From the NCBI RefSeq assembly GCF_029027965.1, contig NZ_CP119082.1, positions 2,336,001 to 2,400,000 on the forward strand: 64,000 nt of DNA. The letters run 5' to 3'. This DNA is from Paracoccus sp. S3-43 (GTDB lineage Bacteria > Pseudomonadota > Alphaproteobacteria > Rhodobacterales > Rhodobacteraceae). Made by a program: the position numbers and the translations under genes. Of the stretch, positions 1 through 64,000 are shown piece after piece. Position 1 is the stretch's first letter. Every line of letters begins with the position of its first letter. The notes under the pieces are model-generated. The model was given only the letters and a program-made list of their open reading frames with translations, was not told the origin of the DNA and did not search any database.

Positions 1-116
1 CCGGGATGCAGGCCGATCACGCGCGCCGCCTGACCGAGGCCGGGGCCGCCGTGGTGCTGCCGGACATGGACGGGATGCTGGACGCGCTTCTGGATCGGCA
101 GCCGACAGAGCGATGA
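1..116 (+). CDS. 3' end of a HAD-like hydrolase (partial)
   Basis: An open frame enters from the left edge, read from base 3, and stops at TGA 114-116. Its last 37 residues contain an ADHARRLTEAGAAVV stretch followed by LPDM and a leucine-rich helix. This resembles the C-terminus of beta-phosphoglucomutase-like HAD phosphatases, which often sit beside xylulokinase in polyol operons of this family. The fragment carries no catalytic motif, so the family call is an inference from style and context. The xylulokinase start lies 18 bases downstream, which suggests one transcript. Confidence 0.4.
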   Translation, partial: GMQADHARRLTEAGAAVVLPDMDGMLDALLDRQPTER

Positions 117-134
117 ACGCATTCGGGGGGAAAC

Positions 135-1586
135 ATGAGCTTTCTGGGGATCGACCTTGGCACATCGGGGTTGCGGGCGCTGCTGGTGGACAGCGGCGGC
201 AGGCCCATCGGCGCGACCGAGCGGCATTATCCCGTCAGTCATCCCCATCCCGGCTGGTCCGAACAGGATCCCGCCGACTGGATCGCCGCGCTTGAGGGCG
301 CCGTCGCCCAGTTGCGCGACCGCCATCCCGCATTCGCCGCCCTGCGCGGCATCGGCGTGGCGGGCCACATGCATGGCGCGACGCTGCTGGATGCCGAGGA
401 CCGGGTGATCCGCCCCTGCATCCTGTGGAACGACACCCGCAGCCATGAACAGGCCGCCGCCCTGGACGCCACCCCCGGCGTCCGCGATCTGTCGGGCAAC
501 ATCGTCTTTCCGGGCTTCACCGCGCCCAAGCTGGACTGGGTGCGCGCGCATGAACCCGACCATTACGCCCGCATCGCGCGCGTGCTGCTGCCCGGGGCCT
601 TCCTGAACCTGTATCTGACGGGCGATCACGTCACCGACATGTCGGATGCGGCGGGCACGTCCTGGCTGGATACCGGCGCGCGCGACTGGTCCGACGCGCT
701 GCTGGCGGCGGGCCACATGCGCCGCGACCAGATGCCCCGGCTGGTCGAGGGGTCGGACCCCGCCGGTCAGCTGCGCGGCGATCTGGCGCGGTCCTGGGGG
801 CTGTCGCATCCCGTGACCGTCGCGGGCGGGGCGGGCGACAATGCCGCCGCCGCCTGCGGGATCGGCGCCATGGCCGAGGGCCAAGGCTTCGTGTCGCTGG
901 GAACCTCGGGCGTGCTGGTGGCGGCGCGCGACGGCTATCACCCGGCGCCCCGGACGGCGCTGCACACCTTCTGCCATGCGGTGCCGGGGACATGGTATCA
1001 GATGGGGGTGATGCTGTCGGCGACCGACAGCCTCAACTGGCTGTCGCGGATCACCGGGGCGCGGCCCGCCGACCTGACGGCGGGCCTGGGCGACAGGCTG
1101 CAAGCGCCCGGAGCGGTGCGGTTCCTGCCCTATCTGTCGGGCGAGCGCACGCCGCATAACGACGCGGTCATCCGCGGCGCCTTCACCGGCCTGGGGTCGG
1201 GCACGACGCGCGACGACATGGTGCGCGCCGTGCTGGAGGGCGTGGCCTTCGGCCTGCGCGACAGCCATCAGGCGCTGAAGGCGACCGGCGCGCGGCTGGA
1301 TCGGATGATGGCCATCGGCGGCGGGACGCGGTCGCGATACTGGCTGCGGGCGATCGCCACGGTGCTGGACGTGACGCTGACCCTGCCTGCGGACGGCGAA
1401 TTCGGCGCGGCCCTTGGCGCGGCGCGGCTGGGCATGGTCGCGGCGGGGGCGGGCAGCGTGGCCCAGGTGATGACCGCCCCCGACGTGGTCGAGGAGATCG
1501 CACAAGACGCCGCGCTGCGCGACCGCTTCGAGGCGGGATACGAGGCGTTCCGCGCCGCCTATCCGGCGATCCGGGCGGTGCAGTAA
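135..1586 (+). CDS. xylB: Xylulokinase (FGGY carbohydrate kinase)
   Basis: This 483-residue protein is predicted to phosphorylate D-xylulose with ATP in the cytoplasm, feeding the pentose phosphate pathway. The N-terminal actin-like fold starts with GIDLGTSGLRALLVD (residues 5-19). The MHGATLLD segment (79-86), WNDTR (98-102) and GGAGDNAAAACG in the middle are typical of XylB, and the second ATPase half carries the AIGGGTRSRYWLR segment. Length is normal for the family. The start is preceded by GGGGGGAAAC, a usable ribosome binding site. The gene follows a HAD-like gene closely, as in Rhodobacteraceae polyol-utilisation operons. Substrate (xylulose rather than another ketose) is inferred from overall similarity. 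Confidence 0.9.
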   Translation: MSFLGIDLGTSGLRALLVDSGGRPIGATERHYPVSHPHPGWSEQDPADWIAALEGAVAQLRDRHPAFAALRGIGVAGHMHGATLLDAEDRVIRPCILWNDTRSHEQAAALDATPGVRDLSGNIVFPGFTAPKLDWVRAHEPDHYARIARVLLPGAFLNLYLTGDHVTDMSDAAGTSWLDTGARDWSDALLAAGHMRRDQMPRLVEGSDPAGQLRGDLARSWGLSHPVTVAGGAGDNAAAACGIGAMAEGQGFVSLGTSGVLVAARDGYHPAPRTALHTFCHAVPGTWYQMGVMLSATDSLNWLSRITGARPADLTAGLGDRLQAPGAVRFLPYLSGERTPHNDAVIRGAFTGLGSGTTRDDMVRAVLEGVAFGLRDSHQALKATGARLDRMMAIGGGTRSRYWLRAIATVLDVTLTLPADGEFGAALGAARLGMVAAGAGSVAQVMTAPDVVEEIAQDAALRDRFEAGYEAFRAAYPAIRAVQ

Positions 1587-2043
1587 GGCCGGACGAACCG
1601 ATTGGCGAAGGCCATCGCCTTCGCCACGCGATGCCCTGTCCTTCCCGAACCGCCGGGCCTTCAAGGCCCGGTCAGCGCCCGCCCCGCCCCCAGGCGGGCG
1701 CCGACCTTCCGTGGTCGTGGGATCGGACCGTCTCTGGTGGAAACCTCACACCAGGGGCGGGGGAAACGCGATGCGTTTCCTGATCCCGCCCGCCAGCAAT
1801 CATCTTGCAATCATCTTGTCGGCAACACCGCCCGCTGCCGCTCCCCGTGGGGGCGCATGTTCGACCCGGACCAGAACGCCCGGCGCGCCGCCGGCGCGGA
1901 AATCCGCAACCGGACGTTTCCCGCGCCGTCGCCGCAACAGTGGTTTGCAAATCTGTCGCGCCAGCCGCGCGTGCGGCATTGGATCTGCCGCCCCCGACGC
2001 TATCTATGGGACGGAGAATGGTTTTCCGAAAAGGGACGGGCAG
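1587..2043. other. 457-base intergenic region with three hairpins
   Basis: No convincing gene lies between xylB and macA; the macA frame stays open upstream but reads as low-quality sequence. A perfect 9-bp inverted repeat (CCGGGCCTT, one base, then its complement) lies at 1653-1671. A 6-bp stem CTGGTG/CACCAG lies at 1734-1754. Directly overlapping it, 1755-1791 forms a longer stem: GGGCGGG plus GGAAACGC, loop GAT, then GCGTTTCC and, after a 4-base bulge, CCCGCCC. None is followed by a clear T-tract. They could be mRNA-end structures of xylB, a leader of macAB or an unannotated small RNA. Confidence 0.5.
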
Positions 2044-3261
2044 ATGCGGGTTCGGTTTCGCCACGGGGTGCTGGCACTGGCGATCTGCGCGGCGCTTGCC
2101 GCCGGGGCGGCGGCGGTGGGCATCGGCCAGACCGCGCGCGGCGGCGCGACCGTGCTGACCACCCCCGTGGAACGCGGCGACATCCAGGTGACGGTGCTGG
2201 CCCAGGGCACGCTCAAGCCCAGGAACCTGGTCGCGGTGGGCGCGCAGGCCTCGGGGCGGATCACCCGCATCGCCGTGGACCTGGGCCAGGCCGTGAAGAA
2301 GGGCGACCTGATCGCCGAGATCGATTCCGTCAACCAGCAGAACGCGCTGAAATCCGCGCAATCCGACCTGGCCGTCGCCCGCGCCCAGCGGGTCGAGCGG
2401 GAATCGACGCTGGATTTGGCCGAACGCACCCTGGACCGGCTGGCGAAATTGCAGCGCAGCAACCTGTCCTTGCGGGCCGAATACGATACGGCCGTGTCGG
2501 ATGTCGCGGTATCCAAGGCCCAGATCGAGGCCTTGGACGCCCAGATCGCCCAGGCCCAGGTCGCCATCGAGACGGCGCAGGCGAACCTGGACTATACCCG
2601 CATCACCGCGCCCAGCGACGGCACCGTGCTGGCGATCACCGCGCAGCAGGGCCAGACGGTCAACGCCGCCCAATCCGCCCCCACCATCGTCGTGCTGGGC
2701 GATCTGACGCAGATGGAGGTCTTCGCCGAGATATCCGAGGCCGATATCGGCCAGGTGCGGCCCGGACAGGCGGTCTGGTTCACCACCCTGGGCGCGCCCG
2801 ACCGCCGCTATGACGCCGTGCTGGAGGCCCTGGCCCCCGCCCCCGATTCCATCGTCAACGATCCCAGCATCGCCGGCAGCGCCGCAACCGGCAGCAGCGC
2901 CACGTCCGAGGCGATCTATTACAACGGCCGCTTCACCGTGCCGAACCCGGACGGCACCCTGCGCACCTATATGACCGCCCAGGTCCACATCGTGCTGGGC
3001 GGCGCGCAGGACGTGCTGACGGTGCCGTCGATGGCGCTTGGATCGCCCGGCCCGGACGGGCGCTATCGGCTTCAGGTCCAGGGCAGCGACGGCACGCTGT
3101 CCGAACGCCTGGTCAGCGTCGGGCTGAACGACAAGGTCATGGCCGAGATCACCGAGGGCCTGGCCGAGGGCGAGAAGATCGTGACCGGCACCGGCGGCGC
3201 AGACGGCGGCGCCCCCGCCCGCAACCCGCTGGGCGGGATGCCGCGCGGGATGCGGGGCTGA
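2044..3261 (+). CDS. macA: MacA-type periplasmic adaptor of an ABC efflux pump
   Basis: This 405-residue HlyD/MacA-family adaptor should bridge an inner-membrane MacB transporter to an outer-membrane channel. The ATG at 2044 was chosen because it is directly followed by a short basic stretch and a hydrophobic anchor (residues about 8-26). The frame stays open upstream to 1711, but that part is not protein-like. After the anchor come the split lipoyl-like half (TTPVERGDIQVTVLAQGTL), a long alanine-rich alpha-helical hairpin (about 95-180), the second lipoyl half (DGTVLAITAQQGQTV) and a beta-barrel. macB begins 4 bases after the stop codon, so the two are co-translated. Exported substrate is unknown; macrolides, peptides or lipids are all possible for this family. 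Confidence 0.85.
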   Translation: MRVRFRHGVLALAICAALAAGAAAVGIGQTARGGATVLTTPVERGDIQVTVLAQGTLKPRNLVAVGAQASGRITRIAVDLGQAVKKGDLIAEIDSVNQQNALKSAQSDLAVARAQRVERESTLDLAERTLDRLAKLQRSNLSLRAEYDTAVSDVAVSKAQIEALDAQIAQAQVAIETAQANLDYTRITAPSDGTVLAITAQQGQTVNAAQSAPTIVVLGDLTQMEVFAEISEADIGQVRPGQAVWFTTLGAPDRRYDAVLEALAPAPDSIVNDPSIAGSAATGSSATSEAIYYNGRFTVPNPDGTLRTYMTAQVHIVLGGAQDVLTVPSMALGSPGPDGRYRLQVQGSDGTLSERLVSVGLNDKVMAEITEGLAEGEKIVTGTGGADGGAPARNPLGGMPRGMRG

Positions 3262-3265
3262 TCCG

Positions 3266-5209
3266 GTGGACCGGCCGATCATCCAGCTGACGGGCATCGG
3301 GCGCAGCTATCCCCAGGGCGAGGGCAGCCTGACGGTGCTGCGCGACGTGGACCTGACCATCCGGCCCGGCGAATTCGTGGCGATCATGGGCGCGTCGGGG
3401 TCGGGCAAGACGACGCTGATGAACATCCTGGGCTGCCTGGACCGGCCCAGCACCGGCCGCTATCTGTTCGCGGGCCAGGATACCGGCGGGCTGGACAATT
3501 CCGAACTGGCAGCGCTGCGGCGCGAACGCTTCGGCTTCATCTTCCAGCGGTATCACCTGCTGCCGGAACTGACCGCGCTTGGCAATGTCGAGATCCCGGC
3601 CGTCTATCGGGGCGAGGGCGCATCGGTCCGCCGGGCGCGGGCCGCCGGGCTGCTGGACCGGCTGGGCATGGGCGCGCGGCTGGACCATCGCCCGGCGGCC
3701 CTGTCGGGCGGCCAGCAGCAACGCGTGTCCATCGCCCGCGCGCTGATGAACGACGCCAGCGTCATCCTGGCGGACGAGCCGACCGGCGCGCTCGACAGCC
3801 GCAGCGGCGAGGAGGTGCTGTCGATCCTGCAAGAACTGAACGCCGACGGGCGCACGATCATCATCGTCACCCACGACCCCAAGGTCGCCGCCCGCGCCCG
3901 CCGCGTGATCGAGATCAGCGACGGCCGCATCATCGCCGACCGCCAGAACCGCCCCGAAACCGCCCCCGTCCGCCGCGACAAGGCTGACCGGGGCGCATCC
4001 GCCCTGCCCGGCTCGGCCTTCCGCGAGGCGCTGCGCATGGCCCTGGTGTCGATGCGCGCGCACAAGCTGCGCAGTTTCCTGACCATGCTGGGGATCATCA
4101 TCGGCATCGCCTCGGTCGTGTCGGTGGTGGCGCTTGGCGAAGGGTCGCGCCAGCAGGTGCTGGCCAATATCTCGTCGCTGGGGACCAACACGCTGGAGGT
4201 GTTTCCGGGCCGCGACTTCGGCGACATGCGCTCGGGCCGGATCAAGACCCTGGTCGCGGCGGATGCCGAGGCCCTGGGCCGCCTGCCCTTCGTCGCCGCC
4301 GCGACCCCCGGCACCGCCACCACCGCCACCATCCGCTTCGGCGGGACCGAGGCCAGCGCCCAGATCAGCGGCGTCGGCGCAGATTACTTCGCTGTCACCG
4401 GGTCGGCCATCGTCGCCGGTCGCAGCTTCGGCCAGGCGGCCATCGACCGCATGGCGCAAGAGGTGGTGATCGACACCAACACCCGCGACAGCCTGTTCCC
4501 GGACCGCGCGGACGGCGGCGTGGGCCAGGTGATCCACGCGGGCAATGCGCTGTTGCAGGTGGTCGGCGTGGCCGAGATCGCCTCGCGCGGGCCGGGCGGC
4601 AGCCAGAGCCTGCGGCTTTACGCGCCCTATACCACGGTGCAGGCGCGCTATCTGGGGACCAGCACCCTGTCCAGCCTGACGCTGCGGATCGCCGACGATG
4701 CCGACATGGGGGCGGCGCAATCGGCCGTGACCGCGTTCCTGACCCAGCGGCACGGCACGCAGGATTTCTTCATCGTCAACACCGACCAGATCCGCCAGAC
4801 CATCACCAGCACCACCGGCGCGCTGACCCTGCTGATCGCGGCCATCGCCGTCATCTCGCTGGTGGTCGGGGGGATCGGGGTGATGAACATCATGCTGGTC
4901 TCGGTCACCGAACGGGTGTCGGAAATCGGCCTGCGCATGGCGGTCGGCGCACGGCGCAGCGACATCCTGCAACAGTTCCTGATCGAGGCCGTGCTGGTCT
5001 GCATGATCGGCGGCATCCTGGGCATCGCGGCGGCGCTTGGATTCGGCCTGGTCTTCGACCGCTTCAGCACCAGCTTCACCATGATCCAGTCGCCGAACGC
5101 GATGATAGCGGCGCTGATCAGCTCGACCCTGATCGGCATCACCTTCGGCTTTCTGCCCGCCCGCAGCGCCGCGCGGATGGACCCGGTCGCGGCGCTTTCC
5201 AAAGGCTAA
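3266..5209 (+). CDS. macB: MacB-type ABC transporter, fused ATPase and permease
   Basis: This 647-residue protein couples an N-terminal ABC ATPase to a MacB membrane domain. Walker A is GASGSGKTT (42-50), the signature is LSGGQQQR (146-153), and Walker B is VILADEP (166-172). The membrane part has one helix near residue 270, a large periplasmic domain, and three helices near the C-terminus, as expected for MacB. The start codon is GTG at 3266, four bases after macA; no better in-frame ATG fits the conserved N-terminus. Together with MacA and an outer-membrane TolC-type protein (not in this window) it would form a tripartite efflux pump driven from the periplasm. Substrate cannot be told from sequence. 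Confidence 0.88.
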   Translation: MDRPIIQLTGIGRSYPQGEGSLTVLRDVDLTIRPGEFVAIMGASGSGKTTLMNILGCLDRPSTGRYLFAGQDTGGLDNSELAALRRERFGFIFQRYHLLPELTALGNVEIPAVYRGEGASVRRARAAGLLDRLGMGARLDHRPAALSGGQQQRVSIARALMNDASVILADEPTGALDSRSGEEVLSILQELNADGRTIIIVTHDPKVAARARRVIEISDGRIIADRQNRPETAPVRRDKADRGASALPGSAFREALRMALVSMRAHKLRSFLTMLGIIIGIASVVSVVALGEGSRQQVLANISSLGTNTLEVFPGRDFGDMRSGRIKTLVAADAEALGRLPFVAAATPGTATTATIRFGGTEASAQISGVGADYFAVTGSAIVAGRSFGQAAIDRMAQEVVIDTNTRDSLFPDRADGGVGQVIHAGNALLQVVGVAEIASRGPGGSQSLRLYAPYTTVQARYLGTSTLSSLTLRIADDADMGAAQSAVTAFLTQRHGTQDFFIVNTDQIRQTITSTTGALTLLIAAIAVISLVVGGIGVMNIMLVSVTERVSEIGLRMAVGARRSDILQQFLIEAVLVCMIGGILGIAAALGFGLVFDRFSTSFTMIQSPNAMIAALISSTLIGITFGFLPARSAARMDPVAALSKG

Positions 5210-5301
5210 AAAAAAGATTGTGCCTTGTCCGAATGCTGGCGCAAGCTGTCGTCAGCATGACGGCGGCGTCAACCGCGCCGCCGGCCAGTCTGGGAGGACA
5301 C

Positions 5302-6276
5302 ATGACCGCTTCGAAACTGATCGGCGCGCTTTTCGCCGCCACGATCCTGACCGCGCCCGCCTTTGCCCAGGGCTATCCCGAACGCCAGATCACCATGGTG
5401 GTGCCGTTTTCCGCAGGCGGCCCGACCGACACCGTGGCCCGGCTGGTCGCAGAACGCATGTCGGACGACCTGGGACAGCAGATCGTGATCCAGAATGTCG
5501 GCGGCGCGGGCGGCACGCTGGGCGCGGCCCAGGTCGCCAAGGCCGAGGCCGACGGATACACGGTGCTGCTGCATCACATCGGCATGGCCACCTCGGCCAC
5601 GCTGTATCGCAACCTGCCCTATGACACGCTGAACGCCTTCGAATATGTCGGCCTTGTCACCGAGGTGCCTATGGTCGTCACTGCGCGGGCCGATTTCGAA
5701 CCGGCCGATTTCCCGGCCTTCATCGACTACGTCAAGGCGAACGCCGATTCACTGACCCTGGCGAATGCGGGCATCGGTGCGGCCAGCCATCTGTGCGGGA
5801 TGCTGCTGATGCAGGCTTTGGAAGCGCCCCTGGTCACTGTGCCGTATAAGGGCACCGGCCCCGCGATGACCGACCTGCTGGGGGGGCAGGTGGACATCAT
5901 GTGCGACCAGACCACCAACACCACCCAGCAGATCAAGGCGGGCAGGATCAAGGCCTATGCCGTGACCACGCCCGAACGGCTGGACCTGTTCCCCGACCTG
6001 CCCACCGCCGCCGAATCCGGGCTGGAGGCGATGCAGTTCGGCATCTGGCACGGCATCTATACCCCCAAGGGCACCGCGCCCGAGATCAATCAGCGCCTGT
6101 CGGAATCGCTGCAAAAGGCGTTGGCCGACGAAGGCGTGGCCAAGGCCATGGCCGACCTGGGCACCGCGCCGTTCTCGTCCGAGGACGCCACGCCCGAGGC
6201 GCTGAAGGCCAAGCTGGAATCCGAAATCGCCCGCTGGAAGCCGGTGATCGAGGCCGCGGGCGTCTATGCCGACTGA
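5302..6276 (+). CDS. TctC-family solute-binding protein 1
   Basis: This is a 324-residue periplasmic binding protein of the tripartite tricarboxylate transporter (TTT, Bug/TctC) family. The ATG at 5302 follows a GGGAGGA ribosome binding site and starts a Sec signal peptide ending at AFAQ. The mature start YPERQITMVVPFSAGGPTD is the family hallmark, with the PFxxGGxxD carboxylate-binding loop, and VPYKGTGPA follows in the second half. The frame is open upstream to 5218, but that extension would hide the signal peptide. The gene is first in a tctC-tctB-tctA-tctC cluster. Ligand is probably a small carboxylate, but the exact one is unknown. Confidence 0.9.
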   Translation: MTASKLIGALFAATILTAPAFAQGYPERQITMVVPFSAGGPTDTVARLVAERMSDDLGQQIVIQNVGGAGGTLGAAQVAKAEADGYTVLLHHIGMATSATLYRNLPYDTLNAFEYVGLVTEVPMVVTARADFEPADFPAFIDYVKANADSLTLANAGIGAASHLCGMLLMQALEAPLVTVPYKGTGPAMTDLLGGQVDIMCDQTTNTTQQIKAGRIKAYAVTTPERLDLFPDLPTAAESGLEAMQFGIWHGIYTPKGTAPEINQRLSESLQKALADEGVAKAMADLGTAPFSSEDATPEALKAKLESEIARWKPVIEAAGVYAD

Positions 6277-6329
6277 CCCATGCCCCGCCGTCCCACGGGC
6301 GGCGGGTTTTTCCGGCACGCGAGGGGATC

Positions 6330-6794
6330 ATGTCCACGAAACCGAAAGACGGCACCGATATCGCGGCGGGCCTTTTGTTCATGGCCATCGCCGCCTTCTT
6401 CGCCTGGCAGAGCCTGGGGTTGGAGATGGGAACCTCGATCCGCATGGGGCCGGGCTATTTCCCGATGGTCCTGTCGGGACTGCTGTTCCTGCTGGGCGCG
6501 ATCATCCTGGTCAAGGCCTTCGGGCGCGCCGATGACGAACCCTTCGGAGCCGTCGCCTGGCGCGGCATCCTGTTCATCCTGCCCGCGCCGATCTTCTTCG
6601 GCCTGACGGTGCGCGGCCTGGGCTTCGTGCCCGCCCTGTTCATCACCACGCTGATCGCCACGCAGGCATCGGTGCGGATGCGGCCGCTGGCCGCGCTAAT
6701 CCTGGCGGTGGCGGTGACGATCCTGTCCACGCTGATCTTCTCCTATGGCCTGGGCCTGCCCTTCCGGCGCTTCGGCCCTTGGCTGCCGTTGTAA
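6330..6794 (+). CDS. TctB-family small membrane subunit of TTT transporter
   Basis: A 154-residue integral membrane protein with four hydrophobic segments, starting with DIAAGLLFMAIAAFFAW. An RMGPGYFP loop follows the first helix; this R-x-GPG-x-FP sequence is characteristic of TctB. It forms the small membrane subunit beside TctA. ATG 6330 is preceded by GAGGGG. The gene lies 53 bases after the first binding protein and 11 bases before tctA, which supports a single operon. Its biochemical role in the complex is poorly defined in the family, but it is needed for transport. Confidence 0.88.
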   Translation: MSTKPKDGTDIAAGLLFMAIAAFFAWQSLGLEMGTSIRMGPGYFPMVLSGLLFLLGAIILVKAFGRADDEPFGAVAWRGILFILPAPIFFGLTVRGLGFVPALFITTLIATQASVRMRPLAALILAVAVTILSTLIFSYGLGLPFRRFGPWLPL

Positions 6795-6805
6795 GGGTCG
6801 CGCGC

Positions 6806-8314
6806 ATGGACCTGCTTTCCAACCTGGCCCTGGGCTTCAGCGTCGCATCATCGCTGGCGAACCTGATGTTCTGCCTGATCGGCGTGCTGCTGGGCACGCT
6901 GATCGGCGTGCTGCCCGGCATCGGCGCCACGGCCACCATCGCCATGCTGCTGCCGATCACCTTTCAACTGGAACCCGTGTCCTCGCTGATCATGCTGGCG
7001 GGGATCTATTACGGCGCGCAATATGGCGGCTCGACCACGGCGATCCTGATCAACATGCCGGGCGAAAGCTCCTCGGCCGTGACCGCCATCGACGGATACC
7101 AGATGGCGCGCAAGGGCCGCGCGGGAACGGCGCTTGCGGTGGCGGCCCTAGGATCGTTCTTCGCGGGCAGCGTGGCGACCTTTCTGGTGGCGATCTTCGC
7201 GCCGCCGCTGACCACCATCGCGCTGAAATTCGGCGCGGCCGAGTATTTCAGCCTGATGGTCATGGGGCTGGTGATGTCGGTGGCCTTGGCGCATGGATCG
7301 GTGCTGAAGGCCCTGGCGATGGTGGTTCTGGGCCTGCTGCTGGGCATGGTCGGGACCGATGTCTATACCGGCGCGCCGCGCTTCACGATGGGCATGACCC
7401 AGTTCGCGGACGGGCTGAACTTCGTGGCCGTCGCCGTCGGCGTCTTCGGCATCGCCGAGATCCTGCGCAACCTGGAAGACGAACACGACCGCCAGGTGAC
7501 GACCAGAAACATCACCCGCCTGTTCCCGACGCGCGAGGAATTCCGCCAGATGATCGGCCCGGTCCTGCGCGGCACAGGGGTCGGTTCGGTGCTGGGCATC
7601 CTGCCGGGCGGCGGCGCGATCCTGGCGTCCTTCGCCAGCTACACCGTCGAAAAGAAGCTGTCGAAACACCCCGAGGAATTCGGCAAGGGCGCCCTGGCAG
7701 GCGTCGCCGGGCCGGAAAGCGCCAACAACGCGGGCGCGCAGACCAGCTTCATCCCCCTGCTGACGCTGGGCATTCCGGCGAACCCGGTGATGGCGCTGAT
7801 GATCGGGGCGATGATCATCCAGGGCATCGTGCCGGGACCGAACGTGGTTTCCGAACAGCCCGCGCTGTTCTGGGGCATCATCGCGTCGATGTGGATCGGC
7901 AACCTGATGCTGGTGGTGCTGAACCTGCCGCTGATCGGGCTGTGGGTCAGGCTGCTGACCGTGCCCTATTACGTGCTGTTCCCGATCATCATGGCGATGT
8001 GTTCCATCGGTGTCTATTCGGTCAACTCGAACGCCTATGACCTGTTTGCCGTCGCCTTCTTCGGCCTGCTGGGATATGTCATGTCCAAGCTGCGCTGCGA
8101 GCCCGCGCCGCTGCTTCTGGGCTTCGTCCTGGGGCCGCTGCTGGAGGAGAACCTGCGCCGGGCGATGATCCTGTCGCGCGGCGATCCCACCACCTTCGTG
8201 ACCCGTCCGATCAGCGCGGGCCTGCTGGTCCTGTCGCTGGCGATCCTGGTGCTGGTCTTTCTGCCCCAGATCCGCAAGCGCCGCGACGAGGTCTTTACCG
8301 AAAGCGACGCCTGA
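6806..8314 (+). CDS. TctA-family large permease of TTT transporter
   Basis: This 502-residue protein is the large, sodium- or proton-coupled permease subunit of the TTT system. It contains about 10-12 hydrophobic helices. The conserved GVLPGIGATATIAMLLPITF segment near residue 40 and the internally related GILPGGGAILASF segment near residue 265 are the two family signatures, reflecting the internal duplication. ATG 6806 (MDLLSNLALGF) is placed at the expected start; the frame is open slightly further upstream. It works with TctB and one or both binding proteins encoded around it. Substrate is inferred only at the level of a small carboxylate. Confidence 0.92.
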   Translation: MDLLSNLALGFSVASSLANLMFCLIGVLLGTLIGVLPGIGATATIAMLLPITFQLEPVSSLIMLAGIYYGAQYGGSTTAILINMPGESSSAVTAIDGYQMARKGRAGTALAVAALGSFFAGSVATFLVAIFAPPLTTIALKFGAAEYFSLMVMGLVMSVALAHGSVLKALAMVVLGLLLGMVGTDVYTGAPRFTMGMTQFADGLNFVAVAVGVFGIAEILRNLEDEHDRQVTTRNITRLFPTREEFRQMIGPVLRGTGVGSVLGILPGGGAILASFASYTVEKKLSKHPEEFGKGALAGVAGPESANNAGAQTSFIPLLTLGIPANPVMALMIGAMIIQGIVPGPNVVSEQPALFWGIIASMWIGNLMLVVLNLPLIGLWVRLLTVPYYVLFPIIMAMCSIGVYSVNSNAYDLFAVAFFGLLGYVMSKLRCEPAPLLLGFVLGPLLEENLRRAMILSRGDPTTFVTRPISAGLLVLSLAILVLVFLPQIRKRRDEVFTESDA

Positions 8315-8333
8315 CCCAACCAAGGAGGAAACC

Positions 8334-9296
8334 ATGCAGACCATCACCCGCCGCATCCTGCTGGGCACGGCCCTGGCGCTTGGCCTTGCCGGCGCCGCCG
8401 CCGCCGAATTTCCCGACCGCCCCGTCACCCTGGTGATCCCCTTCGCGGCGGGCGGGTCCACCGATGTGGTGGGCCGCATCGTCGCCGAACGCATGGGCCA
8501 GGAACTGGGCCAGCAGGTCGTCGTCCAGAATGTCGGCGGCGCGGGCGGATCGCTGGGCGCGGACCAGGTCGCCCAGGCCGACGCGGACGGCTATACGATC
8601 CTGATGGGCACGGTCGCGACCCATGCGCTGAACCCGCTGATCCTGAAGCAGAAACCCTATGATCCGGTGGCCGATTTCGCGCCCGTGTCGCTGCTGGTGC
8701 TGGTGCCGAACGTGCTGGCGGTGAACCCGGAACTGCCGGTCAACACCGTGCAGGAACTGATCGACCTGGCAAAGACCGAACCGCTGGCCTATGCGTCCTC
8801 GGGCAACGGCACGCCGCTGCACCTGTCGGGCGAATTGTTCAAGTCCATGGCGGGGATCCAGATCGACCACATACCCTACAAGGGATCCGGCCCGGCGCTG
8901 ACCGACGTGCTGGGCAATCAGGTGCCGATCATCTTCGACAACCTGCCCTCGGCATCGGGCCATATCAGCAGCGGCAAGCTGCGCGCGCTTGGCGTGACCA
9001 CGGCGGAACGCGGCCCCAGCTTCCCGGACATCCCGACCATCGCCGAAACCCTGCCGGGCTACGAGACCTATAGCTGGAACGCGCTGTTCGCCCCCGCAGG
9101 CACCCCGCCCGAGGCCATCGAGGCCCTGGCCGCGGCGGCGCAGGCAACCATGGCCGACCCGGCGGTCGCCGCCCGCATGGCCGAATTCTCGGCCACCATC
9201 GTCGCCTCGGGCCCCGAGGAACTGGCCCGGCATGTGAAGGCCGAGATGGCGAAATGGGAACCCGTGGTCCGCGACGCCAACGTCAGGCTGGATTGA
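8334..9296 (+). CDS. TctC-family solute-binding protein 2
   Basis: A second 320-residue TctC-type periplasmic binding protein, 19 bases behind tctA with an AAGGAGG ribosome binding site. A signal peptide (about residues 1-23, ending AAAA) precedes EFPDRPVTLVIPFAAGGSTD, with the same ligand-loop signature as the first binding protein. The two are clearly related but differ throughout (for example the region around residue 105 and the C-terminal third), so they probably bind different ligands. Two binding proteins flanking one TctBA membrane pair is unusual for an operon this small. Which of the two docks to the permease cannot be decided from sequence. Confidence 0.9.
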   Translation: MQTITRRILLGTALALGLAGAAAAEFPDRPVTLVIPFAAGGSTDVVGRIVAERMGQELGQQVVVQNVGGAGGSLGADQVAQADADGYTILMGTVATHALNPLILKQKPYDPVADFAPVSLLVLVPNVLAVNPELPVNTVQELIDLAKTEPLAYASSGNGTPLHLSGELFKSMAGIQIDHIPYKGSGPALTDVLGNQVPIIFDNLPSASGHISSGKLRALGVTTAERGPSFPDIPTIAETLPGYETYSWNALFAPAGTPPEAIEALAAAAQATMADPAVAARMAEFSATIVASGPEELARHVKAEMAKWEPVVRDANVRLD

Positions 9297-9374
9297 ACAA
9301 ACCCGCCCAACAAAGGCTTGCTTTCGGCGTGAACAGCGCCAAGGATCGCGCCGGAAACAGCCGGTGAGGATCGG

Positions 9375-10358
9375 ATGAGCGGACTTCTAGCACTTCTGGA
9401 CGATGTGGCCACGATCTCCAAGGTCGCGGCCGCGTCCATCGACGATGTGGCGGGACAGGCGGCCAAGGCCGGGGCCAAGGCGGCGGGGGCGGTGATCGAC
9501 GACGCGGCGGTGACGCCGAAATACGTCCACGGCTTCGATGCCAGCCGCGAGATTCCCATCGTCTGGAAGATCGCGCGGGGGTCGCTGTTCAACAAGCTGG
9601 TGATCCTGCTGCCGGTGGCGCTGCTGCTGTCGGCCTTCGCGCCCTGGGCGATCTCTCCCCTGCTGATGGTGGGGGGCGCCTATCTGTGCTATGAGGGGGC
9701 CGAGAAGATCGCCCATGCGCTTGGCCATGGCGACACGCATGACAGCGCGGAACATGTCCATCCCGATTCGGACGGCGCGGCGCTGGAGGAGGCGCGGGTT
9801 GCGGGCGCGATCAAGACCGACTTCATCCTGTCGGCGGAAATCATGACCATCGCGCTGGCGACCATTCCAGTCGGCGATTCGATCTGGACGAAGGCGCTGA
9901 TCCTGGTCCTGGTGGCGGTGTGCATCACCGCCGCCGTCTATGGCTTCGTGGCGCTGATCGTGAAGGCCGACGACATGGGCGTCCACCTGGCGACGCGGCG
10001 CAACGGCCTGTCCTCGGCCATCGGGCGCGGCATTGTCAAATTCATGCCCGGCTTCATGACGACGCTGACCATTGTCGGCACCGCCGCCATGATCTGGGTC
10101 GGCGGCCAGATCGTGCTGCACGGCTTTGCCGAACTGGGCTGGGCCGGTCCCTATGACTGGATCCACCACCGGGCCGAGGCCGCGGCCCATGCCGTTCCGC
10201 AGGCGGCGGGGACAGTCGCCTGGGTGGTGACGGCGTTTTTCGACGGCATCTTCGGGCTGGTCCTGGGCCTGATCCTGATCCCCGTCATCCACCGCATCAT
10301 CAACCCGGTCTTGCAGGCGACGGTGGTGCCGCTGATGGCGCGGCTGCGCGGGGCGTGA
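9375..10358 (+). CDS. DUF808 (YedI-like) inner-membrane protein
   Basis: This 327-residue protein matches the DUF808/YedI family. It begins with MSGLLALLDDVATISKVAAASIDDVAGQ, an alanine-rich amphipathic start. About six hydrophobic segments follow, from roughly residue 75 to the end, with a His-rich loop between them (ALGHGDTHD near 115-123). The function of the family is unknown; a role in membrane or envelope maintenance is speculative. The gene stands alone between the TTT operon and the ugp operon. The DDVA(T/G) and PKYVHGFDASREIP segments are the most family-specific parts. Confidence 0.82.
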   Translation: MSGLLALLDDVATISKVAAASIDDVAGQAAKAGAKAAGAVIDDAAVTPKYVHGFDASREIPIVWKIARGSLFNKLVILLPVALLLSAFAPWAISPLLMVGGAYLCYEGAEKIAHALGHGDTHDSAEHVHPDSDGAALEEARVAGAIKTDFILSAEIMTIALATIPVGDSIWTKALILVLVAVCITAAVYGFVALIVKADDMGVHLATRRNGLSSAIGRGIVKFMPGFMTTLTIVGTAAMIWVGGQIVLHGFAELGWAGPYDWIHHRAEAAAHAVPQAAGTVAWVVTAFFDGIFGLVLGLILIPVIHRIINPVLQATVVPLMARLRGA

Positions 10359-10435
10359 CCGGCCACGCGACGCAACCGCCTGAAATTATATTAAGGCGGA
10401 CGGCGGCCCGGAAAGATTGACCGGATGGTCAAGGG

Positions 10436-10475
10436 ATGTCACCTTTCCGTCATGCGGATGTTGCGTTTGCGTCAC
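10436..10475 (+). promoter_or_regulatory. Pho box (predicted PhoB site) of the ugp operon
   Basis: Four direct 7-base units are spaced exactly 11 bases apart: ATGTCAC (10436), CCGTCAT (10447), ATGTTGC (10458) and GCGTCAC (10469). The second matches the CTGTCAT half-site consensus at six of seven positions, and the third is degenerate. The 11-base period is the recognised PhoB geometry. The array ends 51 bases before the ugpB start, and ugp operons are classic Pho-regulon members. Phosphate-starvation control is therefore a strong prediction, not a demonstrated fact. Confidence 0.75.
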
Positions 10476-10526
10476 CTCGGCCCGCTAGGCCCGTCGCGAA
10501 CCGCAGCTCCATAAGGGAGGTAAATC

Positions 10527-11840
10527 ATGAACCGACTTATCACGGCGTCCGCGATGGCGCTGATCGCATCGCTGTCGGCGGCGAATGCGCAGACCGAGAT
10601 CCAGTGGTGGCACGCCATGGGCGGCGAGCTGGGCGCCAAGCTGGAAGAGATCACCAAGGGCTTCAACGACAGCCAGGACGAATACACCGTGGTGCCGTCC
10701 TACAAAGGCACCTATCCCGAAACGATGACCGCCGCGATCGCCGCCTTCCGCGCGCAGCAGCAGCCCGCCATCGTCCAGGTGTTCGAGGTCGGAACCGGCA
10801 CCATGATGGCCGCCAAGGGCGCCATCATTCCGGTCCACCAGCTCATGGCCGATAACGAAGTGGCCTTCGATCCGGCCGCCTTCATCCCGGCCGTCGTCGG
10901 CTATTACAGCGACACCGAGGGCAACATGCTGTCGATGCCCTTCAACAGCTCGACCCCGATCCTGTATTACAACAAGACCGTGTTCGAGAAGGCGGGCCTT
11001 GACCCGAACACCCCGCCGAAGACCTGGGCCGAGATGGAGGAGTTCTCGAAGAAGATCATCGACTCGGGCGCGGCGACCTGCGGCTTCACGACCGGCTGGA
11101 TCAGCTGGATCCACACCGAAAACCTGTCCGCTTGGCACAACCAGCCGATCGGCACGGAACAGAACGGCTTCGGCGGCACCTCGGCCCGGCTGACGGTGAA
11201 CGGGCCGGTGCAGGTCAAGCATTGGGAAAACCTCAAGCGTTGGGCCGACGAGGGCGTGTTCAAATACGGCGGTCCGGTCGGCGGCGACAACGCCCCGCCG
11301 ATGTTCTATGCGCAGGACTGCGCGATGATCATGAACAGCTCGGCCAGCCGGGCAGGCGTCGTCGCCAATGCCAAGGACTTCGAACTGGGCTTCGGGATGA
11401 TGCCCTATTACGACGATGTCGAAGGCGCGCCGCAGAACTCCATCATCGGCGGGGCGACGCTGTGGGTGCTGTCGGGCCGCGACGATGCCGAATATGCGGG
11501 CGTCGCCAAGTTCTTCGAATACCTGTCCTCGCCTTCGGTCCAGGCCGACTGGGCGTCCTTCTCGGGCTATCTGCCGATCACGCAGGCGGCCACCGAGGAG
11601 ATGGCGGGCTTCTTCGCCGAAAACCCCGGCGCCGATACCGGCATCCGCCAGATGACCCTGAACGAGCCGACCGAGAATTCCAAGGGCCTGCGCTTCGGCA
11701 ATTATGTCCAGATCCGCGGCATCATCGACGAGGAGTTCGAGCAGGTGCTGTCGGGGTCCAAGGATGCCCAAGCAGCGCTTGATTCCGTGGTCGAGCGCGG
11801 CAACGCGCTGCTGGAAGAGTTCCAGGCGCAGAACCAGTAA
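10527..11840 (+). CDS. ugpB: Glycerol-3-phosphate-binding protein UgpB
   Basis: A 437-residue periplasmic binding protein for sn-glycerol-3-phosphate or glycerophosphodiesters. Residues 1-21 form a signal peptide ending at NAQ. TEIQWWHAMGGELG follows; this WWHAMGG start is highly typical of UgpB. Further family segments are FEVGTGTMMAAKGAI and SFSGYLPIT. The ribosome binding site AAGGGAGG lies just before ATG 10527. The gene heads ugpBAEC behind a Pho box, giving uptake of organic phosphate esters as phosphorus (and carbon) source. The related polyol-type ABC binding proteins lack the WWHAMGG motif, so the assignment is firm. Confidence 0.93.
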   Translation: MNRLITASAMALIASLSAANAQTEIQWWHAMGGELGAKLEEITKGFNDSQDEYTVVPSYKGTYPETMTAAIAAFRAQQQPAIVQVFEVGTGTMMAAKGAIIPVHQLMADNEVAFDPAAFIPAVVGYYSDTEGNMLSMPFNSSTPILYYNKTVFEKAGLDPNTPPKTWAEMEEFSKKIIDSGAATCGFTTGWISWIHTENLSAWHNQPIGTEQNGFGGTSARLTVNGPVQVKHWENLKRWADEGVFKYGGPVGGDNAPPMFYAQDCAMIMNSSASRAGVVANAKDFELGFGMMPYYDDVEGAPQNSIIGGATLWVLSGRDDAEYAGVAKFFEYLSSPSVQADWASFSGYLPITQAATEEMAGFFAENPGADTGIRQMTLNEPTENSKGLRFGNYVQIRGIIDEEFEQVLSGSKDAQAALDSVVERGNALLEEFQAQNQ

Positions 11841-11892
11841 CCGGCACGGGGCCGCGCATCGTCGCGGCCCCGTCCCCTGACAAGGCGGGCCC

Positions 11893-12771
11893 ATGAAGCG
11901 CACGATCTTCCGCAACCAGCTTCTGCCCTGGCTTCTGCTGGCGCCGCAGCTTGCGATCACCTTCGTGTTCTTCCTGTGGCCCGCCGCCCAGGCCATCCGG
12001 CAAAGCGTCCTGCGCCAGGACGCCTTCGGCATCAGCACGCAATTCGTCGGGATGGCGAACTTCAGGGCGCTGTGGAACAGCGCGGAATACCTGAATTCGT
12101 TGCAGGTCACGGCGGTCTTCGCCGTGTCGGTCACGATCCTGTCGATGGGGTTTTCGCTGCTGCTGGCGGTGGCCGTGGACCGGATGATCCGGTCGTCCAG
12201 CCTGTATACGACGCTGCTGGTCTGGCCCTATGCGGTGGCCCCGGCGGTGGCGGGGATCCTGTGGTGGTTCATCTTCAACCCGACCATCGGCGTCATGCCC
12301 TATGTGCTGGCGATGGTCGGCTATGACTGGAACCATATCGGTTCGAAGACGGACGCGATGATTCTGGTGGTGATCGCATCCGCCTGGAAGCAGATCAGCT
12401 ATAACTTCCTGTTCTTCGTGGCGGGCCTGCAATCCATCCCGGCATCCCTGCGCGAGGCCGCCGCCATCGACGGCGCGGGTCCGGTGCGCCGCTTCTTCGA
12501 CATCACCCTGCCGCTGATCTCTCCGACGACGTTCTTCCTGCTGGTCGTGAACATCGTCTATGCGATGTTCGACACCTTCGCCGTGATCGACGCCACGACC
12601 GAGGGCGGCCCGGCCCAGGCCACCAACATCCTGGTCTACAAGGTCTATTTCGACGGCTTCGTGGGCCAGAACATGGGATCGTCGGCGGCGCAGTCGGTGG
12701 TGCTGATGCTGATCGTGATCGCGCTGACGGTGATCCAGTTCCGCTGGGTCGAAAAGAAGGTCGCCTATTGA
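11893..12771 (+). CDS. ugpA: Glycerol-3-phosphate ABC permease UgpA
   Basis: A 292-residue inner-membrane permease of the MalFG type with six hydrophobic helices. The EAA loop that contacts the ATPase is seen as [22 protein letters not shown] near residues 192-213. The N-terminus ([24 protein letters not shown]) is the standard UgpA first helix. Its TGA stop shares its last base with the ugpE ATG, so the two are translationally coupled. It pairs with UgpE to form the channel. Confidence 0.93.
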
Positions 12772-13619
12772 TGATCGAGAACCGCCCCGGCCTGAACCTG
12801 CTGGCGCATCTGACGCTGATGCTGGGGGTCGTCATCGTCGCCCTGCCCGTCTGGGTGGCTTTCGTCGCCTCGACCCATACCGCGACCGACTTCATGTCGG
12901 GGACCATCCCGATGTGGCCCGGCCCGCATCTGCTGGAAAACTATGCCCGGATGCTGGATTCGGGCGTTTCCACCAGCGGCACGCCGCCGGTCGGCACGAT
13001 GATGCTGAACAGCCTGATCATGGCGCTGCTGATCGCCTGCGGCAAGATCGCGATCTCGATCACCTCGGCCTTCGCCATCGTCTATTTCCGCTTTCCGCTG
13101 CGGCAACTGGCCTTCTGGTGCATCTTCATCACCCTGATGCTGCCGGTCGAGGTGCGCATCGTCCCGACCTTCCAGGTGGTCGCCGACCTGGGGATGCTGA
13201 ACAGCTATGCCGGGCTGTCGGTGCCGCTGATCGCATCGGCCACCGCGACCTTCCTGTTCCGCCAGGTGTTCCTGACCATCCCCGACGAGTTGACCGAGGC
13301 CGCCCGCATCGACGGCGCGGGCCCGATGAAATTCTTCCGCGACATCCTGATCCCGCTGTCGCGCACCAATATCGCGGCGCTGTTCGTGATCCTGTTCATC
13401 TATGGGTGGAACCAGTATCTGTGGCCGCTGCTGATCACCACCAGCAGCGATTACTATACCATCGTCGCGGGCATCAAGCGGATGGCGGATGCGGTGGACG
13501 GGCTGCCGCAATGGCATCTGGTGATGGCGACGGCGATGCTGGCGATGCTGCCCCCGGTCGCGGTGGTGATCGGGATGCAGCGCCTGTTCGTCAAAGGTCT
13601 TGTCGAGACGGAGAAGTAA
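12771..13619 (+). CDS. ugpE: Glycerol-3-phosphate ABC permease UgpE
   Basis: A 282-residue partner permease of UgpA. Six helices are visible, with the EAA loop LTEAARIDGAGPMKFFRDILIP near residues 176-197. The ATG at 12771 overlaps the ugpA stop by one base (TGATG); an in-frame TTG just upstream at 12768 is less likely. The C-terminal half contains the LFIYGWNQYLWPLL segment typical of UgpE. The ugpC start lies 3 bases after its stop. Confidence 0.93.
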   Translation: MIENRPGLNLLAHLTLMLGVVIVALPVWVAFVASTHTATDFMSGTIPMWPGPHLLENYARMLDSGVSTSGTPPVGTMMLNSLIMALLIACGKIAISITSAFAIVYFRFPLRQLAFWCIFITLMLPVEVRIVPTFQVVADLGMLNSYAGLSVPLIASATATFLFRQVFLTIPDELTEAARIDGAGPMKFFRDILIPLSRTNIAALFVILFIYGWNQYLWPLLITTSSDYYTIVAGIKRMADAVDGLPQWHLVMATAMLAMLPPVAVVIGMQRLFVKGLVETEK

Positions 13620-13622
13620 GAC

Positions 13623-14630
13623 ATGGCATCCATCACCCTCGACAAGGTCGGCAAGATCTATCCCGGCGGCACCCGCGCCGTGGGCGACGTGTCCATCGAC
13701 ATCGCGGACGGCGAATTCATCGTGCTGGTCGGCCCGTCCGGCTGCGGCAAGTCCACGCTGCTGCGGATGATCGCCGGGCTGGAAGGCATCAGCGAAGGCA
13801 CGGTCCGCATCGGCGACCAGGTGGTCAACGACATCGAGCCCGCCGACCGCGACATCGCCATGGTGTTCCAGAATTACGCGCTCTATCCGCATATGTCGGT
13901 GCGCCAGAACCTGGCCTACGGGTTGAAGAACCGCCGCACGCCGCGCGCGGAAATCGACCGCCGCGTGGCCCAAGCGGCCGAGATCCTGCAAATCGGCCCC
14001 TATCTGGACCGCAAGCCCCGTGCCCTGTCGGGTGGCCAGCGTCAGCGCGTCGCCATGGGCCGCGCCATCGTCCGCGACCCCGCCGCCTTTCTGTTCGACG
14101 AGCCGCTGTCGAACCTGGACGCCAAGCTGCGCGTGACCATGCGGCTGGAGATCAAGGATTTGCAGCGCCGCCTGCGCACGACCTCGATCTATGTCACGCA
14201 TGACCAGCTCGAGGCGATGACCCTGGCTGACCGGCTGGTGGTGCTGAACGCGGGCCGGATCGAACAGATCGGCACCCCGCTCGAGGTCTATCGCAAGCCC
14301 GCCTCGACCTTCGTCGCGGGCTTCATCGGCAGCCCGGCCATGAACCTGATCAGCAATCGCGCGGTCCCGCACCTGCCCGGCACGGCCCATGCCGGAACCA
14401 TCGGCATCCGCCCCGAGGATCTGACCCCCGCCCCGGACGGACCCATCGAGATGGAGGTTCTGGCGGTCGAGGAACTGGGCGCGCAACGCCTGGTCCACGG
14501 CCAGACCGGGGGCGAGCGGCTGACGGTGACGCTGCCCTCGGGGACCGAACTGCCGGATAGCCTGCGCCTGGCCTGGCGCCCCGGATCGCTGCACCTGTTT
14601 CAGGCGGAAAGCGGGCGCCGCATCGACTGA
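13623..14630 (+). CDS. ugpC: Glycerol-3-phosphate ABC transporter ATPase UgpC
   Basis: A 335-residue ATPase that powers UgpAE. It has the Walker [10 protein letters not shown] near residue 38, Q-loop [13 protein letters not shown], signature [14 protein letters not shown] and Walker [17 protein letters not shown]-terminal regulatory (TOBE/OB) domain follows from about residue 240, as in MalK-type ATPases. The [10 protein letters not shown] segment is typical of that domain. In other species UgpC also serves other sugar transporters, but here it is the last gene of a complete ugp operon. No terminator is obvious after it, and 68 bases separate it from the next gene. Confidence 0.93.
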
Positions 14631-14631
14631 T

Positions 14632-14646
14632 GTTCCTATTTCGTTC
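14632..14646 (+). promoter_or_regulatory. SOS-box-like site (GTTC-N7-GTTC) before the M4 protease gene
   Basis: GTTC at 14632 and GTTC at 14643 are separated by seven bases (CTATTTC), and a third GTTC follows at 14649. This is the exact layout of the alphaproteobacterial LexA box and matches the box upstream of recA in this same window in length and pyrimidine-rich spacer. It lies between ugpC and the protease gene, 52 bases before the protease ATG, with a possible -10 (TATTCT) at 14662. LexA control is an inference. Confidence 0.6.
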
Positions 14647-14698
14647 ATGTTCGGCCCGTGCTATTCTGGGATGAATCTTCCAGGACGGGATTCGCCTC

Positions 14699-15799
14699 AT
14701 GTGCTTTTCGCTGACCGGTTCGCAGCACCCTTCGATCCAGTGCATCGTGCCGCCCTATATGCTGCGGGTGCTGGTCCTGCGCGGCGATGCCAGGATGGCG
14801 GAAATGGCGCGCACGCTGCTGAAGCAGACCGAAAAGCTGCGCGAGGAACGGGCGGAATTCACCCGCGCGGGCCTGCCCCCGGCCGAGGCCCCCGGCGGCG
14901 CCTATGCCTCCACGGCCGTCACCCCGGCCGAGGATCTGTGCTGCCCCGACCGCCGCATCCATGACGGCCAGTTCCGCGCCGCCCTGCCCGGCAAGCTGAT
15001 CCGGTCGGAAGGCCAGGATCCCACGGGCATCGCGGATGCCGACACGGCCTATGACGCGGCGGGCCAGGTTTTCTCGCTGTTTGCCGAGGAATACGGCCGC
15101 AATTCCCTGGACGGCGCGGGAATGCCGCTGGTCGCCACCGTCCACCACCGGCGCGATTACAACAACGCCTTCTGGAACGGCGAACAGATGGCCTATGGCA
15201 CCGGCGACGGCAAGGTGTTCCGCACCTTCCTGGAACTGTCGGTGATCGGGCACGAGATGGCGCATGGCGTCATCCAGCATTCCGGCGGGCTGATCTATGA
15301 AAACCAGTCCGGCGCGCTGAACGAAAGCATCGCCGACGTGTTCGGCTCGCTCGCGCTGCAACGGGCGCTTGGGCAAGAGGCTCATCAGGCCGACTGGCTG
15401 GTCGGGCGCGGCATCCTCGGCCCCGGCATCAACGGCGCGGCGCTGCGCAGCATGAAGGCGCCGGGCACCGCCTATTCCGACGACCTGCTGGGCGTGGATC
15501 CGCAGCCCTGGCACATGGATCATTTCGTGGCGACCAGCGACGACAACGGCGGGGTGCATATCAATTCCGGCATCCCCAACCACGCCTTCTATCTGTTCTG
15601 CGCCTATCTGGGCGGGCGGGCCTGGGAACTGCCGGGGCGGGTCTGGTATCGCGCGCTTCAGACCCTGAACAACCCGATGGCCAGCTTTTCCGACTGGGCC
15701 GACCAGACCATGGACGCCGCCATCGAACTGACCAGCCGCGGCAGCTATGAGGCGGTGATGCTGCGCCGCGCCTGGAAACTTGTGGGAATCGCCATCTGA
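14699..15799 (+). CDS. Protealysin-like M4 metallopeptidase
   Basis: A 366-residue zinc protease of the thermolysin (M4) family, protealysin subgroup. No signal peptide is present. The short N-terminal propeptide carries the PPYML motif (18-22) that marks protealysin-like precursors. Zinc ligands are in HEMAH (185-189), with the distal glutamate E209 in ALNESIADVFG; GGVHINSG supplies the transition-state histidine H287. The catalytic domain appears complete. Protealysins of Serratia are cytoplasmic or released without a Sec signal and cleave actin and OmpX in host-interaction studies. The gene stands directly upstream of an emfourin-type inhibitor. A GTTC-N7-GTTC box precedes it. Physiological substrate here is unknown. 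Confidence 0.92.
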   Translation: MCFSLTGSQHPSIQCIVPPYMLRVLVLRGDARMAEMARTLLKQTEKLREERAEFTRAGLPPAEAPGGAYASTAVTPAEDLCCPDRRIHDGQFRAALPGKLIRSEGQDPTGIADADTAYDAAGQVFSLFAEEYGRNSLDGAGMPLVATVHHRRDYNNAFWNGEQMAYGTGDGKVFRTFLELSVIGHEMAHGVIQHSGGLIYENQSGALNESIADVFGSLALQRALGQEAHQADWLVGRGILGPGINGAALRSMKAPGTAYSDDLLGVDPQPWHMDHFVATSDDNGGVHINSGIPNHAFYLFCAYLGGRAWELPGRVWYRALQTLNNPMASFSDWADQTMDAAIELTSRGSYEAVMLRRAWKLVGIAI

Positions 15800-15833
15800 C
15801 CCTAGATTTCCCGCATCAGCGGGGAATCCGGCC

Positions 15834-16115
15834 ATGATCATCGAAATCGCGGCGCAGGGCGGCTTTGGCGGCATCGCCGCCGCCAACCTGCACAAGACCA
15901 TCGACGTGGCGGACCAGCCCGAACAGATGCGCCAGGAACTGTGCCACGCGTTCGAGCCTGACGAACTCGCCCGCCTGGCCAGCCAGCCCTGCGGCGACTG
16001 CGCCGACCGGCTGACCTATCGGATCACCGTAACCGAGGATCGCCGGACCCGCAGCTTCACCCTGCGCGAACAGCAGATCCCGCCCGACATGCTGGACCTG
16101 ATCGACCAGATGTAG
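15834..16115 (+). CDS. Emfourin-type inhibitor of M4 protease
   Basis: A 93-residue acidic protein beginning MIIEIAAQGGFGGI, 34 bases after the protease stop. Small proteins of this kind, encoded directly behind protealysin-like genes, are known as emfourins and inhibit the neighbouring M4 enzyme. The GGFGGI start, a central CGDCADRLTYRI strand and a DLIDQM end fit that family. The frame is open further upstream into the protease gene, but ATG 15834 is the first start outside it. The role is assigned from position and short motifs; inhibition of the neighbour has not been shown for this pair. Confidence 0.78.
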   Translation: MIIEIAAQGGFGGIAAANLHKTIDVADQPEQMRQELCHAFEPDELARLASQPCGDCADRLTYRITVTEDRRTRSFTLREQQIPPDMLDLIDQM

Positions 16116-16127
16116 GACGGCGCCCCT

Positions 16128-16187
16128 TCATCTTGGCACAAATATCCCACGGGGGTCCGGGGGTGTGAAACCCCCGGCTTTGACCTC
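16128..16187. repeat. Dispersed intergenic repeat, copy 1
   Basis: The gap between the convergent emfourin and DUF475 genes holds the core CAAATATCCCACGGGGG and then a hairpin (CCGGGGG ... CCCCCGG, 16156-16174). Related cores follow gene ends near 38130 and 42472, so this looks like a dispersed 3'-end element of the family. It may act as a bidirectional terminator. Confidence 0.5.
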
Positions 16188-17244
16188 AGCGATGCGCCCC
16201 ACGCTTGTGGCGGCGGTTCCACATCACCGAATTGACGAAGGCCGCCCCGATGAAGACCGCGCCCAGCATTCCGGTCACGACCTCGGGCAGATGCCACATG
16301 GTCTGGCCGAACATGATGATCGACAGGATCAGGATCGACCAGAAGGCGCCGTGTTCCAGGTAACGGAATTCGGCCAGCGTGCCGCGTTCGACCAGCATCA
16401 CCGTCATCGACCGCACATACATCGCCCCGATGCCCAGGCCGATGGCGATCAGGAACAGGTTCTGAGTCAGGGCGAAGGCGCCGATCACGCCGTCAAAGCT
16501 GAAGGACGCGTCCAGAACTTCCAGATACAGGAACCCGCCCAGCCCCGCCTGGGCGGTGCTGTGGGACCGCTCTTGCGCCTCGCCCCAGCGGTCCAGCACA
16601 TGGCCGAGCGCGTCCACCGCCAGGAAGGTCACGATCCCCCACATGGCGCTGAACATGAACAGGTGTTCGTCGCGCACCGGCAGCAGCCAGACGAAGACCA
16701 GGATGATGACCAGCACGAAGCCCACCTCCATCCCGCGCACCGATCCGCAGGCGCGCAGCGCGCGTTCGACCTTGCCGATCCAGTCGACCTCCTTGGACTG
16801 GTCGAAGAAGAAGGTCAGCGCGACCAGCATCAGGAAGGCGCCGCCGAAGGCCGCGATGGGCAGATGCGCCTCTTTGATCAGGCGGGAATATTCCTGGGGG
16901 TTGGTGGCGGCCAGCCTGATCGCGGCCCAGGGCCCGATCCCGGCGGCGATCACCACGATCAGCAGCGGAAAGATGACCCGCATCCCGAAGACCGCGATGA
17001 GGATCCCCCAGGTCAGGAAGCGGCGCTGCCAGGCGGGGGCCATTTCCTTCAGCTTGTTGGCATTGACGATGGCGTTGTCGAAGGACAGCGAGATTTCCAG
17101 GATCGCCAGCACCACCGCGATCATCAGGAAGGACACCGCGCCCGAGGCGCTGCCGGTAAAGCGATAACCCAGCCAGGCGGCCAGGACGACGCCCGTCGCC
17201 GTGGCGATGAATGGCCCACGAAGATAGGACAAGGACGAACGCAT
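16186..17244 (-). CDS. DUF475 integral membrane protein (TerC-like)
   Basis: A 352-residue membrane protein with about nine hydrophobic segments. The pair ILEISLSFDNAIVNANKLKEM (about 50-70) and a later DASFSFDGVIGAFALT segment each carry the SFD(N/G) motif shared with TerC-type proteins, which are linked to metal and tellurite resistance. Start 17244 is preceded by a strong G-rich ribosome binding site (AAAGGGGGGAAACCC). A longer open frame exists but is proline-rich and unlike a protein. The neighbouring upstream gene is a CorA metal transporter on the same strand. A role in metal ion homeostasis is plausible but unproven. Confidence 0.8.
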   Translation of the reverse strand: MRSSLSYLRGPFIATATGVVLAAWLGYRFTGSASGAVSFLMIAVVLAILEISLSFDNAIVNANKLKEMAPAWQRRFLTWGILIAVFGMRVIFPLLIVVIAAGIGPWAAIRLAATNPQEYSRLIKEAHLPIAAFGGAFLMLVALTFFFDQSKEVDWIGKVERALRACGSVRGMEVGFVLVIILVFVWLLPVRDEHLFMFSAMWGIVTFLAVDALGHVLDRWGEAQERSHSTAQAGLGGFLYLEVLDASFSFDGVIGAFALTQNLFLIAIGLGIGAMYVRSMTVMLVERGTLAEFRYLEHGAFWSILILSIIMFGQTMWHLPEVVTGMLGAVFIGAAFVNSVMWNRRHKRGAHR

Positions 17245-17327
17245 CGGGTTTCCCCCCTTTACGGACCGACCAATAGGCGGCTGGGGCTGGGGCGGCAAGG
17301 GCCTTTGCGCCGCCGGGGCTTCCGCCC

Positions 17328-18290
17328 CTACAGCCAGCGCTTCCATCGCAGCACCAGCCAGGTCGCCACCGCCGTCCCCGCCATCAGCAACAGCGCCATG
17401 GGATAGCCCCAGGTCTCGTCCAGTTCCGGCATCATCTCGAAGTTCATGCCATAGATGCTGGCGATCAGCGTCGGCGGCAGGAACAGCGCGGCCACCACCG
17501 ACAGGATACGCACGGTGTTGTTCTGTTCCAGGTTGATCATGCCCAGCGTCGTATCCACCGCCAGGCTGACCCGAGACCCCAGGAAATCGGCATGGACCTC
17601 CAACGCCTGGACATCACGCAACTGGCCCTTGACCACCGGGCGCAGCCGCCCGGATTCGGGCTGTTCGTCGATGGTCGCGATATAGAAGGCCAGCATCCGC
17701 TCGATGGTCAGAAGCGACAGCCGCACGCGGGCCATGGCCTCGGCCTCGCGGCCCACCTGGCGCAGCGCGGCTTGCAGCCGGTCGCCCTGGCCGCGCGCGC
17801 TGCGGGTCTCGAAGATCGAGATGGTCGCCTCGTCCAGCAGCCGGCCCGATCCTTCCAGGATGTCGGCCAGCCGGGCGATGATCTCCTCGGCCAGGCCCAG
17901 GAACAGGCGGTGAGAGGTCGAACAGCCCAGCGTCGATCGTTCGCCGCGTTCGGGATAGGTCAGGAAGGGGCGCGGCGAATGGTGCCGCACCGTGACCAGC
18001 CGCCCCGGCGACAGGATGAAGCTGACCGGCATCGTCACGCGGTCGCCGTCGCCCCGTTCCCCCGGCAGGACGGCGGTCATGTAGTCCATCCCCTCCTCTC
18101 GATACAGGCGGTTCGAGATCTCGATCTCTTCCATGTCTGCCAGGGTGGGAACGTCCACGCCCAGTTCGCGCAGCAGCGCGGTTTCCTGCTTGCCGGGCGC
18201 GATCAGGTCGATCCAGATCGCCTCGGCCAAGAGGGCGTCCTTGTCCTGCCGGACGATGCGCCCGTTGCGGATGACATAGGAATACATCAT
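17328..18290 (-). CDS. corA: CorA-family magnesium/cobalt transporter
   Basis: A 320-residue CorA-like channel for divalent cations. The hallmark YGMN motif is seen as SIYGMNFEMMPEL near residue 280, at the end of the first of two C-terminal helices, followed by the MALLLMAGTAVATWLVLRW helix. The large N-terminal cytosolic domain and long coiled-coil stalk are present. Length is normal for the family. The start is one of two adjacent methionines at 18290/18287. It lies upstream of DUF475 on the same strand with an 83-base gap. Ion preference (Mg, Co, Ni or Zn) cannot be told. Confidence 0.9.
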   Translation of the reverse strand: MMYSYVIRNGRIVRQDKDALLAEAIWIDLIAPGKQETALLRELGVDVPTLADMEEIEISNRLYREEGMDYMTAVLPGERGDGDRVTMPVSFILSPGRLVTVRHHSPRPFLTYPERGERSTLGCSTSHRLFLGLAEEIIARLADILEGSGRLLDEATISIFETRSARGQGDRLQAALRQVGREAEAMARVRLSLLTIERMLAFYIATIDEQPESGRLRPVVKGQLRDVQALEVHADFLGSRVSLAVDTTLGMINLEQNNTVRILSVVAALFLPPTLIASIYGMNFEMMPELDETWGYPMALLLMAGTAVATWLVLRWKRWL

Positions 18291-18352
18291 GGCGGCGCTC
18301 CCGATCCTGGCCCGATCCGGGCAAACACCGCCTTGGTAGCCTGCCGCCAGCC

Positions 18353-18383
18353 AAAGAAAAAGGGTGCCCGGAAGGCACCCTTT
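18353..18383 (-). terminator. Rho-independent terminator after csbD
   Basis: A 10-bp perfect stem (18359-18368 with 18374-18383, AAAGGGTGCC and complement) has a 5-base loop. Read on the minus strand it is followed by TTTTCTTTGG. It lies 38 bases after the csbD stop and ends that transcript before corA. Confidence 0.85.
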
Positions 18384-18420
18384 CCCGTTCGGCCCGTGGC
18401 CGCCGTGGCCCGTCGCCGCC

Positions 18421-18624
18421 TCAGATAGTGCGGTCGCGGAAATGGTCGTCGATGTTGCGTTCGGCCTCGTCCTTGGTCCAGCCGTATTTTTCCTGCAACG
18501 TGCCGGCCAACTGGTCCTTGTTGCCGTCGATCCGGTCCAGGTCGTCGTCGGTCAGATCGCCCCATTTTTCCTTGAGCGAGCCTTTGACCTGTTTCCATTT
18601 CCCCTGGATGATATCCCAGTTCAT
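18421..18624 (-). CDS. CsbD-family stress protein
   Basis: A 67-residue hydrophilic protein that starts MNWDIIQGKWKQVKG and contains WGDLTDDDLDRIDGNKDQL, the typical CsbD fold signature. Members of this family are induced by the general stress response, but their molecular role is unknown. The ribosome binding site AAAGGAGA lies just upstream. A GGAAC-N17-TGTT element 37 bases upstream fits an EcfG (general stress sigma) promoter, and a strong terminator follows. It is therefore a single-gene transcript. Confidence 0.93.
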   Translation of the reverse strand: MNWDIIQGKWKQVKGSLKEKWGDLTDDDLDRIDGNKDQLAGTLQEKYGWTKDEAERNIDDHFRDRTI

Positions 18625-18660
18625 GTCTGTCTCCTTTCGAAGCGAGTGATCTGGGGAATG

Positions 18661-18686
18661 AACATCCGGCTCCGCCGCAGGGTTCC
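18661..18686 (-). promoter_or_regulatory. EcfG-type general stress promoter of csbD
   Basis: On the minus strand GGAAC (18682-18686) is followed after 17 bases by TGTT (18661-18664). The alphaproteobacterial EcfG consensus is GGAAC-N16/17-CGTT, so only one base differs. The -10 element lies 36 bases before the csbD start codon. CsbD proteins are general-stress proteins, which supports the call. Confidence 0.6.
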
Positions 18687-18698
18687 CGCGCGCCTGCC

Positions 18699-19646
18699 TC
18701 AGTTCACCCGGTCGTGAGGGTCGCGCCCTTCGGCAAAGGCCGTCAGGTTGTCCAGGGCGCGCAGCCCCATGGCCGTGCGCGTGTCCTCCGTGGCGGTGCC
18801 CAGATGGGGCAGCAGCGTGGCGTTCGGGGCATCCAGCAGCGCCTGCGGCACCAGCGGCTCGCGTTCATAGACGTCCAGCCCCGCGCCCGCGATCTGCCCC
18901 GCGTTCAGCGCCTGGATCAGCGCGGCCTCGTCCACCACGTCGCCGCGCGCGATATTGACCAGATAGCCCCGCGGCCCAAGCGCCGCCATCTGCCGGGCGC
19001 CGATCAGGTGCCGGGTTCCCGCGCCGCCCGGAACGGCGACGACCGCCACATCGGCCTGTTCCAGCATCCCGTCCAGGTCGGCGATCCGGCGGGCCGGGAA
19101 ATCCAGGTCGGCGACCGGGGACCGGTTGAAGAACACCACCTGCATCCCGAAGCCGAAATGGCAGCGCCGGGCGACGGCCTTGCCGATCCGGCCCATGCCG
19201 ACGATGCCGACGGTGCGCCCGCTGACCTGGCCGCCCAGAAGCTGCGTCGGGTTCCACCCCCGCCACTGACCGGCGCGCAGGATCCGCTCACCCTCGGAGG
19301 CGCGGCGCAGGGTCATCAGGATCAGCGTCAGCGCGATGTCGGCGGTGGCGTCGGTCACGACGCCGGGCGTGTTGGTGACCACGACCCCCGCCGCCGCCGC
19401 GGCCGCCACGTCGATATGGTTATAGCCCGCCCCGAAATTCGCCAGGATCCGGCAGCGCGGGCGTCCCGCGAAGGCGGCGGCGGTGAAGGCGTCGCCCAGC
19501 GTCGGGATGATCGCGTCGTAATCGCGCAGCGCCTGCGCGGCTTCAGAGTCCGACAGCGGAGTATTGTTGCGGAAGGTGGCGTCGAAGCGGTCGCGGATCG
19601 CCTGGGTGGCCCGGTCGGTCATGGGCCGCGTGACCAGCAGCCGCAT
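18699..19646 (-). CDS. D-2-hydroxyacid dehydrogenase (glycerate/glyoxylate reductase-like)
   Basis: A 315-residue NAD(P)-dependent D-isomer 2-hydroxyacid dehydrogenase. The nucleotide-binding loop is GIVGMGRIGKAVARR near residue 150; catalytic residues lie in NIARGDVVDEAAL (Arg), the following LDVYEREP (Glu) and LLPHLGTAT (His). Its NFGAGYNHIDV stretch is the substrate-binding loop of glyoxylate/hydroxypyruvate reductases. Start 19646 overlaps the csaA stop (ATGA), and the frame is open upstream only through a low-complexity stretch. It is the last gene of the proC-csaA operon. Substrate is inferred; glycerate, glyoxylate or another small 2-ketoacid are likely. Confidence 0.85.
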   Translation of the reverse strand: MRLLVTRPMTDRATQAIRDRFDATFRNNTPLSDSEAAQALRDYDAIIPTLGDAFTAAAFAGRPRCRILANFGAGYNHIDVAAAAAAGVVVTNTPGVVTDATADIALTLILMTLRRASEGERILRAGQWRGWNPTQLLGGQVSGRTVGIVGMGRIGKAVARRCHFGFGMQVVFFNRSPVADLDFPARRIADLDGMLEQADVAVVAVPGGAGTRHLIGARQMAALGPRGYLVNIARGDVVDEAALIQALNAGQIAGAGLDVYEREPLVPQALLDAPNATLLPHLGTATEDTRTAMGLRALDNLTAFAEGRDPHDRVN

Positions 19647-19978
19647 CAGAACAGCCGCCCGCCGTTCGGCACGTTCAGGTCGGGGCGGATCAGCACGACC
19701 TCTCCGTCCGGGTCGGGGACGCCCAGGACCAGAACCTCGGACCGGACGGGGCCGATCTGGCGGGGCGGAAAGTTCACCACGCACAGAACCTGCCTGCCGA
19801 CCAGCCTTTCCGGATCATAATGCCGGGTGATCTGGGCCGAGGATTTGCGTTCCCCCAGCTCGCCCACGTCCAGCCACAGCTTGAAGGCGGGCTTCTTCGC
19901 CTCGGCGAAGGGCTCGGCGCGGGTGATGGTGGCGGTGCGGATGTCGACCTTCAGGAAATCATCGAAGCCGATCGTCAT
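19646..19978 (-). CDS. csaA: CsaA-type tRNA-binding (EMAP domain) protein
   Basis: A 110-residue OB-fold protein with the EMAP/tRNA-binding domain. FLKVDIRTATITRAEPF near the start, then the KSSAQITRHYDPERLVGRQV core and a C-terminal NGGRLF (the latter usual for CsaA) are visible. The stop of proC overlaps its start (ATGA at 19975-19978), and its own stop overlaps the next start. CsaA was described as a secretion-linked chaperone in Bacillus and binds tRNA; the physiological role here is uncertain. Confidence 0.88.
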   Translation of the reverse strand: MTIGFDDFLKVDIRTATITRAEPFAEAKKPAFKLWLDVGELGERKSSAQITRHYDPERLVGRQVLCVVNFPPRQIGPVRSEVLVLGVPDPDGEVVLIRPDLNVPNGGRLF

Positions 19979-20790
19979 TGTGAAGCCTTTCCCAGTTCGC
20001 GCCCCCGTTCGGTGGCGGCAGCAATGGTGCGCGCCATCAGCGGCGGCAGGCCGGTAACCGGGTCCATCAGCACCCGCAACCCGGCGGCCGTGGTCCCGCC
20101 GGGCGAGGTGACGTTTTCGCGCAAGACCGCCGGATCCTCGTCGGCGTCGATGGCAAGCGCGCCCGCCCCGGCGACGGTCATGCGCGCCAGGTCCAGCGAC
20201 AGCGCGGCGGGCAGGCCCTGCGCCTCGCCCGCGCGGGCCATCGCCTCGATCAGGTGAAAGACATAGGCCGGGCCGCTGCCCGACAGGCCGGTGACGGCGT
20301 CCATCTGGTCCTCGGACTCCAGGCGCACGACGCGGCCCACGGCCGCCATCAGCGTCTGGGCCAGATCCAGATGCGCCGGGATCGCCTGGCCGTTGCCGAT
20401 CATCGCGCTGATGCCCTGGCCGATGGCGGCAGGGGTGTTGGGCATCACCCGGACGATGGGCGCGCCGGGAAAGGCGGCTTCGAAGGTGGCGAGGGTGGTG
20501 CCCGCCGCGACCGACAGCACCAGCGTATCGGCAAGGCGCGGCACGCCGCCCAGGGCATCGGCCATCATCTGCGGCTTGACGGCCAGCACCAGCACCGCCG
20601 GGTGGTCGGGCAGCGCGGCGTTCACCCGCAGCCCCTTGTCCTGCCATTCGGGCGCCAGCCGGGGGTCGATCACCGTGACCGCGCCGGGTTCCAGGCCGCG
20701 CGCCAGCCAGCCGCGCAGCATCGCGCCGCCCATCCGCCCGCAGCCGACCAGCACCAGCCCGCGCCTGTTGATATCGTCGAACTCGCCCAT
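19975..20790 (-). CDS. proC: Pyrroline-5-carboxylate reductase
   Basis: A 271-residue enzyme catalysing the last step of proline synthesis, reducing 1-pyrroline-5-carboxylate with NAD(P)H. The dinucleotide-binding start is LVGCGRMGGAMLRGWLARG. The conserved VMPNTPAAIGQGI segment and the C-terminal signature TGLSGSGPAYVFHLIEAMA followed by ENVTSPGGTTAAGL are complete. Length is normal for the family. It heads a three-gene overlapping operon with csaA and a hydroxyacid dehydrogenase. Confidence 0.95.
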   Translation of the reverse strand: MGEFDDINRRGLVLVGCGRMGGAMLRGWLARGLEPGAVTVIDPRLAPEWQDKGLRVNAALPDHPAVLVLAVKPQMMADALGGVPRLADTLVLSVAAGTTLATFEAAFPGAPIVRVMPNTPAAIGQGISAMIGNGQAIPAHLDLAQTLMAAVGRVVRLESEDQMDAVTGLSGSGPAYVFHLIEAMARAGEAQGLPAALSLDLARMTVAGAGALAIDADEDPAVLRENVTSPGGTTAAGLRVLMDPVTGLPPLMARTIAAATERGRELGKASQ

Positions 20791-20828
20791 CCGGCCCCCC
20801 CTTGTCTCTTGCAGCGGGGCCGCGCCCC

Positions 20829-21332
20829 TTATGCCCGTCCGTAGGCCTCGCCCAGGGCGATGTCCAGTGCGGCGGCGGGGGTGCTGTTGCCCCAGGCAAC
20901 CAGCTGGAAGGACGGATAGAACCGTTCGCAGCCCAGCAGCGCGCTGCCGATCATCTGGTTCACCTGCTCGGCCGAGGCCACGGCGTCGCCGCCCAGCACC
21001 AGGCCATAGCGCCAGACCATCAGCCGCTGCTTGGACCAGAAGGTGAAGCCGCCGTCCCAGACCTGATCATTGGCCAGGTTCAGCGTCTCATAGATCAGCG
21101 GCAGCCGGTCGGCGGGCGGGTCCAGGTCGAAGGTGCAGATCAGGCGCAGCACCTCTTCCCGAGGGGACCAGGCCAGCGTCAGGGTATAGCTGCGCCACTG
21201 CCCCTGGACCGTCATGACGATCTGGTCGTCGGCCAGGCGGTCGAAATCCCAGTCGTGATGGGCGGCGACCACCTCGACGATGTCGATAGGATGAATCTCA
21301 TCGGTCGGAATCACTGCTTCCGTTTGCGCCAT
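20829..21332 (-). CDS. YbjN domain protein
   Basis: A 167-residue cytosolic protein of the YbjN type, a fold related to type III secretion chaperones. DIVEVVAAHHDWDFDRL and WDGGFTFWSKQRLMVWRYGL are its most recognisable parts. ATG 21332 follows a GAGGCAGGATACGAG stretch; a longer frame to 21392 exists but has no better site. E. coli YbjN affects motility and stress responses through overexpression effects; the function here is unknown. It lies 38 bases upstream of proC on the same strand and could be co-transcribed. Confidence 0.8.
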   Translation of the reverse strand: MAQTEAVIPTDEIHPIDIVEVVAAHHDWDFDRLADDQIVMTVQGQWRSYTLTLAWSPREEVLRLICTFDLDPPADRLPLIYETLNLANDQVWDGGFTFWSKQRLMVWRYGLVLGGDAVASAEQVNQMIGSALLGCERFYPSFQLVAWGNSTPAAALDIALGEAYGRA

Positions 21333-21534
21333 CTCGTATCCTGCCTCGGACGGGACGCGATACGATGCCGCTGTCCCTTGTGCGTGAAACAAGACCGGGC
21401 GGGGTTGCCCGGATGTTCCTACAGCATATCGTGGTCATGATTTTGCCCGCTGTAAAGCAAAATTCCCGAAAGATTGCGGAAAACATGCCGATTGGCTAAA
21501 TAGCGCCAACCGATCCCCAAGACAGGCGAAGGCC

Positions 21535-22476
21535 ATGCAAGACGGTCCCGGCGGGGATATCGACAAGGCGGCCGCGCAGGGCTGGATCGACCTGTCCGGG
21601 GCGGTCAACCGCCGCCCCTGGCCGGGGGGCGCGAATCCCGCGGCCGGATCGCAGGGCCGGCTGGCGCGGGCCGCGGCGGACTGGCTGGGCTGCGATCCCG
21701 CGCAGGTCGTTGCGGTGGCGGATGCGCGCGCGGCGATCCTGCGCCTGCCGCCCGGCCGGGCGGCGGTGCTGGCGGGCAGCGATGCCAGCGATGCCAGCGA
21801 TGCGGTGCGCCTGCGCGCGGCGGGCTGGCAGGTGGCCCAGGTCGCGGAGATCCGCGACATGGTGGGCGCCGACCTGGCGGTGGTGAGGAACCCGGACGAT
21901 GCCGATGGCCGGGAATGGCGGCCCGAGGCGCTGTCCCGGCTGGCCCGCCAAGTGGGCCATCTGGTCCTGGACGAAAGCCTTGCCGATCCGCGCCCCGACC
22001 TGTCGCTGGCCCCTGCCCTGCCCGCCAATGCGCTGATCCTGCGGGATCTGTTTCCGTTCTGGGGCCTGCGAGGGCTTGGCCTGGTGCTGGCGCACCCTGC
22101 CCTTCTGGACCGCCTGTCCGATCGCCCGCCCCCCGATGATACGCCCCCCGGTGGCACGGCCCCCGATGGCACGGCCCTGGCGCTTGGCGCCCAGGCCCTG
22201 GCCGACCGGGGCTGGGCCGACCAGACGATCCTGTATCTGGCCGAGGCCGCGTTGCGCCTGGACCGGCTGGCCGTGGCGGCGGGATGGCGCCCGGCGGGCG
22301 GCACGCATCTGTTCCGCCTGTACGACAGCGGCGATGCGGCGGCGGCGCAGGACCAACTGGCCCGCGCGCGGATCCGCCTGCATCGGCCCGCCTGGCCGGA
22401 CTGCCGCCTGCGGCTGGGCATCCCGGCCGATCACGCGGAATGGGACCGCCTCTCCGCCGCCCTGCGCGAATTTTAG
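21535..22476 (+). CDS. CobC-like aminotransferase-fold protein lacking the PLP lysine
   Basis: A 313-residue protein that follows the layout of CobC (L-threonine-O-3-phosphate decarboxylase), which supplies the aminopropanol arm of cobalamin. GWIDLSGAVNRRPWP near the N-terminus and VLDESLADPRPDLSLAP in the middle match. In active CobC the next block is SFGK(F/Y)xGLAGLRLGF with the lysine that holds PLP; here it reads LRDLFPFWGLRGLGLVL, so the lysine is missing. The NPNNPDG-type loop has also changed to NPDDADG. Two in-frame minisatellites (SDASDASDA and a 5-residue repeat near residues 199-212) add low complexity. Possible readings are a decaying paralogue or a non-catalytic protein. No other cob synthesis gene adjoins it. 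Confidence 0.7.
   Translation: MQDGPGGDIDKAAAQGWIDLSGAVNRRPWPGGANPAAGSQGRLARAAADWLGCDPAQVVAVADARAAILRLPPGRAAVLAGSDASDASDAVRLRAAGWQVAQVAEIRDMVGADLAVVRNPDDADGREWRPEALSRLARQVGHLVLDESLADPRPDLSLAPALPANALILRDLFPFWGLRGLGLVLAHPALLDRLSDRPPPDDTPPGGTAPDGTALALGAQALADRGWADQTILYLAEAALRLDRLAVAAGWRPAGGTHLFRLYDSGDAAAAQDQLARARIRLHRPAWPDCRLRLGIPADHAEWDRLSAALREF
21781..21803 (+). repeat. 9-base in-frame tandem repeat in the CobC-like gene
   Basis: GATGCCAGC is repeated twice plus a partial third copy and encodes a Ser-Asp-Ala repeat. It stands within the CobC-like gene, suggesting replication-slippage expansion. Confidence 0.85.
22127..22171 (+). repeat. 15-base tandem repeat (three copies) in the CobC-like gene
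   Basis: Three 15-base units start at 22127, 22142 and 22157 with only a few differences, encoding a repeated Pro-Pro-(Asp/Gly)-(Asp/Gly)-Thr-type pentapeptide. The array inserts a Pro/Gly-rich stretch just after the missing-lysine block. Confidence 0.85.
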
Positions 22477-22547
22477 GCAACGGTTCCGCAAGACCTCGCG
22501 CCCCGGACCGCATTGTGTAAGCTGCGGGAAAGACCACGGGGACGCCC

Positions 22548-24149
22548 ATGTCGATCAAGGCCAGCATCTATCACCTGACGCATTACCGATACGACCGTCC
22601 GGTGATCCTTGGCCCGCAGGTGATCCGGCTGCGCCCCGCGCCGCATTCGCGCACCCGCGTGATCTCCCATTCGCTGAAGGTCACGCCCGAAGGCCATTTC
22701 GTGAACCACCAGCAGGATCCCTTCGGCAACTGGCTGGCCCGCTTCGTCTTTCCCGAACCCGTCCGCGAATTGAAGATCGAGGTCGATCTGACAGCCGACA
22801 TGACCGTCTACAACCCCTTCGACTTCTTCGTGGAAGACAGCGCCGAACACTGGCCCTTCGACTATGCCCCCGACCTGGCCGAGGAACTGGTCCCCTATCG
22901 CGCCGTCGAACCCGCCGGGCCGTTGCTGCGCGCGCTGCTGGACGCGGTCCCGCGCGACCGCACCCGCACCGTCGATTTCGTGGTGGCGCTGAACGCGCGC
23001 ATCGCAGGCGAGACCGCCTATACCATCCGCATGGAACCCGGCGTCCAGACGCCCGAGGAGACGCTGGCCCTGCGCAGCGGATCCTGCCGCGATTCCACCT
23101 GGCTGCTGGTCAACGCGCTGCGCCGGCTGGGCTTTGCCGCGCGCTTCGTGTCGGGATACCTGATCCAGTTGAAACCGGATCTCCAGGCGCTTGACGGTCC
23201 CTCGGGCACCGCTCACGACTTCACCGACCTGCACGCCTGGGCCGAGGTCTATCTGCCCGGCGCGGGCTGGATCGGGCTGGATCCGACATCGGGCCTGCTG
23301 GCGGGGGAAAGCCATATCCCGCTGGCCGCCGCGCCCCATTACCGCAGTTGCGCGCCGATTTCCGGCGCCGCCAGCTTTGCCGAGGTCGATTTCACCTTCG
23401 ACATGCAGGTCCGCCGCGTGGCCGAACATCCGCGCATCACCAGGCCCTTCAGCGACGACGCCTGGGCCGACCTGAACCGCCTGGGCCATCAGGTCGACGC
23501 CGCCCTGCGCGAGGGCGACGTGCGCCTGACCATGGGCGGGGAACCGACCTTCGTGTCCATCGACGATTTCGAAAGCCCGGAATGGAACACCGATGCGGTC
23601 GGCCCGACGAAACGCGGCCGCGCCGATGTGCTGATCCGCAAGCTGCGCGACCGCTTCGCGCCGAACGGGTTCCTGCATCACGGCCAGGGCAAGTGGTATC
23701 CGGGCGAGACGCTACCCCGCTGGACCTTCTCGCTGTATTGGCGGCGCGACGGCCAGCCGGTCTGGCAGAACCCTCACCTGATCGCGCGCGAAACCGGCGG
23801 CGGCGCGGCGGCGACGCCCGTGCAGGCGCAGGATCTGTTGCGGGACATGGCCGCCGAACTGGGGGTTTCCGGCGACAACGTGCTGCCCGCCTATGAGGAT
23901 CCGGCCGAATGGCTGCTGCGCGAGGCCAGGCTGCCCGCCAATGTCACGCCGGAAAACAGCGAACTGGCCGACCCCGAGGCCCGCCACCGCATCGCCGCCG
24001 TCTTCGACCGCGCCGGGCGGGCGAGGGGATCCTCTTCACCCTGGATCCCGCGCGGCAGGCCGAGGGCGCGGGCCTGTCGCAATTCGGCAGCGGGCCGCGC
24101 GATGGGTCGATTCCGGTCGGCATGGCGGTGGGCAGTTTCTGCCGGGTGA
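22548..24149 (+). pseudogene. Truncated transglutaminase-like / DUF2126 protein
   Basis: The frame encodes 533 residues: an N-terminal bacterial transglutaminase beta-domain (ASIYHLTHYRYDRP), a transglutaminase core with the Cys in GSCRDSTWLLV, His in DLHAWAEVYL and Asp in LDPTSG, and then the first part of DUF2126 (LTMGGEPTFVSIDDFE, then WYPGETLPRW). Full family members are about 1,100 residues. Here DUF2126 homology stops at about base 24010 (after RHRIAAVFDRA) and the last 40 residues are Arg/Ala-rich out-of-frame sequence. The C-terminal half of DUF2126, and the ATP-grasp, alpha-E and protease-like genes that usually follow, are absent. The transglutaminase core is intact, so a shortened product might still be made. 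Confidence 0.8.
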
Positions 24150-24172
24150 TGATCTTACCGTTTTTCGACTGA
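24020..24172 (+). pseudogene. 3' fragment of an unidentified gene joined to DUF2126
   Basis: From about base 24020 a different frame, two bases off, reads 50 residues starting GEGILFTLDPARQAEGAGLS and ending MILPFFD. It is much more protein-like than the overlapping end of the DUF2126 frame. It looks like the C-terminus of a second gene whose 5' part was lost together with the DUF2126 3' half. I do not recognise the family. A ribosome binding site for the next small gene follows at 24181. Confidence 0.5.
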
Positions 24173-24191
24173 TCTTTCACAGGAGACACCC

Positions 24192-24365
24192 ATGAAGAAC
24201 CCCTGGATGAGCGCGTGGCTGTCCGCCGCCAACAGCGCGACCGGCGCGGCCAAGGGCCAGATGATGGCCGAGATGAGCAAGGCGCAGACCCGGATGATGC
24301 GGGACTGGCAGAAGGCCTGGGCCGAGTCCTGGCTGCGGATGTGGGGGATCGGTCCGCGCAAGTGA
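24192..24365 (+). CDS. Small Trp/Met-rich hypothetical protein (57 aa)
   Basis: A 57-residue ORF starts at ATG 24192, 6 bases after an AGGAGA ribosome binding site. It begins MKNPWMSAWLSAANSATG and has five tryptophans and eight methionines. The sequence looks like one or two amphipathic helices, reminiscent of short phasin-like or membrane-surface proteins of this bacterial family. I do not recognise a defined function. It stands right behind the DUF2126 deletion scar. Confidence 0.6.
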   Translation: MKNPWMSAWLSAANSATGAAKGQMMAEMSKAQTRMMRDWQKAWAESWLRMWGIGPRK

Positions 24366-24413
24366 CGGCGCGTCCGGCAACCCCCTGTTAAGTTCTGCCT
24401 GCGATGATGGGGG

Positions 24414-24802
24414 ATGCCGCGCTATCTCCGCGCCCGTTTGTCCGATGTGCCGGTGTTCTTCACCGTTGCCCTGGCGCAGCGTGGGGATGGCTGTTGGTGG
24501 ATCAGGTCGAGGCACTGCGAGGGGCGGTGAGGATGACGCGGGCGGAACGGCCGTTCGGGGTGGAACCCCACCCTACGGTCGGCGTCCAAGGTGGCGAGGG
24601 GGACGCGGGCGTTTGGCAGCGGCGGTTTTGGGAGCATCATCTGCGGGATGAGGCCGATTGCGCCGCGCATATGCGGTATTGTTGGGTCAATCCGGTGAAG
24701 CATGGGTTGGTGGCCCGCCCCAAGGATTGGCCGTATTCGTCGTTTCACCGCGACATGGCGGCAGGCCGGGTGGATTGGGCAAGCCGCCTCTGCGCCCCGT
24801 AG
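24414..24802 (+). pseudogene. Broken REP-associated tyrosine transposase (RAYT)
   Basis: The first part (from 24414, MPRYLRARLSDVPVFFTVAL) reads in one frame. After about base 24505 homology moves to another frame with VEALRGAVRMTRAERPFGV, and then DAGVWQRRFWEHHLRDE and WVNPVKHGLVARPKDWPYSSFHRD. These are start, middle and C-terminal pieces of the Y1/IS200-like RAYT family. The segment with the HUH metal-binding motif, normally between them, is missing and replaced near 24557 by a REP-like palindrome. The gene therefore cannot encode an active transposase. Its stop codon lies in the first downstream REP unit. Confidence 0.85.
24557..24577 (-). repeat. REP-like palindrome 1 (inside the RAYT remnant)
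   Basis: GGGGTGGAACCCCACCCTACG, with GGGGT-type arms around GGAA, is related to the three units after the gene. It reads in the opposite orientation to units 2 and 3 and lies where RAYT coding sequence is lost. Confidence 0.75.
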
Positions 24803-24820
24803 GGTGGGGTTTCACCCCAC
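24798..24820 (+). repeat. REP-like palindrome 2
   Basis: CGTAGGGTGGGGTTTCACCCCAC has GTGGGGT arms around a short loop. It overlaps the end of the RAYT remnant and supplies its stop codon. The CGTAGGG head is shared with unit 3. Confidence 0.8.
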
Positions 24821-24863
24821 CACGGCCCAGTGACGGGCCATGTGTCGGTTGAGGATCGTGAGG

Positions 24864-24886
24864 CGTAGGGTGGGGTTTTACCCCAC
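24864..24886 (+). repeat. REP-like palindrome 3
   Basis: CGTAGGGTGGGGTTTTACCCCAC is the same as unit 2 except for one base in the loop, 66 bases downstream in the same orientation. Confidence 0.8.
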
Positions 24887-24911
24887 TGTTTAGTAGCGGA
24901 AGCGTGGGAAC

Positions 24912-24936
24912 GGTGGGGTGGAACCCCGTCCTACGC
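24912..24936 (-). repeat. REP-like palindrome 4
   Basis: GGTGGGGTGGAACCCCGTCCTACG and one more base form an inverted unit with the CCTACGC tail at its right end. It lies 11 bases from the stop codon of the TIR gene and so marks the outer border of the AT-rich insert. Confidence 0.75.
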
Positions 24937-24947
24937 TTGCTGAGCCG

Positions 24948-26423
24948 TCATACTTCCAAACGTGCTGCTATTCGAAGCACTATGTCATCGATAATCTCGT
25001 CCCGTTGGGCATCAACATCTCCTTTAAAATTGAACCTGATCGAGTTGATGTCATTAGGAATGCCTGGGAATATGCTATCATCCAAGCGAACAGGAATTAC
25101 CTCGGAGTTTACAACACGATGTCGGAAGCAATCTCGCTCAAAAGTTGGCCATATTTTCTCTAGATGCCTCTTATCAAGCAATGCCACAACCAGCCGAGAT
25201 TTTGCCGCAAACTTTTCGGAGAATACGGCGTGCCATGCCCCACCAAGATAATTGTCTTCGTAGTGTCTGTCGTAGAAGACACCAATATCTAGAACACCAA
25301 GTTGCTCAGATATAAACTGGGCAAGTGCACGGTTTTCTCCAGCAAAAGATATGGCTATATCGTGTTCGTAGTCGTTTGCCCCATTGCGAAAACCAGCTCG
25401 CCTTCTAAGATCATCCCAATCTAAATTTTGAATATAGAAAAAGAGAGCGGGATCTTCAATAGCAAAGTTTTTTGTTCTTGAATTATAGTAGAAAAATTCA
25501 GCGCAAATTGGCTTTGAGGCTAGCAGTGCAGGAAGCCGCACATCCTTGACGTTATTAATACTTCCTCGCACATCAGGATGAGCGTTTGCAAGCTCATTCA
25601 AATCGACACTGGATATTCCTTGTTCGCCGACCAAGCGCAATAACTTAAAATATGGATCATTCGTCGGCCTAAATTTTGCGCCTCGGCAAAACTGCCTTAC
25701 TGCATCATCATAAGTGTGCTGAAGTGCTTGAACGACTCGATGTCGAACGCTCGGCATATCGAGATCAATCGGCTTAAAATCCAAAGAAGTCTCTGTTACA
25801 TTGGCAGCAACACAAGCTGTCTTGGCTAGCTGCTGAGCAAGCCAATAATCTCCTCGACTTGCTTCAAAGATTTGCGCTGCATCAACAAAGCGGATGTTTA
25901 GTGCTTGACACCCCGCGTTTACAAGGGCGGCAATTGTTTCCCTCGATCCCGGTTGGATTCGATGAATGCCTATCCGCTTTGCGATGTCATGAACCAACTC
26001 AATCAAGTCAGCGCCGACATTGTTTATTCCAATTATTACTATCTTTGGAAACTCAGTTCTATCATCAGCTTCAGCGATAACCTTAGCGATGTTTGCGAGC
26101 CGCTCCTTTTCTACTTCTGGAAGCCGATGAAAGTCGTCTATGATGAAAGTTTTGTTGCCGCTGTCGAGCGATATTGCTTCAATCTTACTAATATCTTTCG
26201 GATTTCTAGGCGTAAGCAAAACGGCTGCACCAGCAGGGTCAATCTCCGCAATAATTTTTTTGACTGCGGTGGTCTTACCAGTCCCGGACTGCCCCTCAAC
26301 AATAACCGGCTTTCCTGGCCGACGTATGTCGACAAGAATTTCCCCATAGTTTGGCGGGCGCACAAACGTGTGCTCGGGAACCCCCTCAGTAACAAATACG
26401 TCCTCTACACCGTAAATTTCCAT
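24948..26423 (-). CDS. AAA ATPase with C-terminal TIR domain (predicted immune effector)
   Basis: A 491-residue protein with an N-terminal P-loop ATPase, a middle region that looks helix-turn-helix-like, and a C-terminal TIR domain. Walker A is GQSGTGKTT (44-52), Walker B is FIIDDF (93-98), and IIGINN (130-135) fits sensor 1. The TIR part starts at about residue 352 with YEHDIAISFAGENRALAQF and includes VFYDRHYED and KIWPTFERDCF; E429 in the latter is a candidate NADase glutamate. TIR-ATPase proteins are often anti-phage NAD-depleting effectors. The gene is much richer in A/T than its neighbours (18 G/C in bases 25441-25500), a sign of transfer. It starts 3 bases behind the lepA stop, using the GGAG at the lepA end as ribosome binding site. 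No sensor repeats are seen. Confidence 0.82.
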   Translation of the reverse strand: MEIYGVEDVFVTEGVPEHTFVRPPNYGEILVDIRRPGKPVIVEGQSGTGKTTAVKKIIAEIDPAGAAVLLTPRNPKDISKIEAISLDSGNKTFIIDDFHRLPEVEKERLANIAKVIAEADDRTEFPKIVIIGINNVGADLIELVHDIAKRIGIHRIQPGSRETIAALVNAGCQALNIRFVDAAQIFEASRGDYWLAQQLAKTACVAANVTETSLDFKPIDLDMPSVRHRVVQALQHTYDDAVRQFCRGAKFRPTNDPYFKLLRLVGEQGISSVDLNELANAHPDVRGSINNVKDVRLPALLASKPICAEFFYYNSRTKNFAIEDPALFFYIQNLDWDDLRRRAGFRNGANDYEHDIAISFAGENRALAQFISEQLGVLDIGVFYDRHYEDNYLGGAWHAVFSEKFAAKSRLVVALLDKRHLEKIWPTFERDCFRHRVVNSEVIPVRLDDSIFPGIPNDINSIRFNFKGDVDAQRDEIIDDIVLRIAARLEV

Positions 26424-26426
26424 CCC

Positions 26427-28223
26427 TCACTCCATCTTCAACGCCTGAATAAACGCCGTCTGCGGAATCTCCACCTTCCCGAACTGGCGCATCTTCTTCT
26501 TGCCGGCCTTCTGCTTCTCCAGCAGCTTCTTCTTGCGGGTCGCATCCCCGCCATAGCACTTGGCCGTCACGTCCTTGCGCATCGCCGACAGCGTTTCGCG
26601 CGCGATCACCCGTGCGCCGATGGCCGCCTGGATCGGGATCTTGAACATGTGCCGGGGGATCAGTTCCTTCAGCTTTTCCACCATCACCCGGCCGCGCGCC
26701 TCGGCGCGGTCGCGGTGGACCATGATCGACAGGGCGTCCACGGGCTCGTCGTTCACCAGGATCGACATCTTGACCAGGAAATCCTCGCGGTATTCCGAAA
26801 TCTGGTAATCGAAGCTGGCATAGCCCTTGGTCACCGATTTCAGCCGGTCGTAGAAGTCGAAGACCACCTCGGCCAGCGGCAGGTCATAGACGACCATGGC
26901 GCGGTTGCCCGCATAGGTCAGGTCCAGCTGGATGCCGCGGCGGTCCTGACACAGCTTCAGCACGTCGCCCAGATATTCATCGGGGACCATGATCGTCGCC
27001 TTGATGCGCGGCTCCTCGATATGATCGACATGGGTCAGGTCGGGCATGTCGGCGGGATTGTGCAGGTCGCGCACCTCGCCGTCGCGCATGTGCAGCTTGA
27101 AGACGACCGAGGGCGCAGTGGTGATCAGGTCCAGATCGTATTCGCGTTCCAGCCGGTCGCGGATCACCTCCAGGTGCAAAAGCCCCAGGAAGCCGCAGCG
27201 GAAGCCGAAGCCGAGCGCGGCCGAGGTTTCCATCTCATAGCTGAAGGACGCATCGTTCAGGGCCAGCTTCTCGATGGCGTCGCGCAGGGCCTCGAAATCG
27301 TTGGCGTCGACCGGGAACAGCCCGCAGAAGACCACCGGCTGGGCGGGCTTGAAGCCGGGCAGGGCGGCGGCCGCGCCCCGCTTTTCATGGGTGATGGTAT
27401 CGCCCACGCGGGTGTCGCGGACCTGCTTGATCGAGGCGGTGAAGACGCCGATCTCGCCCGGTCCCAGTTCGGGGATGTCGACCATCTGCGGGGTCAGCAC
27501 GGCCAGCTTGTCGATGCCGTAGATGGCGCCGGTCTGCATCATGCGCACCCGGTCGCCCTTGCGGATGATGCCGTCCATGACGCGGATCATCACCACGACG
27601 CCCAGATAGGCGTCATACCAGCTGTCGACCAGCATCGCCGTCAGCGGCGCGTCGCGGTCGCCCTTGGGCGCGGGCAGGCGGGTGACGATGGCCTCCAGCA
27701 CGTCCGGGATGCCGAGGCCGGTCTTGGCGGAAATCGGGATCGCGTCGGACGCGTCGATGCCGATCACCTCCTCGATGTTGGCCTTGACGCGTTCGGGTTC
27801 GGCGGCGGGCAGGTCGATCTTGTTCAGCACCGGCACGATCTCGTGGCCCGCGTCGATGGCCTGATAGACATTGGCCAGCGTCTGCGCCTCGACCCCCTGG
27901 GACGCATCGACGACCAGCAGCGAGCCCTCGACGGCGCGCATCGACCGGCTGACCTCATAGGCGAAGTCGACATGGCCCGGCGTGTCGATCAGGTTCAGCA
28001 CATAGGTCTGGCCGTCCTTCGCCGGATAGCTGATGCGGACGGTGTTGGCCTTGATGGTGATGCCGCGTTCCCGCTCGATATCCATGCTGTCCAGCAACTG
28101 GGCCTTCATGTCGCGTTCGGCGACGGTGCCCGTCAACTGGATCAGCCGGTCGGCCAGGGTGGATTTGCCGTGGTCGATATGGGCCACGATCGAGAAATTG
28201 CGGATCAGGGAAAGCTGGGTCAT
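26427..28223 (-). CDS. lepA: Elongation factor 4 (LepA)
   Basis: A 598-residue translational GTPase that back-translocates or remodels stalled ribosomes. The start [27 protein letters not shown] carries the G1 motif; [12 protein letters not shown] is G3 and NKIDLPAA is G4. The C-terminus contains the LepA-specific domain ending [18 protein letters not shown] 28223 was chosen since it starts exactly at the conserved MTQ; a 5-residue longer frame exists. Length matches the family. Its last codons provide the ribosome binding site for the AAA-TIR gene, which would then be co-transcribed with this housekeeping gene. Confidence 0.97.
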
Positions 28224-28269
28224 GGCCGGGCTATACAAGGGGGAAACGCCCGCGGGAAGAGGGTTTGGA

Positions 28270-29154
28270 TCAGGGCGCGGCGGCCAGGACCGCCTGCCGC
28301 CGCCGGGCTTCGCGCCACATGGAATAGATGCCCGCCCCGGCGATCAGCGCGGCCCCCGTCAGCGTCAGGGCATCGGGGCGTTCGCCGAACAGCGTCACCG
28401 CCAGGATCAGCGCGAACAGCAGCCGGGAATAGCGGAACGGCGCGATGACCGCGATCTCGGCGATGCGGGTGGCGATGACCATGGTGATATAGCCGAGGAT
28501 GCCGAAGCCCAGCGTCGTCACCATCAGCGCGCCCTGCCCCGGCGTGGGCACGACCGGCGACTGTCCGCCCAGGACCAGCAGCACCAGCCCGGCGATGCCC
28601 ATCGACCCGAAGGCCCCCGCGGACAGCAGGCCCGACCCCACCTCGGGCGGCAGGCGCCGGGTGATCAGGTCGCGCACAGCCAGCGTCATCACCGCGATCA
28701 CCGCGAAGATCGAGCTCATCTCGAAGGACGCGGTGCCCGGCTTCACGATCAGCAGCACCCCGCAGAAGCCCACCGCGATGGAGCACCAGCGGCGCCAGCC
28801 GACCCGTTCGCCCAGAAACAGCGCCGCGCCCAGCGTCATCAGCAGCGGCTGGGCCTGAAGGATGGCCGAGGCGATGGACAGATCGCCCGTGGCAAGCGCG
28901 GTCACGAAGGTGATGGCGCAGACCCCCTCGCACAGGTTGCGAAGCGCCACCTGCGGGCGCAGCAGGATGCGCGGGTGCAGCCCCTCGCCGCCAAGGGCGA
29001 TCCACAGGCCGAACACGACCATGCCGGAAAACCCCAGCATGGCCAGCAGTTGCCCGGTGGGGATGCCGCCCGACAGGCCCTTCAGCAGCGCGTCCTCGGC
29101 CGCGAAGGCGCCCATCGCCAGGACCATCAGCAGGGCGGCGCGCAGGTTATGCAT
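28270..29154 (-). CDS. EamA-family (DMT) transporter
   Basis: A 294-residue inner-membrane protein with about ten hydrophobic segments and two EamA repeats. The first repeat includes [16 protein letters not shown]; the second starts near [23 protein letters not shown]. Family members export metabolites or amino acids or are unassigned. The start at 29154 overlaps the end of the HAD gene by 8 bases, indicating coupled translation. Substrate is unknown. Confidence 0.85.
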
Positions 29155-29845
29155 GGCGGGACTCCAGCCGGTCGATCAGGGCGGGCAGATCGGCGATGGT
29201 CTCCAGCCGGTGCGCACGGGGATGATCGGGCGCCTCGGCCTGTTCGACGGCCCAGGTCAGGTCATGGGGGATGAAGACGCCGTGCCCGCCCAAGGTCACG
29301 ACCGGCAGCACGTCGCTTTTCATCGAATTGCCGACCATCACGAAGCGGTCGGGCGCGACACCGGCGCGAAACAGGATGCGAGAATAGGTCTCGGGGGACT
29401 TGTCGGCGAGGATCTCGACGGCCTCGAAGCGGTCTGCCAGCCCGGATGCGGCGATCTTGCGTTCCTGGTCGATCAGGTCGCCCTTGGTGATCAGGATCAG
29501 CCGCCGCCCGTTCAGCGCGTCCAGCGCCTGCGCAACGCCCGGCAGCAGATCGACCGGATGGGCCAGCATCTCTTGCCCCAGTTCCAGGATCCGGCCGATG
29601 GCGCACCCGTCGATGCGCCCGTCGGTCAGTTCGATGGCGGTCTGGACCATCGACAGCATGAAGCCCTTGATGCCGAAGCCGTAACGGGCCAGGTTCGCGC
29701 GTTCCACGTCCAGCAGGCGGCTGGCGATGTCGGCGCCTTCGGCATGATCGCCCAGCAGCGCCACGAATTCGCCTTCGGTCACGCGGAAGAACGTCTCGTT
29801 TTCCCACAGGGTGTCGTCGGCATCCAGTCCGATGGCCTCGATCAT
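29147..29845 (-). CDS. HAD-family hydrolase
   Basis: A 232-residue phosphatase-like protein. HAD motif I is LDADDTLWENE (residues 6-16, nucleophile in DADDT), motif II ITKGDL, and motif III/IV VGNSMKSDVLPV. It has the helical cap (C1 type) between motif I and II. Start 29845 (MIEAIGLDADD) was chosen as the longer frame has no domain match. It overlaps the EamA transporter. Substrate (a small phosphate ester) is unknown. Confidence 0.85.
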   Translation of the reverse strand: MIEAIGLDADDTLWENETFFRVTEGEFVALLGDHAEGADIASRLLDVERANLARYGFGIKGFMLSMVQTAIELTDGRIDGCAIGRILELGQEMLAHPVDLLPGVAQALDALNGRRLILITKGDLIDQERKIAASGLADRFEAVEILADKSPETYSRILFRAGVAPDRFVMVGNSMKSDVLPVVTLGGHGVFIPHDLTWAVEQAEAPDHPRAHRLETIADLPALIDRLESRHA

Positions 29846-29921
29846 CGCATCCCCCGTCTTGCCGTCGCCGTCATGCAGGACCATGCTGGCGCCAGCTTGT
29901 CAAACCCCCGAAAGGATTGCC

Positions 29922-30107
29922 ATGACCTTCACCGTTCCCGACATGACCTGCGGCCATTGCAAGGCCGCCATCGAAGCCGCCATCGCCGAGGCGGGCGGCC
30001 GCGCCACGGTCGATCTGGCGCAGAAGACCGTCGCGGTGGACGGGCTGGACGCCGACCGCGCGGCACAGGCGATTCGCGGCGCCGGATACGAGGTCGGCCC
30101 CGCCTGA
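29922..30107 (+). CDS. Heavy-metal-associated (HMA) copper chaperone-like protein
   Basis: A 61-residue single HMA-domain protein starting MTFTVPDMTCGHCKAAIEAAI. The MxCxxC motif (MTCGHC) binds Cu(I) or a similar soft metal. The beta-alpha-beta-beta-alpha-beta layout and GYEV end fit CopZ/Atx1. It is divergent from the HAD gene with a 76-base gap and stands alone, with no P-type ATPase in this window. Metal identity is inferred. Confidence 0.88.
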   Translation: MTFTVPDMTCGHCKAAIEAAIAEAGGRATVDLAQKTVAVDGLDADRAAQAIRGAGYEVGPA

Positions 30108-30262
30108 CAGACGCAACGCCTTGACGCCGCAGGCGAAGGCGCCGCACAGCGCCCGATTGAGCGGGCGGGCCCTTTCTGATACCGTCGCGGACGGACGGGC
30201 CGTTACAGACCGGGACAACCGGCACCCGCCCTCGCAGACAAGGCAAACCGAGGAGACAGTTC

Positions 30263-30565
30263 ATGCTCAACCGCATCGTCATTGCGGCCGCGGCCATCAT
30301 GATGACCGCGCCGCTGGCCGTCGCCGGTCCCATCGACAGCGCCTGCGTCCGGTCCGACCGCGCGCGCGGCAATGCGCCGCTATGCGGCTGCATCCAGCAG
30401 GTCGCGAACCAGACCCTGTCGCGGTCCGACCAACGCCGCGCCGCCTCCTTCTTCCGCGACCCGCACGAGGCGCAAGAGGTCCGGATGTCGAAATCCAACG
30501 CCGACAACGCCTTCTGGGCACGCTACAAGCGGTTCGCGTCCCAGGCCGAGGCTTATTGCCGGTAA
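30263..30565 (+). CDS. Small secreted hypothetical protein
   Basis: A 100-residue protein with a Sec signal peptide (1-21, ending VAGP) and four cysteines in the mature part. Two occur close together in NAPLCGCIQQVAN, which suggests disulfide bonds in the periplasm. LSRSDQRRAASFFRDP and NAFWARYKRFASQAE look like helices. Similar small proteins occur in Rhodobacteraceae; I know no proven function. The sirtuin start lies 8 bases after its stop. Confidence 0.75.
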   Translation: MLNRIVIAAAAIMMTAPLAVAGPIDSACVRSDRARGNAPLCGCIQQVANQTLSRSDQRRAASFFRDPHEAQEVRMSKSNADNAFWARYKRFASQAEAYCR

Positions 30566-30572
30566 GCCTGCA

Positions 30573-31250
30573 TTGCGTATCACCGTCCTGACCGGCGCGG
30601 GCATTTCCGCCGAAAGCGGGCTGGCGACCTTCCGCGCCAGCGACGGCTTGTGGGAAAACCACCGGGTCGAGGACGTGGCGACGCCCGAAGGCTTTGCCGC
30701 CGATCCCGACCTGGTGCATCGCTTCTACAACATGCGCCGCGCGGCGGCGGCGGCGGCGCAGCCCAATCCGGCGCATCTGGCCCTGGCCGATCTGGCGCGG
30801 CGGCACGACCTGACGCTGGTCACGCAGAATGTCGACGACCTGCACGAACGCGCGGGCAGCCCGGACGTGATCCACATGCACGGCAGCCTGACCGGCGCGC
30901 TGTGCGCGGCCTGCGGATATCGCTGGCCCGCGCCGCCGGTCATGTCCCCCGCCGACCCCTGCCCCGCCTGCGCCCGCCCCGCAACCCGGCCCGACATCGT
31001 CTGGTTCGGGGAAATGCCCTATCACATGGAACGCATCTGGGACGCGCTGGAAAGCGCCGAGCTGTTCGCGGCCATCGGCACCTCGGGCAATGTCTATCCG
31101 GCGGCGGGCTTTGCCCAACATGTCCGGCGGCGCGGCGTCGAATGCGTGGAACTGAACCTGGATGCCAGCGCCAATGCGCGCGACTTCCACCGCCGCATCA
31201 CCGGGCCCGCCAGCCGGACGGTGCCGGACTGGGTGGCCTCGCTGGGCTGA
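30573..31250 (+). CDS. cobB: NAD-dependent protein deacylase (sirtuin, CobB-like)
   Basis: A 225-residue class III sirtuin that removes acyl groups from protein lysines with NAD. RITVLTGAGISAESGLATFR is the NAD loop, TQNVDDLHERAG carries the catalytic-site Asn/Asp, HMHGSL supplies the catalytic His, and CAACG plus CPACA form the zinc knuckle. The in-frame TTG at 30573 is the best start, directly before RITVLTGAG; no ATG lies nearby. Length fits CobB. It follows the secreted hypothetical gene and precedes the cobalamin riboswitch; note that this cobB is the sirtuin, not the cobyrinate synthase of the same symbol. Confidence 0.92.
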   Translation: MRITVLTGAGISAESGLATFRASDGLWENHRVEDVATPEGFAADPDLVHRFYNMRRAAAAAAQPNPAHLALADLARRHDLTLVTQNVDDLHERAGSPDVIHMHGSLTGALCAACGYRWPAPPVMSPADPCPACARPATRPDIVWFGEMPYHMERIWDALESAELFAAIGTSGNVYPAAGFAQHVRRRGVECVELNLDASANARDFHRRITGPASRTVPDWVASLG

Positions 31251-31292
31251 TTGCGCTTGCCTGCGCGCCGGTCCCTGGGCTATGGCAGCGAT

Positions 31293-31453
31293 GCCTCGGT
31301 TCCGGGCCTCAAACCCGGTTAAAAGGGAACGCGGTGAAAATCCGCGACTGCCCCCGCAACTGTCAGCGGAGAGCCGGGCCGGACAACGCCACTGGTCCCA
31401 GAGGGACCGGGAAGGCCCGGCCAAGCCTTGACCCGCAAGTCAGGAGACCTGCC
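31293..31453 (+). promoter_or_regulatory. Cobalamin (B12) riboswitch
   Basis: The leader has the conserved cobalamin-element parts in order: CCTCAAACCCGGTTAAAAGGGAA, then GCGGTGAAAATCCGCGACTG, the CCCGCAACTGT box, a variable stem with GGTCCCAGAGGGACC, and the closing AGTCAGGAGACCTGCC. It lies 140 bases before btuB, which it should repress when adenosylcobalamin is abundant. The 342-base gap between cobB and btuB is filled mainly by this element. Confidence 0.95.
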
Positions 31454-31592
31454 GAACGCGATCACCCTGACGGCGTGCGAGGGGCGCGCCGGAAACGGAA
31501 ACTTCCGTCGTGGTGGTGTCGCTGTCCGGCGGGCCAAAACCTGCCAGACCAACCGCATCGCGCCCTGGCCCCTGGCCGGGGTTCCTGGAAGG

Positions 31593-33428
31593 ATGTCATT
31601 CGTGACCGCAAGACCCATTGTCCTGACCCTGACCGCCGCCTTGGCCCTGACCACGGCCCTGCCCGCCGCCGCGCAGGATGCCGCCCCCGACGCCATCGTC
31701 CTGGACGACATCACCCTGACCGCCAACCGCGAGGCCACCGACCTGAGCCGGTCGGGCAGTTCCGTCTCCGTGCTGGGCGCCGAAGACCTGGCCGATCGCG
31801 CAGGCCAGCCCCTGGCCCGCAGCCTGTCGCGGCTGCCGGGCGTCACCCTGCGCCAATACGGGCCGCTGGGCACCACCGGATCGCTGATCCTGCGCGGCGC
31901 CCCGGCGCAATACCTGCCCGTCGTGATCGACGGGATCGAGGTTGCGGATCCCGCGGCGGGCCAGCCATCCTATGACATCGGCGGGATGATCGGCCAGTCG
32001 GTGAACCGGGCCGAATTGCTGCGCGGCGCGCAATCGGCGCTGTACGGCTCGCGCGCGGTGGCGGGCGTGCTGTCGCTGCAATCCCTGCGCCCGACGCAGG
32101 ACGGCCTGCACCACCATTTCGGGATCGAGGCAGGCAGCTTCGACACCCTGACCGCCAGCTATGGCGCGACGCTGCGCCGCGCGGATGCGGACCTGGCCTT
32201 CCAGGTCAGCCATATCCGCAGCGACGGCTTTTCCGCCCGCGACGAACAGAACGGCAATTTCGAGGATGACGGCTACGAGGCGACGCGCCTGTCCTTCTAT
32301 TCCGCCTATGCGCTGGAAAACGGCGCGACCATCGGCTTCAACGGCTTCTGGGAAGACAGCAGCGGCGATTTCGACGACTTCAACGGCGATGTGGCTGGCA
32401 CGCCAGGCGACGACTATAACGACCGCGAAAGCTATGGCCTGCGCGGCTTCGCGCAGTTCCAGACCGGCACCGTCGATCACGAGATCGCCCTGACGCGTTA
32501 CCGCATCGACCGGCAAAGCTGGTCGAACGGCACCGTCTCGCCCTTTGTCGGCACGCGCACGAAACTGTCCTGGCAGGGCGCGACCGACCTGGGCGCGGGC
32601 ATCCGCGCCGTGTTCGGCGCCGACACGGAAAAAGAGGAAGCCGAAGGCAACGGCGATGCCCGCCTGAACGGCGTTTTCGTGGAAACGACCACGGCGCTTG
32701 GCGACCGGATCGACGTGACGACATCGCTTCGGCGCGACGATCATTCGCGCTTCGGCGGCTTCACCTCGGGCCGGGTGACGGCGGTCTGGCGCGCGACCGA
32801 CGACCTGCTGTTCCGCGCGGCCCTGGGCAACGGCTTCCGCGCGCCCTCGCTTTACGAACTGTTCGGCCCCTATGGCAACGCCTCGCTGGAACGAGAGGAA
32901 AGCCGCACGCACGAGATCGGCGTGGAAAAGCAATGGGGCGACAGCCATCTGCGCGCGACCGCGTTCTGGCTGCGGGCGAACAACCTGATCGGCTGGGATG
33001 ATCGCGGCACCGCCGACTGGTCGGACGACGGCTATAACCAGGTGCCGGGCACCGCCCGCCGCCGGGGCGTCGAACTGGACGGCCGCTATGTCTTTGGCGC
33101 GGGCCATGCGCTGACCGCCAGCTATACCTTCATCGACAACCAGGTCGACTCGGAATGGGCCAAGGTGCCCGAACGCGTGCTGAACCTGGGGGCCGAGACG
33201 GTGTTTGCCACCGGCACCACGGCGGGCATCCAGGTGCAACACGTCGCCGGCCGTCCGAACGACATGGACGATTTCACCACCGTGGACCTGCTGGTCAGCC
33301 ACTCCATCCGCGACGACGCCACCGCCTATCTGCGGCTGGAAAACGTCCTTGACGAGGATTACCAGTGGGTCAGCGGTTATGGCACATCGGGCCGGGCGAT
33401 CTATGCGGGGCTGCGTGCGTCGTTCTAG
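31593..33428 (+). CDS. btuB: TonB-dependent outer-membrane receptor BtuB
   Basis: A 611-residue outer-membrane receptor for cobalamin. A signal peptide ends at PAAAQ (about residue 27). The TonB box region is AIVLDDITLTANREATDLS; then a plug (SRLPGVTLRQYGPLGTTGSL, VVIDGIEV) and a beta-barrel ending in a terminal aromatic (RASF). Start 31593 was chosen because it begins the signal peptide. The cobalamin riboswitch upstream and btuFCD downstream support cobalamin rather than siderophore as ligand. Length is normal for BtuB. Confidence 0.93.
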   Translation: MSFVTARPIVLTLTAALALTTALPAAAQDAAPDAIVLDDITLTANREATDLSRSGSSVSVLGAEDLADRAGQPLARSLSRLPGVTLRQYGPLGTTGSLILRGAPAQYLPVVIDGIEVADPAAGQPSYDIGGMIGQSVNRAELLRGAQSALYGSRAVAGVLSLQSLRPTQDGLHHHFGIEAGSFDTLTASYGATLRRADADLAFQVSHIRSDGFSARDEQNGNFEDDGYEATRLSFYSAYALENGATIGFNGFWEDSSGDFDDFNGDVAGTPGDDYNDRESYGLRGFAQFQTGTVDHEIALTRYRIDRQSWSNGTVSPFVGTRTKLSWQGATDLGAGIRAVFGADTEKEEAEGNGDARLNGVFVETTTALGDRIDVTTSLRRDDHSRFGGFTSGRVTAVWRATDDLLFRAALGNGFRAPSLYELFGPYGNASLEREESRTHEIGVEKQWGDSHLRATAFWLRANNLIGWDDRGTADWSDDGYNQVPGTARRRGVELDGRYVFGAGHALTASYTFIDNQVDSEWAKVPERVLNLGAETVFATGTTAGIQVQHVAGRPNDMDDFTTVDLLVSHSIRDDATAYLRLENVLDEDYQWVSGYGTSGRAIYAGLRASF

Positions 33429-34209
33429 CGTCCTTCTTGCGGCGGCGGCCCTGATCGCCGCCGTCCTGCCCGCGCAGGCGGCGCCGCGGCGCGTGGTGTC
33501 GATGAACCTGTGCAGCGACCAGCTGGCGATGCTGCTGGCCGCGCCGGGGCAGCTGATCTCCGTCAGCGACCTGGCGGGGGATCCGCGCATGTCGCCGATG
33601 GCGGATCGGGCGGCGGATTACGCGAAGAACACCGGCCGGGCCGAGGAAATCTATCTGATGCGGCCCGATCTGGTGATCGCCGGCACCTTCACCGCCGCCG
33701 CGACCGTGGCGATGCTGCGCCGCCTGGGCATCCGGGTCGAGACCCTGCCCCCCGCCGAAAGCCTTGACGCGGTCCGCGCGGAAATCCTTCGCATGGGCGA
33801 TCTGCTGGGCCGCCAACAGGCCGCGCGCGATCTTCTGGACCGCTTCGACGCCGACCTGGCCCAGGCGCGCAGCCCCGACCGCCGGGGCCGCGCGGCGCTG
33901 TATTACGCGAACGGCTTCACCTCGGGCCGCGCGACGCTGGCCGGGACGATCCTGGACGCGGCGGGCTATGACAATGTGGCGGGCGATTACGGCATCGCGA
34001 CGACCACCCCCCTGCCGATGGAGCTGCTGGTGATGACCCGTCCCGACCGGCTGATCACCGGCGCGAAATGGCCCGGCCAGTCGCGGGGCGAGGCGATCCT
34101 GGATCATCCCGCCCTGTCCGCCATCGCCCCGGCCGAGGGGCAGGTGACCGACCGCGACTGGGTCTGCGGCACGCCCTTCATCGTCCAGGCCATCCGGTCG
34201 CTGCGATGA
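33403..34209 (+). CDS. btuF: Cobalamin-binding periplasmic protein BtuF-like
   Basis: A 268-residue helical-backbone binding protein of the BtuF/FecB class. ATG 33403 lies inside the end of btuB (26-base overlap); a GTG at 33415 is an alternative. The signal peptide runs to about residue 26 (VLPAQA). The family starts RRVVSMNLCSDQLAMLLA. The MRPDLVIAG segment and the GTPFIVQA C-terminus fit metal-chelate binding proteins. It should hand cobalamin to BtuCD. Confidence 0.88.
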   Translation: MRGCVRRSSVLLAAAALIAAVLPAQAAPRRVVSMNLCSDQLAMLLAAPGQLISVSDLAGDPRMSPMADRAADYAKNTGRAEEIYLMRPDLVIAGTFTAAATVAMLRRLGIRVETLPPAESLDAVRAEILRMGDLLGRQQAARDLLDRFDADLAQARSPDRRGRAALYYANGFTSGRATLAGTILDAAGYDNVAGDYGIATTTPLPMELLVMTRPDRLITGAKWPGQSRGEAILDHPALSAIAPAEGQVTDRDWVCGTPFIVQAIRSLR

Positions 34210-35192
34210 GGGGGCTGTTCGTCTTCCTGTCCGGCCTGGTGGCCGCGCTGTTCCTGGCCTCGCTGCTGACCGGGCCCGCGGGATTGCCGGTGACGGACTC
34301 GCTGCGCGCCCTGGTCCTGGGCGGCGATGGCCCGCTGCCCATCGTGATGCGCGAAATCCGCCTGCCCCGCGCGATCCTGGGGATCGCGGTGGGCGCCGGG
34401 CTGGGCCTGACGGGCGCCGCCCTGCAAGGCTATCTGCGCAACCCGCTGGCCGAACCCGCGCTGATCGGCGTCTCGGGGATGGCGGCGCTTGGGGCGGTGC
34501 TGGCGATCCAGACCGGGCTGTCGATGGCGGCGGTGCTGGCCCTGCCGCTGGCCGCGCTTGCGGGGGCGGCGGTCGGCGTCAGCCTGCTGGTGGCGCTGGC
34601 CGGGCCGCGCGGAGGCTCGGTCACGCTGATCCTGGCGGGGGTCGCCATTTCGGCGCTTGCGGGCGCGGGCACGGCACTGGCGCTGAACCTGTCGCCCAAC
34701 CCCTATGCCGCGAACGAGATCGTCTTCTGGCTGATGGGATCGCTGGCCGACCGGTCCATGCTGCATGTCTGGCTGGCCCTGCCGCCCATGGTCCTTGGCG
34801 CCGCGCTGATCCTGTCCACCCGCCGCGCCCTGGACGCCCTGACCCTGGGCGAGGCCGCGGCCCAGGCGATGGGCGTGTCCGCCGCCGCGCTGCGCTGGCG
34901 GCTGGTCGCGGGCACGGCGCTGATCGTCGGCCCGGCGACGGCCGTGGCCGGGGCCATCGGCTTCATCGGGCTGGTCGTCCCGCATATCCTGCGGCCTTTC
35001 GTGGACGCGCGGCCATCCGCCCTGCTGCCCGCCTCGGCGCTTGGCGGGGCGGCGCTGCTGCTGGGGGCCGACATCGCCGTGCGGCTGATCGTGCCCGACC
35101 GCGACCTGAAGCTGGGCGTGCTGACCGCCATCGTCGGCGCGCCGCTGTTCCTGCACCTGATCTGGAAAACCCGCAGCGGAGGGCGCGTCTGA
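34206..35192 (+). CDS. btuC: FecCD/BtuC-family permease
   Basis: A 328-residue permease with nine to ten hydrophobic helices. EIRLPRAILGIAVGAGLGLTGAALQGYLRNPLAEPALIGVSG is the conserved FecCD start, split here between two helices (seen at about residues 44-85). IGFIGLVVPHILRPFVD lies in the second half. Its ATG overlaps the btuF stop (ATGA) and its stop overlaps the btuD start (TGATG). Cobalamin is inferred from the operon. Confidence 0.9.
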   Translation: MRGLFVFLSGLVAALFLASLLTGPAGLPVTDSLRALVLGGDGPLPIVMREIRLPRAILGIAVGAGLGLTGAALQGYLRNPLAEPALIGVSGMAALGAVLAIQTGLSMAAVLALPLAALAGAAVGVSLLVALAGPRGGSVTLILAGVAISALAGAGTALALNLSPNPYAANEIVFWLMGSLADRSMLHVWLALPPMVLGAALILSTRRALDALTLGEAAAQAMGVSAAALRWRLVAGTALIVGPATAVAGAIGFIGLVVPHILRPFVDARPSALLPASALGGAALLLGADIAVRLIVPDRDLKLGVLTAIVGAPLFLHLIWKTRSGGRV

Positions 35193-35929
35193 TGGTCCTG
35201 CGTCTGTCCGGCCTGACCGTCACGCGCCGCGGCCGCCCGGTGCTGCACGGCGTCTCTCTGGCCCTGAAACGGGCCGAGTTCGTCGGCCTGATCGGTCCCA
35301 ACGGCGCCGGGAAATCCACGCTGATGGAGGCCGCGCTTGGCCTGATCCCCTTCACCGGCGCATCCACCCTGGCCGCCATGACGCCCGGCGCGCGCGCCCG
35401 CCACGCCGCCTATCTGCCGCAGTCGCGCGAGATCGCCTGGCCCCTCAGCGTTCAGGATCTGGTGGCGCTTGGCCGCATTCCCTGGCCCGGCGGCGGACGG
35501 GGCACCGCCGACCGCGCGGCCATCGACGAAGCCATCGCCCGCATGGGGTTACAGGCGTTCCGCAAGCGCACCGCCCTGCGCCTGTCGGGGGGCGAGCAGA
35601 ACCGCGCGCTGATCGCCCGCGCCCTGGCGCAGGACACGCCTCTGCTGATCGCGGACGAACCCATCGCGGGGCTGGATCCGGCGCAGCAACTGGCCTGCCT
35701 GCGGCTGTTCCGCGATCTGGCGGCGGAAGGGCGGACGGTGCTGGCCTCGATCCACGACCTGGGTCTGGCGGCGCGGTTCTGCACGCGGCTGGTGCTGATC
35801 TGGGACGGGCAGGTGCTGGCCGACGGTCCCGCCGATGCGGTGCTGCGCGACGACCTGCTGCGCCGCGCCTTCGGCATCACCGTGCGCCGGGTCGATACGC
35901 CGGACGGCCCGGCGATCCTGCCGGTCTAG
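35192..35929 (+). CDS. btuD: Cobalamin ABC transporter ATPase BtuD-like
   Basis: A 245-residue ABC ATPase for vitamin B12 or metal-chelate import. Walker A is GPNGAGKST (near 34-42), signature LSGGEQNRALIARAL, Walker B LLIADEPIAGLDP, and a switch His in SIHDLGLA. It closes the overlapping btuBFCD operon. Its end overlaps by 4 bases the convergent ParA gene, so no terminator fits between them. Confidence 0.9.
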   Translation: MVLRLSGLTVTRRGRPVLHGVSLALKRAEFVGLIGPNGAGKSTLMEAALGLIPFTGASTLAAMTPGARARHAAYLPQSREIAWPLSVQDLVALGRIPWPGGGRGTADRAAIDEAIARMGLQAFRKRTALRLSGGEQNRALIARALAQDTPLLIADEPIAGLDPAQQLACLRLFRDLAAEGRTVLASIHDLGLAARFCTRLVLIWDGQVLADGPADAVLRDDLLRRAFGITVRRVDTPDGPAILPV

Positions 35930-36561
35930 CCGATGGCCGCCAGCACCTCGTCCGTCAGCGCGGCGATTTCGTCCCGCGCCGGGCCGCTGCGCGCGCGTTC
36001 CATGGCGCCCGCGCCCTGGCCCAGGGTTTCGGCATACAGCACCCGGTTCGACACCTGCGTCTCGGCCACCTCGGCCCCCAGTTCGGCGGCCTTCTGCGCG
36101 ACCTCGGCCGACAGGCGGGTATGCGGGCGCACGCGGTTCATCACCACCAGCACCTGCGCCTTTTCGCGGCGCGCCAGATCCAGAACGCCCTCGGTCGCCC
36201 ACAGGTCGACATGGCTGGTCGCCACCGGCACCAGCACCAGATCGGCCACCCGCAGCGCCGGGCGCAGGTCGCTGTCGATCTTGGGGGGCGTGTCGATGAT
36301 GACGAAATCGAACCGCTTCTTCAGCTTCTCGGATTCGTAGCTGGCCCCCCAGGCCGAGGAGGTCGAGAAATCCATCGCCTCATCCTCGCCCTGGCTGTGC
36401 ATCCGTTCGATGAACCAGCGGCCCAGGCTGCCCTGCGGATCGGTGTCGATCAGCGCGACGGAATGGCCGCGCCCGTGCAGGCTGACGGCCAGGTTCACGG
36501 CCAGGGTCGTCTTGCCCGACCCGCCCTTTTGCTGCGCGACCGTGATGATCCTGCCTGCCAT
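35926..36561 (-). CDS. ParA-family ATPase
   Basis: A 211-residue Walker-type ATPase of the ParA/MinD superfamily. The deviant P-loop is QQKGGSGKTTLAVNLAVSL (about 10-28), followed by LIDTDPQGSLG and FVIIDTPPKIDSDLR. It lacks an N-terminal DNA-binding domain, and no ParB is nearby, so it may position a cytoplasmic cluster (like PpfA in Rhodobacter) rather than a plasmid. This role is an inference. Convergent with btuD. Confidence 0.82.
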   Translation of the reverse strand: MAGRIITVAQQKGGSGKTTLAVNLAVSLHGRGHSVALIDTDPQGSLGRWFIERMHSQGEDEAMDFSTSSAWGASYESEKLKKRFDFVIIDTPPKIDSDLRPALRVADLVLVPVATSHVDLWATEGVLDLARREKAQVLVVMNRVRPHTRLSAEVAQKAAELGAEVAETQVSNRVLYAETLGQGAGAMERARSGPARDEIAALTDEVLAAIG

Positions 36562-36641
36562 CGCCTGCTGCCCCCGCCTGACGTATTCGGAAGGTTAGCC
36601 GCCGCCCGGTGCGATTGCACGGCCTTTTTGCAGATGCAGCA

Positions 36642-36965
36642 TCAGTCGTCGAAAACGGACTGGACCTCGTACATGACCGGCTCGAAGCTTTTGCACATGC
36701 CGTGGATTTCCCGGTTGCGGCGGCGCATCTCCTCGCTGCGCAGCATGGCCTGATAGTCCTTGCGGTCGCGCCACTGCGAATAGGTGGCGATGCGGGTCTG
36801 CGCGTCGTTCAGATGGATCGCCCCCGACACGAAGCCCGGCTGGCGGCGGATCACCTGATCCCAGGCATCGGTCAGCAGATCCAGCACGTCATGGGCGCTG
36901 CCGGGTGTCACCTCGAAGGTGGTGATGACGGTCTGTCCGTCGAAATCGCGGCGGATGTCGGGCAT
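36642..36965 (-). CDS. Antibiotic biosynthesis monooxygenase (ABM) domain protein
   Basis: A 107-residue ferredoxin-like ABM-fold protein. VITTFEVTPGSAHDVLDLLTDAWDQVIRRQPGFVSG then ATYSQWRDRKDYQAMLRS match the family in two segments. Members are quinol monooxygenases, heme-degrading proteins or stress proteins. The substrate cannot be told here. It is divergent from the M19 dipeptidase gene. Confidence 0.8.
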   Translation of the reverse strand: MPDIRRDFDGQTVITTFEVTPGSAHDVLDLLTDAWDQVIRRQPGFVSGAIHLNDAQTRIATYSQWRDRKDYQAMLRSEEMRRRNREIHGMCKSFEPVMYEVQSVFDD

Positions 36966-37086
36966 GGCTGGCCTCTCCCTTGGCTTGCAAGGCCCAGCCT
37001 AGCGCCGAATCGCGCACCTCGCCAAGCGCCGGCCATTGCCGCCCGCGCCCGGATGTGCATGGTCGGCACAAAGCAAGGAGAAGCGG

Positions 37087-38127
37087 ATGATCCCGGTATT
37101 CGACGGCCACAACGATTTCCTGCAACGCGTGGTGGCATCCGGCCCCCAGGTCTGGCTGGAGGGCGACGGCACCGGCCATCTGGACCTGCCCCGCGCCCGC
37201 GCGGGCGGGCTTGTCGGCGGCTTCTTCGCGATCTGGATCCCCGCGCCCCACGGCCCGAACGACGCCGCCGCCGTCGCGCTGATGGAAAACCCGCCCTTCG
37301 CGATGCCCCTGCCGCCCCGGATCCCCTTTGCCGAGGCCCTGCCCCACGCCTTCGCCCAGGCCGCCGCGCTGAAGGCCCTGGAACGGACCGGGACGCTGGA
37401 CATCGTGACGACGGCGCGCGGCTTGCGCGACACGGTGGCGGCGGGCCGCATCGCCGCGATCATGCATATGGAAGGCGCCGAGGCGATCCCCGACATGGAT
37501 GCGCTGCACCTGTGGCACGCGGCGGGGCTGCGGTCGCTGGGTCCGGTCTGGTCGCGGCCCACGGCTTACGGCCAGGGCGTGCCCTTCGCCTTTCCGTCAT
37601 CGCCCGATACCGGCGACGGCCTGACCCCGGCGGGCAAGACCCTGGTCCGCGAATGCAACGCCCTGCGGATCATGCTGGATCTGTCGCATCTGAACGAGGC
37701 CGGGTTCAACGATGTCGCCGCCCTCTCGGACGCGGCCCTGGTCGCCAGCCACAGCTGCGTCCACGCGATCAGCGAAAGCAGCCGCAACCTGACTGACCGG
37801 CAATTGCGGGTGATCGCCGACAGCGGGGGGCTGGTCGGCCTGAACTTCGCCTCCAGCTTCCTGCGCGAGGATGGCCGCCGCCTGCCGCTGGAAGGCTTCG
37901 ACACGATGCTGCGCCACCTGGATCACCTGCTGGCGATCCTGGGCGAGGACGGCGTGGCGCTCGGCTCTGATTTCGACGGGGCGCTGATGCCGCGCGACCT
38001 GCCCGACGCGGCCGCCCTGCCCGCGCTTCTGGACGCGATGGCCGGGCGTGGCTATGGCGACACGCTGATCCGCAAGATCGCCAGCGAGAACTGGATCACC
38101 CTGCTGGAGCGCACCTGGGGGGAATGA
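37087..38127 (+). CDS. M19 membrane-dipeptidase-type peptidase
   Basis: A 346-residue zinc peptidase of the renal dipeptidase family. The zinc pair His/Asp is in FDGHNDF (H8, D10); a bridging Glu lies in MEGAEAIPDMDAL, a His in SHSCVHAI and an Asp in LGSDFDGAL. ATG 37087 follows AAGGAGAAGCG. No signal peptide is present, so it is cytosolic and may act on dipeptides or on D-amino-acid dipeptides. The gene is followed by the second copy of a dispersed repeat. Confidence 0.87.
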   Translation: MIPVFDGHNDFLQRVVASGPQVWLEGDGTGHLDLPRARAGGLVGGFFAIWIPAPHGPNDAAAVALMENPPFAMPLPPRIPFAEALPHAFAQAAALKALERTGTLDIVTTARGLRDTVAAGRIAAIMHMEGAEAIPDMDALHLWHAAGLRSLGPVWSRPTAYGQGVPFAFPSSPDTGDGLTPAGKTLVRECNALRIMLDLSHLNEAGFNDVAALSDAALVASHSCVHAISESSRNLTDRQLRVIADSGGLVGLNFASSFLREDGRRLPLEGFDTMLRHLDHLLAILGEDGVALGSDFDGALMPRDLPDAAALPALLDAMAGRGYGDTLIRKIASENWITLLERTWGE

Positions 38128-38129
38128 TC

Positions 38130-38252
38130 CCCATTCTTCACCTTGGCCTGGATATCCTCGGGGGCTTCGAAGCGCTTGGAAAAAGATCCTGTGGACCTTT
38201 TTCAGCGAGGAAGGGGTCGGCAGGCCCGAGCGGGGGGGGGCGAAGCGCCCCC
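38130..38252. repeat. Dispersed intergenic repeat, copy 2, with two hairpins
   Basis: The gap between two convergent genes holds CCTGGATATCCTCGGGGGC (core), an 11-bp hairpin GAAAAAGATCC/GGACCTTTTTC at 38179-38203 with one mismatch, and GGGGGCG-AAG-CGCCCCC at 38236-38252. The core and the GGGGCGAAG hairpin resemble the copies near 16140 and 42472. The second hairpin is a candidate terminator of the rodZ-like gene; the first has T-tracts in both directions. Confidence 0.55.
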
Positions 38253-38267
38253 GGCCATCGCGGCACG

Positions 38268-39542
38268 CTACTCGGTGGCGGTGGCCTGCGGATCGGCGAT
38301 GGGCGCCGCCTGCGCCACGGCGACCATCTGCGCCAGTTCGGGATCGGCGTTCAGATCGGCCAGGGCAAAGCTGCCCGTCACGGCTTCGGGCGACAGCTTG
38401 ATGTTCTTGACCACCTGCGGACCCGGCGCCGCCGGACCATAGGTCTGGCCGTTCACCGCGAAATAGACCGCCCCCGAATTGCCGGTGCGCAGGACGGGCG
38501 GCTCCTCCAAAGCCGGCAGGGTGAAGCGTTCCCCGGCATCCATGATCTTTTCCAGAAGGACCGTTCCATCCGCGGATGTCACGCGCACCCAGGCGGGCCG
38601 CGCCGCCAGCAGTTCCAGGGCAGGCGCGTCGGGCGCCACGGTGATCGCGGCGGCACCCGGCTGTTCCGGCATCGGCGGGCCAAAGGGGGTGGCGCCGGCC
38701 TCGGCCAGGGCGCGCTGAATGTCGGTCGCGGCGGCGGGGGTCGCCTGGGCCGCGGCCATGTCCTGGGGCGCGGGAACCTGCGCCAGGCCGGGGTCGATGG
38801 CCGCGATGGGACCGTCGCGCGCGGTCAGGACCGGCGCTTCCAGGATCTGCGGGCGATACAGCCTGTCCAACCCCTCGGGTTGCGGCAGGGACTGGGCCAG
38901 GTCGGTGGTATCGGACAGATCCAGGGCGGGTTCCGCCATCCCCGTCCCCTCGACCGGATCCAGCGCGGTGACGATGCCCGGCGCGTTTTCGCCCGGTGTC
39001 AGGGTCACGCGCTGAACCTCTTGCAGGACCGCCCAGCCGCCATAGCCCAGGCCGCAGACCAGGGCGATCAGCACCAGAAGGGCGCCGATGGCGCGCGGCT
39101 CGATATCCGACCAGAAGCTTTCCTCCTGGGGGATGAACAGCGCCTTGGGATTGGCCAGGGCCTCGACCGGGTCAGAGGGGCGCCTGGCGGGCTTCGGCCC
39201 GGCTGCGGTGGGCGCCATGCCATGCGTGGGCTGGAAGCCCGATTCCAGGCAGAACCGCCGGAAGGTCCAGTCGGAATCCATGCCCAGATAGCGCGCATAG
39301 GACCGGACATAGCCCGACACGAAGCTGGGCGTGTCGAAGGCGGTGATGTCGCAATTCTCGATCGCGGCGACGTAAGAGGCCCGGATGCGCAATTCGCGCT
39401 GCACATCCAGCAGCGACTTGCCCATGGTCGCCCGTTCGCCCCGCATGATGTCGCCAAGGCGCGTGTCGTTGTCGAGGAAATGGTCCACTTCCTCCACCTG
39501 CCTATTCTCCTCTGCCGGGTCATCGACCCGCAGCCTGCTCAT
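38268..39542 (-). CDS. RodZ-like helix-turn-helix / DUF4115 membrane protein
   Basis: A 424-residue bitopic protein. An HTH_25-type domain spans about residues 27-90 (LGDIMRGERATMGKSLLDVQ, then YVAAIENCDITAFD), a single transmembrane helix spans about 151-173 (AIGALLVLIALVCGLGYGGW), and a DUF4115 domain lies at the C-terminal end (PAWVRVTSADGTVLLEK, then VYFAVNGQTYGP). This is the layout of RodZ, which anchors MreB and shapes the cell. The Pro/Ala-rich stretch between is typical. A rod-shape role is inferred. Confidence 0.85.
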   Translation of the reverse strand: MSRLRVDDPAEENRQVEEVDHFLDNDTRLGDIMRGERATMGKSLLDVQRELRIRASYVAAIENCDITAFDTPSFVSGYVRSYARYLGMDSDWTFRRFCLESGFQPTHGMAPTAAGPKPARRPSDPVEALANPKALFIPQEESFWSDIEPRAIGALLVLIALVCGLGYGGWAVLQEVQRVTLTPGENAPGIVTALDPVEGTGMAEPALDLSDTTDLAQSLPQPEGLDRLYRPQILEAPVLTARDGPIAAIDPGLAQVPAPQDMAAAQATPAAATDIQRALAEAGATPFGPPMPEQPGAAAITVAPDAPALELLAARPAWVRVTSADGTVLLEKIMDAGERFTLPALEEPPVLRTGNSGAVYFAVNGQTYGPAAPGPQVVKNIKLSPEAVTGSFALADLNADPELAQMVAVAQAAPIADPQATATE

Positions 39543-39652
39543 GACCTGTCCGCCTCATCGCCCGATGTCGGAAACGCCCGAATCAGACGTTACCTTTTGT
39601 TGTTTAACGCGACCTTATCACGCAGGCGAGAGCAGTTCACCCGTCGAATGGA

Positions 39653-40882
39653 TCAGGCACTCATTTCCTGACGGTTGAGTGCGCAATGCGACCACAATTT
39701 GTCCATTGCCTTGACCAGATGGTCGATCTGGCGGGGCGCATGGACCGGGGACGGGGTGAAGCGCAGCCGTTCCGTGCCGCGCGGCACGGTCGGGAAGTTG
39801 ATCGGCTGGACATAGATGCCATAGTCGCGCAGCAGCATGTCCGACAGCATCTTGCAATGGACCGGATGGCCGACATGGACCGGCACGATATGGCTGCCAT
39901 GGTCGATGATCGGCATCCCCAGCGATTTCAGCCGCATCTTCAGGATCCGGGCGTGCAGTTGCTGGGCGTCGCGCAGGTGCTGGCCCTCGGCCCCCTTCAG
40001 GAAGGCGATCGAGGCCGCGGCCCCCGCCGCCACCGCCGGCGGCAGCGAGGTGGTGAAGATGAAGCCCGGCGCATAGGACCGGATCGCGTCCATCATCCTG
40101 GCCGTGCCCGCGATATAGCCGCCGAAGACGCCGAAGGCCTTGCCCAGCGTGCCGTTGAAGATGTCGATGCGGTCCATCAGCCCGTCGCGTTCGGCCACGC
40201 CGCCGCCGCGCGGCCCGTACATGCCGACCGCATGAACCTCGTCCAGATAGGTCAGGGCGTTGAATTCGTCCGCCAGGTCGCAGATCGCCTTGATCGGGCC
40301 GAAATCGCCATCCATCGAATAGATGGATTCAAAGGCGATCAGCTTGGGCAGGGCCGGATCGTCGGCGGCCAGCAACTGCCGCAGATGGGCCAGGTCGTTG
40401 TGGCGGAAGATCCGCTTGGCGCCGTCGAAACGCTTGATCCCCTCGATCATGGACGCATGGTTCAGTTCGTCCGAATAGATGATCAGGCCGGGAAACAGCT
40501 TGCGCAGCGTCGAAAGCGTCGCGTCATTGGCGATATAGGCGCTGGAAAACACCAAGGCCGCTTCCTTGCCGTGCAGGTCGGCCAGTTCGGCCTCCAGCCG
40601 CTTGTGATAGACGGTGGTGCCGGAAATGTTGCGCGTCCCGCCCGACCCGGCGCCCACCGCGTCCAGGGCCTCGTGCATCGCCTCCAGCACCACGGGATGC
40701 TGGCCCATGCCCAGATAGTCGTTGCCGCACCAGACGGTGATGTCCTGCGTCTCGCCATCGGGGCGCGTCCAGACGGCCTGCGGGAACTGGCCCTTCGTCC
40801 GCTCGATGTCGATGAAGGTGCGATAGCGGCCTTCCTCATGCAGCCGACCGATGGCCTGGTCCAAGGCGGCATCATAATTCAT
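39653..40882 (-). CDS. hemA: 5-aminolevulinate synthase
   Basis: A 409-residue PLP enzyme that condenses glycine and succinyl-CoA to 5-aminolevulinate, the first step of heme and corrin synthesis in alphaproteobacteria. ATG 40882 ([20 protein letters not shown]) is the family start; an upstream open stretch is noncoding. [27 protein letters not shown] and [13 protein letters not shown] are diagnostic, and [13 protein letters not shown] holds the PLP lysine. An FNR-type box lies 63 bases upstream, in line with oxygen control of hemA in Rhodobacter. It also links to the B12 uptake theme of the window through the tetrapyrrole pathway. Confidence 0.96.
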
Positions 40883-40945
40883 TGCGGGCGTTCCCTTGCA
40901 TAGCTGGCTGGGTGCAATCATTGTCAGATCGCGCGCGGTCCTGCG

Positions 40946-40959
40946 TTGATACATGTCAA
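40946..40959 (-). promoter_or_regulatory. FNR-type (FnrL/FnrP) site before hemA
   Basis: TTGAT-ACAT-GTCAA differs from the TTGAT-N4-ATCAA consensus at one base. It lies 63 bases upstream of the hemA ATG, in the divergent hemA/M20 promoter region. hemA of Rhodobacter sphaeroides is known to be FnrL-linked, so control of hemA is the likely function. Confidence 0.65.
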
Positions 40960-41048
40960 ATGACGCGAATGACAGGTTAAAATTGTCGCAGGTCGACCAA
41001 AGGACCATGCAAAAATCCTATGAAACCACTCGGGAAACAGGGGACAGG

Positions 41049-42434
41049 ATGACACAGGATACCACATTGGACGCCGTCTTGCATCGGCTGGACCAGGATC
41101 TGGATGCGGCCCTGGATCGGCTGGCCGCCTTCCTGCGCATCCCCTCGATCTCGACCGATCCGGCCCATGCAGGGGATGTGCGGGCGGCGGCGGAATGGCT
41201 GCGCGACGAACTGGCAAGGCTGGGCTGCGACGCATCGGTCCGCGACACGGCGGGCCATCCGATGGTGGTCGCCCGCTCGCAGCCCGGCGGGGCGCGGTCC
41301 CTGCTGTTCTATGGCCACTATGACGTGCAGCCGGTCGATCCGCTGTCCTTGTGGGACCGCCCGCCCTTCGATCCGCTGATCGAGGAGAGGCCGGACGGCA
41401 AGGTGATCCGCGCGCGCGGCGCATCCGACGACAAGGGCCAGCTGATGACCTTCGTCGAGGCCCTCCGCGCCTGGCGCGACGTTCACGGCGAATTGCCCAG
41501 CGACCTGATCCTGCTGTTCGAGGGCGAGGAGGAATCCGGCTCGCCTTCGCTGCGGCCGTTCCTGCACGAAAACGCCGACGAATTGCGCGCGTCGCTGGCG
41601 ATGATCTGCGACACCGAACTGTTCGGCGGCACCCGCCCGGCCATCGTCACGCAACTGCGCGGGTTGGTGGGCGAAGAGGTCGTGATCCGCGGCGCCGACC
41701 GCGACCTGCATTCCGGCCTGTTCGGCGGGCTGGCCGCCAATCCGACCATGGTGCTGGCCCAGGCGCTTGCCGCGCTGAAGGACGCCGATGGCCGCGTCAC
41801 CCTGCCCGGCTTCTACGACGGCGTGCAGGAACTGTCCCCTGACCTGCGCCGCGACTGGGACTCGCTGGGCTTCGACGCCGGCGCGATGCTGGGCCGCGTG
41901 GGCCTGTCCGATCCGATCGGCGAAAAGGGCCGGATGCCGGTCGAGATGGCCTGGAACCGCCCCACCGCCGAAATCAACGGCATCACTGGCGGCTATACCG
42001 GCGAGGGCTTCAAGACCGTGCTTCCGGCCGAGGCCCGCGCCAAGGTCAGCTTCCGCCTGACCGGCACCCAGGATCCGGCCGCGATCCGGGCCGCCTTCCG
42101 CGACCATGTGCGGGGCTTCCTGCCGCCCGACTGCTCGGTGGAATTCCACGACCATGGCGGCAGCCCGGCCAGCGTGATGGATACCCGCGACCCCGCCTTC
42201 GCCGCCGCGCGCCGCGCCTTGGGCGACGAATGGGGGCAAGAGGCCGCCTTCATCGGCAGCGGCGGATCGATCCCCATCGCGGGGGACTTCAAGTCCATCC
42301 TGGGCATGGATTCGATGCTGGTGGGCTTCGCCCGCGACGACGACCGCATCCATTCCCCGAACGAGAAATACGACGTGCAGAGCTTCGCCAAGGGCGCACG
42401 GTCCTGGGCGCGGATCCTCGCGGCGCTGCGATAA
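41049..42434 (+). CDS. M20-family dipeptidase
   Basis: A 461-residue zinc peptidase of the M20 (carnosinase/CNDP-like) group. Metal ligands are visible in YGHYDVQPVDP (His-x-Asp) and FEGEEESGS (Glu-Glu), and in the C-terminal HSPNEKYDV. ATG 41049 (MTQDTTLDAVLHRL) follows GGGGACAGG; the frame is open upstream but without domain match. A dimerisation lid domain lies at about residues 195-330. It cleaves dipeptides or acylated amino acids; substrate unknown. A strong terminator follows. Confidence 0.88.
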   Translation: MTQDTTLDAVLHRLDQDLDAALDRLAAFLRIPSISTDPAHAGDVRAAAEWLRDELARLGCDASVRDTAGHPMVVARSQPGGARSLLFYGHYDVQPVDPLSLWDRPPFDPLIEERPDGKVIRARGASDDKGQLMTFVEALRAWRDVHGELPSDLILLFEGEEESGSPSLRPFLHENADELRASLAMICDTELFGGTRPAIVTQLRGLVGEEVVIRGADRDLHSGLFGGLAANPTMVLAQALAALKDADGRVTLPGFYDGVQELSPDLRRDWDSLGFDAGAMLGRVGLSDPIGEKGRMPVEMAWNRPTAEINGITGGYTGEGFKTVLPAEARAKVSFRLTGTQDPAAIRAAFRDHVRGFLPPDCSVEFHDHGGSPASVMDTRDPAFAAARRALGDEWGQEAAFIGSGGSIPIAGDFKSILGMDSMLVGFARDDDRIHSPNEKYDVQSFAKGARSWARILAALR

Positions 42435-42439
42435 GGAAA

Positions 42440-42466
42440 GGCGGGGAAAAACCCCCGCCCTTCTTC
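42440..42466 (+). terminator. Rho-independent terminator after the M20 gene
   Basis: A 7-bp stem GGCGGGG/CCCCGCC with a 6-base loop (42440-42446 with 42453-42459) is followed by CTTCTTCTT. It begins 6 bases after the M20 stop codon. Confidence 0.85.
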
Positions 42467-42519
42467 TTCACTTAAATATCCTGGGGTGAGGCCCGGAACG
42501 GGCCGAGGGGCGAAGCCCC
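42467..42519. repeat. Dispersed intergenic repeat, copy 3
   Basis: TTCACTTAAATATCCTGGGG is followed by two GAA-loop hairpins, GGCCCG-GAA-CGGGCC (42490-42504) and GGGGC-GAA-GCCCC (42507-42519). The second ends at the transglycosylase stop codon on the other strand. The core and the GGGGCGAAGC hairpin link it to copies 1 and 2. Confidence 0.55.
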
Positions 42520-43140
42520 TTACGCCTTCGGCTGGCAATAGCTCTGGCTGCTGGTCCAGGCGGCGATATCCGCGCGCTTGGACGCATTGCGCAGCGGCGC
42601 CCAGTCGCGGGCAATGCCGCGCCAGCCCCCGCCGTCCTGGGCGACCGCATTGTCCCGCGCCACCTGGCGCGACATGATCTTGACCGCGCAGGACATGTTG
42701 TCGCCGCCGTTTCTGATGTTGCCGTCGCAACCGTGATGCCGCCAGGTCGCGGGCGCGATCTGCATCAGGCCCAGCCACTTGCCGCCGCCGCCGCTGGCCT
42801 GCGGGTTGTAGGTGCTTTCATGCTTGGCCACCGCCGACAGCAGCCCGGCCCAGAACGCCTTGCGCCCGGTGGTGTTCAGTTCGGCATAGTTGGGGCAGTA
42901 GGTGTGGATGTCGCCCGGAACGTTCGACAGGATCGTGACCCCTTCGCGGTCGAGGGCGGCCAGCGTGGCCCGCGTCCACTGCTCGGACCCGGCTGCCTGT
43001 CCCCACCGCATCGGCGGCGTGCTTGCCAGGTGCATCTGCTGCGCGTCGACCGGCGCCTTGCCTTCGGATTGCGGGGACAGGGTGGACTGGCACGCGGCCA
43101 GAAACGCCAGGGCGGCCAGGGGCGCAAGCGCAGCGCGCAT
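42520..43140 (-). CDS. Lytic transglycosylase-like lipoprotein
   Basis: A 206-residue lipoprotein. The signal peptide carries the lipobox LAAC (residues 14-17), predicting lipidation and an envelope location. SLT-like segments are KHESTYNP (with the catalytic-type Glu), then GKWLGLMQIAPATWRHHGC, followed by paired Cys in DNMSCAV and SYCQ. Activity on peptidoglycan is inferred from these motifs. The gene stands alone between two plus-strand genes. The long open stretch continuing upstream of the ATG is antisense to gatB and is not coding. Confidence 0.82.
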   Translation of the reverse strand: MRAALAPLAALAFLAACQSTLSPQSEGKAPVDAQQMHLASTPPMRWGQAAGSEQWTRATLAALDREGVTILSNVPGDIHTYCPNYAELNTTGRKAFWAGLLSAVAKHESTYNPQASGGGGKWLGLMQIAPATWRHHGCDGNIRNGGDNMSCAVKIMSRQVARDNAVAQDGGGWRGIARDWAPLRNASKRADIAAWTSSQSYCQPKA

Positions 43141-43434
43141 CGGAACCTCAGGGGGTTGTTTCGTCAGCCATCCCCTTATCCGGCTTGGAAAATCGCGCAA
43201 GCCCGACGCACAACCGTCGGCGGCATCACGCCAAACGGCGGATGTCCCATGGTCGGAAATCCGCCGAAAGCCGTTTTGCCGACCCGGCGTTAACGATTCC
43301 TGCGCCCGTTTCGTGCCAGCCCGCGATTCGCCGGGGCCTTGCCGCTTTTGGTCCACCGCCCCCGTGACATCATCCGCGCGCTGACCTAAAAGACCTGCAC
43401 CTGCAAAACCCGCCAGCCCGATCCGAGGTTTCCG

Positions 43435-44964
43435 ATGCTCGACCATCTTTCCTTCACCGCGCCCCAGCCCAAGACCATCGCCGGGGCCAAGGGCGACTGG
43501 GAACTGGTCATCGGGCTGGAGGTCCACGCCCAGGTCGCCTCGAACGCCAAGCTGTTTTCCGGCGCCTCGACCGGCTTCGGGGCGGAACCGAACAGCCATG
43601 TGGCCTTCGTCGATGCCGCCATGCCGGGGATGCTGCCGGTCATCAACGAATTCTGCGTGGCCCAGGCGGTGCGCACGGGCCTGGGCCTGAAGGCCGCGAT
43701 CAACCTGCGTTCGGCCTTCGACCGCAAGAACTATTTCTATCCCGACCTGCCGCAGGGCTATCAGATCAGCCAGCTTTACCACCCCATCGTGGGCGAGGGC
43801 GAGGTGATCGTCGACATGGCCCCCGGCATTGCCCGCCGCGTCCGCATCGAGCGCATCCACCTGGAACAGGATGCGGGCAAGTCGATCCATGACATGGACC
43901 CGACCATGTCCTTTGTCGACCTGAACCGCACCGGCGTCGCCCTGATGGAGATCGTCAGCCGCCCCGACATCCGCGGCCCCGAGGAAGCGGCGGCCTATGT
44001 CGCCAAGCTGCGCCAGATCATGCGCTATCTGGGCACCTGCGACGGCAACATGCAGAACGGCAACCTGCGCGCCGACGTGAACGTCAGCGTCTGCAAGCCC
44101 GGCGATTACGAACGCTATCAGGAAACCCAGGATTTCAGCCATCTGGGCACCCGCTGCGAGATCAAGAACATGAATTCGCTGCGCTTCATCCAGCAGGCCA
44201 TCGACTACGAAGCGCGCCGCCAGATCGCCATCATCGAGGATGGCGGAACGGTCGTGCAGGAAACCCGCCTCTACGATCCCGACAAGGGCGAGACGCGGTC
44301 GATGCGGTCCAAGGAGGAAGCGCATGACTATCGCTATTTCCCCGATCCCGACCTTCTGCCGCTGGATATCGAGCAGGCCTGGGTGGAGGGCATCGCCGCC
44401 TCCATGCCCGAACTGCCCGACGAGAAGAAGGCCCGCTTCGTGCGTGATCTGGGCCTGTCGGAATACGACGCGGGCGTGCTGACCGCCGAGGTCGAGAACG
44501 CCGATTATTTCGAAGCCGTGGTCGGTGGAGGAGAGTCGGGAGGCCGCGACGGCAAGATGGCCGCGAACTGGGTCATCAACGAGCTGTTCGGCCGGCTGAA
44601 CAAAGAGGGGCTGACGGTCGAAACCTCGCCCGTCTCCCCCGCCCAGCTTGGCGGCGTGATCGACCTGATCGCCTCGGGCGCGATTTCCGGCAAGATCGCC
44701 AAGGATCTGTTCGAGATCGTCTGGACCGAGGGCGGCGATCCCGCCGAGATCGTGGATTCGCGCGGCATGAAGCAGGTCACCGACCTGGGCGCCATCGAAA
44801 AGGCGGTGGATGACATCATCGCGGCCAATCCCGCCCAGGTGGAAAAGGCCCGCGCCAATCCGAAGCTGGCGGGCTGGTTCGTGGGCCAGGTGCTGAAAGC
44901 CACCGGCGGCAAGGCCAATCCGGCCGCCGTCAACGACCTCGTCGCCCGCAAGCTGGGGATGTGA
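43435..44964 (+). CDS. gatB: Asp/Glu-tRNA(Asn/Gln) amidotransferase subunit B
   Basis: A 509-residue subunit of GatCAB, which converts Glu-tRNA(Gln) to Gln-tRNA(Gln) (and Asp-tRNA(Asn) to Asn-tRNA(Asn)). [20 protein letters not shown] starts the cradle domain, [19 protein letters not shown] is the signature, and the tail domain (YqeY-like) ends with [11 protein letters not shown]. gatA and gatC are not nearby. A separate YqeY gene lies at 59 kb. A 294-base upstream gap holds no gene that I can see. Confidence 0.96.
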
Positions 44965-45011
44965 CGGCCCGCCCGTCCCCGGTCCCATCCCCCACCGAAA
45001 GGAGCCGCGCC

Positions 45012-45461
45012 TTGAGCCATTTCGAATACAGCGTCATCCCCGCCCCCGCGCGCGGCGAAAAGGCCAAGGACGCCAAGACCCCTTCGGACCGCTATTCGGC
45101 GGCGCTGACCACGGAACTGAACCGGATGGCCCGCGACGGCTGGGAATATGTCCGCGCCGACGTGCTGCCGTCCGAGGAGCGCAGCGGCCTGACCGGACGC
45201 AGCACGGTCTATCACAACCTGCTGGTGTTCCGCCGCATGGTCCCGGCCCCCGCGGCGGCTGCGCCCGCCCGCCAGCCGCAGCCGGAATATCCCGCCGCCG
45301 CGTCGCCGGTGCGCGCACCGGAACCCGTGCCGGATCTGCCGCAGGCGGCGGCCCCGCAGCCCAGCGACCATGCGGAGGGCGCAAAGCCCCAGGATACCGT
45401 CGCCGCCGGGGCCGAGGCGATGCCGCCCGCGCCACGCCACGCCCCGTCCTCGCAGCCTTGA
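45012..45461 (+). CDS. DUF4177 domain protein
   Basis: A 149-residue protein with an N-terminal DUF4177 domain (FEYSVIPAPARGEKAK, then ELNRMARDGWEYVRADVLPSE, and YHNLLVFRR) and a disordered Pro/Ala-rich tail. The start is TTG 45012, eight bases behind an AAAGGAG ribosome binding site; no ATG is available between it and gatB. The frame remains open up to gatB, but that part is low complexity. Function of DUF4177 is unknown. It is probably co-transcribed with gatB. Confidence 0.8.
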   Translation: MSHFEYSVIPAPARGEKAKDAKTPSDRYSAALTTELNRMARDGWEYVRADVLPSEERSGLTGRSTVYHNLLVFRRMVPAPAAAAPARQPQPEYPAAASPVRAPEPVPDLPQAAAPQPSDHAEGAKPQDTVAAGAEAMPPAPRHAPSSQP

Positions 45462-45472
45462 TGCAGCCCTGA

Positions 45473-45686
45473 TCAGGCCGCGCGGGCCTGCACCGGCGGA
45501 ATCAACGGCTGCACCGTCACGCTGTCCCGGTCGAAGATGCGGAAGCTGCCGGGCGGCACCTCGCGGTCCAGTCGCTTTTTTCCGTCTCCAGCGGTTCTAG
45601 CGCCACGGCGCGGCCGTTGGATCCGGGCGGCTGACGATATCTGCCAGAAAGACCGTCTGGCCCAGCCAGGCGGCCCAACGGCACAT
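45473..45686 (-). pseudogene. Deleted class II glutamine amidotransferase (YafJ-like) remnant
   Basis: From ATG 45686 the minus strand reads MCRWAAWLGQTVFLADIVSRP, the exact start of class II glutamine amidotransferases in which Cys2 is the nucleophile, but a TAG stop follows after 29 codons. Directly next, in another frame, stands VALEPLETEKSDW, and after a 2-base shift REVPPGSFRIFDRDSVTVQP up to TGA 45473. These fit the family's C-terminal end. About 200 central residues are missing. Both ends are thus joined by an internal deletion plus a frameshift. Confidence 0.75.
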
Positions 45687-45725
45687 GACCCTGCCTCGTC
45701 GTGTCGTCTTTCCGTCATGAACAGC

Positions 45726-46025
45726 CTATTCCGCCAGCGGGGGCGTTTCCTCGACGATCACAAGTTCGCGTTCCGACGCACCCCGCGCATGGGCCAGCGC
45801 CGCCTGGTATTCCCTGCTGTTATAGCAGGCCACGGCCGCGTCAAAGCTGGGAAAGCGGGCGACCACGTTGCGGAGCCGGTCCTTGCCCTCCATTTGCTGG
45901 TAACGCCCGCCGCGCGCCAGGAAGACCCCGCCATGCGCCGCGATCGCCGGACCGGCGGCCTGGGCATATTTCGCGTAAGCGTCCGGATCGGTGACGGTCA
46001 CATGGGCAATCCACAGCGCGGTCAT
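45726..46025 (-). CDS. DUF1330 family protein
   Basis: A 99-residue ferredoxin-fold protein with the DUF1330 pattern: [19 protein letters not shown], then [32 protein letters not shown] and a conserved ERELVIVEE end. The family function is unknown. Its start overlaps the alaS stop by 4 bases, so it is the last gene of an alaS transcript. Confidence 0.9.
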
Positions 46026-48679
46026 GCCGATTCCGCCAGCAGTTTCTCGACCTGGGCGATGGCGTCATCGGCCGCTTCCAGGCTGGGCGCGCCGCCCTGC
46101 GCGCGGTCGGGACGCCCGCCGCCGCCCTTGCCGCCAAGCGCGGCGGTGGCGGTCTGGACCAGCGTCACCGCGCTGATCCGGTCCACCAGATCCGGCGTCA
46201 CGCCCGCCGCGACGGTCGCCTTGCCCTCGGCCTCGGCCAGGACCAGCACCGCGCCGCTGCCAAGCTGCGATTTCATCTCATCGACAAGCGCGCCCAGTTC
46301 CTTGCCGCCGACCCCCTCGACCCTGCGGCCGATGAACCTGACGCCGCCGATCTCTTTCGCGGCCTGGGCCTGACCGCCGCCCATCGCCAACTGGCGCTTC
46401 AGTTGCGCGACCTCATTCGCCAGCGCCTTGCGTTCCTCGGCAAGCGCCTTGACGCGGTTCACCACATCGCCCGCCTGTGCCTTGAGCAGCCCGGCGATTT
46501 CCGACAACTGGCTGTCGGAATGGCGCAGATGGGCCAGGGCGGCCTGCCCGGTCAAGGCCTCGATCCGCCGCACCCCGGCGCTGCTGGCGCTGTCGCCCAG
46601 CAGCGCGAAGGCGCCGATGTCGCCGGTGCGCGCGACATGGGTGCCGCCGCACAGCTCCAGCGAATAGGTCGCCCCGTCCCCGCCCTTTCCGCTGCCCGTC
46701 AGGCTGCCCATCGAGACGACCCGCACCTCGTCGCCGTATTTCTCGCCGAACAGCGCCTGCGCGCCCAGGGCGCGCGCGTCGTCGGGCGTCATGATGCGGG
46801 TTTCCACCGGGCTGTTCTGGCGGATGAAATCGTTCACCTCGGCCTCGATCCGGGCCAGTTCCTCGGGCGACACCGCGCTGTTATGGCTGAAGTCGAAGCG
46901 CAGCCGGTCGGGCGCGTTCAGGCTGCCGCGCTGCGCGACATGCTCGCCAAGCGCGCGGCGCAGCGCCTCGTGCAGCAGGTGGGTGGCCGAATGGTTCGCC
47001 CGGATCGCGCTGCGGCGGGCGTGATCGACCGAGAGGGTCGCGCCCTGCCCCCGGCTGATCGTGCCCAGCGTCACCTCGGCCACATGCAGGAACACGCCCG
47101 CCACCTTCTTCGTGTCGGTGACGCGGGCCGCGCCGGTTTCGGTCTTGATCAGCCCGGTATCGCCGACCTGGCCGCCGGATTCCGCATAGAAGGGCGACTG
47201 GTTGACGACCAGATGCACGCTCTGGCCTTCGGTCGCCTCGCCCACATCGGCGCCATCGGCGACGACGGCAAGGATCTGGCCCTCGGCCTCTTCCGTGTCA
47301 TAGCCCAGGAATTCGGTCGCGCCATGCTTTTCGGCCAGTTCGTACCAGATGGCGGCGTCCCTGGATTCGCCCGACCCCGCCCAGGCGGCGCGCGCCTTGG
47401 CCTTCTGTTCGGCCATCGCCGCGTCGAAACCGGCGGTATCGACCGACCGGCCCTTTTCGCGCAACGCGTCCTGCGTCAGGTCCAGCGGGAAGCCATAGGT
47501 GTCATACAGCTTGAACGCCGCCTCGCCCGGCAGGTTCGCGCCTTCGGGCAGGCGGGCAAGTTCGTCGTCCAGCAGGCGCAGGCCGCGGTCCAGCGTCTGA
47601 CGGAAGCGGGTTTCCTCGCTGCGCAGGGTTTCCTCGATCAGGGCCTGGGCGCGGGTCAGTTCGGGATAGGCCGCGCCCATCTGCCGCACCAGGGCGGGCA
47701 CCAACCGGTGCATCACCGGATCCTGCGCCCCCAGCATATGCGCGTGGCGCATCGCCCGGCGCATGATTCGCCGCAGCACATAGCCGCGCCCTTCATTGCT
47801 GGGCATCACCCCGTCGGCGATCAGGAAGCTGGTGGAGCGCAGATGGTCGGCGATCACCCTGTGATGCACCTTGCCCGGCCCGTCCGGGTCGTTGCTGGTG
47901 GCATGGGCCGACGCCTCGATGAGGCTGCGCATCAGGTCGGTGTCATAGTTGTCGTGCTTGCCTTGCAGCAGCGCGCCGATCCGCTCCAGCCCCATGCCGG
48001 TGTCGATCGACTGCATGTCCAGCGCGCGCATCGAGCCGTCCTCGAACTGCTCGTTCTGCATGAAGACCAGGTTCCAGATCTCGATGAAGCGGTCGCCGTC
48101 TTCGTCCGCCGATCCCGGAGGGCCGCCCCAGATGTGGTCGCCGTGGTCGAAGAAAATCTCGGTGCAGGGGCCGCAGGGGCCGGTCGGACCCATCTGCCAG
48201 AAGTTGTCGCTGGTCGGGATGCGGATGATCCGGTCGTCGGTCAAGCCAGCGACCTTCTTCCAGATATTCGCGGCCTCGTCGTCGGTGTGATACACCGTGA
48301 CCAGCAGCTTGTCTTTCGGAATGCCGAAGTCCTTGGTCAGCAGTTCCCAGGCGAACGGGATCGCCTGGTCCTTGAAATAGTCGCCAAAGCTGAAATTGCC
48401 CAGCATCTCGAAGAACGTGTGGTGCCGCGCGGTATAGCCCACGTTGTCGAGGTCGTTGTGCTTGCCGCCCGCGCGCACGCATTTCTGCGCGGTGGTCGCG
48501 CGGTTATAGTCGCGCGTCTCAAGCCCCGTGAACAGGTTCTTGAACTGCACCATGCCCGAATTGGTGAACATCAGCGTCGGATCGTTGCGCGGCACCAGGG
48601 GCGAGGACTCGACGACGCGGTGGCCGTTGCGCTCGAAAAAGCTCAGGAACGTCGAGCGGATGTCGTTCAATGTGGGCAT
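46022..48679 (-). CDS. alaS: Alanyl-tRNA synthetase
   Basis: An 885-residue class II synthetase that charges tRNA(Ala). [20 protein letters not shown] is the standard start at 48679. The catalytic core has [14 protein letters not shown]; the editing domain shows the zinc motif HSATHLLHE with CGGTHV; the C-terminal DHHA1/oligomerisation part ends [14 protein letters not shown] followed by a short helix. Length is normal for the family. Confidence 0.97.
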
Positions 48680-48806
48680 GGTGGGCTTTCGCAATCTAGG
48701 GGCGGGGCCGGACGGGCCGGGCTGGCGCATGGTCTATAACCGGCGGCCCGTCCTGTCCAGCAATCGCCGCAAGGCCGGGCTTGCCGCACAGGGTCGCCGG
48801 AAACGG

Positions 48807-48835
48807 AAAAACGCGCGGACAACCCTGCCCGCGCG
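48807..48835 (-). terminator. Rho-independent terminator after recA
   Basis: On the minus strand CGCGCGG and CCGCGCG form a 7-bp stem (48829-48835 with 48812-48818) with a 10-base loop, followed directly by TTTTTCCG. It lies 25 bases after the recA stop. Confidence 0.85.
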
Positions 48836-48860
48836 CCCGGTCTTGCGGCCTGCCTGCCGA

Positions 48861-49937
48861 TCACTCCTCGGTCAGGCTGTCCTCCTCGGAGTCGCCGCCC
48901 TCGGCTGCGAATTCCAGGCCGTGGCTGGCGCGGATCTTGTCCTCGATGGCCATGGCGCGGTCGGGATTGTCGCGCAGGAACTGCTTGGCGTTCTCGCGGC
49001 CCTGGCCGATGCGTTCGTCGCCATAGGAATACCAGGCGCCCGACTTTTCCACCACGCCGGCCTTGACGCCCAGGTCGATCAACTCGCCCACCTTGCTGAT
49101 GCCCTCGCCATACATGATGTCGAATTCCACCTGCCGGAACGGGGGCGCCACCTTGTTCTTGACGACCTTCACGCGGGTGGTGTTGCCGATCACCTCGTCG
49201 CGGTCCTTGACGGCGCCGGTGCGGCGGATGTCCAGGCGCACCGAGGCATAGAATTTCAGCGCGTTGCCGCCCGTGGTGGTTTCCGGGTTGCCGAACATCA
49301 CGCCGATCTTCATGCGGATCTGGTTGATGAAGATCACCATGCAGTTGCTGCGCCCGATGCTGGCGGTCAGCTTGCGCATCGCCTGGCTCATCAATCGGGC
49401 CTGGCTGCCCATCTGCATGTCGCCCATGTCGCCCTCGATCTCCGACTTGGGCGTCAACGCCGCGACCGAATCGACCACCACCAGGCTGACCGCGCCAGAG
49501 CGCACCAGCGTATCGACGATCTCAAGCGCCTGTTCGCCAGTATCGGGCTGGCTGATCAGCAGCTCGTCCAGGTTCACGCCCAGCTTCCTGGCGTATTGAG
49601 GATCCAGCGCGTGTTCGGCGTCGACAAAGGCGCAGACGCCGCCCTTCTTCTGTTCCTCGGCCACGACATGCAGCGTCAGCGTGGTCTTGCCCGAGCTTTC
49701 CGGGCCGAAAATCTCGATGATGCGGCCCTTGGGCAGGCCGCCGATGCCAAGCGCGATGTCCAGGCCCAGCGATCCGGTCGAGGTCGCCTCGATCTCGGCC
49801 ACCGGGCTGTCCTTGCCCAGCTTCATGATCGAACCCTTGCCGAACTGGCGTTCGATCTGGGCCAGGGCGCTGTCGAGCGCCTTCTGCTTGTCCGCGCTGC
49901 GCTTGTCGTTCATGTCGAAGATGCTCGCCTGTGCCAT
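48861..49937 (-). CDS. recA: Recombinase RecA
   Basis: A 358-residue strand-exchange ATPase that also triggers LexA self-cleavage. Walker A is GPESSGKTT (78-86), and the central signature [14 protein letters not shown] is intact. Its acidic C-terminal tail ([13 protein letters not shown]) is typical. A GTTC-N7-GTTC SOS box lies 62 bases upstream of the start, and a terminator follows the gene. It stands as a single-gene transcript. Confidence 0.98.
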
Positions 49938-49999
49938 ACGTCCTCACCGTTATTTCACAGCCTGGCCGACGGGGCAATCTGCCGGCCATGATGGTTTAT

Positions 50000-50014
50000 G
50001 TTCACTTCTTGTTC
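50000..50014 (-). promoter_or_regulatory. SOS (LexA) box of recA
   Basis: GTTC-ACTTCTT-GTTC on the plus strand, read GAAC-N7-GAAC toward recA, matches the alphaproteobacterial LexA box exactly. It lies 63 bases before the recA ATG, where the LexA site of recA is expected in this group. Confidence 0.88.
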
Positions 50015-50115
50015 CTGTGGATAAATGCGCGTTCCCGGCCAGTTTTTCAAGCATTATCCGGCCGGGGACTCACATTTCCTCAACCAGTCTGGACCCCGCG
50101 TGATTGACAAACCCT

Positions 50116-52200
50116 TCACGCATCCAACCTGCGGGGCGGATCCTGCATCTGGCGGGCGACCGCCTGGATCAGTTCGTTCAGGGTAAAGGGTTTCGCCAGG
50201 AAGGCCGCGTTCGGAATCGGGTCATGGCCTTCGCCGAAGATGTCCTCGGTATAGCCGGACATGAAGACGACCCTGGTTCCGGGCCGGTCGCGCAGGGCGG
50301 CGCGGACCCAGCTTGGCCCGTCCATGCCGGGCATCACCACATCGGTGACGAAGATGTCGACCGCCAGCCCGCCGTTCAGCAGGGCCAGCGCCTCCTCGGC
50401 GCTGGCGGCCTCGTGGACCTCATAGCCCTTCAGCCGCAGGGCGCGCGCGGCGAAGGCGCGGACGGGGGCCTCGTCCTCGACCAACAGGACGCTGGCGCGC
50501 TGCGCGGGCTGGGTCATCGCGGCCACCGCCGCCACCGGGCGGACGGCCTGCCGGACGCCGGCCTGGGCGGGGAAGTAGAGCGAGAAGCAGGTGCCCTTGC
50601 CCAGTTCGCTGTCGCAGAAGATATAGCCGCCGGTCTGCTTGACGATGCCATAGGCGGTGGACAGGCCCAGCCCGGTCCCCTCGCCCACGCGCTTGGTGGT
50701 GAAGAACGGCTCGAAGATCTTGTCGCGCAGGGCCGCGTCGATGCCGCAGCCTTCGTCGGTGACGCGGATGCGCAGGTAATCGCCCTTGGGCAGGGACACC
50801 TTGTCGCGGGCCAGATCGCCGTCGATCGACAGGACATCGGTCCGGATCTCGATATTGCCGCCCGCAGGCATGGCGTCGCGGGCGTTCACGACAAGGTTCA
50901 TGATGACCTGCTCCAATTGTCTCTTGTCGGCGCGGATGGCGCGCAGGGTGGGGTCGTGGCTGATCGTCAGGGTGATCTTCTCGCCCACCAGGCGGTTCAG
51001 CAGGTGGGTCAGTTCCGCCAGCACGTCGCGCGTGTCCAGCGTTTCCAACTGCAATTGCTGGCGGCGCGAGAAGGCCAGAAGCTGCCCCACCAGCGAGGCC
51101 GCGCGGTTGGCGTTCTGGCCGATCTGGTCCAGGTCGGCATAGTCGGGATCGCCCTTGTCGTGGCGCAGCATCAAGAGGTCGCAATGGCCGCGGATCGCGG
51201 TCAGCAGGTTGTTGAAATCATGCGCGACGCCCCCCGCCAACTGGCCGATGGCCTGCATCTTCTGGCTTTGCACGAACTGCGCCTCGAGCGTCTTGAGCGC
51301 GCTTGCGTCGTTCAGGACCGCGATCAGGCCCGGCTGTTCGACCGGATCCATGGCCAGCGTCACCTGGAAATGCTGTTCCTTGGCCGCGTCGTCGGGCGAC
51401 CGCAGGCGCAGCACCTCGGACCGGCCGTCGCTGCGGCGCGCGGCATAGGTTTCGGCGATCCATTCCCCCGCCGGGCGGCCGGGACCGTCCAGCAGGCTGC
51501 CGATATGGACGGGATCGGCCCCCTGCGGCAGGCTGGCGCCCAGCAGCCGCCGCGCCGCCGCATTCGCCCGGCGGATATAGCCGTTGGGCGCGATGCGCAG
51601 CAGGGCCACGGGGATCGCCTCGAAATCGTCGGGGGCCTCGGCCTCGTCGGCGGCCAGGGGATCGGCGGGCGGGGTGCCCTGCCGGTGATAGGACCAGACC
51701 TGCAAGGGCGCATCCTCGGCCCGGCTGAGCGTCAGCGTATCGCCCGAGCCGAGCGCCAGATCCGCGCAGCCGACATAGCCCGCGCGGCGCACCAGCCCGT
51801 TCACGTCGTCCACGGCGTCCGCCCGCAACTGCGAGACCAGCCGCAGGATGTTCTGCCCGGCGATGTCGCCGAATCCGGTCCGCGACGCCTCGTTCTGCAA
51901 GACCACCAGGCCGTCGGAATCGCAGATCCAGATCGGATCGGCGGCCGCCGCGACCTCGTGCCGGATCGAGGCCAGGGCGCGCCGCGCCGCCAGCCGGTCC
52001 AGCACATAGCCCAGCGAGATCACGCCCCCCAGGATATACCAGGCAACCGCGATGGTGCCGATCACCAGCCCCGCCAGCCCATAGCCGCTTTGCGGCAGCG
52101 CCAGGGCCGCCACGGCGGCGACCACCACCGGCAGCATCAGCAGCGGAAGCGCCACGGCCGCATTGCGAGAGACGGCGGATTGCGTTTCCCCGAATGTCAT
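50116..52200 (-). CDS. cckA: Hybrid sensor kinase CckA
   Basis: A 694-residue hybrid histidine kinase that would feed phosphate to ChpT-CtrA, the alphaproteobacterial cell-cycle and motility circuit. Two hydrophobic helices stand near the start (ALPLLMLPVVVAAVAALAL and GLVIGTIAVAWYILGG). PAS-type sensor parts follow, then the H-box GGVAHDFNNLLTAI, N-box LVVNARDAM, the G-boxes DEGCGID and GEGTGLGLST, and a C-terminal receiver with the phosphoryl Asp in FVTDVVMPGMDGP. Start 52200 has the GGAAAGGGG site. A longer open frame to 52284 lacks this. Target pathway is inferred from family knowledge. Confidence 0.93.
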   Translation of the reverse strand: MTFGETQSAVSRNAAVALPLLMLPVVVAAVAALALPQSGYGLAGLVIGTIAVAWYILGGVISLGYVLDRLAARRALASIRHEVAAAADPIWICDSDGLVVLQNEASRTGFGDIAGQNILRLVSQLRADAVDDVNGLVRRAGYVGCADLALGSGDTLTLSRAEDAPLQVWSYHRQGTPPADPLAADEAEAPDDFEAIPVALLRIAPNGYIRRANAAARRLLGASLPQGADPVHIGSLLDGPGRPAGEWIAETYAARRSDGRSEVLRLRSPDDAAKEQHFQVTLAMDPVEQPGLIAVLNDASALKTLEAQFVQSQKMQAIGQLAGGVAHDFNNLLTAIRGHCDLLMLRHDKGDPDYADLDQIGQNANRAASLVGQLLAFSRRQQLQLETLDTRDVLAELTHLLNRLVGEKITLTISHDPTLRAIRADKRQLEQVIMNLVVNARDAMPAGGNIEIRTDVLSIDGDLARDKVSLPKGDYLRIRVTDEGCGIDAALRDKIFEPFFTTKRVGEGTGLGLSTAYGIVKQTGGYIFCDSELGKGTCFSLYFPAQAGVRQAVRPVAAVAAMTQPAQRASVLLVEDEAPVRAFAARALRLKGYEVHEAASAEEALALLNGGLAVDIFVTDVVMPGMDGPSWVRAALRDRPGTRVVFMSGYTEDIFGEGHDPIPNAAFLAKPFTLNELIQAVARQMQDPPRRLDA

Positions 52201-52280
52201 CCGTCTAGCCCCTTTCCAAGCCTTCAGGATCGTCGATACCGCCAAACCGCTTAACAAGCCGTTAATGGCGGCCCGCCGCT

Positions 52281-53423
52281 TCATCCGCGCGCCATCAGGG
52301 ACAGGAAAAAGCCGTCGCTGGCCTCCAGCGGGGTCCAGGATTGCCGCGAAACCTGTCGAAAACCGGGATTTTCACCCAGGAACCGGTCGACCTGCGCGCC
52401 GTTTTCATCGTCAAGGACCGAGCAGGTCATATAGGCCAGATGCCCGCCCGGCCCGACAAGACCCGCCGCCCGGCGCAGGATCTGGGCCTGCACCGCCATC
52501 AGGTCGCGCAAGCCCTGCGCGTTCAGGCGCCATTTCGAATCGGGCGTGCGCCGCCAGGTTCCCGACCCCGAACAGGGCACGTCGGCGATGACCAGATCGA
52601 AGGCGCCCTTCGGGGCGGCCACGATCTGGACGCTGACGCCCGCGCGTTCGGCCCGTTGCGGCAGGTCGCGCATCCGGGCGGGATCGGCGTCATGGGCCAC
52701 CGGGCTCAGCCCCGGCGCGCGGCCCGCGATGGCCAGCGTCTTGCCGCCGCCGCCCGCGCAGTAGTCCAGCACCCGCATCCCCGCAGCCAGGGGCAAGGCG
52801 GCGCAGGCCAGTTGCGGGGACAGATCCTGAAGCTCGACCAGGCCGTCGCGATAGGCGCGGCCTTGCGACAGGCGCCGTTCATGCGCCGTCACCCGCAAGG
52901 CGGTGGGCAGGCGCGCATCGGGTTCCGCCGCGATCCCGTCCTGGGCCAGCGCGCCGATGGCCAGGGCGGCATCCGCCTTGACCGGATTGACCCGCAGCCA
53001 GACCGGCGCCCGCTGGCGCATCCGGTCGGCGACGGCCTGGGCCCGGTCTCCCAGAGACGCGTCCCACAGGGGGCGGATCCAGGCGGGGATGTCGGTGATG
53101 CCTTCCGCCGTGCCGGGCCGGTCGCCCGGTCCCAGCGGCGGGGGCGCATGGCCCTGGCCGGTGAAAAGCCCTGCCGGATCGCGCCCGGCAGCACGCAGCC
53201 CGCCGATCATCAGCCCCCTGCCCGTCAGCGCCCCGCCAAGCGCCGCATGGCTGTCGCGGCGGCGCAGGGCGTCGAAGACCAGATCCCGCACCGCCGCCCG
53301 GTCCCCGGATCCCGCGAACCGGCTGGACCGCGACCACCGCAGCAGCGCCTGTTCGGCGGGCTGGCCCGCAAGGACATGATCAAGGATCCCGATCGCGGCA
53401 GAGATGCGGGCGGCCGGCGTCAT
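52281..53423 (-). CDS. rsmB: RsmB-type 16S rRNA m5C methyltransferase
   Basis: A 380-residue RNA m5C methyltransferase of the RsmB/NOP2 class. The SAM-binding loop is [13 protein letters not shown], the catalytic cysteine pair stands in [12 protein letters not shown] and [11 protein letters not shown], and an N-terminal NusB-like helical domain precedes. Its start overlaps the stop of the nucleotide-sugar dehydrogenase by 4 bases. Target position (C967 in E. coli) is inferred from family membership; the NusB-like part is shorter than in E. coli. Confidence 0.87.
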
Positions 53424-54589
53424 ATGTCGCGTTGCAGCAGGTCGCGGGTGAACAGCTTGTCGGCCACATCGGCCAGGTCGTCGTGGCGGCGGTTGGCGAC
53501 GATCAGGTCGGACCGGGCCTTGAACGCCGCCAGATCCCGTTCCACCGGCGAATGGAAGAAATGATCCGCCGCCAGGGCCGGTTCATAGACGACGCAGGCG
53601 ATGCCCTTGGCCTTGATCCGCTTCATGATCCCCTGGACGGCGCTGTCGCGGAAATTGTCCGACCCTTCCTTCATCACCAGGCGATAGATGCCGACCGTCC
53701 GGGGATTTTGGGCAACGATCTGTTCGGCGATGAAGTCCTTGCGGGTGCGGTTCGATTCCACGATGGCCGCGATCAGGTTCTGCGGCACCGACGAATAGTT
53801 CGCCAGCAGCTGCTTGGTGTCCTTGGGCAGGCAATAGCCGCCATAGCCGAAGGACGGGTTGTTGTAGTAATCGCCCACCCGCGGATCCAGCCCGACGCCC
53901 TTGATGATCGCGCGCGGATCCAGCCCGTTGGTCAGGGCATAGCTGTCCAGCTCGTTGAAATAGGCCACGCGCATCGCCAGGAAGGTGTTGGCGAACAGCT
54001 TGATCGCCTCGGCCTCGGTCGATTCGGTGAACAGGACGGGCACGTCCCGGTCCAGCGCGCCTTCCGCCAGGAGCGCCGCGAAGCGCCGCCCGGCCTCGCC
54101 CTTGTCGCCGACCACGATCCGGCTGGGATGCAGGTTGTCGTGCAGCGCCAGCCCCTCGCGCAGGAACTCGGGCGAGAAGATGACGCCCTGGAAGCCGGTC
54201 GCGGCCCGCATCCGTTCGGTGAAGCCCACCGGAACCGTGGACTTGATGATGATCGGCGTGGTGGGGGTGTGCTGGCGGGCCAGGGCGATCACCGACTCGA
54301 CCGAGCTGGTGTCGAAGCTGTTCGTCCGGGGGTCGTAATTGGTGGGCGTCGCCACGATCACGAAATCCGCGCCCGCCATGGCCTGCCCGGCATCGGTGGT
54401 GGCCGCCAGGTCCAGGTCGCGCTCCGCGAAGAAGCGGCTGATCTCGGCGTCCTCGATGGGGGGCTTGCGGGCGTTGACGGCATCGACGCGGGCCTTGTCG
54501 ATGTCCAGGGCCACCACGGTGGAGTGCTGCGCCAGCAGAACCGCATTCGACAAGCCGACATAGCCAAGGCCGACAACCGCTATCTTCAT
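53420..54589 (-). CDS. UDP-glucose/GDP-mannose dehydrogenase family protein
   Basis: A 389-residue enzyme that oxidises a nucleotide sugar to its uronic acid with two NAD. The Rossmann start is [24 protein letters not shown] contacts lie in ALDIDKARV, and the catalytic Cys stands in [15 protein letters not shown] (FGYGGxCxPKD). Start 54589 follows GAGGG at 8 bases; an in-frame ATG at 54601 is an alternative. Similarity to the UDP-glucose 6-dehydrogenase group is strongest, which suggests a polysaccharide precursor. No polysaccharide genes adjoin it. Confidence 0.9.
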
Positions 54590-54648
54590 CGCATCCCTCA
54601 TCCGCAACGGGCCGTTGCCCGGTTTCCTTGGATGGGTATGGGAAGGTA

Positions 54649-54735
54649 TGGTGCGGTCGAGAAGACTCGAACTTCCACTCCGGTTAAGGAACAGCGACCT
54701 CAACGCTGCGCGTCTACCAATTCCGCCACGACCGC
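54649..54735 (-). tRNA. tRNA-Leu (anticodon GAG)
   Basis: The minus strand begins GCGGTCG and ends CGACCGC plus an encoded ACCA, giving a perfect 7-bp acceptor stem. The anticodon stem CAGCG/CGCTG encloses the loop TTGAGGT with anticodon GAG (codon CTC). A long variable arm and a GTTCGAGTC T-arm give the 87-base class II form expected for leucine tRNAs. Confidence 0.95.
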
Positions 54736-54840
54736 ATCCGGGCAGTGCGGCGGGTGATAGCCGAGGCAGGGGGGATTGAAAAGGGGGATTCTGTCGCCCC
54801 CGGCTTGACGCCGCGCGCGCGCCGGGCCAGATCCGGGCGC

Positions 54841-55542
54841 ATGGTGGAATGGATCACGGCACCGGGGCTGACGGGTTACGACGAGGCCGTGTCCTTCATG
54901 GAGGCGCGGGTCGCGGCGATCCATGCGGGCCAGGCGGACGAACTGGTCTGGCTGGTCGAACATCCGCCGCTCTACACCGCCGGAACCAGCGCGCGCGACG
55001 GCGACCTGCTGGAGGCGCGCTTTCCCGTGCATGTCACCGGGCGGGGCGGGCAATACACCTATCACGGGCCGGGCCAGCGAATCGTCTATGTCATGCTGGA
55101 TCTGAACCGGCGCGGGCGCGACGTGCGCGCCTTCGTGGCCCGGCTGGAGGCATGGGTCATCGCCTCGCTGGCGGAATTCGGCGTGACCGGGGTGATCCGC
55201 GACGGCCGGGTCGGCGTCTGGGTGCCGCGCCCCGACAAGGCGCCCCTGCCCGACGGGACGATGCGCGACGACAAGATCGCGGCCATCGGCGTCAAGCTGC
55301 GCCGTTGGGTCAGCTTTCACGGCATCGCCATCAATGTCGAACCCGAGCTGAGCCATTATTCCGGGATCGTGCCCTGCGGAATCAGCGGTCATGGCGTGAC
55401 CAGCCTGGTCGACCTGGGCCTGCCGGTCGGCATGGGCGACTTGGATCTGGCGCTGCGCCACGGCTTCGATACGATCTTCGACCAGGGCGGCGGGGCCGGA
55501 TGCGACCTTCTGACAGGTGGCGAATCCGTTTCGGCGCCTTAA
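54841..55542 (+). CDS. lipB: Octanoyltransferase LipB
   Basis: A 233-residue enzyme that moves octanoyl from acyl carrier protein to lipoyl-dependent proteins. [15 protein letters not shown] and [17 protein letters not shown] are conserved; the catalytic pair is Lys in [15 protein letters not shown] and Cys in [17 protein letters not shown] 54841 (MVEWITAPG) is the family start. The frame is open further upstream, but only as low-complexity sequence. Length matches the family. Confidence 0.95.
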
Positions 55543-55558
55543 TGTGTTCTGTTGGGAC

Positions 55559-55575
55559 TTCCAAGATCTTTGGAA
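55559..55575. repeat. Inverted repeat in the cytochrome c leader
   Basis: TTCCAA-GATCT-TTGGAA is a perfect 6-bp inverted repeat with a self-complementary-like centre, 14 bases before the cytochrome c start. It may form a small hairpin at the ribosome binding site (AGGAAAAG, 55581) or be an operator. It is not an FNR site. Confidence 0.5.
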
Positions 55576-55589
55576 TAGCGAGGAAAAGA

Positions 55590-56006
55590 ATGAGATTTGC
55601 CATCATCGGCGCCCTGCTGGGCGCTGCCCTAGCGACACCCGCGCTTGCACAGGACGGCGACGCCGCCGCCGGAGAAAAGGAATTCCGCAAGTGCAAGGCC
55701 TGCCACATGATCCAGTCGCCCTCGGGCGAGGATATCGTGAAGGGCGGCAAGACGGGGCCGAACCTCTTTGGCGTGGTCGGACGGCCCGCGGGATCCGAGG
55801 AAGGCTTCAAGTATTCCGACGCGCTGATTGCCCTGAAGGATGCGGGCGAGGTCTGGACGCCCGAGGATCTGGCCGCCTACATGACCGATCCCAACAAGTT
55901 CGTGCAGGAAAAGACCGGCGATTCGTCGGCCCGCACCAAGATGACCTTCAAGCTGAACAAGAACCAGGCCGATATCGCGGCCTTCCTGGCCAGCGCCGGG
56001 CAATAG
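55590..56006 (+). CDS. cycA: Soluble class I cytochrome c (c550/c2 type)
   Basis: A 138-residue periplasmic cytochrome. The signal peptide (1-20) ends ALAQ. CKACH binds heme covalently. TGPNLFGVVGRPAG is the usual loop after it, and the methionine ligand stands in ARTKMTFKL. The layout matches Paracoccus cytochrome c550 and Rhodobacter c2, electron carriers between bc1 and oxidases or denitrification enzymes. It lies upstream of ctaD with only uspA between, which fits a respiratory context. The symbol cycA is the one used in Paracoccus. Confidence 0.9.
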   Translation: MRFAIIGALLGAALATPALAQDGDAAAGEKEFRKCKACHMIQSPSGEDIVKGGKTGPNLFGVVGRPAGSEEGFKYSDALIALKDAGEVWTPEDLAAYMTDPNKFVQEKTGDSSARTKMTFKLNKNQADIAAFLASAGQ

Positions 56007-56056
56007 CGCGGGCCGACGCGCCACGTCGGCGGGCCGGTCCCCCTAGGCCGGCCTGT

Positions 56057-56070
56057 TTGATTCACATCAT
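56057..56070 (+). promoter_or_regulatory. FNR-type site before uspA
   Basis: TTGAT-TCAC-ATCAT differs at one base from TTGAT-N4-ATCAA. It lies 89 bases upstream of the uspA ATG, between cycA and uspA. Anaerobic induction of Usp proteins through FNR relatives is known in other bacteria, so FnrP/FnrL control is predicted. Confidence 0.62.
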
Positions 56071-56158
56071 GTTTCCCCTGCCTCTGTTGTGGCAGCGTCG
56101 GCGCCGCAACCAGGCCCGCGCCCCAGCGGCGCGCTGCCGCCGCGAGAGGAGGAGCATC

Positions 56159-56596
56159 ATGTTCAAGCATATCCTGATCCCGACCGACGGGTCCGAACTG
56201 GCCGGGCAGGCCATCGACAAGGGCCTGGCCCTGGCCGCCAGCCTGGGCGCGGCGGTGACGGTCGTCATCGTGACCGAACCGTTCCACATCCTCAGCACCG
56301 ATGCGGTGCAGGTGGAAAGCAGCCGGTCCAGCTATGACACGGATGCCGCCGCCTATGCCGACCGGGTTCTGAAGGCCGCCCGCGCCAAGGCCGAGGCGGC
56401 GGGCGTCCGGGTCCAGACGCATCACAAGTGGCACGACAATCCCTATCAGGCGATCATCGACACCGCGCTGGACGAGGGCTGCGACCTGATCGCCATGGCC
56501 TCGCACGGGCGGCGCGGCGTGGCTGCGGTGGTGATGGGCAGCCAGGCCACCCGGATCCTGACGCATTCCAAGATTCCGGTGCTGGTCTATCGCTGA
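56159..56596 (+). CDS. Universal stress protein (UspA family)
   Basis: A 145-residue single-domain Usp protein. KHILIPTDGSELAGQAIDKG starts the fold; the ATP-binding loop GRRGVAAVVMGSQATRI (G-2x-G-9x-G-S/T pattern) is intact, so it is likely ATP-binding. ATG 56159 is preceded by AGAGGAGGAG. An FNR-type site lies upstream, which suggests induction at low oxygen. It sits between the cytochrome c and aa3 oxidase genes. Confidence 0.9.
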   Translation: MFKHILIPTDGSELAGQAIDKGLALAASLGAAVTVVIVTEPFHILSTDAVQVESSRSSYDTDAAAYADRVLKAARAKAEAAGVRVQTHHKWHDNPYQAIIDTALDEGCDLIAMASHGRRGVAAVVMGSQATRILTHSKIPVLVYR

Positions 56597-56725
56597 TCCG
56601 GCCGCCCGGCATCTGCCACCAAAAGCTGTCGTCCCGGCGACCTTAGGGCATTGCCGGGTCGGCACGGCTGGTCTAGAACGACCACAGGGAATTGCCGGTC
56701 TGCCGGACCGGATCACTATATCTGA

Positions 56726-58414
<1,689 letters not shown>

Positions 58415-58423
58415 TGCCCATCG

Positions 58424-58918
58424 ATGCCCTATGAATGGCAGGATACGGCCCCGGATCACTCCGGGGCCTTGTCATATCGGCTGCGGCTGTGGCCCTATCG
58501 GTCGCTGCCGCGCAAGGGGTTTGTCTGGTTCATCGGCCTGACGGCGGGCTTCATGGCGCTGCCGGTGGTGGCGATGCTGGGCACCGCCGTCCTGTGGGGT
58601 CTGCTGCCCTTCGTGCTGCTGGTGATCGGCGGCGTCTGGTATGCGATCCAGCGCAGCTATGCCCAGGCCGACATGGCCGAGGAGCTGGTCCTGGACCGCA
58701 CATCCGTCCGGGTGTCGCGCCGCGATCCCGGCGGTGCGTTGCGGGAATGGACGACCAACAGCTATTGGCTGCGGCCCGCCCTGCGCAAAGGTCCGGTCGA
58801 ATCCTACCTGACCCTGACCGACGGCCAGAGGGAAATCGAACTGGGTGCCTTCCTCACGCCCCAGGAACGCCGCAGCCTCTATGACGACCTGATGCGGCGG
58901 CTGGCCAGCCTGCGCTGA
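58424..58918 (+). CDS. DUF2244 membrane protein
   Basis: A 164-residue protein with a pair of hydrophobic helices (about 35-70) between polar parts. RLRLWPYRSLPRKGF is the typical family start. Proteins of this family often adjoin aa3 oxidase genes, and a part in oxidase assembly is suspected but unproven. It begins 9 bases after ctaD and is probably in the same transcript. It meets the convergent DUF3008 gene without a gap. Confidence 0.85.
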   Translation: MPYEWQDTAPDHSGALSYRLRLWPYRSLPRKGFVWFIGLTAGFMALPVVAMLGTAVLWGLLPFVLLVIGGVWYAIQRSYAQADMAEELVLDRTSVRVSRRDPGGALREWTTNSYWLRPALRKGPVESYLTLTDGQREIELGAFLTPQERRSLYDDLMRRLASLR

Positions 58919-59110
58919 TCAGTCCTTCTTCGCCACGTGCTCGGGCTTGCCCTTCCGCTTGGTTTCGGCGAAATCCTCAAGCTGGCTTTCGGACATGCTG
59001 TCATACATGTCCTTGGACGGGCCTTTCAGATCCTTGACCTTGGTCTCGCCGCGCTTGGCGGACAGGGCCGCGCCTGCGGCTTTCTGCTGGGCTTTCGATT
59101 TGGCGGGCAT
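58919..59110 (-). CDS. DUF3008 small basic protein
   Basis: A 63-residue lysine-rich protein starting MPAKSKAQQKAAGAAL, with LKGPSKDMYDSMSESQLEDFAETKRKG following. This is the full-length DUF3008 pattern, sometimes called a stress-associated family; molecular function is unknown. Start 59110 follows an AGGAGGTAAC ribosome binding site. It is convergent with DUF2244. Confidence 0.88.
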   Translation of the reverse strand: MPAKSKAQQKAAGAALSAKRGETKVKDLKGPSKDMYDSMSESQLEDFAETKRKGKPEHVAKKD

Positions 59111-59150
59111 GGCTGTTACCTCCTGCCCGGCGGAACGCATGGCGGCCGAT

Positions 59151-59612
59151 TCAGTTCAGCAGCCGCGCCTTGACCATCGGCCCGACGGCGCCGAAATCCA
59201 TCTGCCCGGCATGGTGGTCGCGCAGTTCCGCCATCACGCGTCCCACATCGCGGATGCCCGTCGCGCCAAGCGCGGCGATGGCGGCGTCGATGGCCGCGGT
59301 GGCTTCGGCCTCGGTCAATTGCCGGGGGAGGAACTCCTGGATGATGGCGATCTCGGCCTCTTCCTTCTGGGCCAGCTCCAGCCGGCCGCCTTCCTCATAG
59401 GCCTTGGCGGATTCCTGGCGCTGCTTGACCATCTTCGACAGGATCGCGATCAGGTCGGCGTCGGTCAGCGTGCCGTCGCCGTCGCCGGTGCGGGCGGCGA
59501 TTTCCTTGTCCTTGATGGCGGCGCCGATCAGGCGCAGCGTGGACAGCCGCGCGCTGTCCTTGGCCTTCATGGCTTCCTTGGTGGCGGCTTGCAGCCTGGC
59601 TCGCAGGTCCAT
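59151..59612 (-). CDS. yqeY: GatB/YqeY domain protein
   Basis: A 153-residue protein related to the tail domain of GatB. MDLRARLQAATKEAMKAKDSARLSTLRLI is the conserved start (two segments), with ILSKMVKQRQESAKAYEEGGR following. The function is unclear; a tRNA-binding role is suspected. The carA gene diverges upstream. It stands as a separate gene 14 kb from gatB. Confidence 0.92.
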   Translation of the reverse strand: MDLRARLQAATKEAMKAKDSARLSTLRLIGAAIKDKEIAARTGDGDGTLTDADLIAILSKMVKQRQESAKAYEEGGRLELAQKEEAEIAIIQEFLPRQLTEAEATAAIDAAIAALGATGIRDVGRVMAELRDHHAGQMDFGAVGPMVKARLLN

Positions 59613-59682
59613 TGGCGTCTCCTGGTCGCGAAAGCCTGCTATCTAGGCCAGCGGGCGCGGCAAATCAAGCCGGGCTGTGTTC

Positions 59683-59711
59683 TTGACCTTGGCCGCCCGG
59701 CCCCCTATTCA
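59683..59711 (+). promoter_or_regulatory. Housekeeping-type promoter of carA
   Basis: TTGACC (59683) and TATTCA (59706) are separated by 17 bases, close to the sigma-70 consensus. The -10 ends 28 bases before the carA ATG. Confidence 0.55.
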
Positions 59712-59739
59712 CCGCCTGATTCAGACAAAGGGTGCCGCC

Positions 59740-60894
59740 ATGGCCAACAAACCGACCGCCTGCCTTGCGCTTGCCGACGGGACAGTCTTCTACGGCCAGG
59801 GCTTCGGCGCCCCCGGAGAGGTCGTGGCCGAACTGGTCTTCAACACCGCGATGACCGGCTATCAAGAGATCATGACCGATCCCAGCTATGCCAGCCAGAT
59901 CGTCACCTTCACCTTTCCCCATATCGGCAATACCGGCGTCACGCCCGAGGATGACGAGGCCCCCGATCCCGTCGCCAGCGGCATCGTCGTCCGCTGGGAT
60001 CCGACCCAGCCGTCGAACTGGCGCGCGGCGGGCGCCCTGCCCGACTGGATGGCCCGGCGCGGCCGCATCGGCATGGGCGGCGTCGACACCCGCCGCCTGA
60101 CCCGCGCGATCCGCCAGCAGGGCGCGCCGCATGTGGTGCTGGCCCATGACCCGGACGGCAATTTCGACATCGCCGCGATGGTCGCCCGCGCCCGCGCCTG
60201 GACCGGCATCGTCGGGCTGGATCTGGCCAAGGATGTCACCTGCCGCCAAGGCTATCGCTGGGACCAGGGCGCCTGGGAATGGGGCAAGGGCTTCGGCACC
60301 CAGCCCGGACGGAAGCCCTTCAAGGTCGTGGCCCTGGATTATGGCGCGAAACGCAACATCCTGCGGTCGCTGGTGGCTTACGGCGCCGATGTGACCGTCC
60401 TGCCCGCCACCGCCACGGCCGAGGAGGTTCTGGCCCATGACCCCGAGGGCGTGTTCCTGTCGAACGGTCCCGGCGACCCCGAGGCGACGGGCGAATATGC
60501 CGTGCCGATGATCCAGACCCTGCTGGACCGCGACTTGCCGATCTTCGGCATCTGCCTGGGCCACCAGATGCTGGCGCTGGCGCTTGGCGCGCGGACGGTG
60601 AAGATGGGCCACGGCCATCACGGCGCGAACCATCCGGTGCGCGACACCGAAACCGGCAAGGTCGAGATCACCTCGATGAACCACGGCTTCGCGGTGGACA
60701 GCCAGACCCTGCCTCTGGGCGTGATCGAAACCCATGTCAGCCTGTTCGACGGCAGCAATTGCGGCATCCGGGTTCAGGGCAAGCCGGTGTTCTCGGTGCA
60801 ATACCACCCCGAGGCCGCGCCGGGGCCGCAGGACAGCCTGTATCTGTTCCAGCGTTTCGCCGACGCCATGCGCAGCCGCCGCGCGGGCGCTTAA
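59740..60894 (+). CDS. carA: Carbamoyl phosphate synthase small subunit
   Basis: A 384-residue glutaminase subunit that supplies ammonia for carbamoyl phosphate, used for pyrimidines and arginine. The N-terminal segment NTAMTGYQEIMTDPSYASQIV is typical. The class I amidotransferase domain shows the nucleophile in FGICLGHQML and the His/Glu pair in QYHPEAAPGP. ATG 59740 starts MANKPTACLALADG. carB is not next to it, as is usual in Rhodobacteraceae. A sigma-70-like promoter lies upstream. Confidence 0.96.
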   Translation: MANKPTACLALADGTVFYGQGFGAPGEVVAELVFNTAMTGYQEIMTDPSYASQIVTFTFPHIGNTGVTPEDDEAPDPVASGIVVRWDPTQPSNWRAAGALPDWMARRGRIGMGGVDTRRLTRAIRQQGAPHVVLAHDPDGNFDIAAMVARARAWTGIVGLDLAKDVTCRQGYRWDQGAWEWGKGFGTQPGRKPFKVVALDYGAKRNILRSLVAYGADVTVLPATATAEEVLAHDPEGVFLSNGPGDPEATGEYAVPMIQTLLDRDLPIFGICLGHQMLALALGARTVKMGHGHHGANHPVRDTETGKVEITSMNHGFAVDSQTLPLGVIETHVSLFDGSNCGIRVQGKPVFSVQYHPEAAPGPQDSLYLFQRFADAMRSRRAGA

Positions 60895-60948
60895 CCCCTT
60901 CTTAACCGCTTTTATGCCACCCATGGGCGATCCAACAGGGAATCGCCC

Positions 60949-63009
60949 ATGGTCAGTCCTCAACCAGTTGCCTTTGTTCCCCACGATGCTGCCCCCGCGC
61001 CGACCATGGCGCCGCGCCACCAGGCGCCGCTGGGGCAGTTGCTGCTGGAAGACGGCGCCGTCGATCCCGGCAACCTGCTGAAGGCCAGCGTGATGCGCGG
61101 GCGGCAGGACAGCCGCCTGGGCCAGATCCTTCTGTCGCAAGGCTGGGTCACGCCCGAGGCGCTGCTGCGCGCGCTGTGCCGCCAGTGGCGGACCTCGGCG
61201 CTCGATCCCGCCCGGACGCCGGGCGATCCGCGCCTGATCGACGCCCTGGGCGCGGAATTCTGCCTGGCCAACGCCATCCTGCCCTGGCGCCGCATCGGCG
61301 GCGTCACCTGGATCGCCACCGCCCGCCCCGAGCTTTTCGCGGACCTGATCCCCGGCCTGCCCGACAGCTTCGGCAAGGTGCGGATGCTTTTGTGTTCCGA
61401 AGACCAGGTGCAGGCCGCCGTCCTGGCATCGCGCCGCATCGCCATGATCCGCAAGGCCGAGATGCGCGTGCCTGCCGCCGAATCCTGCCGGTCCCGGAAC
61501 GAGGCGCGGACCGGCCGCATCGCCTTGGGCGTCATGGCGGGGCTGGCGCTTGGGCTGTGGCTGGTGCCGGTGGCGGTGCTGTCGGCGCTGACCCTGTGGG
61601 CCACGCTGTCGCTGATCGCGCAAAGCGGTCTGAAGCTGGCGGCCCTTGTCGCCAGCCGCCGCATCCAGGCCGAGGAACGCGCCCAGTCCGAAGACCTCGC
61701 CCAGGGCCGCGCCGCGCGGGCCGAAATGACCGGCCCGCTGCCCGTGATCTCGGTCATGGTGCCGCTGTTTCGCGAAAGCGATGTCGCGGGCAAGCTGGTG
61801 GTGCGGCTGTCGCGCCTGGACTATCCGCGAGAGCTGATGGACATCCTGCTGGTGATCGAGGCCAGCGACCAGGTGACCCGCAACGCCCTGCAAGGCGCGC
61901 GCCTGCCCGGCTGGATCCGCGTGGTCGAGGTGCCGAACGGCCCCGTCCAGACCAAGCCCCGCGCGCTGAACTATGCCCTGAACTTCTGCCGGGGCGCGAT
62001 CATCGGCGTCTGGGACGCCGAGGACCGGCCCGATCCCGACCAGCTGCATACCGTCGCGCGCCGCTTCCATTTCGCCGCCACCGACGTGGCCTGCCTGCAA
62101 GGCGCGCTGGATTACTACAACCCGCGCACCAACTGGCTGGCGCGCTGCTTCACCATCGAATACGCGGCCTGGTTCCGGGTGATCCTGCCGGGCGTGGCGC
62201 GGCTGGGCCTGGTCGTGCCGCTGGGCGGGACGACGCTGTTCTTCCGCCGCGACGCATTGGAGCAGGTCGGCGCCTGGGACGCCTGGAACGTGACCGAGGA
62301 TGCTGACCTGGGCGTGCGCCTGGCCCGGCGCGGCTGGCGGACCGAGATCATCGACACCACCACCGACGAAGAGGCGAATTGCCGCGCCCTGCCCTGGATC
62401 AAGCAGCGGTCCCGCTGGTTGAAAGGCTACGCGATGACCTGGGGCGTCCACATGCGCAACCCGCGCCTGCTGTGGCGCGAACTTGGCGCCTGGCGCTTCA
62501 TCGGCTTCCAGATCCAGTTCCTGGGCAGCCTGTCGCAATACCTGCTGGCCCCGATCCTGTGGAGCTTCTGGCTGCTGAGCCTGGGCCTGCCCCATCCGCT
62601 GCGCGAGCCGCTGGCGGGGGTCTGGGGCGGCTATGCGATTCCGGCGCTGTTCGGGACGTTCGTCGCCTCCGAACTGCTGTCGATCGGGGTCGGCATGTGG
62701 GCCGTGCGCGCCGACAAGCATCGCCACCTGATCTATTGGGTGCCCAGCCTGCACCTGTATTTCCCGCTGGGCTGCCTGGCCGGGTGGAAGGCCATCTACG
62801 AGGTCGTCGTGAAGCCCTTCTACTGGGACAAGACCGCGCATGGCATCTATGACGCGGCCGATGCGGCGGTGACCCTGCCCGAGGGGACCGTTTCGATCCC
62901 CCTGCTGGGACAGATCGGCGATCCCGCCTCCGCCGTCCGGCGCGCAGCGCCCGCGCCCCTTGTGGACATCGCCGCGCCGCCTGCCGTGCCGGTCCGCAAA
63001 AGCGCCTGA
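60949..63009 (+). CDS. Membrane glycosyltransferase (GT2) with N-terminal MshEN-like domain
   Basis: A 686-residue protein. Residues 27-80 hold two LGQ(L/I)LL-type motifs: PLGQLLLEDGAVDPGNLL and, after a short gap, RLGQILLSQGWVTPEALLRA ending with RQ79; this RLGxxL...G...L...L..Q pattern is the c-di-GMP-binding MshEN signature. Two helices follow near 195-230. The GT2 core has VWDAEDRPDP (DxD-type), VTEDADLG and QRSRWLKG, all needed for processive or single transfer. Three or more C-terminal helices end the protein. It probably makes or exports a surface polysaccharide under c-di-GMP control. Substrate is unknown; no partner genes adjoin it. Confidence 0.82.
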   Translation: MVSPQPVAFVPHDAAPAPTMAPRHQAPLGQLLLEDGAVDPGNLLKASVMRGRQDSRLGQILLSQGWVTPEALLRALCRQWRTSALDPARTPGDPRLIDALGAEFCLANAILPWRRIGGVTWIATARPELFADLIPGLPDSFGKVRMLLCSEDQVQAAVLASRRIAMIRKAEMRVPAAESCRSRNEARTGRIALGVMAGLALGLWLVPVAVLSALTLWATLSLIAQSGLKLAALVASRRIQAEERAQSEDLAQGRAARAEMTGPLPVISVMVPLFRESDVAGKLVVRLSRLDYPRELMDILLVIEASDQVTRNALQGARLPGWIRVVEVPNGPVQTKPRALNYALNFCRGAIIGVWDAEDRPDPDQLHTVARRFHFAATDVACLQGALDYYNPRTNWLARCFTIEYAAWFRVILPGVARLGLVVPLGGTTLFFRRDALEQVGAWDAWNVTEDADLGVRLARRGWRTEIIDTTTDEEANCRALPWIKQRSRWLKGYAMTWGVHMRNPRLLWRELGAWRFIGFQIQFLGSLSQYLLAPILWSFWLLSLGLPHPLREPLAGVWGGYAIPALFGTFVASELLSIGVGMWAVRADKHRHLIYWVPSLHLYFPLGCLAGWKAIYEVVVKPFYWDKTAHGIYDAADAAVTLPEGTVSIPLLGQIGDPASAVRRAAPAPLVDIAAPPAVPVRKSA

Positions 63010-63067
63010 ACCGGACGGGCGCGTGACAGGGGCGGCATCGCTGTCCCCCACCGGGCGCGGGCGCCTG

Positions 63068-64000
63068 TCAGCCCACATCGACCGGCAGGGCCGCGTCGAT
63101 CAGGGACGCGGCCTCGGCGCAGTGGTCGCGCAGCCGCCGGGCCAGGTCGTCCACGCCGGCCGCGCCGCTTTCGCGCAGCAGCAATTCCTGTCCGCCCAAG
63201 CCGATCTCCTCCATGTCCAGCGGCTTCGTGGTCAGCAGCCGCCCCGAGGCGTGAAGCCGCCACAGAAACCGCCAGATCGACCCCAGCCGGTCCGCATCCG
63301 CCGCAGCGATCAGCCCGGCCCGCCGCCCCGCGCGCAGTTGCGCCAGCGTCCCCCGCGCCGGATCGCCCGCCCGCAGCGCCAGCGATTGCGCCAGCAGGTC
63401 GATGTCCTGCAGCCGCCCCGGCCCGACCTTGGCCTCCCACGCGCCATCCAGCGGACGGGCGGCGAAGATGCGTTCGCGCATGTCCGCCAGATCCGGCATC
63501 ACGCGCGGATCGCGGCCGCGACTGCGCAAGACCTCCAGCCGCAGCGCCTCGACATCATGGGCCAGTTCCTCGGCCCTGTCGCCCGCCCAGGCCGCGACGC
63601 GGGCGCGGGTCAGGGCCAGATGTTCCCAGGTCCAGGCCTCGGTCATCTGATAGCTCTCGAAGCTCTGGATCGCGGTCGCGACCGGACCCTGCCGCCCCGA
63701 CGGGCGCAGGCGCATGTCCACCTCATAAAGCCGCCCCTCGGCCGTGGGGGCCGACACGGCGGTGATCATCGCCTGGGTCAGCCGCGCGTAATAGGGGCGC
63801 GCCGCCAGCGGGCGCGGCCCGTCCGAGGATTCGGTCCCCGCCGCGTCATAGATCACGATCAGGTCCAGATCGGATCCCGCGTTCAGGCTGCGCGCGCCCA
63901 GCGAGCCCATGCCCAGCACCACCGCCCCCCGCCCCGGCGGCGGCCCATGCTTGCGGGTGAAATCGGCGGCGGTGACGGGAAACAGCGCGCCCAGGCAGGC
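63068..64000 (-). CDS. glnE: Glutamine synthetase adenylyltransferase/deadenylylase, 3' part
   Basis: The minus-strand frame is open to the right edge, so the 5' part lies outside the window. The last 310 residues are the second nucleotidyltransferase domain: VVLGMGSLGARSLNAGSDLDL carries the G(S)-x-DxD metal site, followed by YEVDMRLRPSGRQGPV, WEHLALTRARVAAW and the C-terminal helical domain ending DAALPVDVG. GlnE adenylylates and deadenylylates glutamine synthetase under control of PII proteins. The gene is convergent with the glycosyltransferase. Confidence 0.93.
   Translation of the reverse strand, partial: ACLGALFPVTAADFTRKHGPPPGRGAVVLGMGSLGARSLNAGSDLDLIVIYDAAGTESSDGPRPLAARPYYARLTQAMITAVSAPTAEGRLYEVDMRLRPSGRQGPVATAIQSFESYQMTEAWTWEHLALTRARVAAWAGDRAEELAHDVEALRLEVLRSRGRDPRVMPDLADMRERIFAARPLDGAWEAKVGPGRLQDIDLLAQSLALRAGDPARGTLAQLRAGRRAGLIAAADADRLGSIWRFLWRLHASGRLLTTKPLDMEEIGLGGQELLLRESGAAGVDDLARRLRDHCAEAASLIDAALPVDVG

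Follow-up and report, generated by a model that had tools for sequence, protein, structure and literature searches.

A predicted LexA operator before a protealysin-like protease gene and a separate predicted promoter for its emfourin-family inhibitor in Paracoccus

Protealysin-like proteases have a known inhibitor and reported bacterial targets, RecA and FtsZ, whereas their natural role is less well known. In Paracoccus sp. S3-43, a gene pair of this kind, called pln and emf here, lies behind a motif like that of the SOS repressor LexA, which raises the question of whether the protease is controlled by DNA damage and whether its inhibitor is controlled with it. We analyzed a stretch of 64,000 nucleotides around the pair (the window; coordinates count from its first letter), which belongs to a single 3.22 Mb contig. 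The combination of a LexA box upstream of the protease gene and a promoter of its own for the inhibitor gene would, if true, tie the protealysin family to DNA damage and represent a new damage-controlled protease-inhibitor pair whose role is directly testable.

A sequence-only reading of the window had described an M4 protease next to its predicted inhibitor, and the Pfam matches bear this out. The first gene, pln (14699..15799, plus strand), encodes a protealysin-like M4 metallopeptidase of 366 amino acids that matches PF01447 and PF02868 well above the curated cut-offs (catalytic domain, 87.7 bits against 22.4; C-terminal domain, 150.4 bits against 24.4). The second, emf (15834..16115, plus strand), encodes an emfourin-family protease inhibitor of 93 amino acids (PF20242, E 8.4e-24; 84.2 bits against a cut-off of 27). 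Both reading frames are open in the window. The solved structure nearest to Pln is 2vqx, which we take to be Serratia protealysin (E 1.5e-87), with an alignment that starts at residue 14 and spans the PPYML region; the solved structures hold no sequence relative of Emf. No domains other than M4 were found in Pln, even with E values up to 10, and no secretion signal was apparent by eye. An ABC-transporter ATPase gene ends at 14630, leaving a gap of 68 bases (14631-14698) before pln; 34 bases separate pln from emf, and a DUF475 gene on the opposite strand follows emf after 70 bases.

The nearest named relatives of the window pln are from Paracoccus. Among 125 genomes of that genus, 51 gave a pln match; the match in G104 was a fragment (44 residues, E 9.5e-4) and was dropped, leaving 50 loci, in every one of which emf adjoins pln. 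The motifs HExxH-G, NE-x3-D, and GG-V/I-H-x-NSGIPN, including the downstream Glu and the active-site His, are present in all 50. The short N-terminal region carries PP[YH]ML in 48; the pattern misses L155, which has PPHIL, and L150 (genome G015), where pln lies in two frames near its 5' end owing to a frameshift or an assembly error. Compared with six relatives, the window pln has a dN/dS of 0.14-0.28. As judged by eye from protein starts, the gene just upstream of pln is of the transporter type in 11 of 13 loci and of the DUF808 type in 2, and these shared upstream neighbors make the pln-emf locus look vertically inherited.

The gap before pln contains GTTC-N7-GTTC, as the earlier reading had reported: GTTCCTATTTCGTTC at 14632..14646 on the plus strand, with half-sites at 14632-14635 and 14643-14646. 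That reading had also called its layout identical to that of the recA box, GTTCACTTCTTGTTC at 50000-50014, which lies 77 bases upstream of recA, whose start is at 49937 on the minus strand. The motif is indeed the same, but the orientation relative to the gene is opposite: in the reading direction of each gene, GAAC-N7-GAAC precedes recA but GTTC-N7-GTTC precedes pln. The uvrA box of the genome is oriented like that of pln. The motif occurs four times in the window against 1.04 expected, a number reached by none of 100 shuffles, and 96 times in the genome against 56 for a reversed control pattern. Taken alone, then, its presence upstream of pln is weak evidence and could be chance.

The company that the motif keeps in this genome is more informative. 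By simple gene calls, 35 of 93 distinct genomic matches are intergenic, and such matches lie close upstream of lexA, recA, and UvrA-, ParE-, and PcrA/UvrD-like genes. The identities of lexA and recA come from NCBIfam equivalogs above cut-off, and the other three are best NCBIfam matches of proteins that are cut at the locus edge and hence score below cut-off. Because it stands close before these genes, GTTC-N7-GTTC is very probably the motif that LexA recognizes in this genome, as it is in Caulobacter according to the part of the report consulted (PMC12700426). The same motif marks the alphaproteobacterial LexA regulons described for Caulobacter and predicted for Dinoroseobacter (PMC6473078); the consulted parts of these two reports name no protease with its own inhibitor.

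In all 50 pln-bearing Paracoccus genomes, lexA is preceded by a motif whose start lies 32-51 bases upstream, and recA has one starting 69-82 bases upstream in 49 of the 49 genomes examined, the count being 49 because recA of G103 starts at a contig edge. Of 46 unique lexA/recA boxes, 45 have T before the second GTTC; of 82 extended boxes, 81 have T before the first. The pln box of the window has T before the first GTTC and C before the second, a one-base departure from consensus, and T is found at both positions in 9/9 pln boxes of a deep clade (63-67% protein identity). On a matrix trained on the lexA and recA boxes, the window pln box scores 17.6 (training median, 27.6), below about 98% of the training boxes. 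It nevertheless ranks 10th of the 93 distinct genomic matches, above the boxes of the uvrD/pcrA-like (16.6) and parE-like (13.2) genes, and the pln boxes of L039 (2.9) and L042 (9.7) score lower still. Two of the lexA upstream regions (L261 and L265) carry two tandem boxes each, with starts 11 bases apart.

Conservation before orthologues, which the sequence-only reading had made one of its tests of an SOS link, gives a mixed picture in Paracoccus. Within the 130 bases upstream of pln, 25 of the 50 loci have an exact motif (a longer stretch was scanned for L150 with its broken frame), and 23 have it at the canonical place, -61 to -67; the other 27 lack a box there. The 23 comprise the 13 nearest relatives including the window (L031-L043), L053, and 9/9 of the deep clade. 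The exact boxes of L047 and L052 lie elsewhere, score below zero on the matrix, and were left out of the canonical count; L044 and L150 carry ATTC-N7-GTTC in the corresponding position. All 27 genomes without a canonical pln box still have a boxed lexA. Placed on a tree, the state of the box requires five changes, which fits either an ancestral box that was then lost or repeated gain. In part of a box-less clade (L059 and L141-L146), a conserved ACGTGAAC stands at about -81 to -84 from pln; on the reverse strand it reads GTTC-N7-ATTC, one base off the box, in all 7 loci, which were left uncounted. This element is possibly a decayed operator or the site of another regulator.

What surrounds the half-sites is telling. 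In the sets of 13 and 9 box-bearing loci, the box spacer is 66-73% identical, the 15 bases 3' of the box are 47% identical, and the 30 bases 5' of it are 37-38% identical; compared between the two sets, the flanks are 24-32% identical. Presence of the box was the criterion for grouping the 13 loci, which partly accounts for their fixed half-sites, and the real evidence of conservation is the contrast between half-sites and flanks together with the presence of the box in 9/9 members of one clade. Motif density is also uneven, with 25 matches in 5.0 kb of pln upstream DNA and 14 across the remaining 290 kb of these loci (~100-fold). Counts across related genomes, here and elsewhere in this analysis, are not independent. 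Two loci, L034 and L039 (L061 and L062 by coordinates), keep the box despite having a DUF808-type upstream neighbor instead of the transporter ATPase. We conclude that in some Paracoccus lineages the pln box probably functions as a LexA operator, and we predict that pln is a member of the LexA regulon in this strain and in two groups of its genus.

The earlier reading had further proposed looking for the box before protealysin-like genes across Rhodobacteraceae. The gene proved too rare for such a comparison: outside Paracoccus, pln was found in 2 further genomes among the 394 of a family sample, both without the box, and in 1 of 385 of a class sample. No box precedes pln in these three genomes or in L083. 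Among more distant relatives we examined 57 loci (L084-L140; 80 kept of 282), mainly from Streptomyces and Pseudomonas. Searches of these with GAAC-N4-GTTC, CTG-N10-CAG, and the alphaproteobacterial motif gave 2 isolated matches, which we take as chance, and the window Emf as query found no emf in the 57. As no convincing LexA-type box precedes these relatives, the SOS link does not extend to the family as a whole.

The position of the box relative to the promoter of pln suggests how it could act. A predicted promoter, P1, lies at 14639..14667 on the plus strand, with a -35 element TTTCGT (14639-14644), a 17-base spacer, and a -10 element TATTCT (14662-14667). Its -35 element overlaps the second half-site of the box, a usual position for a repressor, and LexA bound at this site would block RNA polymerase. 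TANNNT is found at -30 to -38 before pln in all 50 loci, mostly after TGC, TGT, or TGG. In the 23 loci with a canonical box, the hexamer 16-17 bases before TANNNT overlaps the second half-site; box-less loci keep the -10 element but carry other -35 sequences, such as TTGCCG. P1 is predicted from these patterns, the shuffle control having covered the second promoter described below; neither of the two promoters appeared in a strict scan for the sigma-70 consensus.

This second predicted promoter, P2, precedes emf at 15780..15808 on the plus strand (-35 TTGTGG, 15780-15785; 17-base spacer; -10 TAGATT, 15803-15808), with its -35 element within the 3' end of pln and TAGATT just past the pln stop. 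The pattern TTG-N3, 16-18 bases, and TANNNT occurs once each before emf in 48 of the 50 loci, and the spacing is always 17; in the remaining two, L148 and L149, emf begins at the pln end and the element is absent. In 200 shuffles, the pattern appeared in a mean of 0.09 of 9 loci (deep clade) and 0.18 of 39 (the rest without L148 and L149), but it was chosen after the data had been seen, so the shuffles overstate its significance and codon usage is the better control. The -35 element falls inside pln in 39 loci, and the Leu codon there is CTT in 39/39, although CTT makes up 5.7% of Leu codons in 13 window genes; where the -35 element lies elsewhere or is absent (11 loci), CTG is used in 9, TTG in 2, and CTT in none. 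In the deep clade, the element lies in a longer pln-emf gap with its spacing kept. The outgroup L212 has the pattern, and L083 lacks its strict form. No LexA motif was found in the P2 region of any of the 50 loci. Emf thus seems to have a separate conserved promoter without a box, predicted from these patterns, and the closed unit under one switch that had been proposed is probably wrong; a two-promoter picture should replace it. A scan between pln and emf found no terminator-like site. The intergenic sequence of the 13 near relatives can fold into a hairpin, but it shows no two-sided pair changes and pairs no better than shuffled sequences, and this candidate was dropped.

Taking these elements together, we consider LexA control of pln combined with a separate emf promoter to be likely. 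The SOS control proposed by the sequence-only reading gains support from the conservation of the box and from the same box before lexA and recA, all of this being evidence from sequence. We would expect LexA bound at 14632-14646 to cover the -35 element of P1 and keep the protease low, so that in an unstressed cell P1 would be repressed, P2 would be on, and emfourin would be in excess. As the emf promoter has no LexA box, the inhibitor would be present before damage and would keep leaked protease silent, provided that Emf acts in this species as its family suggests. Upon DNA damage, RecA would trigger LexA self-cleavage, P1 would open, and the protease would rise; read-through over the 34-base gap would add some inhibitor, and the balance would move from inhibitor excess toward free protease. 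By analogy with Serratia protealysin, the likely targets of Pln would be FtsZ, leading to division arrest, and RecA, shutting off the response. A RecA-cutting protease would, on the other hand, oppose the response that induces it, which is a point against SOS wiring.

The protealysin-emfourin operon of Serratia proteamaculans has the same two families in the same gene order as pln-emf, and the part of that work consulted reports that protealysin degrades RecA and cuts FtsZ at its linker and states that emfourin inhibits the neighboring M4 peptidase (PMC9505478). The earlier reading had known of no role in DNA damage for this family; given the cleavage of RecA and FtsZ in Serratia, part of the SOS link was already in print, while the literature searched, which covered few subscription journals, yielded no report of a protealysin under LexA control. 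Among PMC9505478, PMC11172720, PMC7311988, PMC8537836, and PMC6778150, LexA appears in two, in the references only, and in the first of these as a reference title only. The two systems appear to be wired differently: quorum sensing is said to regulate protealysin activity in Serratia (PMC9505478, in part), whereas the Paracoccus genes have a LexA-type box at the predicted pln promoter and, set against the Serratia operon, a predicted promoter of their own for emf.

What would such wiring be for? One answer, which we regard as a serious possibility though short of probable, is a checkpoint within the cell itself, in which the protease would halt division by trimming FtsZ and later terminate the response by trimming RecA. 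E. coli SulA is an SOS-controlled block of division, and both it and SidA of Caulobacter are small binding inhibitors, not proteases. SidA is described as an SOS-induced division inhibitor (PMC12700426, in part), and Pln, if FtsZ is its target, would be an analogue of the two in its control and its effect on division while differing from them in being a protease. Besides the SOS box before pln, the lower UV survival of E. coli carrying the Serratia protealysin gene speaks for this reading, but Serratia mutants lacking both genes, or emfourin alone, showed no significant difference in UV sensitivity (PMC9505478, consulted in part). That 51 of 125 Paracoccus genomes have a pln match (one being the fragment) and 23 of 50 loci have the canonical box also counts against it, as this is not the distribution of a core SOS function. 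A more specific form, in which LexA acts on the protease only, the inhibitor promoter is constant, and the size of the damage signal sets whether the protease exceeds its inhibitor and cuts FtsZ and RecA, making a thresholded and self-limiting checkpoint, seems doubtful to us. Clades without the box offer natural controls.

A rather unlikely purpose, in our estimate, is that of a colicin-like weapon: an SOS-induced toxic protease released by lysis or in vesicles, with Emf as a separate immunity protein, from which neighbors lacking emfourin would suffer. The predicted promoter of emf suits this reading, and some colicins have separate immunity promoters. The wiring resembles that of colicin operons, in which the inhibitor gene comes after a LexA-repressed effector gene; in the case of colicin E2, LexA represses an operon of colicin, immunity, and lysis genes in this order (PMC4161892; also PMC4675545 for colicin operons; both in part). 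Interbacterial competition has also been proposed for the Serratia pair by its authors (PMC9505478, in part). Unlike colicin operons, however, pln-emf is followed by no lysis gene in the window (the neighbors in the 13 other loci were judged by eye only), Pln consists of M4 domains with no receptor-binding or translocation domains found, and the locus sits on the 3.22 Mb contig, with no relative at 60% identity or more in plasmid records.

It is improbable, we believe, that the motif arose by chance or is a mere part of a conserved -35 region that LexA does not bind. The genomic background of 96 motifs against 56, the coincidence of the second half-site with the -35 element, the 27 loci without a box, and, in this strain, the C where T is usual all favor such an account. 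Against it, the first half-site lies outside the -35 element, and yet the exact motif is fixed in place in the whole deep clade and the 13 near relatives amid variable flanks; box-less loci keep the -10 element with other -35 sequences, and the motif is far denser before pln than in the rest of the loci. A phage-defense or phage-response module, as the first reading had suggested and as the general link between prophage induction and SOS might encourage, is highly improbable and finds no support in PADLOC (no match), in viral contigs (no relative with six peptide patterns), or in a phage collection (all matches below 60% identity).

Some other boxes in the genome may deserve attention alongside that of pln. 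A strong LexA-type box, ranking 3rd of 93 on the matrix, lies around position 1501 of L018 (587939-587953 in the genome) between a radical SAM gene and a GST gene, which are possible further SOS members. Near-identical boxes, GTTCGATTTCTGTTC (twice) and GTTCGATTTCCGTTC, occur in the same genome at L172 1535, L188 1462, and L190 1494, and these may be part of a mobile element, because a short open reading frame near the last of them looks transposase-like by eye.
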